DNA of 64,000 bases. Origin: Chloroflexota bacterium (lineage in GTDB: Bacteria > Chloroflexota > Dehalococcoidia > Lucifugimonadales > UBA2985). Below, piece after piece: positions 1 to 64,000 of the stretch. The notes beneath the pieces were generated by a model. The model searched no databases, was not told the origin of the DNA, and worked only from the letters and a program-made list of their open reading frames with translations. The DNA lies in contig JAPPHY010000003.1 of NCBI GenBank assembly GCA_028877205.1, forward strand, positions 1 to 64,000, in the 5' to 3' direction. The position numbers and the translations under genes were made by a program. Position 1 is the first letter of the stretch, and each line of letters begins with the position of its first letter.

Positions 1-1232
<1,232 letters not shown>

Positions 1233-2585
1233 ATGACCCAAACCACGACTGAGACCAAGATCAACCCCAGGCCGCTGGACGGCATCCGCATCGTCGACTT
1301 CACGTGGGTGCGTGCCGGTCCCTGGGCCACGCGATGGCTTGGCGCGCTCGGCGCGCAGGTCATCAAGATCGAATGGCCGCTGCGAGAATTCGGCAGAGCA
1401 GGAGGCGCCGCCGCTGCGCCGCCCGGCATCACGCCCACCCTCAACACAGGCGGAAACTTCAACGACACCAACGCCAACAAGATGAGCCTGTCCCTCAACG
1501 TGCGCAGCCCGCGCGGCATGGACATCATCCGCAGGCTCATCTCCGTCTCGGACGCCGTGGTGGAGAACTACAGCGCGTCGGTGCTCGAGAACTGGGGCCT
1601 TGGCTACGAGGAGCTCAAGAAGCTGAGAGAGGACATCGTCTACGTGTCCATGTCCGGCTTCGGCCACTCCGGCCGCCACAAGCACTACACCACGTTCGGC
1701 CCGTCCGCGCAGGCGTTGTCCGGCATGACGTTCGCATCCGGGCTGCCCGACAAGCCGCCGGCCGGCTGGGGCTGGTCGTACTTGGACGACTCCGGAGGCA
1801 TGTACATCGCCTTCTACACCCTGGCAGCCCTGTTCCACAGGCAGACCACCGGCCGCGGCCAGCACGTGGACATGGGCCAGATGATCATGGGCGCAACCCT
1901 CAACGGCTCGGCGCTGCTGGACGTCACCATCAACGGCCGCTCCTCCACGCGGGAGGGCTACCCGCCGGGCAACCGCGCGCACTGGCCCGGCACGCCGCTG
2001 GTGAGCGGCTACCGCGGCCGCACGGTTGCGCCTCACAACAGCTATCGCACGCTGGGAGGCGGCTACAACGACTGGTGCACCATCGCCTGCTTCTCGGACG
2101 AGGAGTGGCGCAACCTTGTGTGCCTGATGGGCAGCCCGGACTGGGCCACCGACGCCAAGCTTGCCACGCTGCAGGGCAGGCTTCAAAATCAGGAGGAGAT
2201 GGACCGGTGCATCGAGGAGTGGACGCTCACGCTGGAGAAGTACGACCTCATGCACAAGTGCCAGGCGGCAGGCGTACGCGCCATGCCCGTGCAGAGCAAC
2301 GAGGACCGGGCGGAGCACGACCCACAGCTGCGTGAGCGTGGCCTGCTTCGCGAGGTCGACCATCCTGAGCTGGGGACGAGGCGTATGCAGAACGCCCCGT
2401 TCGTGCTCTCGGAGTCTCCCGCTAGGAACCATCGACACGCGCCGCTCATCGGCCAGGACAACGAGGAGATCATCACCGGCATCCTGGGTATGAGCCGCGA
2501 GGAGCTGGTGTCCGGCTACAGCGACGGAACGTTCTGGCCCGACTCGATGGACCTCTATCCCTACCAGAAGGAGCTGCTGCAATGA
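1233..2585 (+). CDS. CaiB/BaiF family (family III) CoA-transferase, subunit 1
   Basis: Predicted to move CoA between carboxylic acids, as formyl-CoA transferase, CaiB and BbsE/BbsF do; the substrate cannot be told from sequence. The 450-residue protein opens with the family signature around PLDGIRIVDFTWVRAGP, then GAQVIKIE and the NxNKxSLSLN region, and carries the GRGQHVDMG segment near residue 210. ATG 1233 was chosen because GGAGG at 1223-1227 lies 5 nt upstream; an in-frame GTG at 1227 is the alternative. Its TGA overlaps the ATG of the next CoA-transferase by 4 nt (ATGA), so the two are probably translated together and may form a heteromer like BbsEF. By eye the position of the catalytic Asp of the family is Ile here. 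Confidence 0.9.
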   Translation: MTQTTTETKINPRPLDGIRIVDFTWVRAGPWATRWLGALGAQVIKIEWPLREFGRAGGAAAAPPGITPTLNTGGNFNDTNANKMSLSLNVRSPRGMDIIRRLISVSDAVVENYSASVLENWGLGYEELKKLREDIVYVSMSGFGHSGRHKHYTTFGPSAQALSGMTFASGLPDKPPAGWGWSYLDDSGGMYIAFYTLAALFHRQTTGRGQHVDMGQMIMGATLNGSALLDVTINGRSSTREGYPPGNRAHWPGTPLVSGYRGRTVAPHNSYRTLGGGYNDWCTIACFSDEEWRNLVCLMGSPDWATDAKLATLQGRLQNQEEMDRCIEEWTLTLEKYDLMHKCQAAGVRAMPVQSNEDRAEHDPQLRERGLLREVDHPELGTRRMQNAPFVLSESPARNHRHAPLIGQDNEEIITGILGMSREELVSGYSDGTFWPDSMDLYPYQKELLQ

Positions 2586-3838
2586 CTACTCAGAACAGCG
2601 CAGGCGGCCCGTTTACAGGTGTACGAGTGCTGGAGCTAGCCGACGAGAAGGGACAGTGGTGCGGCAAGCTCCTCGGAGACCTGGGCGCGGACGTGATCAA
2701 GATCGAGCCGCCCGGCGGCGAGTCTACCCGTACGGTCGGCCCTTTCTACCAGGACAGCTTCGGGCCGGAGCGGAGCCTCAGCTTCTGGCACTACAACACC
2801 TCCAAGCGCGGCATCACGCTGGACCTGGCATCGGAGGGCGGCCGCGGGCTGTTCCGGCAGCTGGCCGCCGGCGCAGACCTGGTGATCGAGTCCTTCCCGC
2901 CGGGCTACATGCCGTCGCTTGGCCTGGGCTACGACGACCTAAAGGAGCTGAACCCGCGCATAATCGTGTGCTCCATCACGCCGTTCGGCCAGACGGGGCC
3001 CTGGCGCGACTTCCTGACGAGCGACCTGCTGCACCTCTCGGTCGGCGGTCAGATGGGGTCGTGCGGCTACGATGACGTGCCGGATGCGCCCCCAATCGCT
3101 CCCGGCGGCGGACAGGCGTGGCACATGGGCGGACACTACGCCTGCATGGCCATAACCGCGGCCCTGATACACCGCGGCAACACAGGCGTAGGCCAGTATA
3201 TCGACGTCTCAGTCCACGAGTCCTGTGCGCTCACAACGGAGGGCGCAATGGCATCCTGGATCTACAACGGCAAGACCATGATCCGGCAGACCGGGCGCCA
3301 CGCCGGCATGACCCCCTCGGCGCCAACGCAGACGCTGTGCAAGGACGGCAAGTACGTCAACATCCAGCTTCTCGCCTTCAGGCTGTCGCCGGCCCAAGTG
3401 CGACAACTAGGCGAATGGATGGATCGGTACGGCATGGCGGACGACCTGCTGGACGAGAAGTACCAGGACACGGCGGTGATTCAGGAGCAGGCCGACCACA
3501 TCAGCGAAGCCGTGCGCAGCTTCATAAACAACATGACCCGGGATGAGGTGTACGCGGGCGCGCAGGAGATGGGCTTTTCGTGGGGCGCGGTACGAGCGCA
3601 CGATGAGCTGCCGGACGACGGCCAGCTAAACGACCGCGGATTCTGGGTGCAGGTTGAACACCCGGACCTGGAGGAGACCTTCACGTACCCCGGTGCGGCC
3701 GCCATCTGGAGCGACTCGCCATGGGGCATCTCCCGCCGCGCGCCTCTTATCGGCGAGCACAACGAGGAGGTCCTGTGCGGGGAGCTGGGCCTCTCGCGGG
3801 CGGCGCTTGCAGTCCTGGCTGAAAGCGGCGTGGTCTAG
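2582..3838 (+). CDS. CaiB/BaiF family CoA-transferase, subunit 2
   Basis: Second family III CoA-transferase (418 aa), translationally coupled to the previous gene by ATGA. It has the N-terminal GVRVLELADEKGQWCGK stretch, GADVIKIEPPGGES, the NxxKRGITLDL motif and GVGQYIDVSVHES near residue 210, where the residue aligning with the catalytic Asp of formyl-CoA transferase is Glu. The C-terminal half has the usual small domain and ends with the RAPLIGEHNEEV motif found in this family. The gene pair is probably one functional unit that activates an organic acid using another acyl-CoA. Substrate unknown. Paired CaiB-type genes are frequent in bacteria that break down recalcitrant organic matter. Confidence 0.9.
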   Translation: MTTQNSAGGPFTGVRVLELADEKGQWCGKLLGDLGADVIKIEPPGGESTRTVGPFYQDSFGPERSLSFWHYNTSKRGITLDLASEGGRGLFRQLAAGADLVIESFPPGYMPSLGLGYDDLKELNPRIIVCSITPFGQTGPWRDFLTSDLLHLSVGGQMGSCGYDDVPDAPPIAPGGGQAWHMGGHYACMAITAALIHRGNTGVGQYIDVSVHESCALTTEGAMASWIYNGKTMIRQTGRHAGMTPSAPTQTLCKDGKYVNIQLLAFRLSPAQVRQLGEWMDRYGMADDLLDEKYQDTAVIQEQADHISEAVRSFINNMTRDEVYAGAQEMGFSWGAVRAHDELPDDGQLNDRGFWVQVEHPDLEETFTYPGAAAIWSDSPWGISRRAPLIGEHNEEVLCGELGLSRAALAVLAESGVV

Positions 3839-3866
3839 CGGCGCGGCGAGCGGACGCCTTCCGGCC

Positions 3867-3897
3867 CGCTCGTGGTGAGCCCGTCGAACCATGAGCG
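3867..3897. repeat. Short interspersed inverted repeat (GTGAGCC-GTCGAACC type), copy 1
   Basis: A 31-nt unit with ends CGCTC and GAGCG and core GTGGTGAGCCCGTCGAACC. Related units lie at 4059-4089 (opposite orientation) and 32158-32190, and a more diverged one near 21890-21932. It sits 29 nt after the stop of the second CoA-transferase and may fold as a hairpin. Confidence 0.7.
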
Positions 3898-4023
3898 AGC
3901 GGAAACGCGCGTCGGCCTACCACAACCGTCACCCTCGCGAAGCTTGTCCCTCACCTGATGCGGGAGCGGGGGTCTAGCCCAAGGGCGTGGTGGTGGACTG
4001 CCCGCCACCCCACCAGGTAATAG

Positions 4024-4043
4024 GTTCCTGCTTTCGCAGGAAC
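4024..4043. repeat. Perfect short palindrome in repeat-rich spacer
   Basis: GTTCCTGC-TTTC-GCAGGAAC, an 8-bp perfect stem with a 4-nt loop. This resembles the widespread GCGAAAGCAGGAA-type intergenic repeats of many bacteria. It lies in the same spacer as two other repeat families. No second copy was found in this window. Confidence 0.6.
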
Positions 4044-4058
4044 GACGGAGCAGTTCTC

Positions 4059-4089
4059 CGCTCGCCCTTCGACACGCTTGGGGTGAGCG
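4059..4089. repeat. Short interspersed inverted repeat, copy 2 (opposite orientation)
   Basis: 31 nt with the same CGCTC/GAGCG ends as the unit at 3867-3897 when read on the other strand; shared core CTTCGAC versus GTTCGAC. The equal length and matching ends indicate a repeat family, not chance palindromes. Confidence 0.6.
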
Positions 4090-4121
4090 GGCTGGAGGAC
4101 ACGGCCGCCGAGCTCCTGCAG

Positions 4122-4287
4122 CTGTCATTCTGAGCGCAGCGCAGCGGAGCCGAAGAATCTAGGGCCTCCGCAGTTGTACCATGCCCCGCCCCCAATGAGG
4201 CGCGCGTCCACGGGGTGGTGGGATGTGGCACGATCAGCAACATGCCCGAGGTTTCTCGACTCGGCTACGCCTCGCTCGAAATGACAG
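4122..4287. repeat. MITE-like element with ~40-bp imperfect terminal inverted repeats, copy 1
   Basis: The left end reads CTGTCATTCTGAGCGCAGC and continues to GAAGAATCTAGGG; the right end, on the other strand, reads CTGTCATTTCGAGCGAGGC and continues to GAGAAACCTC. The 166-bp unit has no coding capacity. A second unit of nearly the same length and the same ends lies at 21945-22106 with an unrelated centre. It fills the 3' flank of trpC and could act as a terminator hairpin. Mobility is inference: no transposase is present in the window. Confidence 0.75.
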
Positions 4288-4299
4288 TGGCAGGCCGCA

Positions 4300-5088
4300 T
4301 CAGCCGCCCAGCAGCGCCTTGGCCGCGGCGCCCGGGTCCGGCGCCGTGACCAGCGCCTCGCCCACGAGCACGGCGTGCACGCCCGCGCGACCGAGCCTGA
4401 CCACGTCGTCGCGGCTGTGGATGCCGCTCTCGCTGACCAGAATGCGGCCCTGCTGCGCGCGTGACGCCAGCCGCTCCGTCAGTGATATGTCGGTCGTGAA
4501 GGTGTGCAGGTCACGGTTGTTGATGCCGATGATCTCCGCGCCGGCCGCGACCGCCGCGTCCATCTCCTCCTCCGTGTGCACCTCCGTCAGCGCCTGCATC
4601 CACAGGCTCCGGCAGACGCCCAGGAGCTCGCTCAGCTGCTCCGGCGCGAGGATGGCCGCGATCAGCAGGACTGCGTCCGCGCCGTTTGCCCGCGCCTCGT
4701 AGACCTGGTAGGGGTCGAAGAGGAAGTCCTTGCGCAGCACCGGAGTCGCCCACGAGCCGGTCGACTCTTTCACCGCCTGCATGTGCTCCAGGCCGCCCTG
4801 GAAGTGGTCGCGCTCCGTGAGCACCGATATGGCGGCCGCGCCGTTCTCGGCGTAGGCCGTCGCGAGCGCCACGGGGTCGTAGTCGTCGCGCAGGAGACCG
4901 CGCGACGGCGACGCCTTCTTGCACTCGGCGATGAGGCGCGGGCCATCGCCCATGAGCGCACCGGACAGGTTCAGGGGAACCGGGAGGCCGCCGATTCGCT
5001 CCTCCAGCGCTGCTAAGGGCGTCTGCGCCCTGTGACGCTCCACCTCCAGCCGCTTGACCTCCACGATGCGGTCGAGAATCGTTGACAT
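4300..5088 (-). CDS. trpC: Indole-3-glycerol phosphate synthase
   Basis: Catalyses ring closure of CdRP to indole-3-glycerol phosphate, the fourth step of tryptophan synthesis, in the cytosol. The 262-aa TIM barrel shows the family signatures: IAECKKASPSRG (catalytic Lys, phosphate site), VLTERDHFQGG, VLRKDFLFDPYQVYEA (catalytic Lys), IIGINNRDLHTF and VSESGIHSRDD, ending with the VLVGEALV phosphate loop. The frame is open 41 codons further upstream, but that part lies inside trpD; ATG 5088 gives the standard MSTILDRIVEVKR start, 10 nt after the trpD stop. It is the last gene of the trpG-methyltransferase-trpD-trpC run. No trpE, trpB or trpA is in the window. Confidence 0.97.
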   Translation of the reverse strand: MSTILDRIVEVKRLEVERHRAQTPLAALEERIGGLPVPLNLSGALMGDGPRLIAECKKASPSRGLLRDDYDPVALATAYAENGAAAISVLTERDHFQGGLEHMQAVKESTGSWATPVLRKDFLFDPYQVYEARANGADAVLLIAAILAPEQLSELLGVCRSLWMQALTEVHTEEEMDAAVAAGAEIIGINNRDLHTFTTDISLTERLASRAQQGRILVSESGIHSRDDVVRLGRAGVHAVLVGEALVTAPDPGAAAKALLGG

Positions 5089-5098
5089 GGCGTTTCGT

Positions 5099-6112
5099 CT
5101 ACTCCAGACTGCTGCTGAGCTCCACCCAGGCTCGGAGCTTTGCCAGCGCCCGGCCGCTGTCGATGGACTCGGCTGCGAGGGCAGCTCCGTTAGCGAGGTC
5201 TGACGCGGCATCGCCGGCCACGAGTGCTGCGGCCGCGTTCAGGACCACCACGTCACGGTGCGGGCCCGGCTCGCCGGACAGCACGCGCTCCATTGCGGCC
5301 GCGTTTTCCTGCGCGGTGCCGCCGCGAATGGCCTCCGGCGAGGCGCGGGACAGGCCCGCGTCCTCCGGCGTTATGGTGAAGGCTTGGATGTCGCCGTCCT
5401 TCAGCTCCCACACCTGCGTCGGAGCGGAGATCGAGACCTCGTCCATGCCGTCCTCGCCGTGAACGACGAGAGCGTGCTGCGAGCCGAGAAGTCGCAGCAC
5501 CTGCGCCATCTTCTCGCCAAGCGCCCCGTCGGCCACGCCCAGCACCTGCCGCTGCGCGCCCGCGGGATTGGTGAGCGGGCCGAGGATGTTGAACACGGTG
5601 CGTATGCCGATCTCCCTGCGGGGCGGGCCCGCGAACCGCATGGCGGGATGGAACGTGGGAGCGAACATGAAGCCTACGCCCACCTCGCGGAGGCACCGCT
5701 CAACGCCCTCCGGTCCAAGATCGATCTTGACGCCTGCGGCCTCCAGCACGTCGGCGCTGCCTGCCGCGCTGGTGATGGCTCGGTTGCCGTGCTTGGCGAC
5801 ACGCATGCCCGCGCCGACGGCCACCAACGCTGCGATGGTGGAGACGTTGATGGAGTGGGTGCCGTCGCCACCGGTGCCGCAGGTGTCCACCAGGTCGTCG
5901 TCGATGCTGACGCGCAGGGCCTTGTCTCGCATAACGCGAGCCATGCCTGCGATCTCCTCGGCGGTCTCGCCCTTGATGCGCAGGGCGGTCACGAATGCGC
6001 CGAACTGGGCGGGCGTGGCCTCGCCAGTCATGATTAGCTCCATGACGCCGGAGGCGTCGTCCGCGGACAGGTCCCTGCCCGCGACCAGGTCGGCTATAGC
6101 TTGCTGCACCAT
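5099..6112 (-). CDS. trpD: Anthranilate phosphoribosyltransferase
   Basis: Transfers the phosphoribosyl group of PRPP to anthranilate, step two of tryptophan synthesis. The protein has 337 residues, normal for the family. It has the CGTGGDGTHSINVST glycine-rich PRPP loop near residue 78, KHGNRAITSAAGSADVLE, FAPTFHPAMR for the anthranilate site, RTVFNILGPLTNPA and HGEDGMDEVS for the metal-binding acidic pair. All key residues appear intact. It lies 10 nt upstream of trpC and 49 nt after the methyltransferase gene, in one reverse-strand cluster. Confidence 0.97.
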   Translation of the reverse strand: MVQQAIADLVAGRDLSADDASGVMELIMTGEATPAQFGAFVTALRIKGETAEEIAGMARVMRDKALRVSIDDDLVDTCGTGGDGTHSINVSTIAALVAVGAGMRVAKHGNRAITSAAGSADVLEAAGVKIDLGPEGVERCLREVGVGFMFAPTFHPAMRFAGPPRREIGIRTVFNILGPLTNPAGAQRQVLGVADGALGEKMAQVLRLLGSQHALVVHGEDGMDEVSISAPTQVWELKDGDIQAFTITPEDAGLSRASPEAIRGGTAQENAAAMERVLSGEPGPHRDVVVLNAAAALVAGDAASDLANGAALAAESIDSGRALAKLRAWVELSSSLE

Positions 6113-6161
6113 TTCTCGTTCGCTCCTGGGTAGAGTGTCGCCGGACGGGCTGCCACGCGGG

Positions 6162-7097
6162 TCACGTAGTCAGGCTCGCTTCAAGGTCGAGCTGCGGCTG
6201 CAAGGCCGGGAGGCGCGCTTCCAGGGCGCGCTGCGCCGCTGCCTCGCAGTAGTCGGTGTTGGTCTCGTAGCCCACGAACAACCGCCCAGCGCGCACCGCC
6301 GCCACGGCCGTGCTCCCGCTGCCCATGAACGGGTCGAGCACAACCTCGCCGGCGTATGTGTATAGCTGAATGCACCTCTGCGGCAGCTCCACGGGGAAGG
6401 GCGCAGGGTGTCCGACGCGCCGGGCGGACTCCGCCGGGAAGCTCCACACGCTGCGGGTCAGCTCCAGGAACTCCTCCGATGCCATCGTCGGTTCCCGCCC
6501 GTCAACCTTGGGCCGGCTGAAGGTCTCCTTGGAGAATACCAGGATGTACTCGTGGATGTCGCGGAGCGTGGGGTTGGCGGCCGACATCCAGCTGCCCCAC
6601 GCGGTCGATGGACTTGCGCTTGCGGCCTTGTCCCAGATGATCTCGCCACGCATGAGGAAGCCGAGGTCCAGCATGTCCTCGATGATGAAGGCGTGGAGCG
6701 GCAGGTACGGCCGCCGGCCCAGGTTGGCGATGTTGATGCACGCCCTGCCGCCGGGCACCAGCACGCGGTGCACCTCCGCCATCACCCGCTTGAGGAACGC
6801 CCGATACTGGTCCAGCGTCAGGTCCTCGTCGTAATCCTTGCCGACGTTGTACGGCGGCGAGGTGACCATGAGGTGTACGCTGCGATCCGGCAGCTCCCTC
6901 ATGCTCTCGCTGGTGTGCTGGAATACTTGATTCGCGACGCCGTCGGGCAGCGGGTTCTCCTCGTAGCGCACGCGGGACTCGGTTGGCAGGCCCTCGTAGA
7001 GGCGGCCGGCGTAGAACTTCGCCGAGTCGTGTCCGATGCGTCCGCTGGTGCCGAATGAGCTTGTCTGGGTCCCCTTGCGCCGTCGAGTGCGGTCCAT
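6162..7097 (-). CDS. Site-specific DNA methyltransferase (N4-cytosine/N6-adenine, beta class), orphan
   Basis: Transfers a methyl group from S-adenosylmethionine to an exocyclic amino group of DNA. Motif IV TSPPYNVGKDYD occurs near residue 80 and motif I DPFMGSGSTAVAA near residue 255; catalytic motif before SAM motif is the beta-class order. SPPY is common in N4-cytosine enzymes but also occurs in N6-adenine ones. The 311-aa length fits a stand-alone enzyme. No restriction endonuclease or specificity gene is nearby, so it looks like an orphan regulatory or housekeeping methylase. It lies between trpG (9 nt) and trpD (49 nt) on the same strand, an odd place for it. The target sequence cannot be told. 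Confidence 0.92.
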   Translation of the reverse strand: MDRTRRRKGTQTSSFGTSGRIGHDSAKFYAGRLYEGLPTESRVRYEENPLPDGVANQVFQHTSESMRELPDRSVHLMVTSPPYNVGKDYDEDLTLDQYRAFLKRVMAEVHRVLVPGGRACINIANLGRRPYLPLHAFIIEDMLDLGFLMRGEIIWDKAASASPSTAWGSWMSAANPTLRDIHEYILVFSKETFSRPKVDGREPTMASEEFLELTRSVWSFPAESARRVGHPAPFPVELPQRCIQLYTYAGEVVLDPFMGSGSTAVAAVRAGRLFVGYETNTDYCEAAAQRALEARLPALQPQLDLEASLTT

Positions 7098-7106
7098 GCG
7101 CGGCCC

Positions 7107-7670
7107 CTACATCCTCAGGAAGTTGCGCAACAGGTCCTTGCCCACCGTGGTCAGTATCGACTCCGGATGGAACTGGACGCCCTCCACGGCGTACTCCTTG
7201 TGGCGCACGCCCATGATGAGGCCGTTGTCCGTCCAGGCGGTGACCTCCAGCGTGTCCGGCAGGTCGTCGCGGTAGATGGCGAGGGAGTGGTATCGAATGG
7301 CCTCGAACGGATTGGGCAGCCCGGCGAACAGGCCCCTGCCGTCGTGGTGGATGACCGAGGTCTTGCCGTGCATGATCTCGCCCGCCCTGTCGACGGTGCC
7401 GCCGTGGCTGAAGCCGATGCACTGGTGGCCCAGGCATACGCCAAGGATGGGCGTGCGGCCCTCGAAGTGGCGAATGAGCTCATTGGAGATGCCGGCCTCC
7501 CTGGGCGTGCACGGCCCGGGGGAGATGACGATCTTCTCCGGCGCCATGAGCTCCACGTCCTCGAGGGTGGCCTGGTCGTTGCGCACAACCTCCACGTCTG
7601 CGCCAAGCTCGCACAGGTACTGGTAGAGGTTGTAAGTGAAGCTGTCGTAGTTGTCGATCAGAAGGATCAT
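7107..7670 (-). CDS. trpG: Anthranilate synthase glutamine amidotransferase component
   Basis: Class I glutamine amidotransferase that supplies ammonia to TrpE for anthranilate synthesis (or to PabB for folate). At 187 aa it is standard length: [15 protein letters not shown] start, [12 protein letters not shown], the nucleophile in [12 protein letters not shown], and the His-Glu pair in EGVQFHPES. The start is ATG 7670 with CCTCC on the plus strand at 7680-7684 giving GGAGG in the transcript; the open frame extends further but with no family similarity. It heads the reverse-strand trp cluster, and the partner trpE must lie elsewhere. Whether it serves tryptophan, folate or both is not visible. 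Confidence 0.95.
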
Positions 7671-7690
7671 GGTGTCTTGCCTCCACCGCA

Positions 7691-7720
7691 ATTGTACCCG
7701 CGGACGGCGGGTGAGGTAAA
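7691..7720 (-). promoter_or_regulatory. Probable promoter of trpG-methyltransferase-trpDC
   Basis: On the reverse strand TTTACC (7720-7715), an 18-bp spacer and TACAAT (7696-7691) match sigma70-type boxes at 4/6 and 5/6. The start point would fall near 7684, giving a very short leader. No attenuator-like leader peptide or T-box was seen. Confidence 0.5.
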
Positions 7721-7758
7721 GCGTCGGCTGGGCGCGCGGGTGCTGCGAACTTGGGCAG

Positions 7759-7787
7759 TTCAGAGCCGTCTCTCGTTCTGCTAGACT
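7759..7787 (+). promoter_or_regulatory. Probable promoter giving a leaderless lipoprotein mRNA
   Basis: TTCAGA (7759-7764), 17 bp, TAGACT (7782-7787). The ATG of the following gene is at 7794, the place where transcription would begin, and no Shine-Dalgarno sequence precedes it. Confidence 0.5.
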
Positions 7788-7793
7788 TACCAC

Positions 7794-10259
7794 ATGCGTT
7801 CCTACGACAACTGGCACGCGCGACTCGCAATGGGCCTGCTCGCGGCTCTGCTGGCCGTAGCCTGCACGCAGGCACAGCCTACGCCAAGTCCGATCCCTTC
7901 GCCGTCCGCGACACCACCGCCGGCGCCCACTCCCAGTCCAACGACCGTCCCGACACCGACGGCCACGGCCGCGCCGACGCAAACGCCGTTGCCCACGGCA
8001 ACCCCCATACCGACGCTCCAGCCCACACCGGTCAGGGAGCGGAACGCCAACCTTGCCCCGTTCAGGCCGCGCTCGTGGACGTACCCGCTAGTGGCCGCGC
8101 CCACTCTCGGCTCGCAGAGAGTCGACGTACTCTCCGTGGACTCCGACACATACATCAGCTGGGCAGTTGGCAACGACGCGTTGGGAAGCGTGGACTACCC
8201 CTTCTTCGTGGACGTGTACCTTGACGGCGTCCTGGCTGAGCGGTGGTCTATGCCGGGCCTGGGAGCAGACGAGGTCATCGCCCTGACGGACTGGGAGAAG
8301 CTCAAAGAGAGGATAAGGCTGGATCCGGGCAGCCACACGCTGAGACTGGTTGTGGACCCGACCGACCTGGTGCCGGAGCTGGACGAGAACGACAACGTGT
8401 ACGAGGTGCAGTTCACCTGGGAGGCTCCGTCCGAGCCCGCGGCCACGCCGGCAGCTCCACCGAACCGGCTGCCGGACCTGGCTCCGGCGATCCCGGACGG
8501 CTGGACAGACTCGCTCATTGCAACGTCATACAGCGGCGACAGGACGGACGGGCCTCTGTCCGTGAACGTCCCCACGTACATCAGCTACGGCTTTCGCAAC
8601 GAGGGCCTCGCCAGCTTCGAGGAGAGGTCGTGGGTGTACCTGTACCTGGACGACGTGCTGGTGTCCGCTCAGGTTGGCGTGGGCCTGCTGGCCGAGGAGA
8701 CGGTCGGCAGCGCCCAATGGGTCGGCCTGCTCGACTCGATCAACCTGACGCCGGGTGTGCACAAGCTACGCCTGGAGCTGGACGCGACCAACCTGATCGA
8801 AGAGGCGGACGAAAGCAACAACTCCATCGAGAAACTGTTCATGTGGGGTCAGGGCGCCGTCGCGCCGATGACGCCCGGCCCAACGCCAACGCCGCGCTTC
8901 ATACCCGAGCCTCTCACGCTGCCCAACCTGGTGCCAGGCTGGCGGCTTGACTGGGACGGCCCCATCATGGTCTCGCACGAGCTGGGCACATTCCGCAATA
9001 GCCCGCTAACCACAGACATGGTCCCCCACGTGGATGTGGTTGTCCACAACGAGAGCACTGTGGCGGCAACGTTGCCATTCACGGTCGACCTCTACCTGGA
9101 CGGAGCGCTGGCACACTCCTTCGACTTCGAGGATGCCATGCACCCCAACGCGCTGTGGTGGTCGGCGGACTGGGACGGCCTCGGCGGCGAGGCCGGTGTC
9201 ACTCCAGGCGAGCACACGCTGAGGATGGTCATCGATCCCGACAACCGGGTGGTCGAGGCCAACGAGGCAGACAACGAATACGAGGTCACGCTGAGCTGGA
9301 TCAGCGGCCCATTGCCCGAGCCGTCGCCCACCACGTACACGCAGGATGAGCTGCGCGCGATGCTCTCCGACCTGCAGGAGTTGGTGGACAACCGGGAGCC
9401 GGTCCTTGAGCCCGGAGTTCGCGACAATACCGGGGACGTGCTCCGGGTGGCGGAGGCGGGCTACTACCTGCTCACCGGCACTAGCCTCCGCGACGAGCGC
9501 GTGGACGTCTACCTGCTCAACCAGCGCGAGTACATTGACTGGATCGACGACCACTACATCGAGCGGCTGGCGCTTACCGACGGCGCGGACCGGGCCGCAA
9601 TCCTGGTCGAGCGGGACTACGTGCTGGAGCACTCGGGCGGGCTGAAGCTGCCACGCTACGGCAAGATCGCTGTGGCGGTCGACGCAGAGCGCGGCATGGC
9701 GGAGGTCATCGGCTCGCTGATGCACGAGCTGGGCCACATGCGACAGTCCCTGCTCAACCCCAACCAGGGCCGGGGAACTTCGTCACGCGATCCGGATGCC
9801 CTGAAGGAGGCTCAGGCGCAGCAGTTCGAGCGGGCCTTCTGGCTGGAGATGGAGCGATTCACCGGCCTGGAGCTCCTCTCCTTTCCGGACCACCCCGGGC
9901 TGAACGACCTCATCAGCTTTGGCTTTGATACCTGGTTCGCCGAGCCGGACGTGAGCGTGCACACATTCGGGTTCCTGATCCAGTGGCTGTCCGTGCTGGG
10001 CGACCCGAACCTGGTGCACCTCAAGGAGGAGCTGACGTCCCAGGGGCGGCTGGGTCGCGACGCCTCGCTGGAGCTGTACGACTACCTGGTGGCCCTGCCC
10101 GCGGAGTCCGTGGAGGCGTATGTGCAGGCCAGGGCGCAGTCGATCCCGACGCACGGCGAGACCATCAAGGAGATTGCGACAAGCAGGCTTGTTTCCGACC
10201 TCCACCCGGACCGTGAGGGCTCTCCCAGCCTTCGGGAGATGGGACTGCTTGCGCCATAG
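7794..10259 (+). CDS. Lipoprotein with three CARDB repeats and a C-terminal HExxH zincin-like domain
   Basis: The 821-aa exported lipoprotein has an N-terminal hydrophobic segment ending in lipobox LAVAC (Cys 24 or so), then about 55 residues rich in Pro/Thr/Ser that work as a cell-surface spacer. Three repeats of about 130 residues follow (roughly 85-215, 225-350, 375-500). Each starts NLAPF/DLAPA/NLVPG and ends in a pattern such as [17 protein letters not shown], typical of CARDB adhesion-like beta domains. The C-terminal third holds HELGHM near residue 644, a zinc-metallopeptidase motif. Transcription appears leaderless. The ligand or substrate is unknown; a surface-bound peptidase with adhesive domains is the simplest reading. 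Confidence 0.85.
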
Positions 10260-10264
10260 CGCGT

Positions 10265-10293
10265 TTGACCACCACTGCGCGGTGTACTAAACT
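10265..10293 (+). promoter_or_regulatory. Promoter of tRNA-Gln
   Basis: TTGACC (10265-10270), a 17-bp spacer and TAAACT (10288-10293), 16 nt before the mature tRNA 5' end. Spacing is ideal. It begins right after the stop codon of the lipoprotein gene. Confidence 0.75.
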
Positions 10294-10309
10294 TGATAGA
10301 CGCCCGCGT

Positions 10310-10383
10310 TGCCGAGTGGTGTAGCGGTAGCACGCCTGACTCTGGATCAGGTAACCCTGGTTCGAATCCAGGCTCGGCAGCCA
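10310..10383 (+). tRNA. tRNA-Gln (anticodon CUG)
   Basis: The 74-nt cloverleaf includes an encoded CCA. Acceptor TGCCGAG (10310-10316) pairs with CTCGGCA. The anticodon stem CCTGA/TCAGG (10335-10339, 10347-10351) encloses loop CTCTGGA with anticodon CTG at 10342-10344, and the T arm is CCTGG-TTCGAAT-CCAGG. Discriminator G. Confidence 0.95.
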
Positions 10384-10576
10384 GCTTGCTTTCTCTTCAA
10401 CAACACTGCGTTCGCCTCTTCACTTATCCCAAGCTGCTCAGTGTCGCCGCGGCCGTGAGGACGGCCTATCCTGATAGACGGAAGCTGGCCTGGGAGCTTT
10501 GAGAGACAAGCTTGGTATGGTACGCTTAGATGTAGGAATACCAAACAGGCTACTTCATCGCCTCGTGGGAGGGAAC

Positions 10577-11080
10577 ATGGGCCAGAAACTGAAGCAGGGC
10601 GATAGATTTCCATCGATCGCGCTGAGGCTGACCAGCGGCGAGAGCGTTACCTTGCCGGACGGCATGCCCAGCCGCTATGCCGCAGTGCTCTTCTACCGCG
10701 GCCACTGGTGAGGCTACTGCAAGCGGCAGTTGGCCGCGTGGGAGGAGCGCAAGGCGGAGCTGGAGGAGTTGGGCGCCACCGTCTACGCCGTCAGCGTGGA
10801 TACCCTTGAGCAGTCGCAGGAAGTGGCCGAACGCGGCCTGACATTCCCTATCGCCTATGGTGCGACCCGCGAGGACGCCGACCTGATCGACGCCTGGTGG
10901 GACGACGGCCACGGCGGTCACATTCAGCCGGCGGAGTTTCTCCTGGGACGCGGCGGCGTGGTTCTCGGCTCCATGTACGCATCCGGTCCGGTGGGCCGCA
11001 TGTCAGCCGAGGAAGCCATCCAGCTGATAAACTCCCGGGAGCAGCGCCGGCGCGAGCGGGAGTCAAGCACGACCAGCTAG
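10577..11080 (+). CDS. Peroxiredoxin-like (AhpC/TSA-type) protein, probable selenoprotein with in-frame TGA (Sec45)
   Basis: Thioredoxin-fold redoxin predicted to reduce peroxides or disulfides. Reading through TGA 10709-10711 gives 167 aa: residues 1-44 contain KQGDRFPSIALRL and end in VLFYRGHW, the TGA is residue 45, and GYCKRQLAAWEERKAEL follows. Known homologues have the form YRGxWCxYCxxQL, so the TGA stands at the active-site Cys and leaves a U-x-x-C motif with Cys48. After it come VYAVSVDTLEQSQEVAERG and a normal redoxin C-terminus. GGAGG at 10568-10572 supports ATG 10577. Both halves share one frame with no shift, and a hairpin surrounds the TGA. The alternative is a nonsense-mutated gene, but the exact position favours selenocysteine. 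No sel genes are in the window. Confidence 0.8.
10697..10738 (+). promoter_or_regulatory. Candidate bacterial SECIS hairpin around the TGA codon
   Basis: Two nested or alternative folds are visible. Immediately after the TGA, GGCTACTGC (10712-10720) pairs with GCAGT plus GGCC (10726-10735) across loop AAGCG with one bulged T at 10731. A larger arm CGCGGCCA (10697-10704) is perfectly complementary to TGGCCGCG (10731-10738) and encloses the TGA. The loop is closer to the TGA than in E. coli fdhF, so recognition by SelB is inferred. Confidence 0.5.
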
Positions 11081-11149
11081 CTGCGCCGATTCGAGAACGG
11101 GCTGCTGCAAGGCTGCGCCGTCCCGCTGGTTCGTTCTGAGACCTGCGCC

Positions 11150-12094
11150 CTAGTCCCCGCTGCGGAGAATCTCGTCGATCTCCGTCATGTCCTCCGGCGT
11201 GAGCACCCAGTCGGCGGCCTTGACGTTTGCGGTCACCTGCTCGTTCTTCGTTGCGCCCGCAATCACTGAGCATACGGCGGAGTTGCCTAGAAGCCACGCA
11301 ATCGCCAGCTCTACCATCGGATGGCCCCGCTCCTCGGCAAACGTCTCCAGCTTGCCAAGCATGGCGTAGTTCTTCTCCGTCAGGGTGTTGGCTTGGGCGC
11401 GCTCGTTGCCGGTCAGCCGAGCGCCCTCCGGCAGAGCTTCGCCCTGCCGGTACTTGCCGGTCAGGAAACCGCTGGCCAGCGGGTAGAAGGGCAGAATGCC
11501 AATGCTGTACTCGTGGCAGAAGGGCACCAGCTCCCGCTCGACGGAGCGGTTGAGCATGTTGTACTCGGGCTGCACGGTGACGAACTGGTTGAGGCTGTTG
11601 GCGCGGGCCAGCCAGTTGGCTTCGCTGACCTGCCATGCGGCGAAGTTCGAGCAGCCGATGTAGCGCACCTTGCCTTGGTGCACCAGGTCGTCGAGGGCGC
11701 GCATGGTCTCCTCGATCGGCGTGTTGGGGTCCGGCCGGTGGATCTGGTAGAGGTCGATGTAGTCGGTCTGGAGGAAGCGGAGGCTGGCCTCAACCTGGTT
11801 CATGATGTGGTTGCGGGACGCGCCTCGCCTGTTGGGGCCTTCACCCACGGGGTTGCCGGCCTTGCTGGCGATGATGACGTCGTGGCGGTTGCCCTTGAGC
11901 GCCAGCCCGATTCGCTCCTCGGACAGGCCGTTGCCGTAGCTGTCCGCCGTGTCGATGAAGTTGATCCCCTCGTCCACGGCGTGACGGAATACCCTTATGG
12001 AGCTCTCCTCATCCATCCTGAAACCAAAGTTGTTGGTGCCCAGCCCGACGACCGAGACGTGAAGGCCGGACGAACCCATGCGCCTGTACTGCAT
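11150..12094 (-). CDS. Aldo/keto reductase
   Basis: NADPH-dependent oxidoreductase of the AKR superfamily (TIM barrel, 314 aa), reducing aldehydes or ketones; substrate unknown. The catalytic tetrad is visible: Asp and Tyr in INFIDTADSYGNG, Lys in IIASKAG, His in LYQIHRPDPNTP. The family signature GKVRYIGCSNFAAWQ and the C-terminal cofactor region SVIAGATKNEQV are present. The N-terminus MQYRRMGSSGLHVS is typical, and ATG 12094 has an AGGAG sequence shortly upstream in the transcript. It stands alone on the reverse strand, downstream of two acyl-CoA dehydrogenase genes with a 39-nt gap, and may be co-transcribed with them. Confidence 0.93.
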   Translation of the reverse strand: MQYRRMGSSGLHVSVVGLGTNNFGFRMDEESSIRVFRHAVDEGINFIDTADSYGNGLSEERIGLALKGNRHDVIIASKAGNPVGEGPNRRGASRNHIMNQVEASLRFLQTDYIDLYQIHRPDPNTPIEETMRALDDLVHQGKVRYIGCSNFAAWQVSEANWLARANSLNQFVTVQPEYNMLNRSVERELVPFCHEYSIGILPFYPLASGFLTGKYRQGEALPEGARLTGNERAQANTLTEKNYAMLGKLETFAEERGHPMVELAIAWLLGNSAVCSVIAGATKNEQVTANVKAADWVLTPEDMTEIDEILRSGD

Positions 12095-12133
12095 GTATGG
12101 TGCTCCTCTCCTGCGGTCAATGTGATTGTGACA

Positions 12134-13276
12134 TTATACACGAATCCGGGGCTCGTCCCACGACGCGGCGATCCGCTCGTGGTGGTACGCGGCGCCTCCC
12201 AGCAGCATCTCGCCCGCGATGGCCCGCTTGTGGTACAGGTGCAAGCTCAGCTCTGTGGTGAAGCCGATGGCGCCGTGGCACTGGTGGGCCGTCGCGGTCA
12301 CCTTGCGAGCGGCCTCGGCCGTCCACGCCTGGGCCATCGAAACTTGCGGAGCGTCGGAATGCCCGTTCGAGACCAGCCAGGCCGCCTGTTGCGTCAGGTG
12401 GCGCGCCGACTCCACGTCCGCAAGCATGTTGGCGCAGTGGTGCTGGATGGCCTGGAAGCTGCCGACGGGCCGCCCGAAGGCGTGCCGCTCCTTGACGTAC
12501 TCGACGGTCATGTCCAGCGCCGCCTGCGCTCCGCCGACCAGCTCGGCGCAGCGGCCTATGCCCTCCCACACCATCATCCGGTTCACGAGAGGACCGCCGT
12601 AGTTCGCCAGGCCGAGCAGGCTCTGCGCCGGTGTCCATGTGTCCCGAAACTCAACCTCGCAAAACCTGTCGATTCCCATAACCGGCAGCCGCGTCACGGC
12701 AACGCCGGGGCTACCTGCATCGACCACGAACAGCGACAGGCCGTCTGAAGGCCCGCCGGTATCGATGGTCTTGGCAACCACTATCAGCCGGTCGGCGGGG
12801 GAGGGCACAAGCGTCTTGACGCCGTTGAGCACGTAGCCGCCCGCAGATGGTTCGGCCTGCAGTTCCACGCCTTCCGCGCCGTGGGAACCGCCCGGCTCGC
12901 GCAGGGCGAGAGCCATCGTGAGCTCGCCGGAGGCTATTCGCGGCAGGAGCTCCTTTCTCTGCTCCGCCGTGCCTGAGCCTAGAACGGCGAGCGCGCACAC
13001 GGAAGTGGCGAGAAACGGCCCGGGCAGCAGGCTGCGCCCCATCTCCTCAAGCACGACCGCAAGCTCCGCGAATCCCAGCCCCGCGCCTCCGTAGAGCTGC
13101 GGTACTGTCAGCCCCAGCAAGCCCTTGGCGGACAGGCTGTGCCACGCCGATTGGGGGAGCGGGTTCTCGTCGTACTGCGCTGCCATCAGGAGCGACTCGG
13201 GCCACTCGCGGGCCAGCAGCTCGCTGACGGTGGAGCGGAGCGCTTCCTGTTGCTCGGTCAGGCCGAAGTCCATCAC
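12134..13276 (-). CDS. Acyl-CoA dehydrogenase family protein (subunit lacking canonical Glu base)
   Basis: FAD-dependent acyl-CoA dehydrogenase fold, 380 aa, starting MDFGLTEQQEALRSTV. It shows the N-terminal helical domain, a middle beta domain (MALALREPGG, GYVLNGVKTLVPS) and a C-terminal helical domain (ERHAFGRPVGSFQAIQHH, CHGAIGFTTELSLHLYHKR). The usual YEGTxxxQ loop carrying the catalytic Glu is missing from the end. The start overlaps the stop of the neighbouring acyl-CoA dehydrogenase by 4 nt. Paired subunits of this sort, one with and one without the Glu, form heterotetramers in steroid side-chain oxidation (ChsE-type), so an alpha2beta2 enzyme is inferred. Substrate unknown. Confidence 0.9.
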   Translation of the reverse strand: MMDFGLTEQQEALRSTVSELLAREWPESLLMAAQYDENPLPQSAWHSLSAKGLLGLTVPQLYGGAGLGFAELAVVLEEMGRSLLPGPFLATSVCALAVLGSGTAEQRKELLPRIASGELTMALALREPGGSHGAEGVELQAEPSAGGYVLNGVKTLVPSPADRLIVVAKTIDTGGPSDGLSLFVVDAGSPGVAVTRLPVMGIDRFCEVEFRDTWTPAQSLLGLANYGGPLVNRMMVWEGIGRCAELVGGAQAALDMTVEYVKERHAFGRPVGSFQAIQHHCANMLADVESARHLTQQAAWLVSNGHSDAPQVSMAQAWTAEAARKVTATAHQCHGAIGFTTELSLHLYHKRAIAGEMLLGGAAYHHERIAASWDEPRIRV

Positions 13277-14532
13277 CGGGGCAGTCCAAGGCCGCGCTGG
13301 GCGATGATGTTTCGCTGGATCTCGGAGGCGCCCTCGTAGATTGTCTCCGAAAGCGAGCTGACGTCCCCCAACGCAATCCTACCCCGGAGGGGTAAACGAT
13401 CGGCGTCTGGAAGGAGGAGGGCGTCGGGGCCCAGCGTGCGCAGGGCGACGGCGGCCACGTGCTGCCACGTCTCACTGGTCATCAGCTTGCTCATGGAGGA
13501 CTGGTGCGTGATGGGCAGACCTTGGTCGCTGAGCCAGGCAACTTTGTACGCCGCGAGGCGGCTCGTCTCCACCTTCACCGAAGCATCCGCAAGCCGCTGG
13601 CGCACCGCCGGGTCGTCCAGTAGCGAGCGGCCGCCACTGCGCCCGGACGCCTGCGCGTACTCGATCACGTCTTCCAGCAGCCCCTGGGCGCGGCCCACGT
13701 TCTCGATGCCGGATCGCTCCAGGTCAAGGGCGCTCATAGCCACCTGCCAGCCCTCGTCGTGGCCGCCCAGGAGATTCTCGGTGGGTACGCGCACGTCGTC
13801 GAACACCACCTCGTTGAGCATGCCGTACCTGCCGTGGGACTCCTCGATGGGCTTCAGGCTGATTCCGGGGGAGCGCATGTCCACGAGGAAGTAGCCGAGG
13901 TTGTGGTGCCTGTGCTCCTCCGGGCCTGTACGTGCCAGCACGTGGGCCCAGTCGGCGCGGGCTGCGCCGCCCACGAACTTCTTGCGGCCGCTGAGCACGT
14001 AGTGGTCGCCATTCAGCGTGGCGGTTGTGGACATCGCGGCCATGTCGGAACCTGCCTCCGGCTCGGTGTATGCCTGGCACCAGAACACGTCGGCGCGGGC
14101 TATGGCGGGCAGGTGTATGCGCTTTTGCTGCTCAGAGCCGAACCGCATCAGGACGGGGCCGATAATGTTCGGCCCGTCGTCGAAGGCGACGACCTGTGGC
14201 ACACCCCGGTACGACATCGCCTCCACGATGAGTGTATGGGTGACGCGTGATGCGCCGCGACCGCCGTGCTCAGAGGGCCAGTGGATGGTGGTCCACCCTA
14301 GGCGGGCCAGTTCACGGCGGGCCTCCGTCACCAGCGGCCAGAGCGCATCCGAGAAGGCGTCACGCTCGCACCAGCGCAGCTCCTCCGGCATGCAGTCGCG
14401 GATGAAGCGCTCCACCTCCGAGCGGAGGGCCACTTGCTCAGGGCTGAACCGGAAGTCCAACGCGTTTACTCTGGGTGTGTGGCCGCGCTCATCCGAGGCG
14501 GCTCCCGAGGAGTGGCCTACTCCTCCCACCAC
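13273..14532 (-). CDS. Acyl-CoA dehydrogenase (catalytic subunit)
   Basis: FAD-dependent dehydrogenase introducing an alpha-beta double bond in an acyl-CoA, 419 aa. Motifs: WPSEHGGRGAS, WCQAYTEPEAGSDMA, GRKKFVGGAARADW and the C-terminal IYEGASEIQRNIIAQRGLG, where the Glu of YEGAS is in the usual catalytic-base position. The first in-frame ATG is 14532, which overlaps the GNAT gene by 16 nt; the family-like beginning is LDFRFSPEQVALRSE, so an alternative TTG start at codon 25 is possible. It precedes and overlaps the second dehydrogenase gene (ATGA), which suggests equimolar synthesis of two subunits. Confidence 0.92.
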   Translation of the reverse strand: MVGGVGHSSGAASDERGHTPRVNALDFRFSPEQVALRSEVERFIRDCMPEELRWCERDAFSDALWPLVTEARRELARLGWTTIHWPSEHGGRGASRVTHTLIVEAMSYRGVPQVVAFDDGPNIIGPVLMRFGSEQQKRIHLPAIARADVFWCQAYTEPEAGSDMAAMSTTATLNGDHYVLSGRKKFVGGAARADWAHVLARTGPEEHRHHNLGYFLVDMRSPGISLKPIEESHGRYGMLNEVVFDDVRVPTENLLGGHDEGWQVAMSALDLERSGIENVGRAQGLLEDVIEYAQASGRSGGRSLLDDPAVRQRLADASVKVETSRLAAYKVAWLSDQGLPITHQSSMSKLMTSETWQHVAAVALRTLGPDALLLPDADRLPLRGRIALGDVSSLSETIYEGASEIQRNIIAQRGLGLPR

Positions 14533-15098
14533 GATGAGCGATCGGACAGCGAGATCTCCAGGACCACCAGGTCCTTGTAGCTACCGAAGTAGTCCCTGAT
14601 GCGGGCAGGCAGCGTGGCCACCTTCTCGAATCCCATCCTCTCGGCAACCTCGATTGCGGCGTCCTCGCGCTCCGGCACCAGCTCCATCACCACCCTGTAC
14701 AGCTCCAGCTCGGCGGCGATGTCCAGAAGCTCACGCATGAGCCTGCGGCCCAGGCCCTTGCCCCTGAATTCCGGGTCCACCACCAGGCGAAGCTCGCCGA
14801 TGTGCCTGCGGGCAAAGACGCGGCTCCTGTGAAGCGTGGCATCCGCAATGACCCTGTCGCCGTGGAGGGCCTCGATTGGGATTACGCGCTCCAGGTTGAT
14901 GTCCTGCGTCCAGCCGTTGATCACTTCCGGGTCGGTCACCGTATCCTTCAGGTAGTACAGGTCCTCCTCCGGAACGCGCTGGAAGAGGCTGAGCAGCGCT
15001 TCGTTGTCACCTGAGGCCAGGGGTCTGATCTCCACCTCCGTGCCGTCGTTGAGAGAGAAGCTCTTGGGGTAGCCCTCAAAGGAAGGTGTAGATGGCAT
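14517..15098 (-). CDS. GNAT family N-acetyltransferase
   Basis: Cytosolic acetyl-CoA-dependent N-acetyltransferase, 193 aa. The acetyl-CoA loop is LRLVVDPEFRGKGLGRRLMR (motif A, R/QxxGxG/A) near residues 103-122, followed by MGFEKVATLPARIRDYFGSYKDLVVL, which resembles the C-terminal part of protein- or small-molecule-acetylating GNATs. A strong AAGGAGG precedes ATG 15098 in the transcript. The 3' end overlaps the following acyl-CoA dehydrogenase by 16 nt, suggesting one operon. A role in acetylating acyl-CoA synthetases or dehydrogenases is possible but not shown by sequence. Confidence 0.9.
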   Translation of the reverse strand: MPSTPSFEGYPKSFSLNDGTEVEIRPLASGDNEALLSLFQRVPEEDLYYLKDTVTDPEVINGWTQDINLERVIPIEALHGDRVIADATLHRSRVFARRHIGELRLVVDPEFRGKGLGRRLMRELLDIAAELELYRVVMELVPEREDAAIEVAERMGFEKVATLPARIRDYFGSYKDLVVLEISLSDRSSWWEE

Positions 15099-15355
15099 GG
15101 TCGCCTCCTTAGCTTGACTAGCTTGATGGCCCTACCACGGGGAGCGGGCCGCATACTGCAATTCTAATACACTCCGGCGCGGGATGATAGACCGCTTGCC
15201 CGGCCTCGGGTCTGTTGGAAAAGCCGCGCCTTTACAGGAACGTGACGGGGGATTGACTACCCTACCGAATGACAATACCATATGGTGAATCACGGCCGCC
15301 CAGCGGCCATGGTCTGTTTTGCTTAACGAATGACAGGAGACTGGAGGTCTCAAGC

Positions 15356-16483
15356 ATGGGACGCTTGGCGATGACTCGATACTTTGCGCTAACGGCAGCG
15401 GCACTCATGCTGGCCGTCTTTGCGGGCTGCGGCGGCGGCGACCCCGATACCACGGAGGCCCCCAGCATATCGCAGGGCCGGTGGGCCCACACCGCTACAC
15501 TTCTGGAGGATGGCCGCGTGCTGATTGTGGGCGGAAACATGTCAGCATCAGGCAAGCTGGATTCCGCCGAGATCTACGACCCCGCCTCCGGGACGTGGTC
15601 GTCTGCGGGCAGCATGTCGGACAAGCGGGGCGAGGGTCACACCGCCACGCTCCTGAGCGACGGCCGCGTCCTTGTTTTCGGCGAGACGGACGAGCCGACC
15701 GCGGACATCTATGATCCTGCCACCAACCAGTGGTCAACGGTGGCGAATCTGAACTTTGCGCGAGAAGCGGCTTCAGGCACGCTGCTGGCAGACGGCCGCG
15801 TACTGGTGGCCGGCGGCCTGGACGCTACCAAGGCGGGACGCGAGCAGGTGGATTCCGCAGAGATATTTGACCCTGCTACCGGTGAGTGGACACTGGCAGC
15901 CAGCATGGCCAACGTAAACTCCAACCACAAGGCGATCCTGCTAGGCGACGGGAGAGTCTTGCTCGCCGGAGGGATGAAGACGGAGATCTACGACCCGGAG
16001 ACGGACTCCTGGTCAGACGCAGGAACTCCCGACCGCGAGCGGTCGTGGGGCTACACTGCGGACCTGTTGAACGACGGGAGAATCCTGGTGACCGGCGGAG
16101 TGTTCCTGCGCGGCGGCTGGCAGGGCATACCCAGCGCGCCCATCAGAAACGCGGAGATTTATGACTTTGACACTGGCGCGTGGGAGAGAAAGGCCGACAT
16201 GAATGAGCCTCGCGGCGACCACGCTTCGGCGCTGCTCAAGGACGGAAAGGTGCTTGTGATAGCGGGCTCTGAGCTCGAAATGTATGACCCAGGCAGCGAC
16301 ACCTGGACGCTGGCCGGCAAGCTGATGACTGAGCGGGACCTCGACGAGCCCCTCCTCACGGCAACAGTGCTGAGTGACGGAACGGTACTGATTGTCGGCG
16401 GCAAAGGGGAGGTCGACGAGAGAGCGAGAGGCCTCGCAGCGGTTGAGATATACGACCCGGCCACGTTCGAGGCTGCTGAGTAG
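15356..16483 (+). CDS. Kelch-repeat beta-propeller lipoprotein, paralogue 1
   Basis: Exported lipoprotein of 375 aa. Signal peptide MGRLAMTRYFALTAA and a lipobox FAGC lead into CGGGDPD. Seven repeats of 45-55 residues follow, each with the pattern HTATLLxDGRVLVVGG, then AEIYDPATxxW and a short A-G-S-M turn; this is the Kelch/galactose-oxidase-type blade, so a seven-bladed propeller is expected. GGAGG at 15343-15347 supports ATG 15356. It is the first of three tandem paralogues sharing signal peptide, blade count and the GLDATKAGRE insertion in blade 3. No catalytic residues are evident; a surface binding role is likely. Confidence 0.9.
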   Translation: MGRLAMTRYFALTAAALMLAVFAGCGGGDPDTTEAPSISQGRWAHTATLLEDGRVLIVGGNMSASGKLDSAEIYDPASGTWSSAGSMSDKRGEGHTATLLSDGRVLVFGETDEPTADIYDPATNQWSTVANLNFAREAASGTLLADGRVLVAGGLDATKAGREQVDSAEIFDPATGEWTLAASMANVNSNHKAILLGDGRVLLAGGMKTEIYDPETDSWSDAGTPDRERSWGYTADLLNDGRILVTGGVFLRGGWQGIPSAPIRNAEIYDFDTGAWERKADMNEPRGDHASALLKDGKVLVIAGSELEMYDPGSDTWTLAGKLMTERDLDEPLLTATVLSDGTVLIVGGKGEVDERARGLAAVEIYDPATFEAAE

Positions 16484-16579
16484 GACCCGAATCCGGGCAC
16501 AGTCGCTGAGCCGGTGGGTCAGGCTATTTCATAGAGCAGACTAGCGGTACGGCGCTTAGGCCGTGCACGGGAGGGCCTA

Positions 16580-17680
16580 GTGGCAATGAGCAGAATGATT
16601 CGGTATCTCCTGGCATCGGCCTTCGTGCTACTGGCTGGACTTGCCGCCGGTTGCGGTGGCGATGGGGGCTCGGATACTGCCCCACTGGCGGAGGGACGCT
16701 GGGGGCACACGGCCATCGCGCTGGAGGACGGCCGCATCCTTGTGATCGGGGGTCAGTCAACCCCGTCCCGCAAGCTGGCCTCCGTGGAGATTTTCGATCC
16801 GGCTACGGAGATGTGGTCCTCCGCCGCCAGCATGTCCCACACGCGCAGCTCGGGGCACAGGGCGGTACTGCTTCAGGATGGCCGCGTGCTCGCACTGGGC
16901 GAGAACGACGACGGTGCCGCCGAGATCTACGACCCAGCCACGGACCAGTGGTCTGCCGCCGGCGCCCTGGTGCAGGCCAGGACGTGGGCGTCCGCAACCC
17001 TGCTCACAGACGGCCGTGTACTGGTGGCGGGCGGACTGGATGCCACCAAGGCTGGACGGGAGGAGCTGATGTCGGCGGAGATATTCGATCCGGCCACGCT
17101 GGAGTGGTCGGAGACCACTCCCATGGAGCAGGTGCACGCAGGCCACGGCGCCGTTGTGCTGGAGGATGGCAAGGTGCTGGTGGTGGGTAGGTACATGGGC
17201 GAGCTATTCGACCATGAAGCCGAGACTTGGGCAGCGGGCGGAACTCCCACGAGGGAGAGGTCATTGGGTGCAACGGCGGACGTGCTGCCGGACGGAAGGG
17301 TGCTGGTCACCGGAGGCCGGTTCCAGCAGGGCGGATGGTCTGGCGCCATTGTGCCCGTAAGGACCGCGGAAACGTACAACCCTGCGTCGAACACGTGGGC
17401 AGAGGCTGCATCCATGTCTGAGCCTCGTGAGGACCACGCTTCGGTCAGGCTCAATGATGGCAGGGTCATGGTTATTGGCGACAGTGAGACGGAGATCTTC
17501 GACCCCGCCACCGGCGAATGGACCTCCTCCGGCAAGCTGAAGGAGTCTCACGGCATTCTGTCCACGGCCTCCCTGCTGCCGGATGGCAGGGTGATTGTGG
17601 TGGGCGGCAGGATTGAGACGGACGAAGGCTTCAGGGGCGTGAATGTCGTAGAGATCTACGACGCAGTCGAAGGCTGGTAG
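16580..17680 (+). CDS. Kelch-repeat beta-propeller lipoprotein, paralogue 2
   Basis: Lipoprotein of 366 aa, second tandem copy. Signal MIRYLLASAFVLLAGLAAGC with lipobox LAAGC and a CGGDGGSD linker. Seven Kelch-like blades are recognisable, including HTAIALEDGRILVIGG, AEIYDPATDQWSAAG, the GLDATKAGREE insertion and a final VVEIYDAVEGW. The start is GTG 16580, 5 nt after GGAGG; ATG 16586 is the alternative. It lies 96 nt after paralogue 1, with no terminator-like hairpin between them, so co-transcription is plausible. Function inferred only from the fold. Confidence 0.9.
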   Translation: MAMSRMIRYLLASAFVLLAGLAAGCGGDGGSDTAPLAEGRWGHTAIALEDGRILVIGGQSTPSRKLASVEIFDPATEMWSSAASMSHTRSSGHRAVLLQDGRVLALGENDDGAAEIYDPATDQWSAAGALVQARTWASATLLTDGRVLVAGGLDATKAGREELMSAEIFDPATLEWSETTPMEQVHAGHGAVVLEDGKVLVVGRYMGELFDHEAETWAAGGTPTRERSLGATADVLPDGRVLVTGGRFQQGGWSGAIVPVRTAETYNPASNTWAEAASMSEPREDHASVRLNDGRVMVIGDSETEIFDPATGEWTSSGKLKESHGILSTASLLPDGRVIVVGGRIETDEGFRGVNVVEIYDAVEGW

Positions 17681-17797
17681 GACAGAGGGACGACTGGACG
17701 CCGCGCTCACTCCACTCTCTCGCCCAGGCGTGGAAGACCAACACAACAGATTTCTCCCGCGGTCGACCCCGAAGGGTTGACCCCTAGGAGGTACGAG

Positions 17798-18910
17798 ATG
17801 GCAACCAGTGCAACCGGAAGACTTCTGGCTCTAGTTGGCTTGGCGGTTATGCTGGCCGCCTTCGCAGGCTGCGGCGGCGGTGAGCCCGACGCTCTGGAGG
17901 GAGCCAGCATCTCCACGGGGCGCTGGGGCCACACTGCGACCTTGCTGGAGGACGGACGTGTACTGGTTGTCGGCGGCCAGGAGAGTCCGTCAGGCAAGCT
18001 GGCCACAGCCGAGATTTACGATCCCGCCGCCGACGCATGGTCGTCAGCCGGCAGCATGTCCGTGGCACGCGGCGTGGGCCACAGGGCTACGCGGCTCAGC
18101 GACGGCCGCGTGCTCGTCACCGGGGACAGCGATGAGGCGATCGCGGAGATATACGATCCCTCCAACGGTCAATGGTCGCAGGCGGGCGTTATGATCGAGC
18201 CACGGAACGCCGCCACTTCTACCTTGATGGCGGACGGCCGTGTGATGGTGACCGGCGGCGGGGACGCCACCAAGGCCGGTCAAGACCCGCTTGCCTCGAC
18301 TGAGATCTTCGACCCGGCCACCGGCGAGTGGACTGCGGCGGGCGACTTGCTAAACGAGAACTACGCGCACGGCGCAGTTCTGTTGCAGGACAGCAGAGTC
18401 CTGATAGCCGGAGCCGACCTTTCGGAGATCTACGACAGCGAAACGGACACGTGGGCCGCTGCCGGTGAACCACTGCGTGAGCGCACGGGCGGATACCCGG
18501 TTGTTCTCCTGAGCGATGGCAGGGTCATGGTGCCCGGAGGGGAGTTCAAGCAGCGAAGGCGGGCCGGCGCCGATCCCATCCGGAACGTGGAGCTGTATGA
18601 CCCAACCACGGAAGCGTGGACTCGCGTCGCAGATATGAACGACGCCCGCACCCGCCACGCAGCCGTTCTGCTCAACAACGGGAACGTGTTGTTGGTGGCT
18701 ACAAGGGAGCTCCAGATGTACAACCCCTCGACGGACATGTGGGCCTCTGCGGGCAAGATGTCACAGGAGCGGGGCACATACTATACGGCAACCGTACTCC
18801 AGGACGGAAGGGTACTGCTGGTTGGGGGACAGGAAGAGGATGACGGAGGCAGGCTGACCGGCGTCTCCGTGGTAGAGATCTACGACCCGGCCAATTTCCA
18901 GGAAGGCTGA
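17798..18910 (+). CDS. Kelch-repeat beta-propeller lipoprotein, paralogue 3
   Basis: Lipoprotein of 370 aa, third tandem copy. Signal peptide LLALVGLAVMLAAFAGC and the linker CGGGEPD are nearly the same as in paralogue 1. Seven blades follow, with HTATLLEDGRVLVVGGQ, AEIYDPAADAWSSAGSM, the GGDATKAGQD form of the blade 3 insertion and VVEIYDPANF at the end. AGGAGG at 17786-17791, 6 nt before ATG 17798, sets the start; an upstream in-frame TTG at 17777 lacks support. It is 117 nt after paralogue 2. The three copies differ mostly in loops, as expected for binding proteins diversifying after duplication. Confidence 0.9.
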   Translation: MATSATGRLLALVGLAVMLAAFAGCGGGEPDALEGASISTGRWGHTATLLEDGRVLVVGGQESPSGKLATAEIYDPAADAWSSAGSMSVARGVGHRATRLSDGRVLVTGDSDEAIAEIYDPSNGQWSQAGVMIEPRNAATSTLMADGRVMVTGGGDATKAGQDPLASTEIFDPATGEWTAAGDLLNENYAHGAVLLQDSRVLIAGADLSEIYDSETDTWAAAGEPLRERTGGYPVVLLSDGRVMVPGGEFKQRRRAGADPIRNVELYDPTTEAWTRVADMNDARTRHAAVLLNNGNVLLVATRELQMYNPSTDMWASAGKMSQERGTYYTATVLQDGRVLLVGGQEEDDGGRLTGVSVVEIYDPANFQEG

Positions 18911-18987
18911 TAGGCTCCCGGCCTTTGTCGGCCCGGCCTACGCTTATTCGGAATCTGAGCAGGCGGGCGGTCTTCTTGTGGAGCCTT

Positions 18988-20097
18988 CTACAGGAGCCGC
19001 CCGCCCGGCATGTTGACCCAGGAGCTCATTTCGCTGGGCGCGGTGACCGCCTCGGCCTTCCGCACGTAGGCGGGCGTGAGCTCGGCCAGGGACGTGACGC
19101 CGAGAAGCGCCATCGATGAGATCATCTCGTCCTCCAGAATCTCCAGCGCCCGCACAAGCCCAGGCGTACCGCCGGCCGCCAGACCCCAGCACTGGAGCTT
19201 CCCGACTGCCGTGGCATTGGCCCCCAGCGCGATGGCCTTCATAACGTCGCTGCCCCGCTGAATGCCGCCGTCCAGCACGATCTCCGCCTTGCCGCCAACC
19301 GCCTCGACCACCTCCGGCAGCACGTCCATGGTGGCCAGCCCGTGGTCAAGCTGTCGTCCGCCGTGGTTGGACACCCATACCACGTCGATCCCGTGCTCCA
19401 CGGCAAGCGCCGCGTCCTCGGCCGTGGCGATGCCCTTGAGCAGCATGGGAAGCCGTGCCTCGTCCTTTATCCTGCCGATGGTCTCCCAAGTGACCCTCGA
19501 CGCGTGGCCTCCCATCCTGCCTGTCACCTGGTGCCTGCTGGGCGCGACGCTCCCGAGAAAGTCCGCGCGGGGAGTCCACCTGGCCAGCAGCGTCCTGTCC
19601 CTCCGGCTGGGTCGTGCGGTGTCCACGGTGATGCAGAGGGCCGCGTAACCGGCCGCACGGACGCGGGCGATCATCTCCTTGACCCACTCCCAGTCGCCGT
19701 TGAGGTAGAGCTGGTACACCTTTGGGTTGCCGGCGGTTGAGGCGATGTCCTCCAGGCTGGGCTCAGTTACGGAGCTGATGACGTCCAGAATCCCGAACTC
19801 GTCCGCAGCCCTGGTGGCTGCGGCGCCGCCCTCCGAGAAGAACACCTGCTGGGAGCCGATGGGCGCCAGCAGGACGGGGATGCGCAGAGCGTGGCCGAGC
19901 AGGGTACCGGACGTATCGACGTCGGACACGTCCACAAGCACCCGTGGTCGGAACGCCAGCGTGTCGAAGGCGTGCCGGTTGCGGCGCAGGGTGGTCTCCG
20001 ACTCCGAGCCGCCGGACAGGTAGCCCCACGTACCCTGATTCAGGTTGTGTCTTGCTGCCTGGACCATCTCCTGGATGGTCACGAAGTCGATCGACAT
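18988..20097 (-). CDS. FMN-dependent alpha-hydroxyacid dehydrogenase/oxidase
   Basis: Oxidises a 2-hydroxy acid to the 2-oxo acid with FMN, like glycolate oxidase, lactate oxidase and mandelate dehydrogenase. The 369-aa TIM barrel has VLLAPIGSQQVFFSEGGAAA for FMN binding, VYQLYLNGD, ITVDTARPSRRDR (catalytic Asp), LLKGIATAEDA (Lys) and VSNHGGRQLDHG with the catalytic His and substrate-binding Arg, then LDGGIQRGSDVMKAIALGA for the phosphate. A GAGGAGG site precedes ATG 20097 in the transcript. It follows a ThDP-dependent enzyme gene by 55 nt on the same strand, suggesting that the 2-oxo acid made here, or a hydroxyacid released by the lyase, links the two steps. Confidence 0.93.
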   Translation of the reverse strand: MSIDFVTIQEMVQAARHNLNQGTWGYLSGGSESETTLRRNRHAFDTLAFRPRVLVDVSDVDTSGTLLGHALRIPVLLAPIGSQQVFFSEGGAAATRAADEFGILDVISSVTEPSLEDIASTAGNPKVYQLYLNGDWEWVKEMIARVRAAGYAALCITVDTARPSRRDRTLLARWTPRADFLGSVAPSRHQVTGRMGGHASRVTWETIGRIKDEARLPMLLKGIATAEDAALAVEHGIDVVWVSNHGGRQLDHGLATMDVLPEVVEAVGGKAEIVLDGGIQRGSDVMKAIALGANATAVGKLQCWGLAAGGTPGLVRALEILEDEMISSMALLGVTSLAELTPAYVRKAEAVTAPSEMSSWVNMPGGRLL

Positions 20098-20152
20098 CTT
20101 TCGCCTCCTCGCGAGCGGCTAGTTCACCCGTTTAGGTCGGAGCGGATAGCGC

Positions 20153-21796
20153 CTAAAGGTCCCTGGGCGACCTCCGGTCCTCGAACTTGGTGTGCACGTC
20201 AAGCAGTACCGTCTTGCCCTCCGCGTTGAGCTCCCGGGCGCGCATGATGGCGGGCCCAAGCTCCGACGGCTTGACGACGGTGATTCCCACCGCGCCCATG
20301 CCCTCGGCAATCTTGGCGTAGTCTCCGTACATGTGCGACACGCCGTACTGCAGGCGCGCAGTGGGGAATCCGCCGGGGTATGTGGCCATGCCGCCGTTGT
20401 TGAGCACCAGCGTGGTGATGGCCACGCCGGTCCTGGCCGCGGTCTCGATGTCCAGGCCGGACATGCCGAACGCTGCGTCCCCCATGAAGTTGAGGCAGAA
20501 CCGGTCCGGGTAGGCCATCTTCACGCCTATCATTAGCGGTATGCCGTAGCCAAGGTGAGTCGACTTGCCCCAGCCTATGTAGGTGTGGGGCGCGGTGGCC
20601 GTGAAGAACGGCACCATCATGTCCCGCGGAGACCCGGCGTCGTGGGTGACAACGCTGTTCTCCAGGTCCAGGTTCTGGTTCAGCTCCCAGATAACCCTGT
20701 AGGGGTTGATGGGCTCCTCGTCGTCAGTAAGGACGGGCATCCACGCGTTCAGCCAGTCCTCCCTCACGGAGGCGATCTGCGAAGGCGCGCTGGTCTCGCC
20801 CCTGCGGCCGTGTTCTCCCAGCCGCGACTTCACCTCGTCGATCATGGCCTGCAACGTGGCCTTCGCGTCGCCGGGCAGGGCGATGTCCACGGGGAAGTCC
20901 TTGTTTATGTCCTCAATGCTGCCCACGCTGTGAATGATGGTCTTGCCGGGTGGAATCGGCTGCCCGTAGCCAGTCCTGGTCATGCTGGACCCGATGGCGA
21001 ACAGAGTGTCCGACTCTTGTAGCCACTGTCTTGCCGCGCGGGTGGTGGAGCCGCTGCCACCGCCGAGCGCCAGCGGATGCCGCTCGTCGAAGCCGGACTT
21101 GCCTGGCATGGTGGTGTACACCGGAATCTCGGTTAGCTCCGCAAACTCCCTCAGCTCAGCTGTGGCCCCGCCAAGCAGCACGCCCATGCCAGCCCAGATC
21201 ACTGGGCGGGCAGCGTCGAGCAGGGCGCCCACGGCATCTTTGACGTCGGACGGGGACGGCGACTGCACGTATACGCCGGGGGAGTGGTAGGGTGTCGCGT
21301 CCTCCGGCACCTGCTGATCGCACACGTCCGCGGGCATCTCGACCACCACCGGGCCGGGGCGGCCGTTTCGCAGTGCGTGGAAGGCCCTGCGCATGACCGC
21401 GCCAACCATGTCCGGCCGGGTTATCACCTCGGCGTGCTTGGAGATTGGCTCGTAGGTCTTGAAAGCGGAGAAGTAGGGCCGGACTGCGGTGCGCTCCAGG
21501 CCGGACCCTCGTGGCAGCACCAGGATCGGCACGTTGTCGGCAAAGGCCTGGCTGATGCCGCCCATCGCGTTCTCGGCTCCTGCCTGGTCCTGCACGGCCA
21601 CAACGCCGAACTTCTGGCGGTCGTTCATGCGGCTGAAGCCGTCGGCGGCCATCACGGCCCCGCGCTCGTGGCGGAACGAGATGGGGCGTATGCCCTCCTT
21701 GGCCACGGCCTCGATGAGTGGGTTGGACGGAAAGCAGGCCATCCACTCCACGCCCTCCGACTTCAGGATGCTTGCGATGGTCTCCGTTACGTTCAT
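20153..21796 (-). CDS. Thiamine-diphosphate-dependent decarboxylase/lyase (acetolactate synthase superfamily)
   Basis: ThDP enzyme acting on 2-oxo or 2-hydroxyacyl substrates; the exact reaction (oxo-acid decarboxylase, 2-hydroxyacyl-CoA lyase or acetolactate-synthase-like) is not clear. Domain order is typical: an N-terminal Pyr domain with the catalytic Glu in FRHERGAVMAADG, a middle domain, and a C-terminal PP domain with a modified GDAAFGMSGLDIETAARTG...LNNGG metal/ThDP motif. The 547 residues are a normal length. ATG 21796 lies 8 nt after a G-rich RBS; a GTG at 21805 is an alternative. Together with the FMN enzyme downstream it forms a two-gene module for hydroxy-acid shortening. Confidence 0.88.
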   Translation of the reverse strand: MNVTETIASILKSEGVEWMACFPSNPLIEAVAKEGIRPISFRHERGAVMAADGFSRMNDRQKFGVVAVQDQAGAENAMGGISQAFADNVPILVLPRGSGLERTAVRPYFSAFKTYEPISKHAEVITRPDMVGAVMRRAFHALRNGRPGPVVVEMPADVCDQQVPEDATPYHSPGVYVQSPSPSDVKDAVGALLDAARPVIWAGMGVLLGGATAELREFAELTEIPVYTTMPGKSGFDERHPLALGGGSGSTTRAARQWLQESDTLFAIGSSMTRTGYGQPIPPGKTIIHSVGSIEDINKDFPVDIALPGDAKATLQAMIDEVKSRLGEHGRRGETSAPSQIASVREDWLNAWMPVLTDDEEPINPYRVIWELNQNLDLENSVVTHDAGSPRDMMVPFFTATAPHTYIGWGKSTHLGYGIPLMIGVKMAYPDRFCLNFMGDAAFGMSGLDIETAARTGVAITTLVLNNGGMATYPGGFPTARLQYGVSHMYGDYAKIAEGMGAVGITVVKPSELGPAIMRARELNAEGKTVLLDVHTKFEDRRSPRDL

Positions 21797-21889
21797 GGCT
21801 GTCACCCCCTGCTTAGATGCGGCGCGGCCGGCGCGTGCATTATACAGAGTTTCGCAGATTGCCGCACACGGGGGTTGAGGTGGTCGATG

Positions 21890-21932
21890 GGCCGCTCACC
21901 ACGAGCCGGTCGAATGACCTGAGCGAGCGGCC
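21890..21932. repeat. Inverted repeat, diverged GTGAGC/GTCGAA-type unit
   Basis: GGCCGCTC (21890-21897) and GAGCGGCC (21925-21932) are perfectly complementary; between them lies ACCACGAGCCGGTCGAATG, similar to the core of the 31-nt units near 3.9 and 4.1 kb. It sits just 12 nt from the second MITE-like element. Confidence 0.5.
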
Positions 21933-21944
21933 GCTTGCCACCAC

Positions 21945-22106
21945 CGTCATTCCGAGCGGAGCCGAGCGCAAGCGAGGCGCAGCCGAGGAATCTAGGGGGT
22001 CACCCAATGCCACACGCCCCACCGTCCAACCAACTCAAGACGCGGGTAGAGGGGGGCGTACGCAGGCGGCACGTCTTGGATTTCTCGGCTCCGCTCGAAA
22101 TGACAG
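21945..22106. repeat. MITE-like element with terminal inverted repeats, copy 2
   Basis: The left end CGTCATTCCGAGCGGAGCC runs to GAGGAATCTAGGGGG; the right end read on the other strand is CTGTCATTTCGAGCGGAGCC to GAGAAATCC. The length of 162 bp is close to the 166 bp of the copy at 4122-4287, while the centres differ. The rest of the spacer between 21797 and 22151 holds nothing else recognisable. Confidence 0.75.
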
Positions 22107-22151
22107 TAGAGGGAGGCGTCTGATCGTCGCTCGTGGACCTCGATCATCCCT

Positions 22152-22892
22152 TCAGTCCGCTGCGCTGGCGCCTGACTCGTCCACGCGGCCGTCCACCAGG
22201 TTCAGGGTCCTGTCCGCCGTCCTCGCCAGCGTGAGGTCGTGGGTGGCCACGACCACGGTAACCTGCCGGTTGTGGGCCGTGTCCCGCAGAATCTCGATGA
22301 TGGACATGGCCGTCGCGCTGTCCAGCTCGCCTGTGGGCTCGTCGGCGAAGATCACCGCAGGGCCGGTCACCAGCGCCCTCGCTATCGCGACTCTCTGCTG
22401 CTCGCCTCCCGACATCTCGTATGGCCGGTGGCGCGCCCGCGGGCCGAGGCCGACCGTGTCCAGCGCCTCCGCGGCCCGCTGGCGCCGCTCCCGCCATCCA
22501 ACGCCGCCGATGTGCAGAGGAAGCTCCACGTTCTCCTGCGCGGAGAGCAGCGGCATCAGGCCGAAGGACTGGAACACGAAGCCGATGAGCCTCCTGCGCA
22601 GCTCTACAAGCTCCGATTCTCGCAGCTCCGGAAGGCTCAGGCCGTCAAGTACCACGGACCCCGCAGTGGGCCTGTCCAGCCCGGCCATGAGATTTAGCAG
22701 GGTGGTCTTCCCGGAGCCGGAGCGACCCATCACCGCCAGGAACTCCTGGCCGTACACGTCCATGTCAATGCCGTCCACCGCGGCGACTGCGGAGTCCCCC
22801 GAGCCGAATACCCGGACGAGCCCGCGCACGGATATCAGGGGCTGCCCTGCCCGGCCCAGCGTTGCGGGATCACGCGTTGCAGCGTTTCTCAA
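22152..22892 (-). CDS. ABC transporter ATP-binding protein, MacB/LolD type (second ATPase)
   Basis: Energises an FtsX-type permease complex at the inner face of the membrane. The 246-aa NBD has Walker A MGRSGSGKTTL, Q-loop FVFQSFGLMPLL, signature MSGGEQQRVAIARAL, Walker B AVIFADEPTGELDS and the H-loop VVVATHDL; the DEPTGELD and ELPL features mark the MacB/LolD branch. The start is a TTG overlapping the TGA of the upstream ATPase gene (TTGA), the only start consistent with the length of the family. Last gene of the permease-permease-ATPase-ATPase operon. Confidence 0.92.
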   Translation of the reverse strand: MRNAATRDPATLGRAGQPLISVRGLVRVFGSGDSAVAAVDGIDMDVYGQEFLAVMGRSGSGKTTLLNLMAGLDRPTAGSVVLDGLSLPELRESELVELRRRLIGFVFQSFGLMPLLSAQENVELPLHIGGVGWRERRQRAAEALDTVGLGPRARHRPYEMSGGEQQRVAIARALVTGPAVIFADEPTGELDSATAMSIIEILRDTAHNRQVTVVVATHDLTLARTADRTLNLVDGRVDESGASAAD

Positions 22893-23845
22893 GGCGCCTG
22901 CTCACTCGACCGCCGGCCGCTTCCGGGAGAGGCCGGCCTGATGTTGACCTCCTGGCCCGCGATGTCCGCTTTCGCCAGCCCGTGCATGTTCAGCCTGTCC
23001 ACGTACTCCTGTGGGAGCTGCAGCCGGCCCACCCTGTCCACCACCAGGAACTCCTCGGTGGCTGCTGCGTCCGCTCCGTCCGCGTCCGCGCGGCTCTCCG
23101 AGCTGATGCGGCCGTCCCGTATGTGGAGCACGCGGTCCATGTGCTCCGCCACGCCCGGATAGTGGGTCACCACCACGACAGTCACGCCGTAAATGCGGTT
23201 GACGTCCTTCAGCAACTCGAAGACCTGCACGGCTGTCTGCGTGTCCAGCTCACCGGTTGGCTCGTCTGCGAGGAGGAGCGGCGGGCTGTTGGCCATGCCG
23301 ACGGCTATCGCCAGACGCTGCTGCTCGCCGCCGGAGAGTTGCTCGATCCTGCGCTCTGCCTTGTCCTCGATGCCCAGCACGGCCAGCAGCTCCAGGCTTC
23401 GCTCCCTGCGGGCCCTTGAGCCAACGCCTGCGATGGCCTGCGGCAGCTCTATGTTGTCCCTGGCCGAAAGGTAAGGCACTAGGTTGCGGGCGGTGGCCTG
23501 CCAGACGAACCCGACCTCCAACCGCCGGTACTGCACAAGCTCCTGGTCCGAGATGTTCAGCAGGTCACGGTTTCCCACTCGCACCTGGCCGGCAGACGGC
23601 CGGTCCAGCCCGGATAGGATGTTCAGCAGCGTGCTCTTGCCGCTGCCGCTCGCTCCGACGATGGCCACCATCTCGGCGGGCAGCACCTCCAGATCAAGGC
23701 CGCGCAGGGCCACCACCTCCAGCTCGGCCTTCTTGAATATCTTGAACAGGTCGCGGCACTCGATGTACGGCTCCGCGTTCGCATCCGCGGCCGTCCTAGC
23801 CCTGTTGTGGCCCCGTGATTCGGGTCGTCTCCACCGGTCATCCAT
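22889..23845 (-). CDS. ABC transporter ATP-binding protein, MacB/LolD type with C-terminal extension (first ATPase)
   Basis: 318-aa ATPase. After about 25 variable residues comes a MacB-like NBD: Walker A GASGSGKSTLLN, Q-loop FVWQATARNLVPYL, signature LSGGEQQRLAIAVGMA, Walker B LLLADEPTGELDT and the switch VVTHYPG. Around 70 extra residues after the NBD include EFLVVDRVGRLQLPQEYVD, which resembles a small beta or AbrB-like segment and is unusual for this family. ATG 23845 follows an AAGGAG site; the open frame upstream overlaps the permease and is not coding. It is 44 nt after the permease gene and overlaps the second ATPase gene. Confidence 0.92.
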   Translation of the reverse strand: MDDRWRRPESRGHNRARTAADANAEPYIECRDLFKIFKKAELEVVALRGLDLEVLPAEMVAIVGASGSGKSTLLNILSGLDRPSAGQVRVGNRDLLNISDQELVQYRRLEVGFVWQATARNLVPYLSARDNIELPQAIAGVGSRARRERSLELLAVLGIEDKAERRIEQLSGGEQQRLAIAVGMANSPPLLLADEPTGELDTQTAVQVFELLKDVNRIYGVTVVVVTHYPGVAEHMDRVLHIRDGRISSESRADADGADAAATEEFLVVDRVGRLQLPQEYVDRLNMHGLAKADIAGQEVNIRPASPGSGRRSSEQAP

Positions 23846-23889
23846 CGAGCGCTCCTTGTGCAACTCTATACCCCATCGCGTTGTCGCGG

Positions 23890-26800
23890 TCAAGCCTCGC
23901 CGATGCGCAGGACACGCTGTACCTCCAGCCGAGCGGTCACCAGCGCCAGCCACACAACGGTGACCGCGGCCACAACCGCCAGCACGGCGTAGGTACCCGC
24001 CAGCACACCCCAGTTGATGCGGACCACCATGGGCGGCGTCACCCTCACGCCCTCCTCCGCGATCTCCAGGATGGGAAGGACGCTGGCCGTGATCTGCTGT
24101 CCCGCCCACGTCCCAAGACCCACGCCGCACGCCGCTACCAGAAGCAGGTTGAACCAGACTACGCCGTGCAGCTGCAACCTGGAGAACCCCAGCGTACGAA
24201 GCAGAGCGAACTCCGAGCTGCGCTCCCTGGCGTCGGTGAAGGAGTAGAGCATCACACCTGAGGCGCTCGCAAGGGTCAGCGCAAGGAACATGAGGATCAG
24301 CAGGCCGCCCCATCCTGCGCTGACCAGGGGTTGCTGCACTCGCTGCTCCTCCAGGTCGGAGGCCACAAACACGTCTCCGGTGTTTATCCCGAAGCCGCGG
24401 AGGTCGCCTACCACGGTGTCGGCGTCACCTTCCACCGGGTCCAGGCTCGTCCACATCTCGTTGCTGCCGCCCACGAGGCCCTGGCCGTGGAGGTTTGTGT
24501 AGTGGTTGAAGGTGCGCAGGTCCACGACCACGAACGGCCCTTCGCGGGGGTCCAGGGTCGGGAAGTAGTCGGCGACAGCGACTGCTCGAACAGGCACGGT
24601 GGCATCGATGGTGCCTACCGCGAACACGTCGCCCAGTGCCACTCCCGCAACGTCGAGCACGTCCCGGCTCACCACTGCGGGAATGGGCGTCTCCGGCTTG
24701 CCAACGCGCAGGGTTGGCAGGCCCAGGCCGCCTGGTATCCAGCTCATGGCGGCCGAGCCGTCCGTGCCGGGTTGGGCAACCGCCGAGCTTGCCTCCAGCG
24801 CGTAGAGGCCTGGGACGTCGTAGTCCTCCACCATGTGCCAGCCTTCCAGGAACCCCCGGTAGTCTCCAAGCGGCTCCTCGCCGAACAGCTCCGACCCCAC
24901 GGACAGGTCGCCCAGGAAGATTGCCCCGGGCTGCCGTATGGTTGACCTGGTGCCCAATCGGATTGACAGAAGCGTGAACGGAGGAACAGCGCCAACCGAG
25001 TCTAGCCAGCCGCGGCTGTCCACGCGCAGCGGGCGGCGAGACCTCCGCGGTGCAGGCGGGAAGAGGTCTGCGTCCACCCGAACCCACCCCTGCGAGTCCA
25101 GCTCCCAGTCCTCGAAGTCCATCGAGCCGAACGGGACGTCGAAGTAGTAGCCCGTATCGTCCCGAACGCGACCCACCAGGAAGGTGCTTGGGTCAGTGGT
25201 GCCCGGGTTCACCCACAGCACAATCGACGTGGACTGCGGTGGCAGCTGGATGCCGTCGCTCAGGATGGAGACGGACGGGTCAATGCTGATTGCCTCCGTC
25301 AGCGACGGCAGCGTCTCGCCGTCGGTGAAGTCGTTGCGGTACCATGCCACGTCGGCGAAGCTGTCGGTGTCGACCGCCACGATAGACATGTGAGTCTGGT
25401 CGAACGCGCCCGCGGACAGCGTGCCGTTGGTGCGCAGCACCTCCGAGATCGTCTCCACGCCTTCGAGGCGCTGGACAAGATTGGACATGCCCAGCATGGA
25501 CACCGGCGCCCTGCCGACGCTGTGCTCTATGCGCAGGTTCGCGCCGGAGTCGTAGAGCGCGCGGTCGCGCTGGTTGCGCTCGATCGTGGAGCTGAGCGTG
25601 CTGCCCATGACGCCGAGGGCGGTGGTGAGCATGAGGAGCACGACCAGCGAGCCGGGCATGATGGGGTCGCGGGACACGCGGCGCAATCCCTGCACCAGCC
25701 ACACCGGCCCCACCGTCTCCGCTGCACGCGCCACCAGCGAGACGCCAAGCGGAAACAGGCGCATGACCAGCAGCCCCAGAGCCAGCAGGCCCAGCACCGG
25801 CCCGAGCAGCAGCGAGACGTCCACCTCGAGCTCGCCGGTGCCCAGGGAGCGCACCAGGAACGAGCCCCTGGCCTGGATCTGCCACCACAAGAGACCGATA
25901 AGCGCGAGAGCCAGCAGGTCTAGATAGCTGCGATGGATGAAGGGCGCCCTCGGGGGCCTTGCGCCGGTCTCGCGGAACTCCACCATCCCCTGCCGCGACG
26001 CCATCAACGTGGACACGGTGAGCACGGCGGCCGCAAGCACCGCCCCAGCCGCTCCCAGGATGAAGGCCTGCGAAGGCAGCGAGACGGGGATGGGGCCGCT
26101 CCCCAGGTCGGCCTCCACAAACACCCTGCCCAGCGCTCTGGAGAATGCGAGCGCGAGCACGGGACCAAATGCGATGGCCGGGGCCGCCAGAAGCACTCCC
26201 TCCACCAGCGCAAACAGGCCCAGCTGAGGCGTGGTGACGCCCCTGCTCTTGAGGATCGCCGTCTCACGCGCCCGCGACTTCACCACAAGCCCCGATATGA
26301 GCGCCAGGTAGTACACGAGGATGCCCGTGGTGAGCGAGACCATGAGGTAGAGCGGGATGCGTGACAGGAGCACCTGCTCCTGGAACTCGTGCAGCGCGTC
26401 GTCGATGTTGGCGGTGGAGGAGGCGTTCTCCAGTCTCCGGGGCAGCCGCTCCCTCACCTGCGCGATGGTGCTGCGAAGCCTCTCCACGTCCCCGGCCCTC
26501 ACGGCGTGCCTGTCCAGGATGTAGAACCACCGAACGTCGGCGTAGGAGTTTGGATAGATGCGCGCCACGTGCTCAAGGATGGCGTTCTCCGTGGTGAACA
26601 GCGGCACGATGGGCACGCCGTCCTCGACGTGGCTGAACGTGCGCCTGACGCCGTACCAGAACTCGTCGGCGGGCTCTGTCCGGCTGAACAGCCCTACGAC
26701 TCTCACGCGCATCGAGTCCTCCGGCGTGCCGTCCACGGCCGGGTACGCCTCTATCTCGTCGCCCGGGGTGAGTTGCAGCATCTCGCCGCCCGTCACGTCC

Positions 26801-27318
26801 AGTGCCACTTCAAGGGGCGCGCTTGCGTCCACCGGGCGGCCGTCGGAGTAGGGCCACCTGCCCGCCACAACCTCCGCGCGGTCCGGGAACATTCCGGACA
26901 TGTAGCTCACCTTCCCGCGGGGACGCACCTGGTCATCCAGTTCAAGCTCCGGTCGACCGGTGAAGTAGAACGAAATGGTCTGGAACAGGTGCGCCTCTTC
27001 CTGAACGTAGTCGGAGTAGGCCTCGCCGACCTCCCGGTCCATAACGACCAATCCCCTGTCGTAGAAGGTGTTCTGCCTGGCGACCGCGGAAGGCTCCTCC
27101 AGTGCGCCGTATGTGCGTGCGGAGACGTGCACCTTCTCCGGCGGTAGCCCGTCCAATGTACGGCGGAGGGCTGCCTCCTCCAGCAGGTTGGAGAATATGA
27201 CGCCGCTGGCCATCAGCGAGACCGCCAGCAGCATACCAAGGAACAGCACCGCCTCGAGCCTCCAGCCGGTGGCGATCCTGCGAAGCGCTATCAGGTGTGC
27301 AAGTCTCAGCAGTGACAT
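23890..27318 (-). CDS. FtsX-family ABC permease, giant (second permease)
   Basis: Membrane protein of 1142 aa. An N-terminal TM (VLFLGMLLAVSLMASGVIFS) is followed by a large extracytoplasmic region, an FtsX block of TM helices near residues 325-440 (LYLMVSLTTGILVYYLALI, a cytoplasmic REXAILKSRGVTTPQL-type segment), two TM helices near 480-530, a second long external domain, and a C-terminal FtsX block with SSEFALLRTLGFSRLQL. Duplicated FtsX modules with big external domains fit complexes that move lipoproteins, lipids or cell-wall factors rather than small solutes. It starts 15 nt after the first permease gene. Confidence 0.88.
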   Translation of the reverse strand: MSLLRLAHLIALRRIATGWRLEAVLFLGMLLAVSLMASGVIFSNLLEEAALRRTLDGLPPEKVHVSARTYGALEEPSAVARQNTFYDRGLVVMDREVGEAYSDYVQEEAHLFQTISFYFTGRPELELDDQVRPRGKVSYMSGMFPDRAEVVAGRWPYSDGRPVDASAPLEVALDVTGGEMLQLTPGDEIEAYPAVDGTPEDSMRVRVVGLFSRTEPADEFWYGVRRTFSHVEDGVPIVPLFTTENAILEHVARIYPNSYADVRWFYILDRHAVRAGDVERLRSTIAQVRERLPRRLENASSTANIDDALHEFQEQVLLSRIPLYLMVSLTTGILVYYLALISGLVVKSRARETAILKSRGVTTPQLGLFALVEGVLLAAPAIAFGPVLALAFSRALGRVFVEADLGSGPIPVSLPSQAFILGAAGAVLAAAVLTVSTLMASRQGMVEFRETGARPPRAPFIHRSYLDLLALALIGLLWWQIQARGSFLVRSLGTGELEVDVSLLLGPVLGLLALGLLVMRLFPLGVSLVARAAETVGPVWLVQGLRRVSRDPIMPGSLVVLLMLTTALGVMGSTLSSTIERNQRDRALYDSGANLRIEHSVGRAPVSMLGMSNLVQRLEGVETISEVLRTNGTLSAGAFDQTHMSIVAVDTDSFADVAWYRNDFTDGETLPSLTEAISIDPSVSILSDGIQLPPQSTSIVLWVNPGTTDPSTFLVGRVRDDTGYYFDVPFGSMDFEDWELDSQGWVRVDADLFPPAPRRSRRPLRVDSRGWLDSVGAVPPFTLLSIRLGTRSTIRQPGAIFLGDLSVGSELFGEEPLGDYRGFLEGWHMVEDYDVPGLYALEASSAVAQPGTDGSAAMSWIPGGLGLPTLRVGKPETPIPAVVSRDVLDVAGVALGDVFAVGTIDATVPVRAVAVADYFPTLDPREGPFVVVDLRTFNHYTNLHGQGLVGGSNEMWTSLDPVEGDADTVVGDLRGFGINTGDVFVASDLEEQRVQQPLVSAGWGGLLILMFLALTLASASGVMLYSFTDARERSSEFALLRTLGFSRLQLHGVVWFNLLLVAACGVGLGTWAGQQITASVLPILEIAEEGVRVTPPMVVRINWGVLAGTYAVLAVVAAVTVVWLALVTARLEVQRVLRIGEA

Positions 27319-27333
27319 GATGCCGTGTTCCCG

Positions 27334-30300
27334 CTATGCCCCCGTTCTCAGCACGTCCGGCGCCCTGAGCCGCCGCAGGGAGACCAGCGTGGCCAGAATG
27401 GCTGTCGATAGCGCCGCCGCAAGGCAGACGAAAACCAGCGCAGCCAGCGCTCCGCTGGTTGTGATGATCATCGGAGGGACGACTGGGCTGCCGTCTGAGG
27501 TCACGTCCAGAAAGCCCAGCACCCAGCGGCCGAGCCACAGCCCCACGCCGCTGCCTATAACCGCGCCAATCGATGCCACTATGACGCGCTCGAACACCAG
27601 CGAAAGGAGCACCTCCAGGCGGGTGAGGCCGAGCGCCTCGCTCAGCGTCAGGTCGATGCGCCCGGCCTGTATGGACACCACTGAATGCGCGCCCAGGGCC
27701 ATTGCTGCGGCGACAGTGAGCGCCGCCATGCTCAGTATGGTCAGGCCGTTCCAGCCGCCGCCGGCCAGAGGGTTGCGCCGCGCCAGGTCTATCGCGGCCT
27801 CCCTGTCCTCCACTGATGAGATCCCTTCCACGCGTCGCACGGCTAGTATGGCGCTGCTGCGCGCCACGGAGTCGTTGAGCGCGACCCACGCCTCCCTCAG
27901 CGGCGCAGGCCTCTCCGATCCGGGTACCCGCGCTACATGACTCCCGTAGTCTGCGATGTTCACCAGCATGAAGGGAGTGGTAGGCTCCTCGATGGTTGGG
28001 AACCGCTCGATCACGTCCACCACCTCGACGGGAATAACCAGGCCGTCGGCCACCACGCGCGGCCTCTGCCCGACCTCGAACGTGGGCCCGCCAACCGCCG
28101 GCAGGGGAAATGGGCCGGCCGGCAGGAGTATGCCCCTGGGCGACGGCCCTACCGAGTTCCTCCATGCGAAGGTCAGGCCCATCCCGCCCGTGTGGGCGGC
28201 GCTCCGGCTGCGGTGCACACTGTCGGAGATGGAATCGGGGTTGGGGAGTGTGACCCACAGCTCCTGTCCGGGCGGCTGTTCGAAACCCTCAACGACGACG
28301 CCCTCCGGTGGAGTGGACGGCCCCCGGGCGGTCACGTCGTCCAGGCTGATGCTGCCGGGCTGAACGCCGCCGAGCGAACCACTGAAACTCCGGGTGTTGT
28401 AGATGGACACGAGCCTGAACGGCGGCGTAGCTCTATCCAGCGGAAGCGCCGCCTCCAGGAAGGTCCACTCGTCGGACGGGCTGCCGAGCGGCAGCTCGCC
28501 AAGGGATACTTCGTGGTGCCTGCCGGAGCGGTCGACGAGGCGTGCGCCAAGACGCTGCGGGCGGCCCACCTGCGACGGGTCGAACTCATTCACGCGCACC
28601 CAGACGCCCAGGGTATCAGCGTCCTCCGGAAGCGCCACGCCGGGTGATCCTTCGTCTGTGTTGAGCAGCTGCGCAGTCCCCGCCGCGAGGCCGCCGTCGT
28701 CGCCTCCCGTCCTGCGCCAGGTGGCGTGTGGCAGGGCCGCCGGATCGACGCGCACCAGCGCGCCAACCTCGCGTGACACCGGGGTGACCGCGGTCACTCC
28801 GGGAAGGGCCGCGATCTCACCCAGCACGCGGTCGTCCAGAGAGGCGCCCCGGACTACCAGGTCACCCCCGACGCGAAAGCCGGCCTGTTCCTCTTGGCTC
28901 TGCACCAGCGTGGACTGGAAGGACGCGCCGAACACGCCGAGCGCAGTGACCATCATGACCACTATGACCAGCGAGCTGTGGGGCAGAGGGTCTCGCGCCA
29001 TCCTCGTCAGCGTGAGCGCGATCCACGCAGGAGCCGCCAGGCCGCTTGCCCACGCCAGCCCGCGCATGAGCCAAGGCAGCAGCCTGGGAATAAGGAAGGC
29101 CACGGCCAGCAGCGCCAGCACAGGTCCAAGGAGCATGCTCAGATCGACCTGCTCCAGCCCGCCGCCCGCCAGCTCTCGCTGCACGAAGCCTCCGCGTTGC
29201 TCCACCTGCCACCAGACCAGGGCCAGGACTGCGATGACCAGCACGTCGACGTAGTACCTGTGCAGCAGTGGCACGGTGGCGGGCCGCGAGCGCACGCGCA
29301 GGAATTCCACAATGCCCAGCCGCGCCAGTCCCACGCCGGACGTGCCCAGCACCACCAGGCTCAGCAGGCCGCCGATTGCTCCCATCAGGAACGCGTTCGC
29401 GGAAAGCTGCACCGGCACGGGGCCTCCTGCGCCCGCGGGGTCGATCGTTCGCACGAGCAGCAGCTTGACGATTGCCAGCGCCAGCAGCGGCCCGACTGCC
29501 AGCGACGCCAGCACCACGATGCCCTCACCAAGAGCGAACAGGCCGCTGACCTGCGCCATGCTCGCGCCCCGGCTCCTCAGCACGTTCGCCGTATCGCTCT
29601 GAGTGCGCGCCAGCAGCCCCAGCACGAGTAGCAGGAAGTACACGACTACCGCAACCACCAGCGACAGGAACAGGAAAAGCGGGACGCGGGCCAGTGTCAG
29701 CTCCTGCCGGTAGTCGTCAATGGTCTCGCCCAGCGAGCTGAGCACCAGCGAGCGCGGGTACAGGATGTTGAGCTGCTTCTCCAGGCTCAGCACGGCGTCG
29801 CGAGTGGGGCCGGCGGTGTCCGCCGTGAGCGCGCCCGTGTCCAGGTACAGGAACCACCAGTAGTCGCCGAGGAGGGATGAGTAGCGCGCGCCCAGCGCGT
29901 TGAAGTAGTGCTCCTCCGACATGTAGATGGGAGCGACGGTCCACGGGTCCCTGTCCTGCGTCGTGAAGTAGTAGGTACTCCAGGTCATCCAGTACTCCTC
30001 GGTGGGATCGACCGGTTCCACAATGCCGACTACGGTAAACCTGACCCGCTCCGTCGGGTCGGCGAGGAAGGGAACCAGGTACACGTCCTGGCCGATCTCG
30101 AACCCCATGTTGGCCGCGGTCTGCCTGCCCACCACGGTCTCCAAGTGGATGCCGGACTCGTGAACGACGGGAGCGGCCTCCGGCCACCGGCCCTCGACAA
30201 GCCTGGTATGCTCACGGAATCCGGTCAGGAAGAAGGGCTGTCCCGCGCGGCCTCCAACGCGCGGCGGGTTGGCGTCCTCCGTCAGGGTGATAGGCAGGTT

Positions 30301-30627
30301 GGCCTGCGCGCGTCCGGACCTCTGCACGTCATGGATCAGGTGGCCCAGGGCCTCGTGCAGCGCGGGTTCCATCGTGTTGCGCAGCTCGTCGTAGTCGGCT
30401 GGGCCAAGCGGGCGGTTCTGCACGGCCACCTGTGCGTTCAGAGCCACGCGTGGCGTGAGTGCCAGTGTGTGACGCAGCCCGCCCTCGGCCAGCGCCTGCG
30501 AGTAGAGCGCGCCGAGGGCCATCAGCGTAACGGCCGTCAGGATGCCGAACGACGAGACGGCAAGCAGCATCCATGAGGAGCGGAGACGCCTGGGGAGCAG
30601 CCAGAATAGCACCCTGGTCCAGGTCAT
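27334..30627 (-). CDS. FtsX-family ABC permease, giant (first permease)
   Basis: A 1097-aa paralogue of the following permease with the same layout: N-terminal TM (LLAVSSFGILTAVTLMAL), external domain, FtsX block with TANVLRSRGASMAQVSGL, two central TM helices, another external domain with a jelly-roll-like part (FLEAALPLDRATPPFRLVS), and C-terminal FtsX helices with LSEALGLTRLEVLLSL. AAGGAG abuts ATG 30627 with no spacer, so initiation may be weak or the start slightly different. It heads the four-gene export operon; two different permeases and two ATPases suggest a heteromeric transporter or two related ones. Confidence 0.88.
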   Translation of the reverse strand: MTWTRVLFWLLPRRLRSSWMLLAVSSFGILTAVTLMALGALYSQALAEGGLRHTLALTPRVALNAQVAVQNRPLGPADYDELRNTMEPALHEALGHLIHDVQRSGRAQANLPITLTEDANPPRVGGRAGQPFFLTGFREHTRLVEGRWPEAAPVVHESGIHLETVVGRQTAANMGFEIGQDVYLVPFLADPTERVRFTVVGIVEPVDPTEEYWMTWSTYYFTTQDRDPWTVAPIYMSEEHYFNALGARYSSLLGDYWWFLYLDTGALTADTAGPTRDAVLSLEKQLNILYPRSLVLSSLGETIDDYRQELTLARVPLFLFLSLVVAVVVYFLLLVLGLLARTQSDTANVLRSRGASMAQVSGLFALGEGIVVLASLAVGPLLALAIVKLLLVRTIDPAGAGGPVPVQLSANAFLMGAIGGLLSLVVLGTSGVGLARLGIVEFLRVRSRPATVPLLHRYYVDVLVIAVLALVWWQVEQRGGFVQRELAGGGLEQVDLSMLLGPVLALLAVAFLIPRLLPWLMRGLAWASGLAAPAWIALTLTRMARDPLPHSSLVIVVMMVTALGVFGASFQSTLVQSQEEQAGFRVGGDLVVRGASLDDRVLGEIAALPGVTAVTPVSREVGALVRVDPAALPHATWRRTGGDDGGLAAGTAQLLNTDEGSPGVALPEDADTLGVWVRVNEFDPSQVGRPQRLGARLVDRSGRHHEVSLGELPLGSPSDEWTFLEAALPLDRATPPFRLVSIYNTRSFSGSLGGVQPGSISLDDVTARGPSTPPEGVVVEGFEQPPGQELWVTLPNPDSISDSVHRSRSAAHTGGMGLTFAWRNSVGPSPRGILLPAGPFPLPAVGGPTFEVGQRPRVVADGLVIPVEVVDVIERFPTIEEPTTPFMLVNIADYGSHVARVPGSERPAPLREAWVALNDSVARSSAILAVRRVEGISSVEDREAAIDLARRNPLAGGGWNGLTILSMAALTVAAAMALGAHSVVSIQAGRIDLTLSEALGLTRLEVLLSLVFERVIVASIGAVIGSGVGLWLGRWVLGFLDVTSDGSPVVPPMIITTSGALAALVFVCLAAALSTAILATLVSLRRLRAPDVLRTGA

Positions 30628-30744
30628 CTCCTTACGCCGCCAACTGTCCGGACTCGATTGTCTTACACCGGTGTCTCAATTCGACCGTCCCACGGACAGG
30701 CATGATGGGGAAGTATAGCAGAATAGGACGCCGCGCTCCGTCCG

Positions 30745-31947
30745 CTACGTGAGCATCGCAATCGCCTGGCCGCCCCCTGCGGAGAGGGCGACCACCAGCC
30801 ACGGCGGTACCCTCCAGAACGCAAGCAGGCCGAACGCGGCCAGCGCAAGCCCGAAGTCCTCACGCGTGTGGACGGCGCTGGTCCACACGGGGTTGTAGAG
30901 CGCCGCGACCAGCAGGCCCACCACGGCCGCACCGATGCCCCGGCTCGCACCGCGGAAGCCGCTCTGGCTGCGCAGACGGTCCCAGAAGGGCATGGCCCCG
31001 ATCACCAGCAGGAACGAAGGCACGTAGATGGCCGCAAGCGTGAACATACCGCCCACCCAGGCGGTCCTGTCCTGGAATGCGACCGTGCCAAGGTAGGCGG
31101 AGAAAGTGAACAGCGGGCCCGGTACGGCCTGTGCCGCCCCGTAGCCGGCGATGAACTCCTCGTTGCCAACCCACCCCGGAGGCACCACCTGCGTCTGCAG
31201 CAGCGGCAGCACAACGTGGCCTCCGCCGAACACTAGCGAGCCCGCTCGATAGAAGCTGTCGAACACCTCCAGTCTCTCGTCGGGCAGCGCCTGCGAAAGC
31301 GCCGGAAGGCCGATCAGCAGCACGAAGAACAGCGCCAGCGACACCACGGCCACGCGACGCCCCACGGGGAACCGCTGCGCAGGCTGCTCGAATGCGCGAT
31401 CCTCCCGTAGCAGGCGCCAGCCTATCGCTCCGGCGACCGCGATGGCAATGACCTGCCCCAGCGCGGTGGGCCAAGCGAGCATGGCAATGGCGGCGGCGAT
31501 GGCGAGCGTAGCCCTCGGCTTGTCCGGGGCCAGGTTGCGCGCCATGCCCCACAGGGCCAGCGCGACAACGGCCACGGCTGCGATCTTCAGCCCGCGGAGC
31601 CAGCCGGACTCGGCCACGTCTCCGATCGCCGTGACACCGTACGCGAAGAGGATCAGGGCGGCGGCCGACGGCAGCGTGAAGCCGAGCCACGCCGCCAGCC
31701 CCCCGAGCAGTCCTGCCCTACGAATGCCCAGGGAGATGCCCACCTGGCTGCTGGCCGGGCCGGGAAGGAACTGGCAGAGCGCCACCATGTCGGAGTACGT
31801 GTTCTCGTCCAGCCACTTCCGGCGCTCCACGAACTCCTGACGGAAGTAGCCCAGGTGCGCCACCGGCCCGCCGAACGACGTCAGTCCGAGACGAAGGAAG
31901 GCCAGAAGCACTTCCGGGAAGGAGCCGCGTGGGGAGTCTGCTTGCAT
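30745..31947 (-). CDS. chrA: ChrA-family chromate/anion transporter
   Basis: Inner-membrane transporter of the CHR family, 400 aa, a two-domain (long) type. The N-terminal half has the hallmark FGGPVAHLGYFRQEFVERR, YSDMVALCQFLPGPASSQVG and GISLGIRRAG; the C-terminal half repeats the theme with YRAGSLVFGGGHVVLPLLQ and AAQAVPGPLFTFSAYLG. Family members export chromate by mistaking it for sulfate; the natural substrate may be another oxyanion. It lies 117 nt upstream of the giant permease operon on the same strand. That gap shows no clear terminator, so read-through is possible. Confidence 0.93.
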   Translation of the reverse strand: MQADSPRGSFPEVLLAFLRLGLTSFGGPVAHLGYFRQEFVERRKWLDENTYSDMVALCQFLPGPASSQVGISLGIRRAGLLGGLAAWLGFTLPSAAALILFAYGVTAIGDVAESGWLRGLKIAAVAVVALALWGMARNLAPDKPRATLAIAAAIAMLAWPTALGQVIAIAVAGAIGWRLLREDRAFEQPAQRFPVGRRVAVVSLALFFVLLIGLPALSQALPDERLEVFDSFYRAGSLVFGGGHVVLPLLQTQVVPPGWVGNEEFIAGYGAAQAVPGPLFTFSAYLGTVAFQDRTAWVGGMFTLAAIYVPSFLLVIGAMPFWDRLRSQSGFRGASRGIGAAVVGLLVAALYNPVWTSAVHTREDFGLALAAFGLLAFWRVPPWLVVALSAGGGQAIAMLT

Positions 31948-32106
31948 ATGCCGGTATCGCTACTCAGGTGAGATAGCCAGGTTCACGCCGCCCGGCCCCG
32001 TGCGATGGTATTCGGAACGGAGGCCGCAATGAAGCATACACCTAGACACGGCAACCCACAACGAGCAGGCGGCGCGTCTTCGTTACCCGGCGCGTGCGAG
32101 GGGTGG

Positions 32107-32190
32107 ACTCCCGCTGGGGCGCGGGAGTGGGGGAAGGGGAGCGGCCTCACTACTACAGCCCGTTCGTGCTGAGCTTGTCGAAGTACGGAA
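32107..32190. repeat. Palindrome and interspersed repeat in spacer 31948-32210
   Basis: ACTCCCGC-TGGGGC-GCGGGAGT (32107-32128) is a perfect 8-bp stem. About 30 nt later, 32158-32190 holds a copy of the repeat with core TTCGTGCTGAGCTTGTCGAAG, related to the unit at 3867-3897. No gene is supported in the rest of this 263-nt spacer, which should contain the chrA promoter. Confidence 0.6.
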
Positions 32191-32210
32191 GGTGCGCTCG
32201 TGCGGCCCGT

Positions 32211-32900
32211 CTACTCACCCACAAGGGCGGCGCGAATTCCCGCTTGCAGAGTCTCGAACACCTCTCCAACACTCTGCCGGGCGTCCACAGTCTCGAATCT
32301 GTACTGGCTGGCCAGGCTCCGGAACTCCCCCAGCATGGCGTTCTGGTATTTCACGAAGCTGTCGTGCCGGTCCGCCTCCCGCAGGAAGTCCTCGCCGGAC
32401 TCCCAGTGGTCCAGCTCGCGGGTGGCGAGCACTCGGGTCAGCAGGTTCTCCACGTCTATATCCAGGTAGAACACCTTGGTCGGGATGATCGCGAACTCCA
32501 GCATGTCGTCCAGCCACCTGGCGGGCACGCCCCGAACCCTGGCTCGTGCCATCAGGGTATAGATGTAGCGATCTGCGAGCACAACCATTCCTGCGCGAAG
32601 CGCCGGCACAATGCCCTTTTCCATGCGGTCCCAGAAGTCGGTAGCATAGAAGAGGTTGAGCGTGAAGTTGTCGAGCGTGTTGCCGCGCATCGCCCGGTCG
32701 ATGCCTTCTCCCGTCAGTGCCGAGCGGCGGAAGCCGGTGTCCATGACGGCGTAGCCGAAAGCCTCCAGCCACTCCTTGAGCAGGGCTATCTGCGTGGAGC
32801 GTCCCACACCGTCCGTACCCTCGATGACGATCAGGTGGCCGGGCATGTTGGACGCTGCCAGGTCCATGGGCGTGTGTCCGTAGAATCTGGGCGTGTTCAT
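32211..32900 (-). CDS. Thymidylate-kinase-like P-loop protein with altered Walker A (Lys to Arg)
   Basis: 229-aa member of the dTMP kinase fold: LIVIEGTDGVGRSTQ where the Walker A Lys is replaced by Arg, LADRYIYTLMARA (DRY-like motif) and a C-terminal adenine-side region. The dTMP-specific RxPGGT loop is not evident. The loss of the Walker Lys suggests reduced or changed catalysis, or a regulatory partner for the canonical paralogue 30 nt upstream. AAGGAGG 7 nt before ATG 32900 supports the start. Third gene of the ppx-kinase-kinase operon. It is probably not the housekeeping thymidylate kinase. Confidence 0.8.
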   Translation of the reverse strand: MNTPRFYGHTPMDLAASNMPGHLIVIEGTDGVGRSTQIALLKEWLEAFGYAVMDTGFRRSALTGEGIDRAMRGNTLDNFTLNLFYATDFWDRMEKGIVPALRAGMVVLADRYIYTLMARARVRGVPARWLDDMLEFAIIPTKVFYLDIDVENLLTRVLATRELDHWESGEDFLREADRHDSFVKYQNAMLGEFRSLASQYRFETVDARQSVGEVFETLQAGIRAALVGE

Positions 32901-32930
32901 TGGCCATCCTCCTTTCGGCCGGGTTTGGTG

Positions 32931-33755
32931 TCAGCCGTCCGTGGGGGGCTGGAGATCCGACATCCGGCGTGAACCGGACTTCGTGATGTATCGCCCGGTG
33001 AGGCCGGTGCTGCTGAGGACGTCCGTGACGTCCGGCCCCCGCTTCCGCATCACTCCAGGCAGCAGAGGCTCGACCAGTTCGCGCACCCTCTGCTGCTGGT
33101 CGTGGATGGGCTGCGTGGCGTCCATCGTCACAATTCCGAACTCCTCGGCAAGCTGGTCGTACTCATCCATGATCATGCCCTGGAACTGGCGGAATGCCGC
33201 CTCTCGGCCGGTGTTGGGCTGGACGTCCTGGCCCGATTCGTAGAAGCCCAGCTCCGAGCGGCCGGTGACTATGCGCCGAATGGACTCGTCCAGTGGCACC
33301 CTGAAGTAGAGCGCGAGCGACGGCCTTATTGCGAAGGCGTAGAGACGCCTCAGCCAGTCCTTGTTGACGCCGCGTGCTCCATCACGAGCGAATGCGGTGT
33401 AGACGTAGCGGTCCGCCAGGACTATGGTGCCCGCCTTTAGAGCGGGGAGTATCTGCGTGAATACCCGGTTGGCAAAGTCGGCGGCGTGGATCAGGCTGAA
33501 GGACATGGGCGTGAGGAGCCGCGATTCCTTGCCCTGCCGCGTTGTGCGCCGCACAATGGGCGAGGAGTTCCACTCGGTGAATACGGTCACGTAGCCCAAA
33601 CTGGTAAGCCACTTGGCCAGCAGGTCGATCTGCGTGCTCTTGCCGGAGCCGTCGATCCCCTCCACGATGATGAGGCGGCCGGGGTAGGCGTCATCCAGTG
33701 GGTGGCTGCCGTATCGGGCGCCCATGGGGAAGCTTGCGTTGCCGTTGCTTGTCAT
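32931..33755 (-). CDS. Thymidylate-kinase-like protein, intact Walker A
   Basis: 274-aa P-loop nucleotide kinase fold. LIIVEGIDGSGKSTQIDLL is a normal Walker A, and ADFANRVFTQILPALKAGTIVLADRYVYT matches the thymidylate kinase DRY region, but the loop that is DRxPGGT in true dTMP kinases reads EWNSSPIVRRTTRQGK here. The protein carries about 50 extra C-terminal residues (LSSTGLTGRYITKSGSRRM). It overlaps the Ppx/GppA gene by 4 nt (ATGA). A nucleoside monophosphate kinase with an unusual substrate, perhaps tied to polyphosphate or nucleotide turnover by its neighbour, is inferred. Confidence 0.82.
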   Translation of the reverse strand: MTSNGNASFPMGARYGSHPLDDAYPGRLIIVEGIDGSGKSTQIDLLAKWLTSLGYVTVFTEWNSSPIVRRTTRQGKESRLLTPMSFSLIHAADFANRVFTQILPALKAGTIVLADRYVYTAFARDGARGVNKDWLRRLYAFAIRPSLALYFRVPLDESIRRIVTGRSELGFYESGQDVQPNTGREAAFRQFQGMIMDEYDQLAEEFGIVTMDATQPIHDQQQRVRELVEPLLPGVMRKRGPDVTDVLSSTGLTGRYITKSGSRRMSDLQPPTDG

Positions 33756-35389
33756 AGCTCACCTCGACTGATCAGAATGGGCTGACCGAACTCACTCCTC
33801 CAGCGGAACTTGAGCGCCGCGGCCGACGCCTCCGCCCACGCAGGGGTGCTGACCTCCAGGCCGCCGCTGCCCAGCGCAATGGTAACAGATTCCACTTCAG
33901 TTTGTGGAGGGAGCCGCCGTTCCAGCTCGTCCGCCAGGAGGAGCACAAGCGCGGCCTGCCGCAATCGCCGCCGGTCGCCGCCGGTGAGAAGCTGCGAATT
34001 GCGGAACCGCTTGGGCAGCTCGTCGCCCTCCGCCAACAGCAGCATGGCCGCCAGCATTGCCGACTCGCGATGGGTGAACCCCGGCATGTCCGTCCACGAA
34101 AGGATGGAAGCGGCGCGGTTGAGCCGGTTGTAGTAGTCCACAGCGCTGCCGACGTCCAGGATCAGGGCCGCGCACTCCACCAGCGCCGTCAGGTGCCTGC
34201 GCTCTCCGTCCCACACGGCGCGACCTATGCGGCGCGCCAGCGCCGCTCGGCGGGGCCCTCTGCGGGTATACCGCGGCGCGAACCTGTCCATCATGTCCTT
34301 CAATGTGCCCCATCGCACGTCGGTGATGGGCGAGAGTGAGACGCTTTCGTCCTCCGGCAGAGGCTCGGTCTGCTGGGCAAGCCCTTCGCGCAGGCCCTGG
34401 CCGGAGAGCATCACGCTCGACGCACCGGTGTGCCGCAGGAGAGCCTGTGCAACCACCGCTCCGCCCACAATCGAGTGTGTGCGCTCCGGGTTCATGCCGG
34501 GTATGAGCGCGCGCTCCTCAAGATCGCACGAAGCCAGCTCGTCGAGCAGGCGGGACAGCCCGTCGGCGTCCATGCAGTAGCCGTGCAGCGTACGCATGGG
34601 GTAGGGCTTTCGCTGCCTGTCCAGCTTGCAGAGCAGGCGGAAGGAGCCTCCGGATCCCACCAGCGTGTCGTCGGGGGAGAGCGCGGGTAGAGCCGACTCG
34701 GACAGGAGCCGCAAGGTGTGGTCGTAGGCGGAGGCCAGATCGTCTGCATTGGGCCGGTTCGTCAAGCGGAAGGCGTTGGAGATGCGCAGACTGCCCAGCG
34801 GCAGCGTGTCCCGAGTGTCCATGCGCCGGTCCGAGAAGCCCACGACCTCCATGCTGCCCCCGCCAAGGTCTGCCAGCAGGCCGTGAGTCACGGGTAGGCC
34901 CTGCACGGCGCCGATGAAGCAGTAGCCGGCCTCCTCGTAGCCGCTGATGACGCGCAGAGTGACGCCATAACGTCGGTGGGCTTCCCGCGCAATGTGCTCT
35001 GCGTTGCGCGAGGCTCGCAGCGCCTCCGTGCCCACCGCGTGCAGGGTGGTGACGCCGTAGCCGCGGCACACCTCCACGAAGTCCTCGATGGCGTCCAGCG
35101 TGCCGTCCACACCCTCATTGTCAAGGGCGCCGTGCTCGTCCACGTGGCTCATCAGGTTGAGGGCCAGACGCTCCTGCGCCAGGATTTCCACTCCACCGCC
35201 GTTGACCTGCACGACCACAGCGCGCGCAGAGCCGGAGCCGATGTCAATGACCGCCGTGGGAGGCCGCGGGACATGGCCATCGGCGGACGCCTGCTCAAGG
35301 GTCCTGAGATCAGGAAGCGCCCAGTGCTTCGGAGTCGCAACGTCCGAGTCCAGCACACCTTCTTGCCTTCTCATAATCGGTCTCATCAT
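33752..35389 (-). CDS. ppx: Exopolyphosphatase / ppGpp phosphatase family protein (Ppx/GppA)
   Basis: Hydrolyses terminal phosphates of polyphosphate or pppGpp; 545 aa. The ASKHA-fold N-terminal half shows VIDIGSGSARAVVVQV (phosphate-1), HAVGTEALRAS, VISGYEEAGYCFIGAV with the catalytic Glu, and LLADLGGGSMEVV (phosphate-2). The C-terminal half has an HD-like helical domain (YYNRLNRAASIL, GFTHRESAMLAAMLLL), as in full-length Ppx. Several ATGs lie close together; 35389 was chosen because GGAG lies 7 nt upstream in the transcript. It heads an operon with two thymidylate-kinase-like genes and is divergent from the binding lipoprotein gene. Confidence 0.92.
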   Translation of the reverse strand: MMRPIMRRQEGVLDSDVATPKHWALPDLRTLEQASADGHVPRPPTAVIDIGSGSARAVVVQVNGGGVEILAQERLALNLMSHVDEHGALDNEGVDGTLDAIEDFVEVCRGYGVTTLHAVGTEALRASRNAEHIAREAHRRYGVTLRVISGYEEAGYCFIGAVQGLPVTHGLLADLGGGSMEVVGFSDRRMDTRDTLPLGSLRISNAFRLTNRPNADDLASAYDHTLRLLSESALPALSPDDTLVGSGGSFRLLCKLDRQRKPYPMRTLHGYCMDADGLSRLLDELASCDLEERALIPGMNPERTHSIVGGAVVAQALLRHTGASSVMLSGQGLREGLAQQTEPLPEDESVSLSPITDVRWGTLKDMMDRFAPRYTRRGPRRAALARRIGRAVWDGERRHLTALVECAALILDVGSAVDYYNRLNRAASILSWTDMPGFTHRESAMLAAMLLLAEGDELPKRFRNSQLLTGGDRRRLRQAALVLLLADELERRLPPQTEVESVTIALGSGGLEVSTPAWAEASAAALKFRWRSEFGQPILISRGEL

Positions 35390-35690
35390 ATACGGACTCC
35401 GCCCGGAGAACACGCTGACTGGCAAGCAGCGCGGTCACTGGAAGGATACACCGACGCTCGATACGCCACAAGGGGAGTGGTGTTTCGGACGCCGTCCCTG
35501 GAGGACACGCCACTTGACTCGAACGGAGTGGGCGGGCGCGGGACTTTGCGCGTGCGGCGTCGGGCGTTGCCCTCTTGCTGCGAGATGTTGTATCCTACGC
35601 CCGAAATCCTGTACGGCCTCTCCGGAGGCGGTCGAATTGCTATGGGGCGCGATAGAGCAGCGGCCCCGCACGGTTGCACACTTGGATCTG
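35390..35690. other. Divergent spacer between ppx and the sensor lipoprotein gene
   Basis: No gene is supported. A weak plus-strand promoter candidate is TTGCCC (35567-35572), 18 bp, TATCCT (35591-35596). GGAGG at 35624-35628 stands 8 nt before an in-frame TTG at 35637, an alternative start for the lipoprotein gene. Confidence 0.4.
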
Positions 35691-36962
35691 ATGGAATACA
35701 GAACGCGGTCAGCCGCGTTGGCATCCGGGTGGAGGACGGCTTGGAAGGCACTTGCTATCCTGGCCTGCGCGGCAGTGGTGGCGTGCAACGGCGCGGAGGT
35801 TACACCCACAAGCAGCGGCGCCGCCACTCCCACTCCCCCCGTTGTCGTCTCTGCGACGGAGACGCCCGGCGTCACCGACGACGCGGTGCTGTTCGGCCAG
35901 TCGGCCGCCTTCAGCGGGCCGGCGCAGGAGCTTGGCAGAGGCATGAGGCTCGGAATTCGAGCTGCCTTCCAGGAGGTGAACGAGAGCGGCGGCGTAAACG
36001 GAAGGCGGATAGACCTTGTATCGCTTGACGACACATACGAGCCGGAGTTGGCCATTCAGAGGACCCTCCACTTGATCGAGGCTGAGGAGGTGTTCGCGCT
36101 GATAGGGGCCGTTGGCACACCCACGTCTCGCTCTGCCACTCCCATTGCCAAGTCGGCCGGCGTACCATACATCGCCCCCTTTACCGGCGCGGAGTTCCTC
36201 CGCGGGGCGGACCTGGACAACGTGATCAACCTGCGAGCATCCTACTACCAGGAAACCGAGGAGATGGTGGCGCGGCTCACTAGCGAGCTCGGCTTCACCA
36301 GAATTGCAGTGCTGCACCAGGACGACTCCTACGGACGCGCGGGATACCAGGGCGCGCTGCTCGCGCTGGAGCGGCGAGGCATGGAGCCCGTGTCCATTGG
36401 CGTGTACCCTCGGAACACCACGGCGGTCAAGACGGCGGTTCTGGACCTGCAGCGGGGAAACCCCCAGGCAGTCATCATGATAGGCGCCTACGAGCCGGTC
36501 GCGAGGGCGGTGTCCTGGGCGTTGCGCATCGGGATGGAGTCCGTGTTCATGAATGTATCCTTTGTGGGGAGCAACGCCCTTGCGGAGGAGCTTGGGGACG
36601 ACGGCGCGGGCGTATTCGTGACGCAGGTGGTGCCGTACCCGACGGACGACTCGCTCCCCGTGGTTGCGTCCTACCTGGAGGCGCTGGCCGCCTACGACTC
36701 CGAGGCCGTTCCCGGATTCGTGTCCCTGGAGGGCTACCTGGCGGGCAGGCTTGCAATCTCCGGGCTCGAGCTCTGCGGAACGGAAGTGAGCCGCGAATGC
36801 TTCCTTGACGCTATACGCAACGCCGGAGATATCGACATTGACGGATTCAGCCTTCTTTACGGCAGCGGTGACAACCAGGGATCGGATACCGTATTCCTGA
36901 CTGTCATAGGGCAGGATGGAGGCGTCCACGCGGCCGCCTCACTGGGGGACCCGGTGCCATGA
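35691..36962 (+). CDS. Periplasmic-binding-protein-type lipoprotein (branched-chain amino acid receptor family), sensor partner
   Basis: 423-aa lipoprotein: a signal region ending ILACAAVVAC, a Thr/Pro linker, then a Peripla_BP_6/LivJ-like type I binding fold with VLFGQSAAFSGPAQELGRGMR, NGRRIDLVSLDDTYEPE, IGAVGTPTSRSATP and VLHQDDSYGRAGYQGA. Such receptors bind amino acids or small organic acids. Its TGA overlaps the ATG of a histidine kinase gene, and there is no transport permease nearby, so it likely feeds a signal to the kinase, like TorT with TorS. ATG 35691 lacks a clear RBS; TTG 35637, with GGAGG 8 nt upstream, would add 18 residues. Confidence 0.88.
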   Translation: MEYRTRSAALASGWRTAWKALAILACAAVVACNGAEVTPTSSGAATPTPPVVVSATETPGVTDDAVLFGQSAAFSGPAQELGRGMRLGIRAAFQEVNESGGVNGRRIDLVSLDDTYEPELAIQRTLHLIEAEEVFALIGAVGTPTSRSATPIAKSAGVPYIAPFTGAEFLRGADLDNVINLRASYYQETEEMVARLTSELGFTRIAVLHQDDSYGRAGYQGALLALERRGMEPVSIGVYPRNTTAVKTAVLDLQRGNPQAVIMIGAYEPVARAVSWALRIGMESVFMNVSFVGSNALAEELGDDGAGVFVTQVVPYPTDDSLPVVASYLEALAAYDSEAVPGFVSLEGYLAGRLAISGLELCGTEVSRECFLDAIRNAGDIDIDGFSLLYGSGDNQGSDTVFLTVIGQDGGVHAAASLGDPVP

Positions 36963-39196
36963 TAGGCAGACTGCTTGCCCTGCGCTTCCTGATCTCCACG
37001 CAGCTCTACGTGGTGCTTGGAGGCGCCGTCGCACTCACCGTGGCTGCCAGTCTCGTGGGCTGGTTCTCGTTCAGCCGAGTGGGAGAGGTCCAGTCCCGCG
37101 TTACCGATGGCAGCGTTCCGGAGCTGGAGGCCGCCTTCCGCATTGCGCAGCACAGCAACACGCTGGTCACGGCCGCCCCCAGGCTGGTCTCCGCAGCCAA
37201 CTTCAGCGACCTGGCCGTGGTGGAGTTGCTGATCGCAAACGCGTACATGGCTCTCGAAGATGAAATTGCTTCGCTAGAGCAGAGCGGCACCAGTCGCGAG
37301 AGGATCGAGCCAATACGAGAGCGGTCTAACGCCCTGGTGAACAACATCGAGGAAATCGAGGTCTCTATGGAGGAGCTCTTCGCCGCCGCGGCGGACGTTC
37401 AGGGGCTCAGGGACCAGCTCACCACCGTCAACACTCGGCTGGACGCAACGGTTGTGCCGGCGGTGGATGACCAGTACTTCTATACCATAACCGGATTCCG
37501 CAGTCTGGACCGGCCGCCGGATGACCCGGCGCTCTACTTCTCCAATAGCCAGGTGACCCTCTATCGCAATCTCTCCGAGATTCAGGCGGAGGTGAACATA
37601 GCGGTACAGCTGCTGGTGAGCGCATTCAGCATCTCCGAGCAGGCGTTGATCGAGCCGCTCCTTGAGCGGTTCGAGACCGTCGCCGCACGCATCAAGCGAC
37701 GACTGGGTGACATTCGGGACCCGGAACTCCGTGGCCAGCTGAACCCGACTTTCGACTGGCTCTTTGAGCTGGGCATGGGTGAGGCCAACGGATTCGAGCT
37801 GCGCGCGCGCGAGCTCGGCATACTGGAGCGGCAGCAGGAGCTTCTCGACGCCAACAGCGAGCTCAACATCGGGCTGGTGGACAAGGTGGACGGCCTGGTC
37901 AACTCCGCCAACGCCAACGTTCAGGAGGCCACTGAGGCCTCCACGCAGGCCATCTTCACGGGTCGCGTGCTTCTGATCGCCATTGGCGCCGCTTCCGTCC
38001 TCGCCGCGTTGCTGCTGGCATGGCAGTACGTGGGACGCGTGCTGCTGAGCCGTCTGCAAATACTTTCCAACCGGATGCGCAGCATGGCCAGGGGCGATCT
38101 GGAAACCAAGGTGGAGATCAGCGGGAAGGACGAGGTCGCCGATATGGCGGCGGCCCTGGAGATCTTCCGGCAGCACGCGCTGGAGGTCCAGCGCCTGAAT
38201 CTGGTGGAGATGCTAGCGGAGGAGCTGCAGGGGAAGAACGACGAACTGGAGAGCGTACTCGCGGACCTCCAGGTAGCCCAGGACCAGATAGTCATGCGTG
38301 AGAAGCTGGCCGCGCTTGGTGAGCTGACGGCAGGCGTGGCCCACGAGATCAGGAACCCGCTCAACTTCATCAATAACTTCTCGGAGGTGTCCGCCGAGCT
38401 GCTGGAAGAGCTGAGGGAGGTGCTGGAGAAGGGCGGCGAGCTGGGACCGGAGGATCGGAGCTACATTCAGGAGATATCGGACGACCTTAACGGCAATCTG
38501 GAACGCATTCAGAGCCACGGAGGCCGCGCCAATCGCATTGTAAACGACATGCTCCAGATGGGACGCGGCGGCGGCGATCACCAGCCCACCAACATCAATA
38601 ACCTCCTAAACGAGTTTGCCACACTGGCCTACCACAGCGCCCGAGCCACGGATCCCGACTTCCAGCTCACCATAGAGCGGGATCTGGAAGAGGACATTGC
38701 TGACATAGAGGCCATTCCCCAGGACCTGGGCCGCGTCTTCCTCAACATCGTGAGCAATGCCTGCCACGCAACCGACCAGAGGAGACGCGCCTCCCTGGAG
38801 GCCGGCAACGGCGTCTGGGACTACATCCCGACGATAACGCTCACCACGCGCCGGGAGGGCGACATGGTGCAGGTCCGCATTCGGGACAACGGCAGCGGCA
38901 TACCGGATGACATAGTGGAGAAGATCTTCAATCCCTTCTTCACCACCAAGCCGACGAACCAAGGTACGGGCCTTGGACTGGCGATATCGAGTGACATCGT
39001 GCGCCAGCACGGGGGCACCATCAGCGTGGAGTCGGAGCCGGGCCAGTTCACCGAGATGACCGTGGCACTGCCTTTTGTGATGCCTGCAAAGACGGAAGAC
39101 GAGGAAGAACCGGCTGACGAGATCGATGACGAAGACGATGCAAGCGCCGAGGACGACGGCGACGGCGAAGATGAGGAGGAGTCGCCCTCGGCCTAG
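36959..39196 (+). CDS. Sensor histidine kinase with TorS-like periplasmic helical sensor
   Basis: 745-aa membrane kinase. TM1 spans about residues 13-37, a long helical extracytoplasmic region reaches to about 335, TM2 follows (VLLIAIGAASVLAALLLAW), then HAMP (ILSNRMRSMARGDLETKV), a coiled coil, HisKA with phospho-acceptor His in GVAHEIRNPLNF near 462, and a HATPase domain with N box NIVSNACHAT, G1 DNGSGIPDD, F box NPFFTTKP and G2 GTGLGLAI. The last 30 residues are almost all Asp/Glu. It is coupled by ATGA to the binding lipoprotein. No response regulator is in the window, so its partner is elsewhere. Confidence 0.93.
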   Translation: MIGRLLALRFLISTQLYVVLGGAVALTVAASLVGWFSFSRVGEVQSRVTDGSVPELEAAFRIAQHSNTLVTAAPRLVSAANFSDLAVVELLIANAYMALEDEIASLEQSGTSRERIEPIRERSNALVNNIEEIEVSMEELFAAAADVQGLRDQLTTVNTRLDATVVPAVDDQYFYTITGFRSLDRPPDDPALYFSNSQVTLYRNLSEIQAEVNIAVQLLVSAFSISEQALIEPLLERFETVAARIKRRLGDIRDPELRGQLNPTFDWLFELGMGEANGFELRARELGILERQQELLDANSELNIGLVDKVDGLVNSANANVQEATEASTQAIFTGRVLLIAIGAASVLAALLLAWQYVGRVLLSRLQILSNRMRSMARGDLETKVEISGKDEVADMAAALEIFRQHALEVQRLNLVEMLAEELQGKNDELESVLADLQVAQDQIVMREKLAALGELTAGVAHEIRNPLNFINNFSEVSAELLEELREVLEKGGELGPEDRSYIQEISDDLNGNLERIQSHGGRANRIVNDMLQMGRGGGDHQPTNINNLLNEFATLAYHSARATDPDFQLTIERDLEEDIADIEAIPQDLGRVFLNIVSNACHATDQRRRASLEAGNGVWDYIPTITLTTRREGDMVQVRIRDNGSGIPDDIVEKIFNPFFTTKPTNQGTGLGLAISSDIVRQHGGTISVESEPGQFTEMTVALPFVMPAKTEDEEEPADEIDDEDDASAEDDGDGEDEEESPSA

Positions 39197-39233
39197 CCCC
39201 ACGCGGAAGCTCAACCGATAGCGGCCCGCGCCT

Positions 39234-39950
39234 CTAGCGTTCCGACTCGAAGCGGCCGATCATCCTCAAGGGTTCGGTGTCCGGATCCCGGGGCACTCTT
39301 GCCAGCGTCAGATATTCCGGCAGCACTATGCCTCCGGAGAAGACAAGTTTCATGGCCCCATCCACCGTAAGGTCGGTCTCAATGACGTCGTTCTCGATGA
39401 CGAAGGCCATGTTCCCTGAGGTAGGATTGGGAACTGTGGGTATGTAGACGGCGACTACAGACCAGTCCCTTGAGGGCGCGTATATGCGTCCCGTAACGAA
39501 TCCCATGGCGATCATGCCTTCCCTGGGCCACTCCACGAAGACGACGCGGCTGAAGTTGTACTGCGATGCGAACGCGGCCACCGCCTGCTGCGACACGCCG
39601 AAAACGCTCTTCACTATGGGCGTGTGGCTCAGGAGCATGTTCATCAGTTCCAGCAGCTTTGTTCCCGGTTTCACCCACACCAGCAGCCCCACGAGGTATA
39701 TCAACACTACCAGGACCACCACGCCGATGCCCGGAAAGTCCCACGGCTCGCCTGAGATAAATGGAAGAGGCCTGACAAGGCTGTCGGCGCTGCCGATGAG
39801 AAAGAGCATCACCACAATGGTTATCAGCGTGGGGAGAAGGTATACCAGCCCGGCTACCATCCGTCCCTGAATGTGGCTGTCGATGTGCTTCAGGACTCCA
39901 ACGCGCTCCTCTTTGTCTCGTCCCAAGTTGGATTCAGTGTCACGGGCCAT
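39234..39950 (-). CDS. DUF502 family membrane protein
   Basis: 238 aa. The first TM (MVAGLVYLLPTLITIVVMLFLIG) and second TM (GIGVVVLVVLIYLVGLLVW) are followed by the conserved soluble part with PIVKSVFGVSQQAV, VVFVEWPREGMIAMGFVTG and PTVPNPTSGNMAFV, diagnostic for DUF502. The family is widespread in bacteria and plants; its molecular role is not established. It converges on the histidine kinase gene with a 37-nt gap. Confidence 0.93.
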   Translation of the reverse strand: MARDTESNLGRDKEERVGVLKHIDSHIQGRMVAGLVYLLPTLITIVVMLFLIGSADSLVRPLPFISGEPWDFPGIGVVVLVVLIYLVGLLVWVKPGTKLLELMNMLLSHTPIVKSVFGVSQQAVAAFASQYNFSRVVFVEWPREGMIAMGFVTGRIYAPSRDWSVVAVYIPTVPNPTSGNMAFVIENDVIETDLTVDGAMKLVFSGGIVLPEYLTLARVPRDPDTEPLRMIGRFESER

Positions 39951-40588
39951 GTTTCATACTCCTTCGACCAGGCCTTTCGGCAGTTATGCGGGGCGTGTTG
40001 TTTCGAATCTCCCTCCATTGAGGGAACGTTGCGAAATCCGCGTTCTTCCCTGCTCAGACCATCTACAGAAAGTTCAAAGCGGCGAGGAAAATATTGGAAT
40101 AATCTCGGCATTGTGCCAAGGTTGACGACGGTGACACGCGCGCCAGTCTCGGTCGAGAGGACAGCCGCCGCCCAGGCAACCTTCCCAGGGTTGAAGCGCT
40201 GGTCATTCCTGAAGTTGTCGTTGCCGGCCAGCCGGTGGTTGTTCACTATCGCGCAGGCAACACAGGACGCTCGGACGTGCTCGCCGACCTCGGCGCGATT
40301 GTCCATGTGACTACGCGAGGCGAGCTAGAGCGCACGAGTCCAGCAACGCCGCCGGCGGCCGGGACGCCGGGCAAATGTGCGCTTCATTTCGGCAAACGCG
40401 CCTGTGGGCGAGTGGCTACGCAGCGGCGAGATCGAGGCTCCGTGGCCGGAAGAGTGACGGGGGCCTTAGTTGCCGGGCCGTCTCTCAAACGCCACTCGCC
40501 GCGTAGTTATGCTGACAAGCGCATAACAGTGCGAGAATGCCCGTCAGAGCTAGTGAGAGCTCTCGATCCGATTTCAGGGAGTGCCGCC
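39951..40588. other. Long spacer without a convincing gene; possible decayed coding remnant
   Basis: 638 nt with locally lower GC near 40080-40130. On the plus strand one frame reads VVVAGQPVVVHYRAGNTG around 40215-40265 with no good start, and a different frame further on reads NAPVGEWLRSGEIEAPW and stops at 40454-40456. The pieces look protein-like but are in different frames with a stop between them, so a degraded gene is possible. A reverse-strand open frame at 39890-40306 overlaps the DUF502 start and has no recognisable features. No RNA gene was recognised. Confidence 0.35.
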
Positions 40589-41269
40589 TTAGCGGCCTGG
40601 GTAGCCGCCGCGGTTCGCGCCTCTTCTCTCCAGCGCGATGCCGGCAGCCAGGAGCCAGAGGAAGAACGCGGCGCCAACGATGCGGTGGAGCAGCGTGGCC
40701 GCGTCCACCCAGATGAACTGCATTGCGATGCCGATCGCCAGCGCCGCCGGCGGAAACAGGCGATGGGGGTCGCCGGGCTGGACCCGCCTTAGCGCAACAG
40801 CCACCAGGCCTAGTCCCGCCATTGCAAATCCCAGGCTGCCAGTGAGCTGCCGCAGGTAGGCGACCGTCTCAATCAGGTCATCGACAGCGCCCGAGGCGGC
40901 CGCGGCCAGTACCAGCGCGCAGCCGCCGCTCACGGCTGTGATCGCGCCAGAGGCAACGAGCAAAATCACGGCGAGCGTCGCGATTCCCAAGGGCGCAGCC
41001 CACGCCTTCCACAGGTACAGCGCGGCGCCTGCCAGCAGGATACCCGACGCAAGCCTAGCCGCGCCCGTCATACCGTACACGACTTGGCTCTCTGCGATGG
41101 CTGCCAGCGATTCGGCGAGGGTGGGCTGGTCGGCATCGGCCAGGACGCGCGTGATCACCATCACGAGGTTGGCGGCCGCGGCCAGCAACAGGAGAAGTCC
41201 GGCGTGCCGGCCGGCTCGACGCTGAAGCTCCACGGCCGCCCACGCAGTGTGTAGCCGCGAAAGCCTCAT
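40589..41269 (-). CDS. Polytopic membrane protein of unknown function
   Basis: 226 aa with about six hydrophobic segments (e.g. HAGLLLLLAAAANLVMVI, LGIATLAVILLVASGAITA, LFPPAALAIGIAMQFIW, IVGAAFFLWLLAAGIAL). ATG 41269 overlaps the stop of the DtxR-family regulator gene by 4 nt, so it is almost certainly co-expressed with it. Membrane proteins next to DtxR regulators are often involved in metal handling, but no metal-binding motif is visible. I do not recognise the family. Confidence 0.8.
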   Translation of the reverse strand: MRLSRLHTAWAAVELQRRAGRHAGLLLLLAAAANLVMVITRVLADADQPTLAESLAAIAESQVVYGMTGAARLASGILLAGAALYLWKAWAAPLGIATLAVILLVASGAITAVSGGCALVLAAAASGAVDDLIETVAYLRQLTGSLGFAMAGLGLVAVALRRVQPGDPHRLFPPAALAIGIAMQFIWVDAATLLHRIVGAAFFLWLLAAGIALERRGANRGGYPGR

Positions 41270-42009
41270 GCTTGGGCGGAGTCCTGGCGCACCCAGATGC
41301 GGGCGGCCACCGAGTAACCGAATGCGCCCTCGCCTTGCTCCGTCCTCACGGATATGACGCCGCGAGACTGGCTGGCGTCTACCACTGTGATGCTCCGGTC
41401 CGGCAGAACGCACAGTTCCACCAGGAACCTGAGCAGCTCGGTGTCCTCCTCAGGAACGCGGTCGACGGTGTGGGGTACGCCTGGCTTGACCTGGTCCAGG
41501 GATAGCCTGGGACCTGCCGGCGGAGCGTGGCCGCTGCCGGGAATGGGCCTGCCGAACGGGCAGGTTGCCGGGTTGCCCAGCCTTTCGCGGATCTTCACCT
41601 CAAGGTCTGCAGAGATGGCGTGCTCCAGCCGGTGTGCCTCCTCGTGTGCCTTGTGCAGTTCGAGTCCAAGCAGGTCCACCACCATGCGCTCCGCCAGGCG
41701 ATGCCGCCGCACCATGCCCTCGGCTAGCTCCAGCCCGCGCGGGGTCAGTTTGACCTCCTTGTCGGAGGTCAGCACCACGAGGCCCTCCCGCGCCATCCTT
41801 CGAAGCATGCCCAGCACGGACGGAAGCGTGGTGCCCAGGCCCTCGCCGGCGGGAATGGTCCTGATGAACTCAGCAAGGTGGCCGGCGGTGGCCCGCGTTC
41901 CCTCCTCGCCGAGCACATAGAGCGAGAGCAGATAGTTCTCCGCCACCTGCGACAGGCGCTCAGTGTTTGAGTGGGAGCCGTGCTGTGCTCTTTCGCTTGA
42001 GTTCGTCAT
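41266..42009 (-). CDS. DtxR/MntR-family metal-dependent transcriptional regulator
   Basis: 247-aa repressor of iron or manganese genes. The N-terminal winged helix (SQVAENYLLSLYVLGEEG to MAREGLVVLTSDKEVKLTPRG) is followed by the dimerisation/metal domain with EEAHRLEHAISADLE and GNPATCPFGRPIPG, which hold the His/Glu/Cys ligands, and a C-terminal SH3-like FeoA-type domain (FLVELCVLPDRSITVV). It is transcribed away from a ferric-iron-type ABC transporter operon, with a palindrome at that operon's start point as the likely operator. The metal (Fe or Mn) cannot be decided, but the target operon points to iron. Confidence 0.93.
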   Translation of the reverse strand: MTNSSERAQHGSHSNTERLSQVAENYLLSLYVLGEEGTRATAGHLAEFIRTIPAGEGLGTTLPSVLGMLRRMAREGLVVLTSDKEVKLTPRGLELAEGMVRRHRLAERMVVDLLGLELHKAHEEAHRLEHAISADLEVKIRERLGNPATCPFGRPIPGSGHAPPAGPRLSLDQVKPGVPHTVDRVPEEDTELLRFLVELCVLPDRSITVVDASQSRGVISVRTEQGEGAFGYSVAARIWVRQDSAQA

Positions 42010-42071
42010 GCGCGGCCTCGTTCCTAAAGATAGCCCGCGCAGGCGTTCGCGTCAATACGCCGGCGCAGGTA

Positions 42072-42100
42072 TTGACAGCGGCGAATTAGGGTGGTATACA
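42072..42100 (+). promoter_or_regulatory. Strong promoter of the ferric-iron ABC operon
   Basis: Consensus -35 TTGACA (42072-42077), 17-bp spacer, -10 TATACA (42095-42100). Transcription would begin near 42107, about 108 nt before the GTG start of the binding-protein gene, which is preceded by AGGAGGT at 42198-42204. Confidence 0.85.
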
Positions 42101-42108
42101 TCTATGGC

Positions 42109-42122
42109 TTAGTGCATACTAA
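42109..42122 (+). promoter_or_regulatory. Palindrome at +1 region, candidate DtxR-family operator
   Basis: TTAGT-GCAT-ACTAA, a perfect 5-bp inverted repeat right at the predicted transcription start. TTAG/CTAA arms recall DtxR/IdeR boxes. The divergent neighbour encodes a DtxR-family regulator. Confidence 0.6.
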
Positions 42123-42214
42123 CTTGAATGTGGTGTGGGACGACTACAGCGCACATCGTGAATGCGCAACGATATGGTAGGACATGCAAACAGCAATAGG
42201 AGGTACCTGCGAAA

Positions 42215-43339
42215 GTGACTCCCTTCAGAATAGCGCCAAGGAGGCTTGCAGGGATACCACTGCTAGCAGCAGTTGCTTTCGTGGCGACCGTGGTCATGAT
42301 CGCTTGCAGTGGCGAATCGCCGACGGCCACCGTGATACCGACGGCAACCGCGAAACCGACTGCCACAGTGGGGCCAACGCCAACGGCGCGCATCGTGGAA
42401 GTGGCCGTTTCGCCCGGGAAACTCATTCTCTACGTGGGCAGGGGAGAGAGCCTGGTGGGCCCAATAATCGAGGAGTTTGCGGACCTTACCGGCATTGACG
42501 TGGAGGTCAAGTACGGCGGCACGGCGGAGCTGGCATCGACGCTGCTGGAGGAGGGCGGTAGGAGCCCGGCAGACGTGTTCTTCGCGCAGGACCCCGGAGG
42601 CTTGGGAGCCGTCGAGGACATGTTCGCCCCGCTGCCGGCCTCTCTCCTGGATCGAGTCCCGGAGTGGACGCGCTCCCCAGACGGCCGGTGGGTGGGCATA
42701 TCCGGCCGCGCCAGGACGCTGGTGTACAATTCTGCCTCGCTTTCAGAGTCCGACCTTCCGGATGACGTCTGGGGTCTGACTGAGCCGCGATGGAAGGGAC
42801 GCATCGGGTGGGCGCCCACCAACGCCTCCTTCCAGGCCATGGTCACCGCCATGAGGGCAGTTTGGGGCGAGGATAGGACCAGGGAGTGGCTGGAGGCCGT
42901 TCAGGCCAACGACCCTATAGTGTATCCCAAGAACACGCCCCAAGTGGCCGCTGCGGCTGCGGGGGAGATTGACGTCGGCATGGTCAACCACTACTATCTG
43001 TTCCGTTTCCTCGCTGAGGAGGGTGACTCCTTCCCGGCCCGCAACTACCACCTCAGGGACGGAGGTCCGGGCGCGGTGGTCATGGTGGCCGGCGCGGGCA
43101 TCCTTGAAACGTCGAAGAACAGGGACAATGCCGAAAAGTTCGTGGACTTCATGCTCTCACAGGTGGCGCAGCAGTACTTCGCGGGACAGACCTTCGAGTA
43201 CCCGCTCGTGGAGGGCGTCAAGACCAGCAGGCTGCTGGTGCCGCTGGAGGAGATAAACCGGCCCGATGTCCTGCCGCAGGACATGTCGGACCTGGAAGGC
43301 ACGGTGAAGCTTCTACAGGAGACGGGGGTGCTCCCATAG
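42215..43339 (+). CDS. Ferric-iron-type ABC transporter substrate-binding lipoprotein (FbpA/FutA-like)
   Basis: 374-aa lipoprotein: signal region LLAAVAFVATVVMIAC, Thr/Pro linker, then an FbpA/FutA-type class II binding fold with LILYVGRGESLVGPIIEEF, DVEVKYGGTAELASTLLEEG, DVFFAQDPGGLGAVE, RARTLVYNSASL, RIGWAPTNASFQAMV and VGMVNHYYLFRF. The Tyr pair in NHYYL matches iron-coordinating tyrosines of FbpA-like proteins. GTG 42215 is 10 nt after AGGAGGT. First gene of a three-gene transporter operon divergent from its probable DtxR-type repressor. Confidence 0.92.
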   Translation: MTPFRIAPRRLAGIPLLAAVAFVATVVMIACSGESPTATVIPTATAKPTATVGPTPTARIVEVAVSPGKLILYVGRGESLVGPIIEEFADLTGIDVEVKYGGTAELASTLLEEGGRSPADVFFAQDPGGLGAVEDMFAPLPASLLDRVPEWTRSPDGRWVGISGRARTLVYNSASLSESDLPDDVWGLTEPRWKGRIGWAPTNASFQAMVTAMRAVWGEDRTREWLEAVQANDPIVYPKNTPQVAAAAAGEIDVGMVNHYYLFRFLAEEGDSFPARNYHLRDGGPGAVVMVAGAGILETSKNRDNAEKFVDFMLSQVAQQYFAGQTFEYPLVEGVKTSRLLVPLEEINRPDVLPQDMSDLEGTVKLLQETGVLP

Positions 43340-43367
43340 CTGCAATTGGACATAGAGGCCGTCGGAT

Positions 43368-44993
43368 TTGGCGCTAGGCGAACTGGCCGGATTGCAGCCG
43401 AGGGTCTACGAGGGAAGCCGGGGCCGCAGTTCGCGGCCGCCGGCTGTTCTTCTTATTCCCGCGGCGCTCGTGGGAGCAGCCGTGCTGCTGCCCGTGGCCT
43501 ATCTCGCGCTGCGCTCCCTTGAGGCGGGCACCGAAACCTGGGACCTGCTGCTCCGTCCGCGCACGCTCGCCATCCTGGCGCGTTCGTTGCTGCTGGCGGC
43601 CACGGTTACCGCGGCGTCGGTGGCAATTGCGGTGCCGCTGGCATGGCTCACGGTTCGGACCGACCTGCCGCTGCGAGGCCTGTGGTCCGTACTCACTGCG
43701 CTGCCACTGGTGATTCCAAGCTACCTGGGCGCGTTTCTCGTGGTCACCGCGATCGGGCCGAAGGGGTTGCTGCAGGGGTGGCTTGCGCCCATTGGCGTCG
43801 AGCGCCTGCCGTCGATATACGGATTCGCCGGCGCGTGGCTGGTCCTTACGCTGCTCAGCTATCCGTACGTGCTGCTGCCCGTGCGGGCTGCGCTGGCGCG
43901 GATGGACGCGGCTCTGGAGGAGTCGTCCCGGTCACTGGGCAGGAGCGCGTGGCAGACCTTCCTGCTGGTGACACTGCCCCTGCTAAAGCCCGCCATAGCG
44001 GCGGGTGCCCTGCTCGTTGCGCTCTACACGCTGAGCGACTTTGGGGCCGTATCGCTGCTCCGCTTCGAGACATTCACTTGGGCCATCTACGTGCAGTACG
44101 GATCGTTTGCGCGAGACTCGGCCGCCGTTCTATCACTCATGCTCGCAGCGCTAGCGCTCGGCATACTGGTGGTGGAGTCGAGGACGAGGGGGCGCTCCCG
44201 CTACGACAGCACAGACACTGGAGGTGGTCGTCCCCCGACAGTGGTGCGCCTTGGCAGATGGCGATGGCCGGCTGTTGCTCTCTGCGCCGCTGTTGTGGCC
44301 CTTGCGCTGGCCATGCCCGCGGGGGTACTGGCCTACTGGGCGGCGCGTGGCTTCATCGCCGGCGAGACGCTCCCACTGGTGTGGAGCCGCGCCTGGAACT
44401 CGCTGTTCGTCTCCGGCCTGGCCGCCGCTGTGACCGTGGCGGCCGCGCTACCCGTAGCGCTGCTGGCGGTCCGCTACCCGGGAGGACTGGGCAGGCTGCT
44501 GGAGCGCGTCAGCTATGTGGGATTCGCCTTGCCCGGCATCGCCGTAGCGCTCGCACTGGTGTTTCTTGGCGTGCGATTCGCCACTCCCCTATACCAGACA
44601 CTGGCCATGCTCGTATTTGCCTACGTGGTCCTGTTCCTGCCCACTGCGCTGGGGTCTGTCAGGGCGTCGCTCTTGCAGGTGAGTCCAGCACTCGAGGAGG
44701 CCGCCAGGAGCCTGGGCGCCACGCAACTGCGAGCCGTCTTCAGTGTGACGATCCCGCTGGTACGTTCGGGCGCGCTGGCCGGCGGGGCGCTGGTGTTCCT
44801 GCTTGTGATGAAGGAGCTGCCGGCCACGCTCATACTCAGCCCGATAGGGTTCGAGACGCTTGCGGTGTCCATCTGGGGCGCTGCCAGCGAGGCGTTCTTC
44901 GCGAGGGCTGCCGTGGAAAGCGTGCTCCTGTTGCTGGCTTCCTGGGTCCCGATGGCATTCCTGGTGCTGCGAAGCGAGGTGCGCGAGCGATGA
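43368..44993 (+). CDS. Ferric-iron-type ABC permease, two fused membrane domains (FbpB-like)
   Basis: 541 aa with about 12 TM helices and two BPD_transp_1 modules. The EAA loops are LEESSRSLGRSAWQTFLLVTLPL in the first half and LEEAARSLGATQLRAVFSV in the second. Fused double-length permeases are the norm for the FbpB/ThiP branch. The start is TTG 43368, 28 nt after the binding-protein stop; no better in-frame start exists, though the N-terminal 25 residues are not conserved-looking. It overlaps the ATPase gene by ATGA. Confidence 0.92.
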   Translation: MALGELAGLQPRVYEGSRGRSSRPPAVLLIPAALVGAAVLLPVAYLALRSLEAGTETWDLLLRPRTLAILARSLLLAATVTAASVAIAVPLAWLTVRTDLPLRGLWSVLTALPLVIPSYLGAFLVVTAIGPKGLLQGWLAPIGVERLPSIYGFAGAWLVLTLLSYPYVLLPVRAALARMDAALEESSRSLGRSAWQTFLLVTLPLLKPAIAAGALLVALYTLSDFGAVSLLRFETFTWAIYVQYGSFARDSAAVLSLMLAALALGILVVESRTRGRSRYDSTDTGGGRPPTVVRLGRWRWPAVALCAAVVALALAMPAGVLAYWAARGFIAGETLPLVWSRAWNSLFVSGLAAAVTVAAALPVALLAVRYPGGLGRLLERVSYVGFALPGIAVALALVFLGVRFATPLYQTLAMLVFAYVVLFLPTALGSVRASLLQVSPALEEAARSLGATQLRAVFSVTIPLVRSGALAGGALVFLLVMKELPATLILSPIGFETLAVSIWGAASEAFFARAAVESVLLLLASWVPMAFLVLRSEVRER

Positions 44994-46078
44994 ACACGGC
45001 GGCTGTCATCTGCACTGGAGTAGCCAAGGCGTTCGGCTCAACGATCGCGGTGGACGGCGTCGACCTGACTGTGGAGCGCGGGCAGGTGCTGGCGCTGCTG
45101 GGGCCCAGCGGCTGCGGTAAGACCACGCTGCTGCGCCTGATCGCCGGGCTGGAGACGCCGGACGCGGGGAGCGTGGAGGTGGGGGGCCGGATGGTCGCCA
45201 CGCCGGAGTCGTCGCTGGCCCCGGAAAAGCGAAGCGCCGGAATGGTGTTCCAGGACTTCGCACTGTTCCCGCACATGAGCGTAAAGGGCAACATCGCCTA
45301 CGGGCTGCCCCGCGGCTCGGACCGAGACGGCCGCGTGGAGGAGATGGTGGCCCTGACCGGCCTACGGGGACTGGCCGACCGGATGCCGCACGAGCTTTCC
45401 GGCGGTCAGCAGCAGAGGGTTGCGCTTGCCCGGGCGCTGGCGCCGAGGCCGCAGGTGCTCCTGCTGGACGAGCCGTTCTCCAATCTGGATCCTGCTCTCC
45501 GGGACCAGGTGCGCCGGGACACGGCGGAGATCCTGAAAGCCGGTGGAGCTACCTGTGTCTTCGTGACGCATTCGCGGGAGGATGCAATGGTCATTGGCGA
45601 CGAGATCGCTTTGATGCACCGGGGCCGCATCGAGCAGGTGGACACGCCCGAGCGGATATTCCACGCGCCGTCCAATCGATTCGTCGCCGCCTTCATGGGC
45701 CTCGCGGATTTCATACCGGCGATTGTGAGAGACGGCGCAATACGGACCGAGCTGGGCAGCGCTCCCCTTCCGCAGCCTGCGCCGGACGAGGACGGCCTGG
45801 AGGCGATGGTACGCCCGGACGACGTCGTCCTGCGTCCTTCCGAGACCGGCAGCGGTGTGATTGTGGAGCGCAGGTTTCAGGGGGCATTCTACCTGTACCG
45901 GATGGCGCTGGACTCCGGCGCGGTGGTGCACAGCCTGGGCAGCCACGCGCACCCCCTGGATGTCGGCGCGCGCGTGGAGGCGCTGCTGGACGCGGCGCAT
46001 CCGCCGCTGGCCTTCCGCGACGGCCTCGCCGCGTTTGCCGGATCCGCACCGGACCACGCGCCGCTAGAGGGTCGATAG
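44990..46078 (+). CDS. Ferric-iron-type ABC transporter ATPase (FbpC-like)
   Basis: 362-aa NBD plus regulatory domain. Walker A LGPSGCGKTTLLR, Q-loop MVFQDFALFPHMSV, signature LSGGQQQRVALARALAPRP, Walker B VLLLDEPFSNLDP, H-loop VFVTHSREDA; then a TOBE-type C-terminal domain (MVRPDDVVLRPSE, VIVERRFQGAFYLYRM). The match to FbpC/PotA-type importer ATPases is clear. The start ATG overlaps the permease stop by 4 nt. The frame is open for a long way upstream through the permease gene, but that is a shadow. Confidence 0.94.
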   Translation: MNTAAVICTGVAKAFGSTIAVDGVDLTVERGQVLALLGPSGCGKTTLLRLIAGLETPDAGSVEVGGRMVATPESSLAPEKRSAGMVFQDFALFPHMSVKGNIAYGLPRGSDRDGRVEEMVALTGLRGLADRMPHELSGGQQQRVALARALAPRPQVLLLDEPFSNLDPALRDQVRRDTAEILKAGGATCVFVTHSREDAMVIGDEIALMHRGRIEQVDTPERIFHAPSNRFVAAFMGLADFIPAIVRDGAIRTELGSAPLPQPAPDEDGLEAMVRPDDVVLRPSETGSGVIVERRFQGAFYLYRMALDSGAVVHSLGSHAHPLDVGARVEALLDAAHPPLAFRDGLAAFAGSAPDHAPLEGR

Positions 46079-46165
46079 CTCACTGTCGCCGGCAATCCCA
46101 CCTTGAATCTGCGCATCCTCTTGGGTAATATAGGCCCAGGCGAGTATGTGACGAGGTGTGAGTCC

Positions 46166-46681
46166 ATGCCGAACGTAGTGCTAGTGGTGGACATGTTGAG
46201 GGGCTTCCTGGAAGAGGGGCACAACCTCTACTGCGGTGACGGCGCTCGCGGGATCATTCCGGAGGTGCAGGCTATACTTGAACGCGAAACGGCCCGCGGG
46301 TCCAGCATCTTCTACGTCTGCGACACCCACGAGCCGGACGACCTGGAGTTCAAGATGTTTCCCGTTCACTGCGTGAAGGGGACCGCCGAGTGCGAGGTCA
46401 TCCCTGAGCTGGACGCCTATCCCGGCGAGCGCATCAGCAAGCAGCGGTACAGCGCATTCTACAACACGGACCTGGAGCAGCGACTCCGGGAGCTGGCCCC
46501 AGACCGCATCATCGTCTGCGGCGTCTGCACCGACATATGCGTGCTGCACACCACGGCGGACGCGCGCAACAGAGACTACTCCGTCGAGGTGCCCACTGGC
46601 GCGGTGGCGTCCTTCGACGAGGAGGCGCACAGGTGGGCTCTGAAGCACATGGAGAGCATTCTGGGAGCCAGCCTGGCGTAG
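46166..46681 (+). CDS. pncA: Nicotinamidase/isochorismatase-family cysteine hydrolase, probable PncA
   Basis: 171-aa cytosolic hydrolase, predicted to convert nicotinamide to nicotinate. It starts MPNVVLVVDMLRGFLEEG (catalytic Asp), has DTHEPDD (metal site), FPVHCVKGTAECEVIPEL, ISKQRYSAFYNT (catalytic Lys) and VCGVCTDICVLHT (nucleophilic Cys). ATG 46166 with GAGGTG 7 nt upstream was preferred to a longer open frame. The nicotinate phosphoribosyltransferase gene is 109 nt downstream on the same strand, so the two form a Preiss-Handler NAD salvage pair, which supports nicotinamidase over isochorismatase. Confidence 0.88.
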   Translation: MPNVVLVVDMLRGFLEEGHNLYCGDGARGIIPEVQAILERETARGSSIFYVCDTHEPDDLEFKMFPVHCVKGTAECEVIPELDAYPGERISKQRYSAFYNTDLEQRLRELAPDRIIVCGVCTDICVLHTTADARNRDYSVEVPTGAVASFDEEAHRWALKHMESILGASLA

Positions 46682-46790
46682 ATGGCGCTTCTGCTTTCGG
46701 CGGTCACTACGTGGAGGGGCGCGGCCAGACCTGTATGCCGAACCGGTTCACACGCGGCCCACTCCTTACTGAACATCCAAGAGGAGAGCA

Positions 46791-47789
46791 ATGGCGGATC
46801 CTGAATTCGAGGTAAGACCTTCGGTCCAGATAGGAGACACGGCAGACGTGAGACTCCATCGAGGACTGACTGTCCTGCGAAGTGAGGGGGTCAACCCGGT
46901 CGTGACGGTGGAGTTCTCGGCGGAAGGCAGAGGGATCTTCTGCGGCATCCGCGAGGTGAAGGCGCTGCTGCAGAGGGTGCTGCCTGAGGCGAGCCGCGAT
47001 GCTTGGGCACTGGAGGAGGGCGACACGGTTTCGGCCGGCGAGGTTGCGCTGCGGGTCACTGCGCCCTACGGCACACTCGCCCTCTACGAGACTGCCATCT
47101 GCGGTACGCTGTCCCACTGCACCGGCTGGGCTACTGCCAGCCACGAATGCGTGACCGCCGCCGGTGGCATTCCGGTCATATCGACCGGCGCGCGCTACGT
47201 CCACCCCGGCGTGGCAGGCGTCATGGACTACGCAGCCACCGTGGGGGGGTGTGTTTCATGCTCGACCCCGATAGGCTCCAAGCTCGCGGGAACAACGCCC
47301 GCCAGCTCCATTTCGCCGGACGTAGTGCTGATCTTCGGAGACTCGCTCAGGGCCATGCAGGCTTTCGACCGGCACCTGCCCCAGGAGGTCTCGCGAGTCG
47401 CCCCAGTTAACGTGATGAAGGATGAGGCGGAGGAAGCCATAGCCTTGGCAAGGTCGCTCAGGCTGCGCCTGCGGGGCGTGGTGCTGGACGCCATGCGGAC
47501 TCACGACGAGGTCAGCCCACACATGGTGAAGGAGGTCCGTGCCCGACTGGACCAAGCCGGATTCTCTCACGTGGAGATCTTTGTGAGCGGGGAGTTGGGC
47601 AGCAGCCAGTTAAGGGCATTCGTGGAGTCCGGCGCGCCCGTGACCGCGTTCGAGGTGGGAGGCTACATCAGCTGTGCTCCGCCCATCGGGTTCCGAGCCG
47701 ACATTCACGAGGTGGACGGCAGGCCGATGGCAAGGCGCGGGCAGATACCGGGCGTCACGGAGAACTCCAGGCTGGTGGAGCTCATCTAG
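46791..47789 (+). CDS. pncB: Nicotinate phosphoribosyltransferase
   Basis: Makes nicotinate mononucleotide from nicotinate and PRPP for NAD salvage; 332 aa, shorter than E. coli PncB but normal for the compact bacterial and archaeal type. Seen: GDTADVRLHRGLTVLR, GIFCGIREVKALL, ALYETAICGTLSH, STGARYVHPG (catalytic His region), SCSTPIGSKLAGTTPASSI, and the C-terminal FVSGELGSSQLRAF and FEVGGYIS phosphate-binding parts. GAGGAG 4-10 nt before ATG 46791 fits. The gene overlaps the convergent tilS by 8 nt at the 3' ends. Confidence 0.88.
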   Translation: MADPEFEVRPSVQIGDTADVRLHRGLTVLRSEGVNPVVTVEFSAEGRGIFCGIREVKALLQRVLPEASRDAWALEEGDTVSAGEVALRVTAPYGTLALYETAICGTLSHCTGWATASHECVTAAGGIPVISTGARYVHPGVAGVMDYAATVGGCVSCSTPIGSKLAGTTPASSISPDVVLIFGDSLRAMQAFDRHLPQEVSRVAPVNVMKDEAEEAIALARSLRLRLRGVVLDAMRTHDEVSPHMVKEVRARLDQAGFSHVEIFVSGELGSSQLRAFVESGAPVTAFEVGGYISCAPPIGFRADIHEVDGRPMARRGQIPGVTENSRLVELI

Positions 47790-49248
47790 CGTCGACCGGC
47801 CGGAAGTCCAGGCGCAGCACTCGCTCCGTATCCTCCCTCACTCTGGCCCAGTGAGCCATCCGGTGTCCCACGACCCACACCACGCCGTTCTCCGACGCCA
47901 CCAACGGGACGCCATCTCGCTCCGCCGCCGGTATCTTTTCGTCGACCATCACGTCCTGCACCTTGCGGGTGCCTGTCATGCCGAGAGGCGCTATGCGGTC
48001 CCCGGGCCGCCTCGACCGGACGCATAGTCGCCTGCCCGCGCGGTCGGCGTCCAGCACCGCCTGGTGGCTGCCAACCGCCGCCGAGTCTCGTACGGGAGGG
48101 AGCAGCTCCGCCCGGACACACCATGCGCCAATGCAGGTCTCACCGGGTACCGAAATCTCGTATTCACCTTCGATGGGAGGAACAGCAGGAAACTCGGCGC
48201 CGACAGGCGCCAGGCGAAGCGTGTCGTAGCCGACTTCAAACCTGATGCCGCCTGGCAGCTCCAATTTGGCTCCTGTCCTGCCGCTGGATAGGCGCACCAT
48301 GTCCTCCACGTGACGGTGTGTGAGTTCCTTCGCCGCGCCGGCGAGCTCACGGTATGCCAGGCGCAGAAGGTGGCGCTGGACGGCGGGGTGCAGCTCTCCG
48401 AAACCCGCACGAGAGACTGTTATGTCGTGCTCGGCCGCGACTTCGAGTCTCCGGAGGGCATCGCCGGCGGCCTGCTCCAGGAAATCAAGATCGTGGGCCG
48501 CCGACGAGCTCATGCGCAGCAGCGCTTGGCGGATGCGGGGGTTGTACCGCTCAAGCGTGGGCACCAGCTCAAGCCTCACCCGGTTGCGGGTGATCTCGAG
48601 TGAGCTGTTGGATGAGTCCTCCCTGGGTGTTACGCCCCTCAGCATGCAGTAGGCGCGGGTCTCCGCTTTCGTGAAGTCCAGCAATGGCCGCACCAGCGCC
48701 ACGCCTTCGCCACTGCACGCGGCCTGCAGGTGCGAGATGGCCGGCATTCCTGCGAGCCCTGACGCGCCGCTGCCGCGGATCAGGTGCATGAGCACGGTCT
48801 CCACCTGGTCGTCGGCGGTGTGACCTACGGCGATGGCGGAGGCTCCAATGGTGGAGGCCGTCTCGACCAGGAACGCGTACCGCGCCTCCCGCGCCGCCTC
48901 CTCCAACGACATCCGTCTGCCGGCTCGCAGCGCGTTCACGTCCAGGCGGCCGAGCGTCACAGGCAGACCCAAATCCTGCGCCGCGTCTTCCACGAAGCGG
49001 GCGTCCTCTCTGGCTTCTTCCCCGCGCAGGCTGTGGTCCGCGTGCGCTACGTGGAGATCGAAGTCAAGGGTTTCACGGAGCCGGTCGAGGAGAAGCAACA
49101 GAGCCATCGAGTCCGGGCCGCCCGAGACAGCGGCTACTATGCGGCGCGTGGCGAGCCCCGGCAGCAATCGGGTCAGCGTGCGCTCCACGCTGTCGAGGAG
49201 CCGCCGCTCCGGTGACGGGCCGCCGCGGTGGGCGTCGTTCACGGTCAA
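47782..49248 (-). CDS. tilS: tRNA(Ile)-lysidine synthase
   Basis: Attaches lysine to C34 of the CAU tRNA-Ile so that it reads AUA; essential in bacteria. The 488-aa protein has the N-type ATP-pyrophosphatase motif AAVSGGPDSMALLLLL, the HVAHADHSLRGEEAREDARF region, AVGHTADDQVETVLMHLIRGSG and the tRNA-binding REDSSNSSLEITRNRVR, then the TilS substrate-binding and C-terminal domains (RSRRPGDRIAPLGMTGTRKVQD, VPLVASENGVVWVVGHR). Full length with all motifs. It converges with the nicotinate phosphoribosyltransferase gene and lies 16 nt after the CNNM gene on the same strand. Confidence 0.95.
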   Translation of the reverse strand: MTVNDAHRGGPSPERRLLDSVERTLTRLLPGLATRRIVAAVSGGPDSMALLLLLDRLRETLDFDLHVAHADHSLRGEEAREDARFVEDAAQDLGLPVTLGRLDVNALRAGRRMSLEEAAREARYAFLVETASTIGASAIAVGHTADDQVETVLMHLIRGSGASGLAGMPAISHLQAACSGEGVALVRPLLDFTKAETRAYCMLRGVTPREDSSNSSLEITRNRVRLELVPTLERYNPRIRQALLRMSSSAAHDLDFLEQAAGDALRRLEVAAEHDITVSRAGFGELHPAVQRHLLRLAYRELAGAAKELTHRHVEDMVRLSSGRTGAKLELPGGIRFEVGYDTLRLAPVGAEFPAVPPIEGEYEISVPGETCIGAWCVRAELLPPVRDSAAVGSHQAVLDADRAGRRLCVRSRRPGDRIAPLGMTGTRKVQDVMVDEKIPAAERDGVPLVASENGVVWVVGHRMAHWARVREDTERVLRLDFRPVDAR

Positions 49249-49264
49249 CCGCCGGGCTTGGGCT

Positions 49265-50533
49265 TCAGCCCTCGAGGGCTGCCTGCTCCCGCGTTACCAT
49301 CACCTTTTCGATGCGCATACCGCGCACGTGGGTCACCTCCAGGCGCAGGCCGTCGTGGTGGAAGTGGTCGCCCTCGGTGGGAATGCGTCCAAGCGCTTCC
49401 AGGATGAAGCCGGCGACCGTGTTGTAGTCACCCCTGGGGAGGCCCAGGTCAAGCTCGTCGTTCGCCTCGTCAATCTGCATCCCGCCGTCGATGTGGTAGG
49501 TGTTCTCGTCGATGGCCTCGTACTCAACCTCTGGCTGCCTGCCCTCCTCGCCAACGGGGCCGACGACCTCCTCGATGAGCTGCTTGAGTGTGACCAGTCC
49601 GGCGATGCCTCCGTACTCGTCCACGGCCATCACCATCTGGTTACCCGCGCCGCGCATCTCGCGGAAGAGCTGGCCGGCCAGCTTGGTGTCCGGCACGAAG
49701 ACCACCGGGCGCAGGAGCTTGGTCACGGGCGTGTCGCTCGACACATCATCCCGCGCCAGCGCGGTGACCACATCCTTCACGGACAGGATTCCCACTACGT
49801 TCTCCATGTCGCCCTCGAACACCGGGAATCTCGTGTGATAGTGGTCCCGGTACACGGACAGGAACTGCCTGAGCGTTGTGCCCGACTCCAGCTGGACGAT
49901 CTCCGTTCGTGGCGTCATCACCTCGCGCACGTGCCGGTCGCCGAATCTGAAGACGTTTTCCAGCATCTCGGCTTCCTCCTCCTCCACCGATCCCTCCTCC
50001 ATGCCGATGGAGATCGCGGTCTTGATCTCCTCCTCGGTGAAGAGTGCCCCGGCGTTGCCGCCAAGACGCGCCGCGAGGAAGCGATTGACCAGCTGCAGCG
50101 TGGCCGCAAAGGGAAGGAGCAGCAGCTCGACTAGCTGGAGCGGCCTTGCATACAGGAAGAAGAGCCTCTCCGAGTGCCTGATGGCCACTGTCTTGGGCAG
50201 CGTCTCGCCGAGCACCAGCAGCACGATGGTGCTCGCTGCGGTTGCAGCCGCCACACCCCGTCCTTCCCCGATGAGCGCCACCATGATGACGGTGGCCAGC
50301 GCGGCGAAGGCGGTGTTGACGAGGTTGTTGCCAAGCAGGATGGTGGGCAGGACCTTGGCGGGCTCGTCCACCATGCGCGCCACCCTTTCGGCGCCGGGAA
50401 CGCCATCCTCCACCAGGCGCCGGATGCGCACCTTCCGAAGCGAGAGGAAGGCGGCCTCCGAGCTGGAGAAGAATGCCGAGAGCAGCAGGGATGGGACTAA
50501 CAGGGCGAGGTAGAGGGTCGATACGTGATCCAT
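49265..50533 (-). CDS. CNNM/CorC-family membrane protein with CBS pair (HlyC-type)
   Basis: 422 aa: a DUF21/CNNM membrane domain (LYLALLVPSLLLSAFFSSSEAAFLS, LLGNNLVNTAFAALATVIMV, VLGETLPKTVAIRHSERL), a linker helix (EEEAEMLENVFRFGDRHVREVMTPR), two CBS motifs (VFEGDMENVVGILSVKDVV and MVMAVDEYGGIAGLVTL) and a C-terminal CorC_HlyC domain (GDYNTVAGFILEALGRIP). Homologues export or sense Mg2+ (CNNM, CorC); the old name haemolysin C is misleading. It lies upstream of tilS and is probably co-transcribed. The 303-nt spacer upstream, divergent from the next gene, should contain both promoters. Confidence 0.94.
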   Translation of the reverse strand: MDHVSTLYLALLVPSLLLSAFFSSSEAAFLSLRKVRIRRLVEDGVPGAERVARMVDEPAKVLPTILLGNNLVNTAFAALATVIMVALIGEGRGVAAATAASTIVLLVLGETLPKTVAIRHSERLFFLYARPLQLVELLLLPFAATLQLVNRFLAARLGGNAGALFTEEEIKTAISIGMEEGSVEEEEAEMLENVFRFGDRHVREVMTPRTEIVQLESGTTLRQFLSVYRDHYHTRFPVFEGDMENVVGILSVKDVVTALARDDVSSDTPVTKLLRPVVFVPDTKLAGQLFREMRGAGNQMVMAVDEYGGIAGLVTLKQLIEEVVGPVGEEGRQPEVEYEAIDENTYHIDGGMQIDEANDELDLGLPRGDYNTVAGFILEALGRIPTEGDHFHHDGLRLEVTHVRGMRIEKVMVTREQAALEG

Positions 50534-50836
50534 TGCAGTACACCTATGCGGCCTGAAGGCCGTCTTGCGTTCTCCTGGTGCGGACTAGAGTTGCGGACCG
50601 GAAGCGCGGCCGGCGGGGCGACTGTGTCCCGCGGGCACGCGGGCTGGCGCCGGCCTGACATTCGTGGCAATATAGGAGCGCGGGGGCAGGTCACAGTTGG
50701 GAGAGGGGCCGTAGGGGAGAGTCTGAGCACCCATCAGCTTGTGCCCAATGATAGCATCGCCCCCTGGGGGTGTCAAAACGCCGGGCAGTACCCCGGCTCA
50801 CACGACAGCTGCCTGGTTGCCTTACAAGATGCGAAT
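50534..50836. other. Divergent spacer, nothing recognised
   Basis: 303 nt between the CNNM gene and the inositol-monophosphatase-family gene. A short GC palindrome CCCCC-TGGGGG occurs near 50761-50769. No promoter pair or RNA gene was convincing. Confidence 0.5.
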
Positions 50837-51778
50837 ATGAACGAGAGCTTGCCTGACGATGCGACCCTGAAGGAGTTGTGGGAGGCGTCGGTCAACCTGG
50901 CGCGGGGCGCAGGCGAGGTGCTGCTGCGGTACCGGCCGGGCTCAACGCACGTCGACTTCAAGGGCAAGGGAGATACAGACCCGGTCACGGAGGCCGACCT
51001 GCGGGTGGAGGAGTACCTCAGGGACCGCATCACCAAGGAGTTTCCCGGCCACGCAATCGTAGCGGAGGAGAGCGAGGAGTCCCCGGCCACCCATGACGCC
51101 GAATACGTGTGGGCCATCGATCCGGTGGACGGCACAGCGAACTTCGCGGCGGGCGTGCCTTTCTTCGCGGTCTCGATCGGGCTGCTACATGGCGGGAGGC
51201 CGGTGGTGAGCAGCATGTTCCTGCCCAACACGCTGGCCGGTGACGGCGTACTCAGCGCACGCGCGGGCGGAGGCGCCTTTGACGAAAACGGCCCGCTCAC
51301 CGCGCTGACCGGCTCCGCGCCAAGGCCATCCGGCCTGGTCGGTGTCCCGTCCGGCTTTGCGAGAGCGTTCAGCGTCACAAGACAGGGTGGAGGAGGGCTG
51401 GGAGAGCCTCGCATCATGGGCAGCATAGCCTGCGAGCTTGCACTGGTGGCCAGGGGCGTGCTGCAATACTCGCTGCTGACCTCGCCGCGGGTGTGGGACG
51501 TGGCCGCCGGCGTGCTGCTGGTGCAGGAGGCCGGCGGCGAGGTGTTGGTCTGGCGAGACGGCGACTGGAGGTCCTTTGAGCGGTTTCCGGTTTCGCCTCC
51601 GGAGGGAGGCCGCGACCCGCGTAGAGGGCTGCGCGGGCCGAGTTATCCCATGCTGGCCGGAGGCCGTGGCATCGCGGCGCACGTGGCATCGCGGGTGAGG
51701 CCACGGCAGAGGCCGCTTGTAGTGACCCTGGCGAGGCGGCTTGGACTGCGGCGCTCAGGCCGAAGAGGCCATCGCTAG
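50837..51778 (+). CDS. Inositol-monophosphatase-family phosphatase
   Basis: Mg2+/Li+-sensitive sugar-phosphate phosphatase fold, 313 aa: GKGDTDPVTEADLRVEEYL, IVAEESEES (metal Glu), AIDPVDGTANFAAGVPFF (the DPxDGT metal motif) and VWDVAAGVLLVQEAGG (catalytic-metal Asp). Substrates in the family include inositol phosphate, fructose-1,6-bisphosphate and PAP; the substrate here is unknown. A basic C-terminal tail of about 50 residues (RPRQRPLVVTLARRLGLRR) is an extension beyond the domain. No RBS is visible before ATG 50837. It converges with the small coiled-coil gene. Confidence 0.92.
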   Translation: MNESLPDDATLKELWEASVNLARGAGEVLLRYRPGSTHVDFKGKGDTDPVTEADLRVEEYLRDRITKEFPGHAIVAEESEESPATHDAEYVWAIDPVDGTANFAAGVPFFAVSIGLLHGGRPVVSSMFLPNTLAGDGVLSARAGGGAFDENGPLTALTGSAPRPSGLVGVPSGFARAFSVTRQGGGGLGEPRIMGSIACELALVARGVLQYSLLTSPRVWDVAAGVLLVQEAGGEVLVWRDGDWRSFERFPVSPPEGGRDPRRGLRGPSYPMLAGGRGIAAHVASRVRPRQRPLVVTLARRLGLRRSGRRGHR

Positions 51779-51790
51779 GGAGCGGGATTC

Positions 51791-52069
51791 CTAGCCCGCC
51801 GCGGCCTGCTCCAGTATCGACGACTCCAGCGCCTCCTGCGTCTCCTTGCCGTTCGTCTTGCGTGCGGGCGTCGACTCGTCCTCGGAGCTGTTGACCGAGG
51901 CCGACCTCGGATCTATGCTACGGCCATCCGCAATTAGGCCGTACCTGTGCTCCATTTCCAGGACCAGGCGTTCCAGGTCCTGCTGGGCCTTTCTTGCCTC
52001 GAGGGCTCGCCTGTCCGCGTCCATCTGCGCCTTCATCAGCTGGTACTTGTCATCCGGGTGCAACTCCAT
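51791..52069 (-). CDS. Small coiled-coil protein of unknown function
   Basis: 92-aa protein, not recognised. Residues 1-50 (DDKYQLMKAQMDADRRALEA and onward) are charged and heptad-like, predicting one long helix or coiled coil; the rest is Ser/Glu-rich and probably disordered. The start is firm: AGGAGG lies upstream of ATG 52069 in the transcript, and a near-consensus promoter lies just beyond it. A strong dedicated promoter for such a small gene suggests abundant expression. It lies 150 nt downstream of higBA on the same strand but has its own promoter. Confidence 0.75.
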   Translation of the reverse strand: MELHPDDKYQLMKAQMDADRRALEARKAQQDLERLVLEMEHRYGLIADGRSIDPRSASVNSSEDESTPARKTNGKETQEALESSILEQAAAG

Positions 52070-52099
52070 CGTTGTGCCTCCTGGCTGTTGATGAAGGAC

Positions 52100-52128
52100 A
52101 GGATAGAACAAGTGTACGTATTTGTCAA
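52100..52128 (-). promoter_or_regulatory. Strong promoter of the small coiled-coil gene
   Basis: On the reverse strand TTGACA (52128-52123), a 17-bp spacer, and TATCCT (52105-52100). The start point would be near 52093, a 24-nt leader containing AGGAGG. The match is one of the best in the window. Confidence 0.8.
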
Positions 52129-52218
52129 GGGTACGACACAGATTGCCTCTGAATGCCCGTTTCAGGCACGGGGGAGCGGGAGTTGGAGGAGCAATCTTGC
52201 GGAAGGCGCGGCAGCCTG

Positions 52219-52509
52219 TCAGGCAGAGACATCCACCAGCCGCTCGATCCCACTCACGTCAGTAGTAGCGCGCGCCACTTCCAGATCGTACATGCGCTGC
52301 AGGTTCAGCCAGAAGTCGGGGGTCATGCCAAGCGCCTGCCCGATTCGCAGGGCCGTGTCCGCTGTTATGGACCGGCGGCAATGGACGATATCGTGAATGC
52401 GTATCTGTGGAACCCCGATAGTCTTGGCCAAGCGGTATTGCGTGACGCCGAGTTCCTCCAGCATCTCCGCTAGGTGCTCTCCGGGGTGTATGGGTGCTGC
52501 GGCAGCCAT
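52219..52509 (-). CDS. higA: HigA-type antitoxin, XRE-family
   Basis: 96-aa HTH protein of the HigA/VapI family: IHPGEHLAEMLEELGVTQYRLAKTIGVP, RIHDIVHCRRSITADTALRIGQALG (recognition helix region) and the family hallmark TPDFWLNLQRMYDLEVA. It binds the toxin and represses its own operon. It follows the toxin gene by 14 nt, in the toxin-first order that is typical of hig modules. Its start ATG 52509 is preceded by AGGAGG in the transcript (plus-strand CCTCCTT at about 52519). Confidence 0.93.
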   Translation of the reverse strand: MAAAAPIHPGEHLAEMLEELGVTQYRLAKTIGVPQIRIHDIVHCRRSITADTALRIGQALGMTPDFWLNLQRMYDLEVARATTDVSGIERLVDVSA

Positions 52510-52523
52510 AGTGGTTCTCCTCC

Positions 52524-52802
52524 TTAGTGATAGTCGGTGACTTCAATCTCCATCGCGCCCTCATCGGTCCAGATGAAGCACACCCGCCACTGATCGTTGA
52601 TGCGGATGCTGAATTGGCCCTCACGATCTCCCCTAAGAGATTCGAGTCGGTGAGACGGCGGAACCAGAAGGTCAGTTAACGCCATTGCCGCCAACACGCG
52701 CTGGGCTCTCATTCTCGCTCGACGCTGAATGTCGGCCGGAAGCTGTCTGACCGACTCTCCAGCGAAGAGCCGTTCTGCAACGTCGTTCCTGAACAGTTTC
52801 AC
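52524..52802 (-). CDS. higB: HigB/RelE-superfamily toxin
   Basis: 92-aa mRNA-interferase-type toxin related to HigB-1/PemK-like RelE folds: KLFRNDVAERLFAGESVRQ, LHRLESLRGDREGQFSIRIN-like segment and NDQWRVCFIWTDEGAMEIEVTDYH, the classic C-terminus with Arg and the final His of the family. GTG 52802 was chosen because it falls exactly where transcription from the promoter at 52810-52838 should begin and gives the normal length; the open frame extends 12 codons further into the promoter. With higA it makes a complete toxin-antitoxin module. Confidence 0.9.
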   Translation of the reverse strand: MKLFRNDVAERLFAGESVRQLPADIQRRARMRAQRVLAAMALTDLLVPPSHRLESLRGDREGQFSIRINDQWRVCFIWTDEGAMEIEVTDYH

Positions 52803-52809
52803 TGGGACA

Positions 52810-52838
52810 ATAGTATCGCATGGCGTTACTAATGTCAA
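52810..52838 (-). promoter_or_regulatory. Promoter of higBA, leaderless mRNA predicted
   Basis: Reverse strand TTGACA (52838-52833), 17-bp spacer, TACTAT (52815-52810). The higB GTG at 52802 begins 7 nt after the -10 box, so the transcript should start at or next to the start codon, and no Shine-Dalgarno is present. Confidence 0.8.
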
Positions 52839-52955
52839 GGATAAGGTGGCGGAATCGCCGGTTAGCTCGCATGAACGGTTGGCAGCGGTCTGAGCTGTTT
52901 CGGGTACGTGGAATAAGGCGACCCGGCGATAGCGCAGGGGTATGCGGCCTTGTGG

Positions 52956-53696
52956 CTAGAACCACGGCCAGGGCACGTTGCGGCGGTAGGGGTCCTGCGG
53001 CGGAAACCGGCCCGTTCTGAGTAGAGACCGGATGCGGCTACTCAACGCTGACAGTTCTTCGGCGTCCAGCAGCCGATGCAGCTGGGGCGCTACGCCGCTC
53101 TCGGAGTGGAGGCTGTCCACGAATCGCTCCATCTGCTCGAGCAGGGAAGCCGATATGGGTTCATCCTCGAAGTCCCATATCACCGTGCGCAGCTTGGGAT
53201 CCGGGTGGAAGGTGAGGCCGTGGTCGATCGACCAGATCGATCCGGCGGTGTCGCGGAAGCAGTGGCTCGCCTTCCTGTCCGCGTTGTTGGACAGGCAGTC
53301 GAAAAGCGCAATAGGCTCAAGCTCCTCCGGCGCCTCCTCCCGTATGGTGAAGTAGCTGGAGTACGGGTCAATTTCGATGAACTGCTGAACGGACCCAACG
53401 CCGTATGGACCGCTTCTTATGACGGTGCACGGGATGAAGTCCCATGACAGCCCTTGGGAGACCAGGTAGGCCGCGTACTCCCGGAGGTACAATGTGCCCG
53501 GCGGGAAGTCCCAGAGAGGGCGCTCCCCGTCGCGAGGCTTGTAGATGGCATCGATGGACTGGGAGCCTAGGGTGACTTTAACTAGGAAGGTGTAGTTGGA
53601 GCCTTGGGGCACCAGCGCAGGCGGTGACATCTCGCCTTCCAGGAGCACCCTTCGAACCTGGGCGGCTGTGACCTTGGGGTCGTTGTCCGATACCAT
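52956..53696 (-). CDS. SCO1664-type protein with PI3/4-kinase-like (HipA-related) fold
   Basis: 246 aa. Motifs of the small lipid-kinase-like family seen next to DUF3090 in Actinobacteria: AIYKPRDGERPLWDFPPGTL (ATP-contacting Lys), YLREYAAYLVSQGL, GSVQQFIEID, ALFDCLSNNADRKASH (catalytic-loop-like with Asp and Asn) and SIDHGLTFHPD (metal-binding Asp, DFG-like). It is predicted to phosphorylate something, but the substrate is unknown. The C-terminus ends NVPWPWF, typical of the family. It follows the DUF3090 gene by 50 nt on the same strand, the same partner as in Actinobacteria. Confidence 0.88.
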   Translation of the reverse strand: MVSDNDPKVTAAQVRRVLLEGEMSPPALVPQGSNYTFLVKVTLGSQSIDAIYKPRDGERPLWDFPPGTLYLREYAAYLVSQGLSWDFIPCTVIRSGPYGVGSVQQFIEIDPYSSYFTIREEAPEELEPIALFDCLSNNADRKASHCFRDTAGSIWSIDHGLTFHPDPKLRTVIWDFEDEPISASLLEQMERFVDSLHSESGVAPQLHRLLDAEELSALSSRIRSLLRTGRFPPQDPYRRNVPWPWF

Positions 53697-53746
53697 GACT
53701 CACCCGGCAGGAGCGTGACGCAGGCGCGCAAAGAGCGCCCGGAGGC

Positions 53747-54253
53747 TCACATGGGCTGGTGGCCGTCGGTGCGCACACACATGTGGCCTTCGGCGTCTAT
53801 AGGGCCATTGCAAAGAGGGCATATGGGCCGGCCGGCCGCGCAAACAGCCTGTGCCTCCTCCGCCAGCTCCTCCATCTGTGTGCGGGAAGCCCAAAAGCCA
53901 AGCAGAGGCTCATCTTCATCGTCGTCCCGGTCGAAGGCCTCGATGACGAACAGATCGCCGGCGGGCTCGTGGCCCAGGCTCAGGTTTCCCACCTCGAACT
54001 CCAGGGATGCGTGACTGGATGGTGGAGGGTTGTGGTCGGTCTGCTCCCCCTGCTCGGCCTCCGTAGCGTCGGCCCGGGCGAGCATCTGCCGAATGGCCAG
54101 GGAGAGCTGGAATAGCTGGCCCTTCTCAAGCCAGAGGCAGGCGCTGCCTCCGGGGCTCTCCAGCAGAAGTCGAAACCGCCGCTGACCGGGTACGCCTATG
54201 GCCTCAGCCTTCACGGCGTCCACGAGGCCAAGGTCATGTTTCGCGTCTACCAT
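53747..54253 (-). CDS. DUF3090 family protein
   Basis: 168 aa with the DUF3090 hallmarks: AIGVPGQRRFRLLLESPGGSA, LWLEKGQLFQLSLAIRQML, FEVGNLSLGHEP, IEAFDRDDDEDEP and a C-terminal CPLCNGPIDAEGHMC stretch with four potential zinc ligands. Function unknown. It is regularly found with the SCO1664-type kinase-like protein, so the two are expected to work together. Confidence 0.92.
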   Translation of the reverse strand: MVDAKHDLGLVDAVKAEAIGVPGQRRFRLLLESPGGSACLWLEKGQLFQLSLAIRQMLARADATEAEQGEQTDHNPPPSSHASLEFEVGNLSLGHEPAGDLFVIEAFDRDDDEDEPLLGFWASRTQMEELAEEAQAVCAAGRPICPLCNGPIDAEGHMCVRTDGHQPM

Positions 54254-54301
54254 AGTCCCATTCCGTGACGCCGGCGCGGCAATCGAGGGATCGTGGACAG
54301 C

Positions 54302-55114
54302 TCAGTCCACCTCCTCGATTCTATAGCGGAGGTTGCCACGGGGTGTGACCACCTCGACTTCGTCGCCCACCTTGTGGTCCATAAGCGCTCTGCCCACCGG
54401 AGAGGCGACTGACATCTTGAAGTCCATTGGGCTGGCCTCCGATGCGTTGACCAGGGTATAGGTCATTTCTTCCCTGGACGCCGGGTCCACAAGCCTGACC
54501 GTGCTGCCCAGCTTGACCCGCCGCTCGCCGAGCGAGGCGGACGCCTGTGAGTCCGTGTCGACGATACGAGCTCGCCTGATGCCGTCTTCAAGCTCGCGTA
54601 TGCGTGCCTCCAGCATGCCCTGCTTCTCGCGTGCGGCGTCCAGCGGCGCGTTCTCGCGGAAGTCCTTGTCGGCGGCGGCCCGCCTGATCTCCTGTGCGAT
54701 CACCACCCGCTCGTCGCGCAGGGATGCCAGCTCCTCGGTCAGGCCCTGGTAGCCCTCCGCGGTAATGTCCATGGGCTCAGGAGCCTTCTCCGCGGCCCGG
54801 GATCGCTGCACCACCCTTCTCACCCGCACGTGCTTGGCGAGCGATGTGGTGGTCAGGCTGCTCTTGTAGCAGTAGTTGAGGAAGTCCTTTACGATCTGTG
54901 CACGGGCCGTAGTGTCCTGCGCCCCTGCCGACTCGGACATGTACTCGCCGTAGGAGGCGGCCTCCTGGGGCGTCAGCCCGATCAAGCTTCGGTCTCGCCC
55001 AATCCAGCGGACGAACCTGTTTAGCTCCTGCAGAGCCTCCTGAGCCGCGGCCGAGCGTCTGGCCGAAAGGTACTGGGCGAGTGCCTCCGAAACCGGTAGC
55101 GATTGGGTCTGCAT
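54302..55114 (-). CDS. GreA-type transcription factor fused to a tyrosine-recombinase core-binding (SAM-like) domain
   Basis: 270 aa in two parts. Residues about 1-105 (PVSEALAQYLSARRSAAA, NRFVRWIGRDRSLIGLTPQE, TTARAQIVKDFLNYCYKSS) match the helical DNA-binding core-binding domain of phage integrases/XerCD, without any catalytic domain. Residues about 113-270 are a complete GreA: ITAEGYQGLTEELASL, AAADKDFRENAPLDAAREKQ with the acidic tip Asp and Glu of the coiled coil, and the C-terminal FKBP-like part (SPVGRALMDHKVGDEVEV). GreA rescues stalled RNA polymerase by transcript cleavage. The added domain could tether it to DNA. ATG 55114 has no close RBS; a TTG at 55138 is possible. Confidence 0.88.
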   Translation of the reverse strand: MQTQSLPVSEALAQYLSARRSAAAQEALQELNRFVRWIGRDRSLIGLTPQEAASYGEYMSESAGAQDTTARAQIVKDFLNYCYKSSLTTTSLAKHVRVRRVVQRSRAAEKAPEPMDITAEGYQGLTEELASLRDERVVIAQEIRRAAADKDFRENAPLDAAREKQGMLEARIRELEDGIRRARIVDTDSQASASLGERRVKLGSTVRLVDPASREEMTYTLVNASEASPMDFKMSVASPVGRALMDHKVGDEVEVVTPRGNLRYRIEEVD

Positions 55115-55291
55115 TTCGTTGGACCTGGGCCTCCTCAAATCTGGCTGTTTTGTACATTGTAGGTGTCGCCCAAATGGGTGTCAACGCAGGGTCTGCTATA
55201 ATCCAGGTTGCGGGGCAACTCGGAACGTGCGGAGCGCCAAATACCGCACGCGATTTTCCGGGATGCTCAAGCCCAACTGGGGAGGATATAC

Positions 55292-55567
55292 ATGCCCTAC
55301 GGTGTGACCGTCAAGGAGGATGCCGGCAGCGTCCGTGTGGAGGTCCAGTGCTCTCACCAGAGCGGGCTGTTCTATGCGGTCCCTGCCGAGGCCAGCTGGG
55401 TCTGTCAGCCGGAGCATCTCCACGCCCACGCCATCGCGGGCTTCTTCCGTGAGCTCCTTGAGATGGGCGATCCTGCCGTCAGACAGCTGATGCAGCGATG
55501 GGGCCTCTACTATCGGCCCCGGCCCCTTGAGCCGCAGGAAGAGGGCGAACAGGTGCAGCAGGCATAA
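55292..55567 (+). CDS. Small protein of unknown function
   Basis: 91 aa, not recognised. It begins MPYGVTVKEDAGSVRVEV and has two Cys (VQCSHQSG and WVCQPEHLHAHA) with nearby His residues; no zinc-finger spacing is clear. GGAGG at 55281-55285, 6 nt before ATG 55292, and a strong terminator 1 nt after the stop make it a genuine single-gene unit. It is divergent from the GreA fusion and convergent with ftsH. Confidence 0.75.
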   Translation: MPYGVTVKEDAGSVRVEVQCSHQSGLFYAVPAEASWVCQPEHLHAHAIAGFFRELLEMGDPAVRQLMQRWGLYYRPRPLEPQEEGEQVQQA

Positions 55568-55568
55568 G

Positions 55569-55601
55569 AAAAGGCTCCGCATCCCCGATGCGGAGCCTTT
55601 T
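55569..55601. terminator. Bidirectional terminator between the small gene and ftsH
   Basis: AAAAGGCTCCGCATC (55569-55583) is fully complementary to GATGCGGAGCCTTTT (55587-55601), an 11-bp GC-rich stem with flanking A/T tracts and a 3-nt loop. It serves both converging genes. Confidence 0.95.
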
Positions 55602-55614
55602 CGGCTTCACTGGG

Positions 55615-57576
55615 TTATCCCGCCTGCGGTGTGGGAGTTGGCGACGTGGGGGCCGGATCCATAGGGTCATGTGGCTCGTCAGGCTCCGTACCCTTGTCCT
55701 CAGGCCCGATCTTATCAGGCTGCCTGGTCTCCGCTTCCATCACTACCGGCTCCCGTGGCAGCGCGTCCTGCGGCTCCGCGCCGAAGAGCTCCTCCAGCTC
55801 CTTGCCTTCCACCGTCTCTTTCTCAATGAGGTAGTCGGCGATCTGGACCAGCTTTGGCCGGCTGTCGGTCAGCAGCTGTGTTGCGGTGGAGTAGGCGGTG
55901 TCTATGAGGTTGTGCACCTCTTCATCGATGATTCTGGCAATTTCGTCGCTGTAGTCCCGTTGCTCTGAGATCTCGCGGCCCAGGAACACCAGCTCCTCCC
56001 TCTTGCCGAAGGTGCGAGGCCCCAGGCGCTCACTCATGCCGAGGCGCGTCACCATCATGCGTGCAAGGCTGGTGGCCTGCTCCAGGTCGTTGCTGGCTCC
56101 CGTTGTGACCAGATTGAAGGTGAGTTCCTCCGCCACGCGCCCGCCCAGGAATGTGGCCAGCCTGTCCGTGAACTGGTCCTTGGTAATGAGATAGCGCTCT
56201 TCGGTGGGCAGCATGCGTGTGTAGCCGCCCATGCTTCCCCTTGCGATGATGGAAATCTTGTGCACAGGGTCTGCATTGGGCAGCAGGTGAGCGACCAGGG
56301 CGTGGCCCGCCTCGTGGTAGGCGGTGACCTCCTTCTCCCTGACGCTGATCACGCGGCTCTTGCGCTCCGGTCCGGCGATAACGCGGTCTATGGCCTCGGC
56401 GAACTCATCCCTGCCCAGCTCCTTCTTGCCGCGCCGTGCGGTGAGGATCGCAGCCTCGTTGATTAGATTTTCGAGGTCGGCGCCGCTGAATCCGGGCGTC
56501 TGCTGCGCCACGGTGTTCAGGCTGACCTCCGCGGCAATGGGCTTGCCCCGTGCGTGTACCTGGAGAATTGCGTATCGTCCGTTGATGTCCGGCGAGTCCA
56601 GCACCACGCGCCTGTCGAACCGGCCGGGCCTCAGGAGCGCGGGGTCCAGGATATCTGGGCGGTTTGTGGCCGCCAGCACGATGACGTTCACGCCCGTGTC
56701 GAAGCCGTCCATCTCCACCAGGATCTGGTTGAGCGTCTGCTCTCTCTCGTCGTGGCCTCCGCCGAGGCCCGCGCCTCTGTGACGGCCAACGGCGTCAATC
56801 TCGTCGATGAAGATGATGCAGGGCGAGTTGCGCTTGGCCTGGTCGAACAGGTCGCGCACCCTGGACGCGCCCACTCCCACGAACATCTCAACAAACTCGC
56901 TGCCGCTGATGCTGAAGAACGGCACGCCTGCCTCGCCGGCAACGGCCTTGCCCAGCAGCGTCTTGCCGGTGCCCGGCGGCCCCACGAGCAGCACGCCCTT
57001 TGGTATCTTTGCACCCAGCGCGACGAACCGCTCCGGGAAGCGGAGGAACTCCACCACCTCGTGCAGCTCCTGCTTGGCCTCCTCTATGCCGGCCACGTCC
57101 TGGAATGTGATGCTTGGCTTGTTGCCCACGAACATGCGCGCGCGGCTGCGCCCGAAGCTCATGGTCTGGTTGCTGCTGCCCTGGGCCTGCCGCATCATGA
57201 ACAGGATGATGGCCCCGAAGAAGATGATGGGCAGGAAGTTGATGAACAGACCGAAGAGGCTCCCCAGCCCGCTGGAGCCTTGCACCTTGATCTCCAGAGT
57301 GGTGACGTCCACCCCGGCGTCGGTCAGCACCTCGACGATGCTGGCGCTGCTCTCCTTGCGAGACCGGAAGGTGTCGCCGCCGTTGTCAGTGATCTTGAGG
57401 GAGTCCTCGTTGACCTCTATGGAGCGGATCTGCAGGCCCTTGGCCATCTGTATCACCTGGCTCAGGGGTATGTCGCGAGAGCCCGACGGCGCCTGGACAA
57501 AGGTGAAGAAGATGGCCACCACCGCCACGATGATGAGGAGGTATACGAAGCTGTTTCTCAGCCACTGACTGTTCAT
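55615..57576 (-). CDS. ftsH: ATP-dependent zinc metalloprotease FtsH
   Basis: Membrane-anchored AAA+ protease degrading misfolded membrane and regulatory proteins; 653 aa. TM1 ([18 protein letters not shown]), an external domain of about 70 residues, TM2 ([19 protein letters not shown]), AAA domain with Walker [17 protein letters not shown], Walker [16 protein letters not shown] and second-region-of-homology [10 protein letters not shown], then the zinc protease site [12 protein letters not shown] and a Pro/Glu-rich tail. ATG 57576 gives the usual MNSQWLRNS-like start; the frame is open 12 codons more. A stem-loop lies in its leader. Full length, all catalytic residues present. Confidence 0.97.
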
Positions 57577-57591
57577 TGGACACCCATATCG

Positions 57592-57610
57592 GCTGTGCTT
57601 TTCGCACAGC
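57592..57610 (-). promoter_or_regulatory. Stem-loop in the ftsH leader
   Basis: GCTGTGC (57592-57598) and GCACAGC (57604-57610) form a perfect 7-bp stem with a 5-nt loop, 15 nt upstream of the ftsH start on the reverse strand. Near it, TAAGAT (57625-57620) with TTGCTT 17 bp further is a weak promoter candidate. Confidence 0.45.
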
Positions 57611-57696
57611 ACAGATTTATCTTACTCCAAAGTGTGCCGGAAAGCAAAGTTAGCTGTCGCCGGTGACGCCTGAGCGCTTCTCGACGGCGTGTTCGT

Positions 57697-58569
57697 TCAG
57701 ATAGTTGTAAGGAACTCCCCGATGACGGCAGCCAGCTCCTCCGGCTTCTCGTAGCCGATGTCGTGGCCCGTGTCCTGGATCCACGCCACTCTCGCGTTGG
57801 GCATGGCAGCCTGCGCCGCCTCCACGTTCGCGCGGCGTCGCTCCAGCATCTCCGGGTTGGCGACGGGGCGTCGGCCCGCCGCGGCGACCATCAGGGTGGG
57901 ACACTTGACGAGCGGCATCAGATCGCTGGTCGGCTCCGACCACATGGCCCACAGCATTTGCTGCTGGTTGGACAGCTCCAGGCGCTCGTGGACGCTTCCG
58001 TCGGGGTCCACCCTCACCATGCTCATCACCATCTGCTCCAGCTTGTCGCTCCAGCAGTGCTCGAACTGCTGCCTCAGTGCGCCCAGGTAACGCTCCCTTG
58101 GGCCGTAGATGTCCCTGGGGCTGAGCCTGTCTCTGAACTCCTCCCAGGTCATCTCCGGCGAGCGCCGCCCTCCGAAACCGCCGTCGACCATGATCAGGCC
58201 CTGCGTCCGGTCCGGGTGGTAAGCGGCGACGGCCAGGGCCGTGCTTGCGCCCCAGGAGTGGCCCATCACAGCGGCCTTCTCGATTCCGAGTTGGTCGAGG
58301 GCGCCCACCACGTCGCCGGCCAGGGTACGCCAGTCGTATCCTGTCGAGGGCTGGTCGGTCTTGCCGTGGGCGCGCTGATCAGGCGCGACGACGCGTATGT
58401 CGCCGTCCAGGTGCGGGATGACGAGGTCGTACCAGTGGCTCGATGAAGCCGCGCCGTGAAGCGCGACGAGGGGCTGCCTCGTGCCGCCCCAGTCCTGGTA
58501 GTGTATGTTGAGGTCGCCCGACTTCAGCCAGAGGCTCTGCGGGTCCGACCTTACGACTTTGCTGCTCAT
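57697..58569 (-). CDS. Alpha/beta hydrolase
   Basis: 290-aa alpha/beta-hydrolase fold: LVALHGAASSSHWYDLV (oxyanion HG), VVAPDQRAHGKTDQP, the nucleophile elbow MGHSWGASTALAVAA, a cap with YGPRERYLGALRQQFEHCW, and the catalytic His in IQDTGHDIGYEKPEEL. It looks like epoxide-hydrolase/haloperoxidase/esterase relatives; substrate unknown. Start ATG 58569 gives MSSKVVRSDPQSLWLKSG. It is upstream of ftsH on the same strand, with a 120-nt gap that probably includes the ftsH promoter. Confidence 0.93.
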   Translation of the reverse strand: MSSKVVRSDPQSLWLKSGDLNIHYQDWGGTRQPLVALHGAASSSHWYDLVIPHLDGDIRVVAPDQRAHGKTDQPSTGYDWRTLAGDVVGALDQLGIEKAAVMGHSWGASTALAVAAYHPDRTQGLIMVDGGFGGRRSPEMTWEEFRDRLSPRDIYGPRERYLGALRQQFEHCWSDKLEQMVMSMVRVDPDGSVHERLELSNQQQMLWAMWSEPTSDLMPLVKCPTLMVAAAGRRPVANPEMLERRRANVEAAQAAMPNARVAWIQDTGHDIGYEKPEELAAVIGEFLTTI

Positions 58570-58670
58570 GGTGATGGTCTGATCATATCATATGCCTGAA
58601 GGCGGTGGAGCTTGGCGATGGCGGTTACGCTTGAGCGGGAGACATGGCTTCATGGAATGCGAGTGGATGA

Positions 58671-58757
58671 TGGTGCCGAAGGGGAGATTTGAACTCCCAC
58701 GTCCGCAAGGGACACTGCGCCCTGAACGCAGCGCGTCTGCCGTTCCGCCACTTCGGC
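58671..58757 (-). tRNA. tRNA-Leu (anticodon CAG)
   Basis: 87-nt class II tRNA read on the reverse strand. Acceptor GCCGAAG (58757-58751) pairs with CTTCGGC; the anticodon stem CTGCG/CGCAG encloses TTCAGGG with anticodon CAG; a long variable arm (about TGTCCCTTGCGGACG) and the T arm GGGAGTTCAAATCTCCC follow. CCA is encoded at 58673-58671. Confidence 0.95.
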
Positions 58758-58891
58758 TTTGGGTGGCCGGGCTCGGCTCGCGCCGATGCCGCACAGTTCA
58801 TAGTACAACCACACAGGCGGAGGGCGCAATACGTGGGGGCACGCTGACGATTGGGGTGGTCGATGACGATTCAGACTCGCGCACCCTACCC

Positions 58892-59227
58892 CTATCCGTC
58901 ATCCCGGCCTGAGAACGTCAGGATTGCGCCGAGCACCAGCAGCGCCATCGCCGGTACGTTGGGCACTGCCATCCCGCCGGCCGCGCCCAGCAGCATGAAC
59001 GCTACCGCCAGTCGAGGCTGGCTGTTGGACACCACCGCGCCCAGCAGCCCGACGGCGTAGGCGCAGAGGGCCGCCACCGCCCACAACGACAGCGTGCCCG
59101 CGTCGCCGGGGCCGGGCGCGACGCCGGGTTCGCTTCGCGTTAGGGCGGTTGCTACGCCGGCTATGCCCGCCACGGCTCCGACCGCACCCACGACCATCCC
59201 CGCGGCTCGCAGGTTCAGGATTTCCAC
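58892..59227 (-). CDS. Small membrane protein
   Basis: 111 aa with about four hydrophobic segments (MVVGAVGAVAGIAGVATAL, LWAVAALCAYAVGLLGAVV, LAVAFMLLGAAGGMAV, AMALLVLGAILTF). GTG 59227 is preceded by GAGGAG at 8 nt in the transcript. No family recognised. The layout recalls small DUF-type envelope proteins of Gram-positive and Chloroflexota bacteria. It lies 135 nt upstream of the tRNA-Leu gene on the same strand and 51 nt after the VOC-family gene. Confidence 0.75.
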   Translation of the reverse strand: MEILNLRAAGMVVGAVGAVAGIAGVATALTRSEPGVAPGPGDAGTLSLWAVAALCAYAVGLLGAVVSNSQPRLAVAFMLLGAAGGMAVPNVPAMALLVLGAILTFSGRDDG

Positions 59228-59278
59228 TATCGCTACTCCTCAGTACACGTTGCAGTGGCGGCCCGCCGAGCCGCAGGC

Positions 59279-59650
59279 TCAGACGTGCTGGTCGACCAGG
59301 ATGGGGTTGCCGTCCGGGTCCACCACCACGAAGCTGCCCGGTCCGGTGGTCGTCTCGTCCGCTTCCATCGCCATGCTCACGCCCTGCGACATGAGGCGGC
59401 GCTGCAGCTCGCGCACGTCCGTGAACTCATCGACGGGCTGTGCGAAGTCGTCCCAGCCGGGGTTGAAGGTGAGGATGTTCTTGTCGAACATGCCGTGGAA
59501 CAGGCCAATGGTGTGGTGACGGTTCCTGAGGATCAGCCAGTTCTCATCGGCGCTGCCGCCTACGACCTCGAAGCCGAGCTTCTCGTAGAAGTCGCGTGAA
59601 GCGGCGAGGTCGGCAACGGCCAGGCTGACGGAGAATGCGCCGAGATTCAT
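59279..59650 (-). CDS. VOC-superfamily (glyoxalase/bleomycin-resistance-like) protein
   Basis: 123 aa, two betaalphabetabetabeta modules: FSVSLAVADLAASRDFYEKLGF, NWLILRNRHHTIGLFHG, then LQRRLMSQGVSMAMEAD and GPGSFVVVDPDGNPILVDQHV. Members are metal-dependent glyoxalases, dioxygenases or drug-binding proteins; here the function is not clear. ATG 59650 follows AAGGAG by 7 nt. It is divergent from the Rieske oxygenase, with a 242-nt spacer (59651-59892) in which nothing was recognised. Confidence 0.9.
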   Translation of the reverse strand: MNLGAFSVSLAVADLAASRDFYEKLGFEVVGGSADENWLILRNRHHTIGLFHGMFDKNILTFNPGWDDFAQPVDEFTDVRELQRRLMSQGVSMAMEADETTTGPGSFVVVDPDGNPILVDQHV

Positions 59651-59892
59651 GTGTGTCTCCTTTCGTGCTAGACGTGGCGCCGAGGAGAAGGCGCCAGGCC
59701 GGTCTGTGACGGACACCGCTTCTCGCCATTATGGCCGAATGTGCGCGGGTGTGCCAGTCAGCTTGACCTATGTGAGAGCAAGGGGATATAGTGACATTCG
59801 TATCTGAATTCGGCTGAATGAGCAGAGACCAAGCGAATGCAGGGAATCTCGCCTCAGTTGCCGCGAGGAAGTCGCTGGCGGACCGGTGATCC

Positions 59893-60969
59893 ATGACAAC
59901 GCGTCGTAGAGAGCTTCCGGACGCCCCTCTGCCGTCCCCATTCCCCGAGGGCTGGTATCTCATTGCACCCCGCCGGGTGATCGAGCAGGCAGGGCTCTTC
60001 CATCGAGAGTGGATGGGCGAGAAGATCATTGCCTGGATCGACAGGAGCGATCGCATGTGCCTGGCGGAGGCGTTCTGTCCGCACCTGGGCGCGTCTCTCT
60101 GCCCCGACGTGGGCGGGCGTATCGTCGATGGGCGGCTCGTCTGCCCGTTCCACGGCTTCGAATACGATACGACAGGCCAGTGCGTCAACACCCCCTACGG
60201 CGACCCGCCGCCGACCGCGCGGCTGCGCGTGTTCGAGACCAGGGAGCTGATGGGACTGGTCTTCGCCTGGTGGGGACTCGACGGGCGCGAACCCCAGTGG
60301 CCCATGCCCGAGCCGCAGGAGTATCCGGAGGGCTGGCAGTCCACGGAGTTCAGGAGCCTGCGCTTCATCGGCCACCCGCAGGAGACAACTGAAAACTCCG
60401 TCGACTTTTCTCATCTTAACTACGTCCACGGCTTTGGCGATGTGACCCGCGCCGCGCCTCTGGTCGTAGAGGGTCACCGCCTTGAGAGTCGCTTCGACTT
60501 CCATACCACCAAGAAGGTCGTCGGCCTGTTTCCGGTAACCTACGATATCTCCGCCACTACGCTCGTGTACGGGCTCGGCATCTCCCAGGTTGACATACGT
60601 GAGCACTCCGTGGGCATGGACATGCGCCTCTGGGTCTTTGCGACGCCGGTGGACGGCACGCTCATCGACCTTTCGATCCTGTCGCAGGTGAGGGAGATTC
60701 GCAGACCAAAGCGACTCTTCACCGGACTGGGCTTTCTCCCCAGCAAGATGCGCGCGCCAATCATAAACAAGTTCGTCGCTTCGCAGCAGATCAGGGACAT
60801 AAAGAAGGATGTCGTCATCTGGGGCCACAAGAAGTACAGGTCCCAACCGCGCTTGTTCAGGCTCGACGGCGACATAATGCCCTACAGAAGGTACTGCCGC
60901 CAGTTCTACCCCGCTCCCGAGGCATCCGGCGCGCCCGCTCCCAGCCGGACCGACGGTGCGGAGCGATAG
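59893..60969 (+). CDS. Rieske-type non-haem iron oxygenase, large subunit (KshA/DAF-36-like)
   Basis: 358-aa terminal oxygenase. Rieske [2Fe-2S] ligands are in FCPHLGASL and CPFHGFEYD (CxH...CxxH). The mononuclear iron site is near ENSVDFSHLNYVHGF with its His pair. The sequence order WYLIAPRRVIEQ, WMGEKIIAW, DGREPQWPMPEP and HPQETTENSVDF resembles 3-ketosteroid 9alpha-hydroxylase and cholesterol 7-desaturase (DAF-36/Neverland) Rieske enzymes, so a polycyclic or sterol-like substrate is plausible. A reductase partner is not in the window. It is followed by an RND/MMPL transporter and a P450, all consistent with hydrophobic substrates. Confidence 0.9.
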   Translation: MTTRRRELPDAPLPSPFPEGWYLIAPRRVIEQAGLFHREWMGEKIIAWIDRSDRMCLAEAFCPHLGASLCPDVGGRIVDGRLVCPFHGFEYDTTGQCVNTPYGDPPPTARLRVFETRELMGLVFAWWGLDGREPQWPMPEPQEYPEGWQSTEFRSLRFIGHPQETTENSVDFSHLNYVHGFGDVTRAAPLVVEGHRLESRFDFHTTKKVVGLFPVTYDISATTLVYGLGISQVDIREHSVGMDMRLWVFATPVDGTLIDLSILSQVREIRRPKRLFTGLGFLPSKMRAPIINKFVASQQIRDIKKDVVIWGHKKYRSQPRLFRLDGDIMPYRRYCRQFYPAPEASGAPAPSRTDGAER

Positions 60970-61048
60970 CGATTCCAGCCGTGTGTGAGAGTCCCGGCCG
61001 TTCCTGCCTGACCAGTCAGTCTCCACGGGAGAGAGGGACGCTTTCCTG

Positions 61049-63517
61049 ATGAACGCGATTCTGAGCAACTTCAGCAGGCTGGTCACGGCCCATCCTGTTC
61101 TTGCGCTGCTGGTGATGTTCGTTGTCGTTGTCGGGCTAGGCGCGGGAGGGTCGCTCCGGGCGCCTCTGCCGGAGACGGCTGATACTCTGCCGGAGGGTGG
61201 GCCGGTGGCTCAGGCGCTTGACGAAATCGACGAGTACTTCGGCGAGTTCGGCGCGGGACGAGTCGTCACGCTCCTGTTCCGGGGGGACGCGATCACGCCC
61301 GGCGGCCTGTCCCAGATGGCGGACCTCCTCAATCGGGTCATCACCGACCCGACTGTCGGCGAGCTGCTTGCCCACGACAACCCGGTTGCAGCGCCTACGT
61401 TTCTCGTCCAGGCCATGCTTCAGGTGGACAGCTTCGAGTCGGTCACGCGGCAGCAGGTAGACGGCGCCCCCGCGCCTCCCGAGCTGCGGGCAGCGCTCGA
61501 CGCTCTAACGGGCACGGACACGGACGGCACGGAGGTTGCCATCGCCGTGATCCGCCTGCGGGATACTGGCGACGAGCGCGTGGCGGAAGCGGAGAGGTGG
61601 ATCGCTGAGCTGGCGGCCGCGGATGAGGGCCCGCTTCAGGTTACCAGCATCTCGCCGGTGATCGTCGAGGATGAGTACAAGCGAGCCACTGAAGAGGGCA
61701 TGGCGCCACTGGTCTGGCTGGCGCTGCTGCTGATCGCGGGAATACTACTGCTGTTCATGCGAACCATCGCCGACCTGCTTCTCACCCTCCTGGGGCTTGT
61801 CCTGGCTCTTACGGCCACCGTCGGGATAGAGGGCTGGCTTGGCCCCAACGGCCTGGCCCTCACCGGCCCCCCCAACTCGCTGACCGCTCTGACGCCGGTC
61901 ATCATCATAGGACTCACCGTGGACTACGCGATCCAGATAGTGTCGCACTACCGCGAGCAGCGCATAGCCGGCCTGCCGGTGACGGACGCCGCCAGCGTCG
62001 GACTGCGCAACGTGACCGTTCCGCTCATTCTGGCCGCCGTCACGACGATAGTAAGCCTGCTGGCCAGCCTCTTCTCGCCGATTGGCATCGTTGGCGATTT
62101 CGGCGTCAACGCAGGACTGGGCGTGGGCCTGAGCCTGATAATCATGCTGACGTTGTTGCCGGCCGGCCGGACGATTATCGACCGTCGGCGGGAGGCGCGA
62201 GGCACACTGACTCAGCCGCGGCCGATAGCCACCGCGCTGCCCGGAGTGGGAAGGGTGGCGCAGACGCTGGGCAGAGGGGTCACGCGCAGGCCGGCCCCCT
62301 ACATCGTTGCCGTTCTCTTTGTTACCGCGACGCTTGGGTTCTTCGCCACGAACCTTGAGTCGGAGTTCAGCATCCGCGACATTCTGCCCAGAGGAGGCGA
62401 ACTGCTGCAGGACATGGACACGCTCGATGCGGCCGTCGGCGGCTCCACGGAGCTTGCCAGCGTACTGATAAAGGCGGAGGCCACGGAGACGCGGACGCTG
62501 CTGAACCTTGAGGACCTCACTGACGCCTTCCTGGACGAAGGACGCCGTCCGAGAGCGGCTGCAGGGCCGGTTCAAGCCTCCTACGCCCTGCTCATTGAGG
62601 ACTGGACGACCGACAGCGGTGAGCCCGGTGACAAGTACGATGCCGACCTTGCCGAGCTCTTTCGCGAAGCCTCCGCGGGCATAGAGCTGGACCAGGGCTT
62701 GATGCAGGAACTCCTCGACAGGATGGGTACCGTTGACCCCGCATTGGAGCGGGTTCTCAGGAACAACCCGGACGGTATCGACGTCATCCTGGTCGAGTTC
62801 CCGACGTTCTCGGGCGTACCTGCGCTCACCAAGGCGCTTCAGAGCGACATCGAGGCCCTGTGGCGGGGAGACGACGGCAGCTTGACTGCGACGTCAGACA
62901 GCATCATTTCGGTCACCGTAACGGATGCGATTACAGAGCGTCAGACGGAGGCGATCAGCGCGACGATAGTGGTGGCTCTAAGCGTCCTCGCCCTGTTCTT
63001 CTGGGTGACGCTGAGGCAGCCCGGGCTTGCGGTCATTGCCGTAGGGCCGATTGTTCTCGTGCTGATCTCCGTGCTGGGCACAATGGCCCTCCTGGGCATT
63101 CCCTACACCCTCATCACCTCGATCATCACGGCGCTTTCGATCGGCATAGGCGTCGACTACACGATCCACATGATCCACCGCTACCGTGAGGAGTACGCCC
63201 TGGAGCGCAACCCGGAGCAGGCGGCTATCCGAACGCTGGCGATAACGGGTTCGGCCTTGCTGGGGTCTGCGATGACAACGGCGCTTGGGCTGGGAGTGCT
63301 GGTCGCCTCGCCTCTCGCTGCTTCACAGCAGTTCGGCTTCACGGCAGCCATCACGATCGCCTACTCGCTGATTGTGTCGACCGTGCTGGTGCCGCCCGCC
63401 ATGACGGTCTGGGGCGCGTACCAGAACATGCGGCTGCGCTCGATGGTGCAGAACTGGGCAGACGAGCTGGACATGGCCATCGACGCCGTGCACCGGCGCC
63501 ACGAGCAGGGGTCCTAG
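61049..63517 (+). CDS. RND/MMPL-superfamily transporter
   Basis: 822-aa membrane pump with the duplicated RND architecture: TM1 (VLALLVMFVVVVGLGAGG), a first large external loop, a five-helix block with LTPVIIIGLTVDYAIQIVSHYREQR (TM4-type GxxxDY), then TM7, a second external loop and a block with ITALSIGIGVDYTIHMIHRYREEY. The GxDY motifs carry the proton-relay Asp. Closest in type to MMPL/HpnN-like lipid exporters and sterol-sensing-domain proteins. It is 79 nt downstream of the Rieske oxygenase on the same strand and probably co-transcribed. Confidence 0.92.
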   Translation: MNAILSNFSRLVTAHPVLALLVMFVVVVGLGAGGSLRAPLPETADTLPEGGPVAQALDEIDEYFGEFGAGRVVTLLFRGDAITPGGLSQMADLLNRVITDPTVGELLAHDNPVAAPTFLVQAMLQVDSFESVTRQQVDGAPAPPELRAALDALTGTDTDGTEVAIAVIRLRDTGDERVAEAERWIAELAAADEGPLQVTSISPVIVEDEYKRATEEGMAPLVWLALLLIAGILLLFMRTIADLLLTLLGLVLALTATVGIEGWLGPNGLALTGPPNSLTALTPVIIIGLTVDYAIQIVSHYREQRIAGLPVTDAASVGLRNVTVPLILAAVTTIVSLLASLFSPIGIVGDFGVNAGLGVGLSLIIMLTLLPAGRTIIDRRREARGTLTQPRPIATALPGVGRVAQTLGRGVTRRPAPYIVAVLFVTATLGFFATNLESEFSIRDILPRGGELLQDMDTLDAAVGGSTELASVLIKAEATETRTLLNLEDLTDAFLDEGRRPRAAAGPVQASYALLIEDWTTDSGEPGDKYDADLAELFREASAGIELDQGLMQELLDRMGTVDPALERVLRNNPDGIDVILVEFPTFSGVPALTKALQSDIEALWRGDDGSLTATSDSIISVTVTDAITERQTEAISATIVVALSVLALFFWVTLRQPGLAVIAVGPIVLVLISVLGTMALLGIPYTLITSIITALSIGIGVDYTIHMIHRYREEYALERNPEQAAIRTLAITGSALLGSAMTTALGLGVLVASPLAASQQFGFTAAITIAYSLIVSTVLVPPAMTVWGAYQNMRLRSMVQNWADELDMAIDAVHRRHEQGS

Positions 63518-64000
63518 AGACCGCGCTTTTCGGCTACCACAAGCTTCACGGACTTGTGAGGCTTCAGCGAAGGCAAGGGGCTGATCTTGAGCTTATCCAT
63601 GTCCTGGTACTTGCGCGGTGTGACCTCAAACGTGAAGTGTCGCGCCAGCATCAGAATGTTGGTGGTCAGCTGCAGCTCCATCCACCGCGAGCCCAGACAG
63701 CTGTGCGTGCCCAGGCCGTAAGGAGCGTAGCTGGAGCCGTGGTGCTCATTCCGCGGCGGCAGGTAGCGGTCAATGTCGAACTTCGTCGCGTTCGGGAAGA
63801 CGCTGTCCATGTAGTGGGTGGCCGACTGCGCGATGTGCAGGCGTGTGCCCACCGGCAGCTCGTATCCCTCCACCACGCACGTGTTCATCACGTTACGCAT
63901 GGACATGGGCACAATGGGGTAGAGCCTCAGGCACTCCATCATGAAGCGGCGCGTGACGTCAACGGCGTCAGGCGTGATGTCCTCACCGGAAGGGTCGCCA
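63514..64000 (-). CDS. Cytochrome P450, C-terminal part (5' end outside window)
   Basis: At least 162 codons continue past the window edge. The ExxR motif of helix K is MECLRLYP, the PERF-like region reads FDIDRYLPPRN, and the haem loop is APYGLGTHSCLGSRW with the Cys thiolate ligand and usual Phe replaced by Tyr-Gly-Leu-Gly spacing (GxxxCxG kept). It is oriented against the RND/MMPL gene, sharing the tetranucleotide CTAG as both stop codons. A hydroxylase for a hydrophobic compound, perhaps in the same pathway as the Rieske oxygenase, is inferred. Confidence 0.92.
   Translation of the reverse strand, partial: GDPSGEDITPDAVDVTRRFMMECLRLYPIVPMSMRNVMNTCVVEGYELPVGTRLHIAQSATHYMDSVFPNATKFDIDRYLPPRNEHHGSSYAPYGLGTHSCLGSRWMELQLTTNILMLARHFTFEVTPRKYQDMDKLKISPLPSLKPHKSVKLVVAEKRGL

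Follow-up and report, generated by a model that had tools for sequence, protein, structure and literature searches.

A UxxC peroxiredoxin-like selenoprotein gene from a Chloroflexota bacterium, and its relatives in the order that includes SAR202

A gene interrupted by a single in-frame TGA lies at positions 10577 to 11080 of the stretch of DNA analysed here (the window; 64,000 nucleotides from a Chloroflexota bacterium), and we are almost certain that it is a selenoprotein gene of the UxxC peroxiredoxin-like (Prx-like) type, with insertion of selenocysteine (Sec) predicted at codon 45. A sequence-only reading of the window had proposed a probable Sec-containing redox enzyme at this place; the sel genes of the genome, the conservation of the TGA among homologues and the membership of the protein in PF00578 all support that proposal. 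The features of the gene itself are as follows.

10577 to 11080, forward strand: UxxC Prx-like selenoprotein gene, 167 aa with predicted Sec at codon 45, stop codon TAG
10567 to 10573, forward strand: Shine-Dalgarno-like GGGAGGG, purine-rich and 5' of the ATG, from reading of the sequence
10709 to 10711, forward strand: in-frame TGA, putative selenocysteine U45 of RGHWUGYC
10718 to 10720, forward strand: TGC encoding Cys48, second of the UxxC pair, aligned with the peroxidatic Cys of Bcp-type peroxiredoxins (2cx3)

The frame claimed by the sequence-only reading, from a ribosome-binding site and ATG through a TGA at codon 45, is confirmed: it is open from the ATG at 10577 to the TAG at 11078-11080, with the TGA at 10709-10711 its sole interruption, and it translates around that codon as ...FYRGHW[U]GYCKRQL... 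As that reading also foresaw, automatic annotation would split the gene, since standard ORF calling yields two pieces, 10499-10711 and 10730-11080. Joined, the protein matches the AhpC-TSA domain (PF00578) over residues 8-129, spanning the TGA, with an E-value of 1.5e-18 and 67.4 bits (cut-off 26). A loose mechanical count gives about 309 frames of the window that are readable across a single TGA, so a read-through frame is no evidence by itself. What goes beyond chance is the homology that flanks the TGA on both sides, together with the recurrence of the same TGA in homologues. Inspecting the list of TGA-interrupted frames by motif, we recognised no other selenoprotein candidate in the window, and the UxxC protein carries no obvious export signal.

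The gene is closely preceded by a tRNA-Gln (CTG) at window positions 10310-10383. Further 5', positions 7794-10259 encode an 821-aa protein in which a Pro/Thr-rich linker is found together with CARDB repeats and a HELGH metalloprotease-like motif, and the window opens (1-779) with the 3' half of a 16S rRNA gene. Small groups of relatives share neighbours, and in the gene neighbourhood we found no partner conserved across the order, no conserved operon and no adjoining dedicated reductant gene.

The survey of homologues covered 250 genomes from the order, inclusive of SAR202, to which the window belongs. A match was found in 187 of these, and full-length matches almost always show one TGA. Codon 45 was counted in 91 extracted loci, of which 88 have TGA, two TGC and one TCA; homologues had been proposed as a check on the sequence-only reading, and this codon thus bears TGA or Cys and not stops scattered at random. 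In an alignment of 11 sequences (A1) there are invariant residues to either side of the TGA, Cys48 among them. Outside the order, the recovered homologues have TGC or TGT only (Ktedonobacter, Actinoallomurus, Bacteroidota, Proteobacteria and others), so that the WUGYC motif has Cys counterparts elsewhere. A scan of named genomes, with patterns drawn from the UxxC family itself and with limited coverage of other phyla, returned TGA forms solely from metagenome-assembled genomes titled Chloroflexi/Chloroflexota, Dehalococcoidia, SAR202 cluster or, in one case, Caldilineales. Among the carriers is SAR202 cluster bacterium bin127 (MPNN01000006.1).

One locus (L102) holds tandem copies, at 1627 and 2164, the first with TGA and the second with TCA (Ser) at the same codon. 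In a tree of 103 proteins the Ser form adjoins a Sec form, and four Cys forms group together within the Sec group. Four label changes are needed on this tree, which has several weak inner branches, some long rows and only a midpoint for its root. The simplest reading of the tree is reversion from Sec to Cys and from Sec to Ser.

The window lies on a contig (C1) of a draft assembly of 22 contigs and 2.0 Mb that is 96% complete, and the sequence-only reading had made its proposal conditional on Sec machinery in this genome. All four of selA, selB, selC and selD were found. The tRNA-Sec scores 70.3 bits, over the cut-off, and is called by ARAGORN as tRNA-SeC with anticodon TCA; SelA (552 bits; C1:93275-94603) is on the same contig as the window, and SelB and SelD score 345 and 366 bits respectively. 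With these, the genome has what it needs to decode UGA as Sec. It also holds two further TGA-bearing UxxC Prx-like genes, and its SelD is itself interrupted:

Contig C7, 68355 to 69275 (L018, 1495-2421), reverse strand: SelD with its own in-frame active-site TGA (CAGUASK)
Contig C9, 16667 to 17059 (L002, 1456-2400), reverse strand: second UxxC Prx-like gene, interrupted by a single in-frame TGA (FYRGFWUPFC)
Contig C15, 16228 to 16434 (L003, 1309-1914), forward strand: third UxxC Prx-like gene with TGA (FYRGSFUGVC)

A long Pro/Thr-rich repeat precedes the second UxxC gene, whose product is probably exported, and the N-terminus of the third is lipoprotein-like (LAAAACGSGG).

Across the order, tRNA-Sec was detected in 197 of the 250 genomes. 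It accompanies 93 of the 102 genomes with a Sec form, as against 104 of the 148 without (Fisher p 6e-5, uncorrected for relatedness or completeness). Nine genomes with the TGA form gave no tRNA-Sec match; completeness is 78 to 88% for those listed, and gaps in the assemblies may explain them. In G151, a genome where the close match is of the Cys form, no tRNA-Sec was detected either. Sec use that appears, from these genomes, to be pervasive in the order containing SAR202 is the mildly new part of this work.

Two explanations of the TGA that do not involve Sec have to be weighed against these data. That the gene is a pseudogene or the product of a sequencing error, its TGA having arisen lately by nonsense mutation or as an artefact of assembly, might be thought from the draft state of the assembly and from the splitting of the gene by automatic ORF calling. 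A recent or artefactual stop is nevertheless at odds with the same TGA standing in 88 of 91 homologues, which come from many families and were assembled independently, with a protein conserved on either side of it and with constraint on the RNA past it (described below), and we regard this explanation as extremely improbable. Equally hard to credit is that UGA has been reassigned throughout the genome to another amino acid, such as Trp, so that codon 45 would not be Sec. Three other genes found in this genome do have in-frame TGAs, as reassignment would predict, but those TGAs occupy redox or SelD active-site positions, the second UxxC gene terminates at a TGA, and the Trp codon of the window gene is TGG. 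Moreover, the tRNA with anticodon TCA passes the tRNA-Sec cut-off and is accompanied by SelA, SelB and SelD, and homologues have Cys, not Trp, at this codon.

In bacteria, the published model of the Sec insertion element (bSECIS) has a loop of 3-9 nt with G in one of its first two places, a stem of 4-16 bp, and a distance of 16-37 nt from the UGA to the loop (PMC13188914). A hairpin of this kind is predicted a short way past codon 45 of the window gene.

10723 to 10737, forward strand: predicted bacterial SECIS apical hairpin GCGGC-AGUUG-GCCGC, from folding, from the codon bias, pairing and covariation seen across 88 homologues, and from the model of PMC13188914

The hairpin begins 11 nt past the UGA and its loop 16 nt past it; the 5 bp stem, the loop AGUUG with G in second place and the 16 nt spacing all fall within that model. 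Downstream of the TGA, CGGCAGUUGGCC is kept with biased synonymous codons, and the block CGG CAG TTR GCC is frequent past the UGA in the 88 Sec forms. Arg50 is CGG in 73 of the 88 (25% background in the same genes), Gln51 is CAG in every one (71% background), and Leu52 is TTG or TTA in 81 (17% background), with TTA alone accounting for 28 (3% background); it is important to note that these sequences are related and the counts are not independent. The loop reads AGUU[G/A] in 81 Sec forms. Stem pair 15-29, numbered from the U of UGA, occurs as G-C (40), U-A (18), C-G (9) and U-G (5), and we take this variation as covariation; the inner stem pairs vary little. A hairpin of at least 5 bp can form in 85 of the 88 Sec forms, as against 48% of synonymous recodings, a loose measure given that the automatic finder sometimes settled on a different hairpin nearer the UGA (its loop 11 nt away, as in L081 and L089).

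Where CGC replaces CGG (L080, L105, L108, L110), a stem is restored in a slipped register, as judged by inspection and in part by computation, and by inspection alone one genus (L081, L083, L086, L089, L090, L094) can form AGCU-AGNY-AGCU instead. Two Cys forms (L079, L084) read RHL and are without such a stem, and in the Ser copy of the tandem pair the loop is AAUUA, its G gone. The energy of folding is less telling: the window hairpin is not more stable than its dinucleotide shuffles (z 0.04), and over the 88 sequences the free energy relative to synonymous recoding (mean z -1.03) is weaker than the codon counts. As the energy of the window hairpin is unexceptional, the case for a SECIS is a comparative one. 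Taken together, the apparent constraint on the RNA past the TGA fits a bacterial SECIS hairpin.

In a sequence alignment, Aeropyrum Bcp (2cx3) has the Ser of its SxxC opposite residue 45 and its Cys opposite Cys48. The TGA takes the place of the first Cys of a CxxC, which is the Thr/Ser position of the canonical TxxC, and this alignment places the protein in the UxxC thioredoxin-like type. An AlphaFold model with C in place of U has a peroxiredoxin fold (pLDDT 86.8), and in structure it comes closest to Sulfolobus Bcp4 and further Bcp/AhpC proteins. The statement of the sequence-only reading that the TGA sits at the peroxidatic Cys of homologues stands only in part: homologues do have Cys at codon 45, but the canonical peroxidatic Cys aligns with Cys48, and the label is justified only if U45 is the attacking residue.

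We propose that tRNA-Sec and SelB would decode the UGA at codon 45 as Sec, guided by the bSECIS hairpin; that the U45 selenolate would attack as the nucleophile; that Cys48 would then resolve, giving a selenenylsulfide with U45; and that thioredoxin, or some reductant like it, would recycle this bond. The substrate would presumably be a peroxide or a disulfide. The attack by U45 we consider reasonably probable. In the same selenoprotein, Cys48 might instead attack peroxide from the canonical peroxidatic position, as in a true peroxidase, with U45 as the resolving residue. Such a division of labour would suit the invariance of Cys48, the pairing of the two residues with the Cys and Ser of Bcp, and the Bcp and AhpC peroxiredoxins at the top of the structural matches. 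Selenolates, however, are normally the more reactive nucleophiles, and YRGxWU stands here where the peroxiredoxin motif has its PxxxT part. Such proteins are, furthermore, classed in the literature as thioredoxin-like UxxC proteins (PMC1088965), and we judge attack by Cys48 to be rather unlikely, and attack by U45 to be the better reading.

The broader picture that we draw, and towards which we lean only slightly, is that the Chloroflexota order including SAR202 is a major, largely undescribed Sec-using clade in which the UxxC enzyme is kept as Sec across most of the order, the bSECIS shifts in register and sequence under a constant protein, and the hairpin decays where Sec has, rarely, gone back to Cys or, once, become Ser. 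If this is true, the order offers a natural series for the evolution and death of SECIS elements. The paired forms with Sec, Cys and Ser, in which decay of the hairpin follows the residue, provide a test set for SECIS function. With the window gene, a selenoprotein type seen mostly in metagenomic reads gains a home at phylum level, and a demand for selenium in these bacteria is implied. Because standard ORF calling splits or truncates such genes, and because no NCBIfam model passes its cut-off with the window protein, the enzyme will probably be overlooked or given a wrong annotation in a widespread bacterial group. Two other identities were rejected. A TxxU peroxiredoxin is contradicted by YRGHWUGYC, which lacks PxxxTxxU, by the alignment, in which U45 falls on the Ser of the 2cx3 SxxC, and by the score of its model NF040737, 21 bits against a cut-off of 270; a SelL-related redox protein (NF040769) scores 25 bits against a cut-off of 120.

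By title, abstract or term match, in coverage that leaves most subscription journals outside, we found no report of a UxxC selenoprotein in SAR202 or Chloroflexota. The type itself is known from marine metagenomes, as the sequence-only reading had stated (PMC1088965, PMC2398784). The Prx-like UXXC protein of the Sargasso Sea is, like ours, distantly related to Prx and has a thioredoxin-like UXXC in place of TXXU, although it is assigned there to COG0450 and is likened here by description (PMC1088965). 'Prx-like 1' (PF00578, UxxC), with 225 selenoproteins in the Global Ocean Sampling selenoproteome, shares the Pfam family, the motif, widespread Cys homologues and a marine source; that set derives from metagenomic reads, and the likeness drawn here is one of family and motif (PMC2398784). 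The Prx-like thiol:disulfide oxidoreductase (PF00578, UxxC/UxxU; WP_010940744.1), predicted with high confidence, has the same Pfam family and motif (PMC13188914), but is known from Geobacter and other Deltaproteobacteria (PMC13188914, PMC1794560), whereas the present group is from Chloroflexota. PrxU-type Sec peroxiredoxins (TxxU) share the peroxiredoxin fold and carry Sec at the canonical peroxidatic place, while the Sec of the window protein would lie three residues earlier. Our conclusion from these comparisons is that the UxxC Prx-like selenoprotein type is already published and that the window gene is a genuine further member of it.
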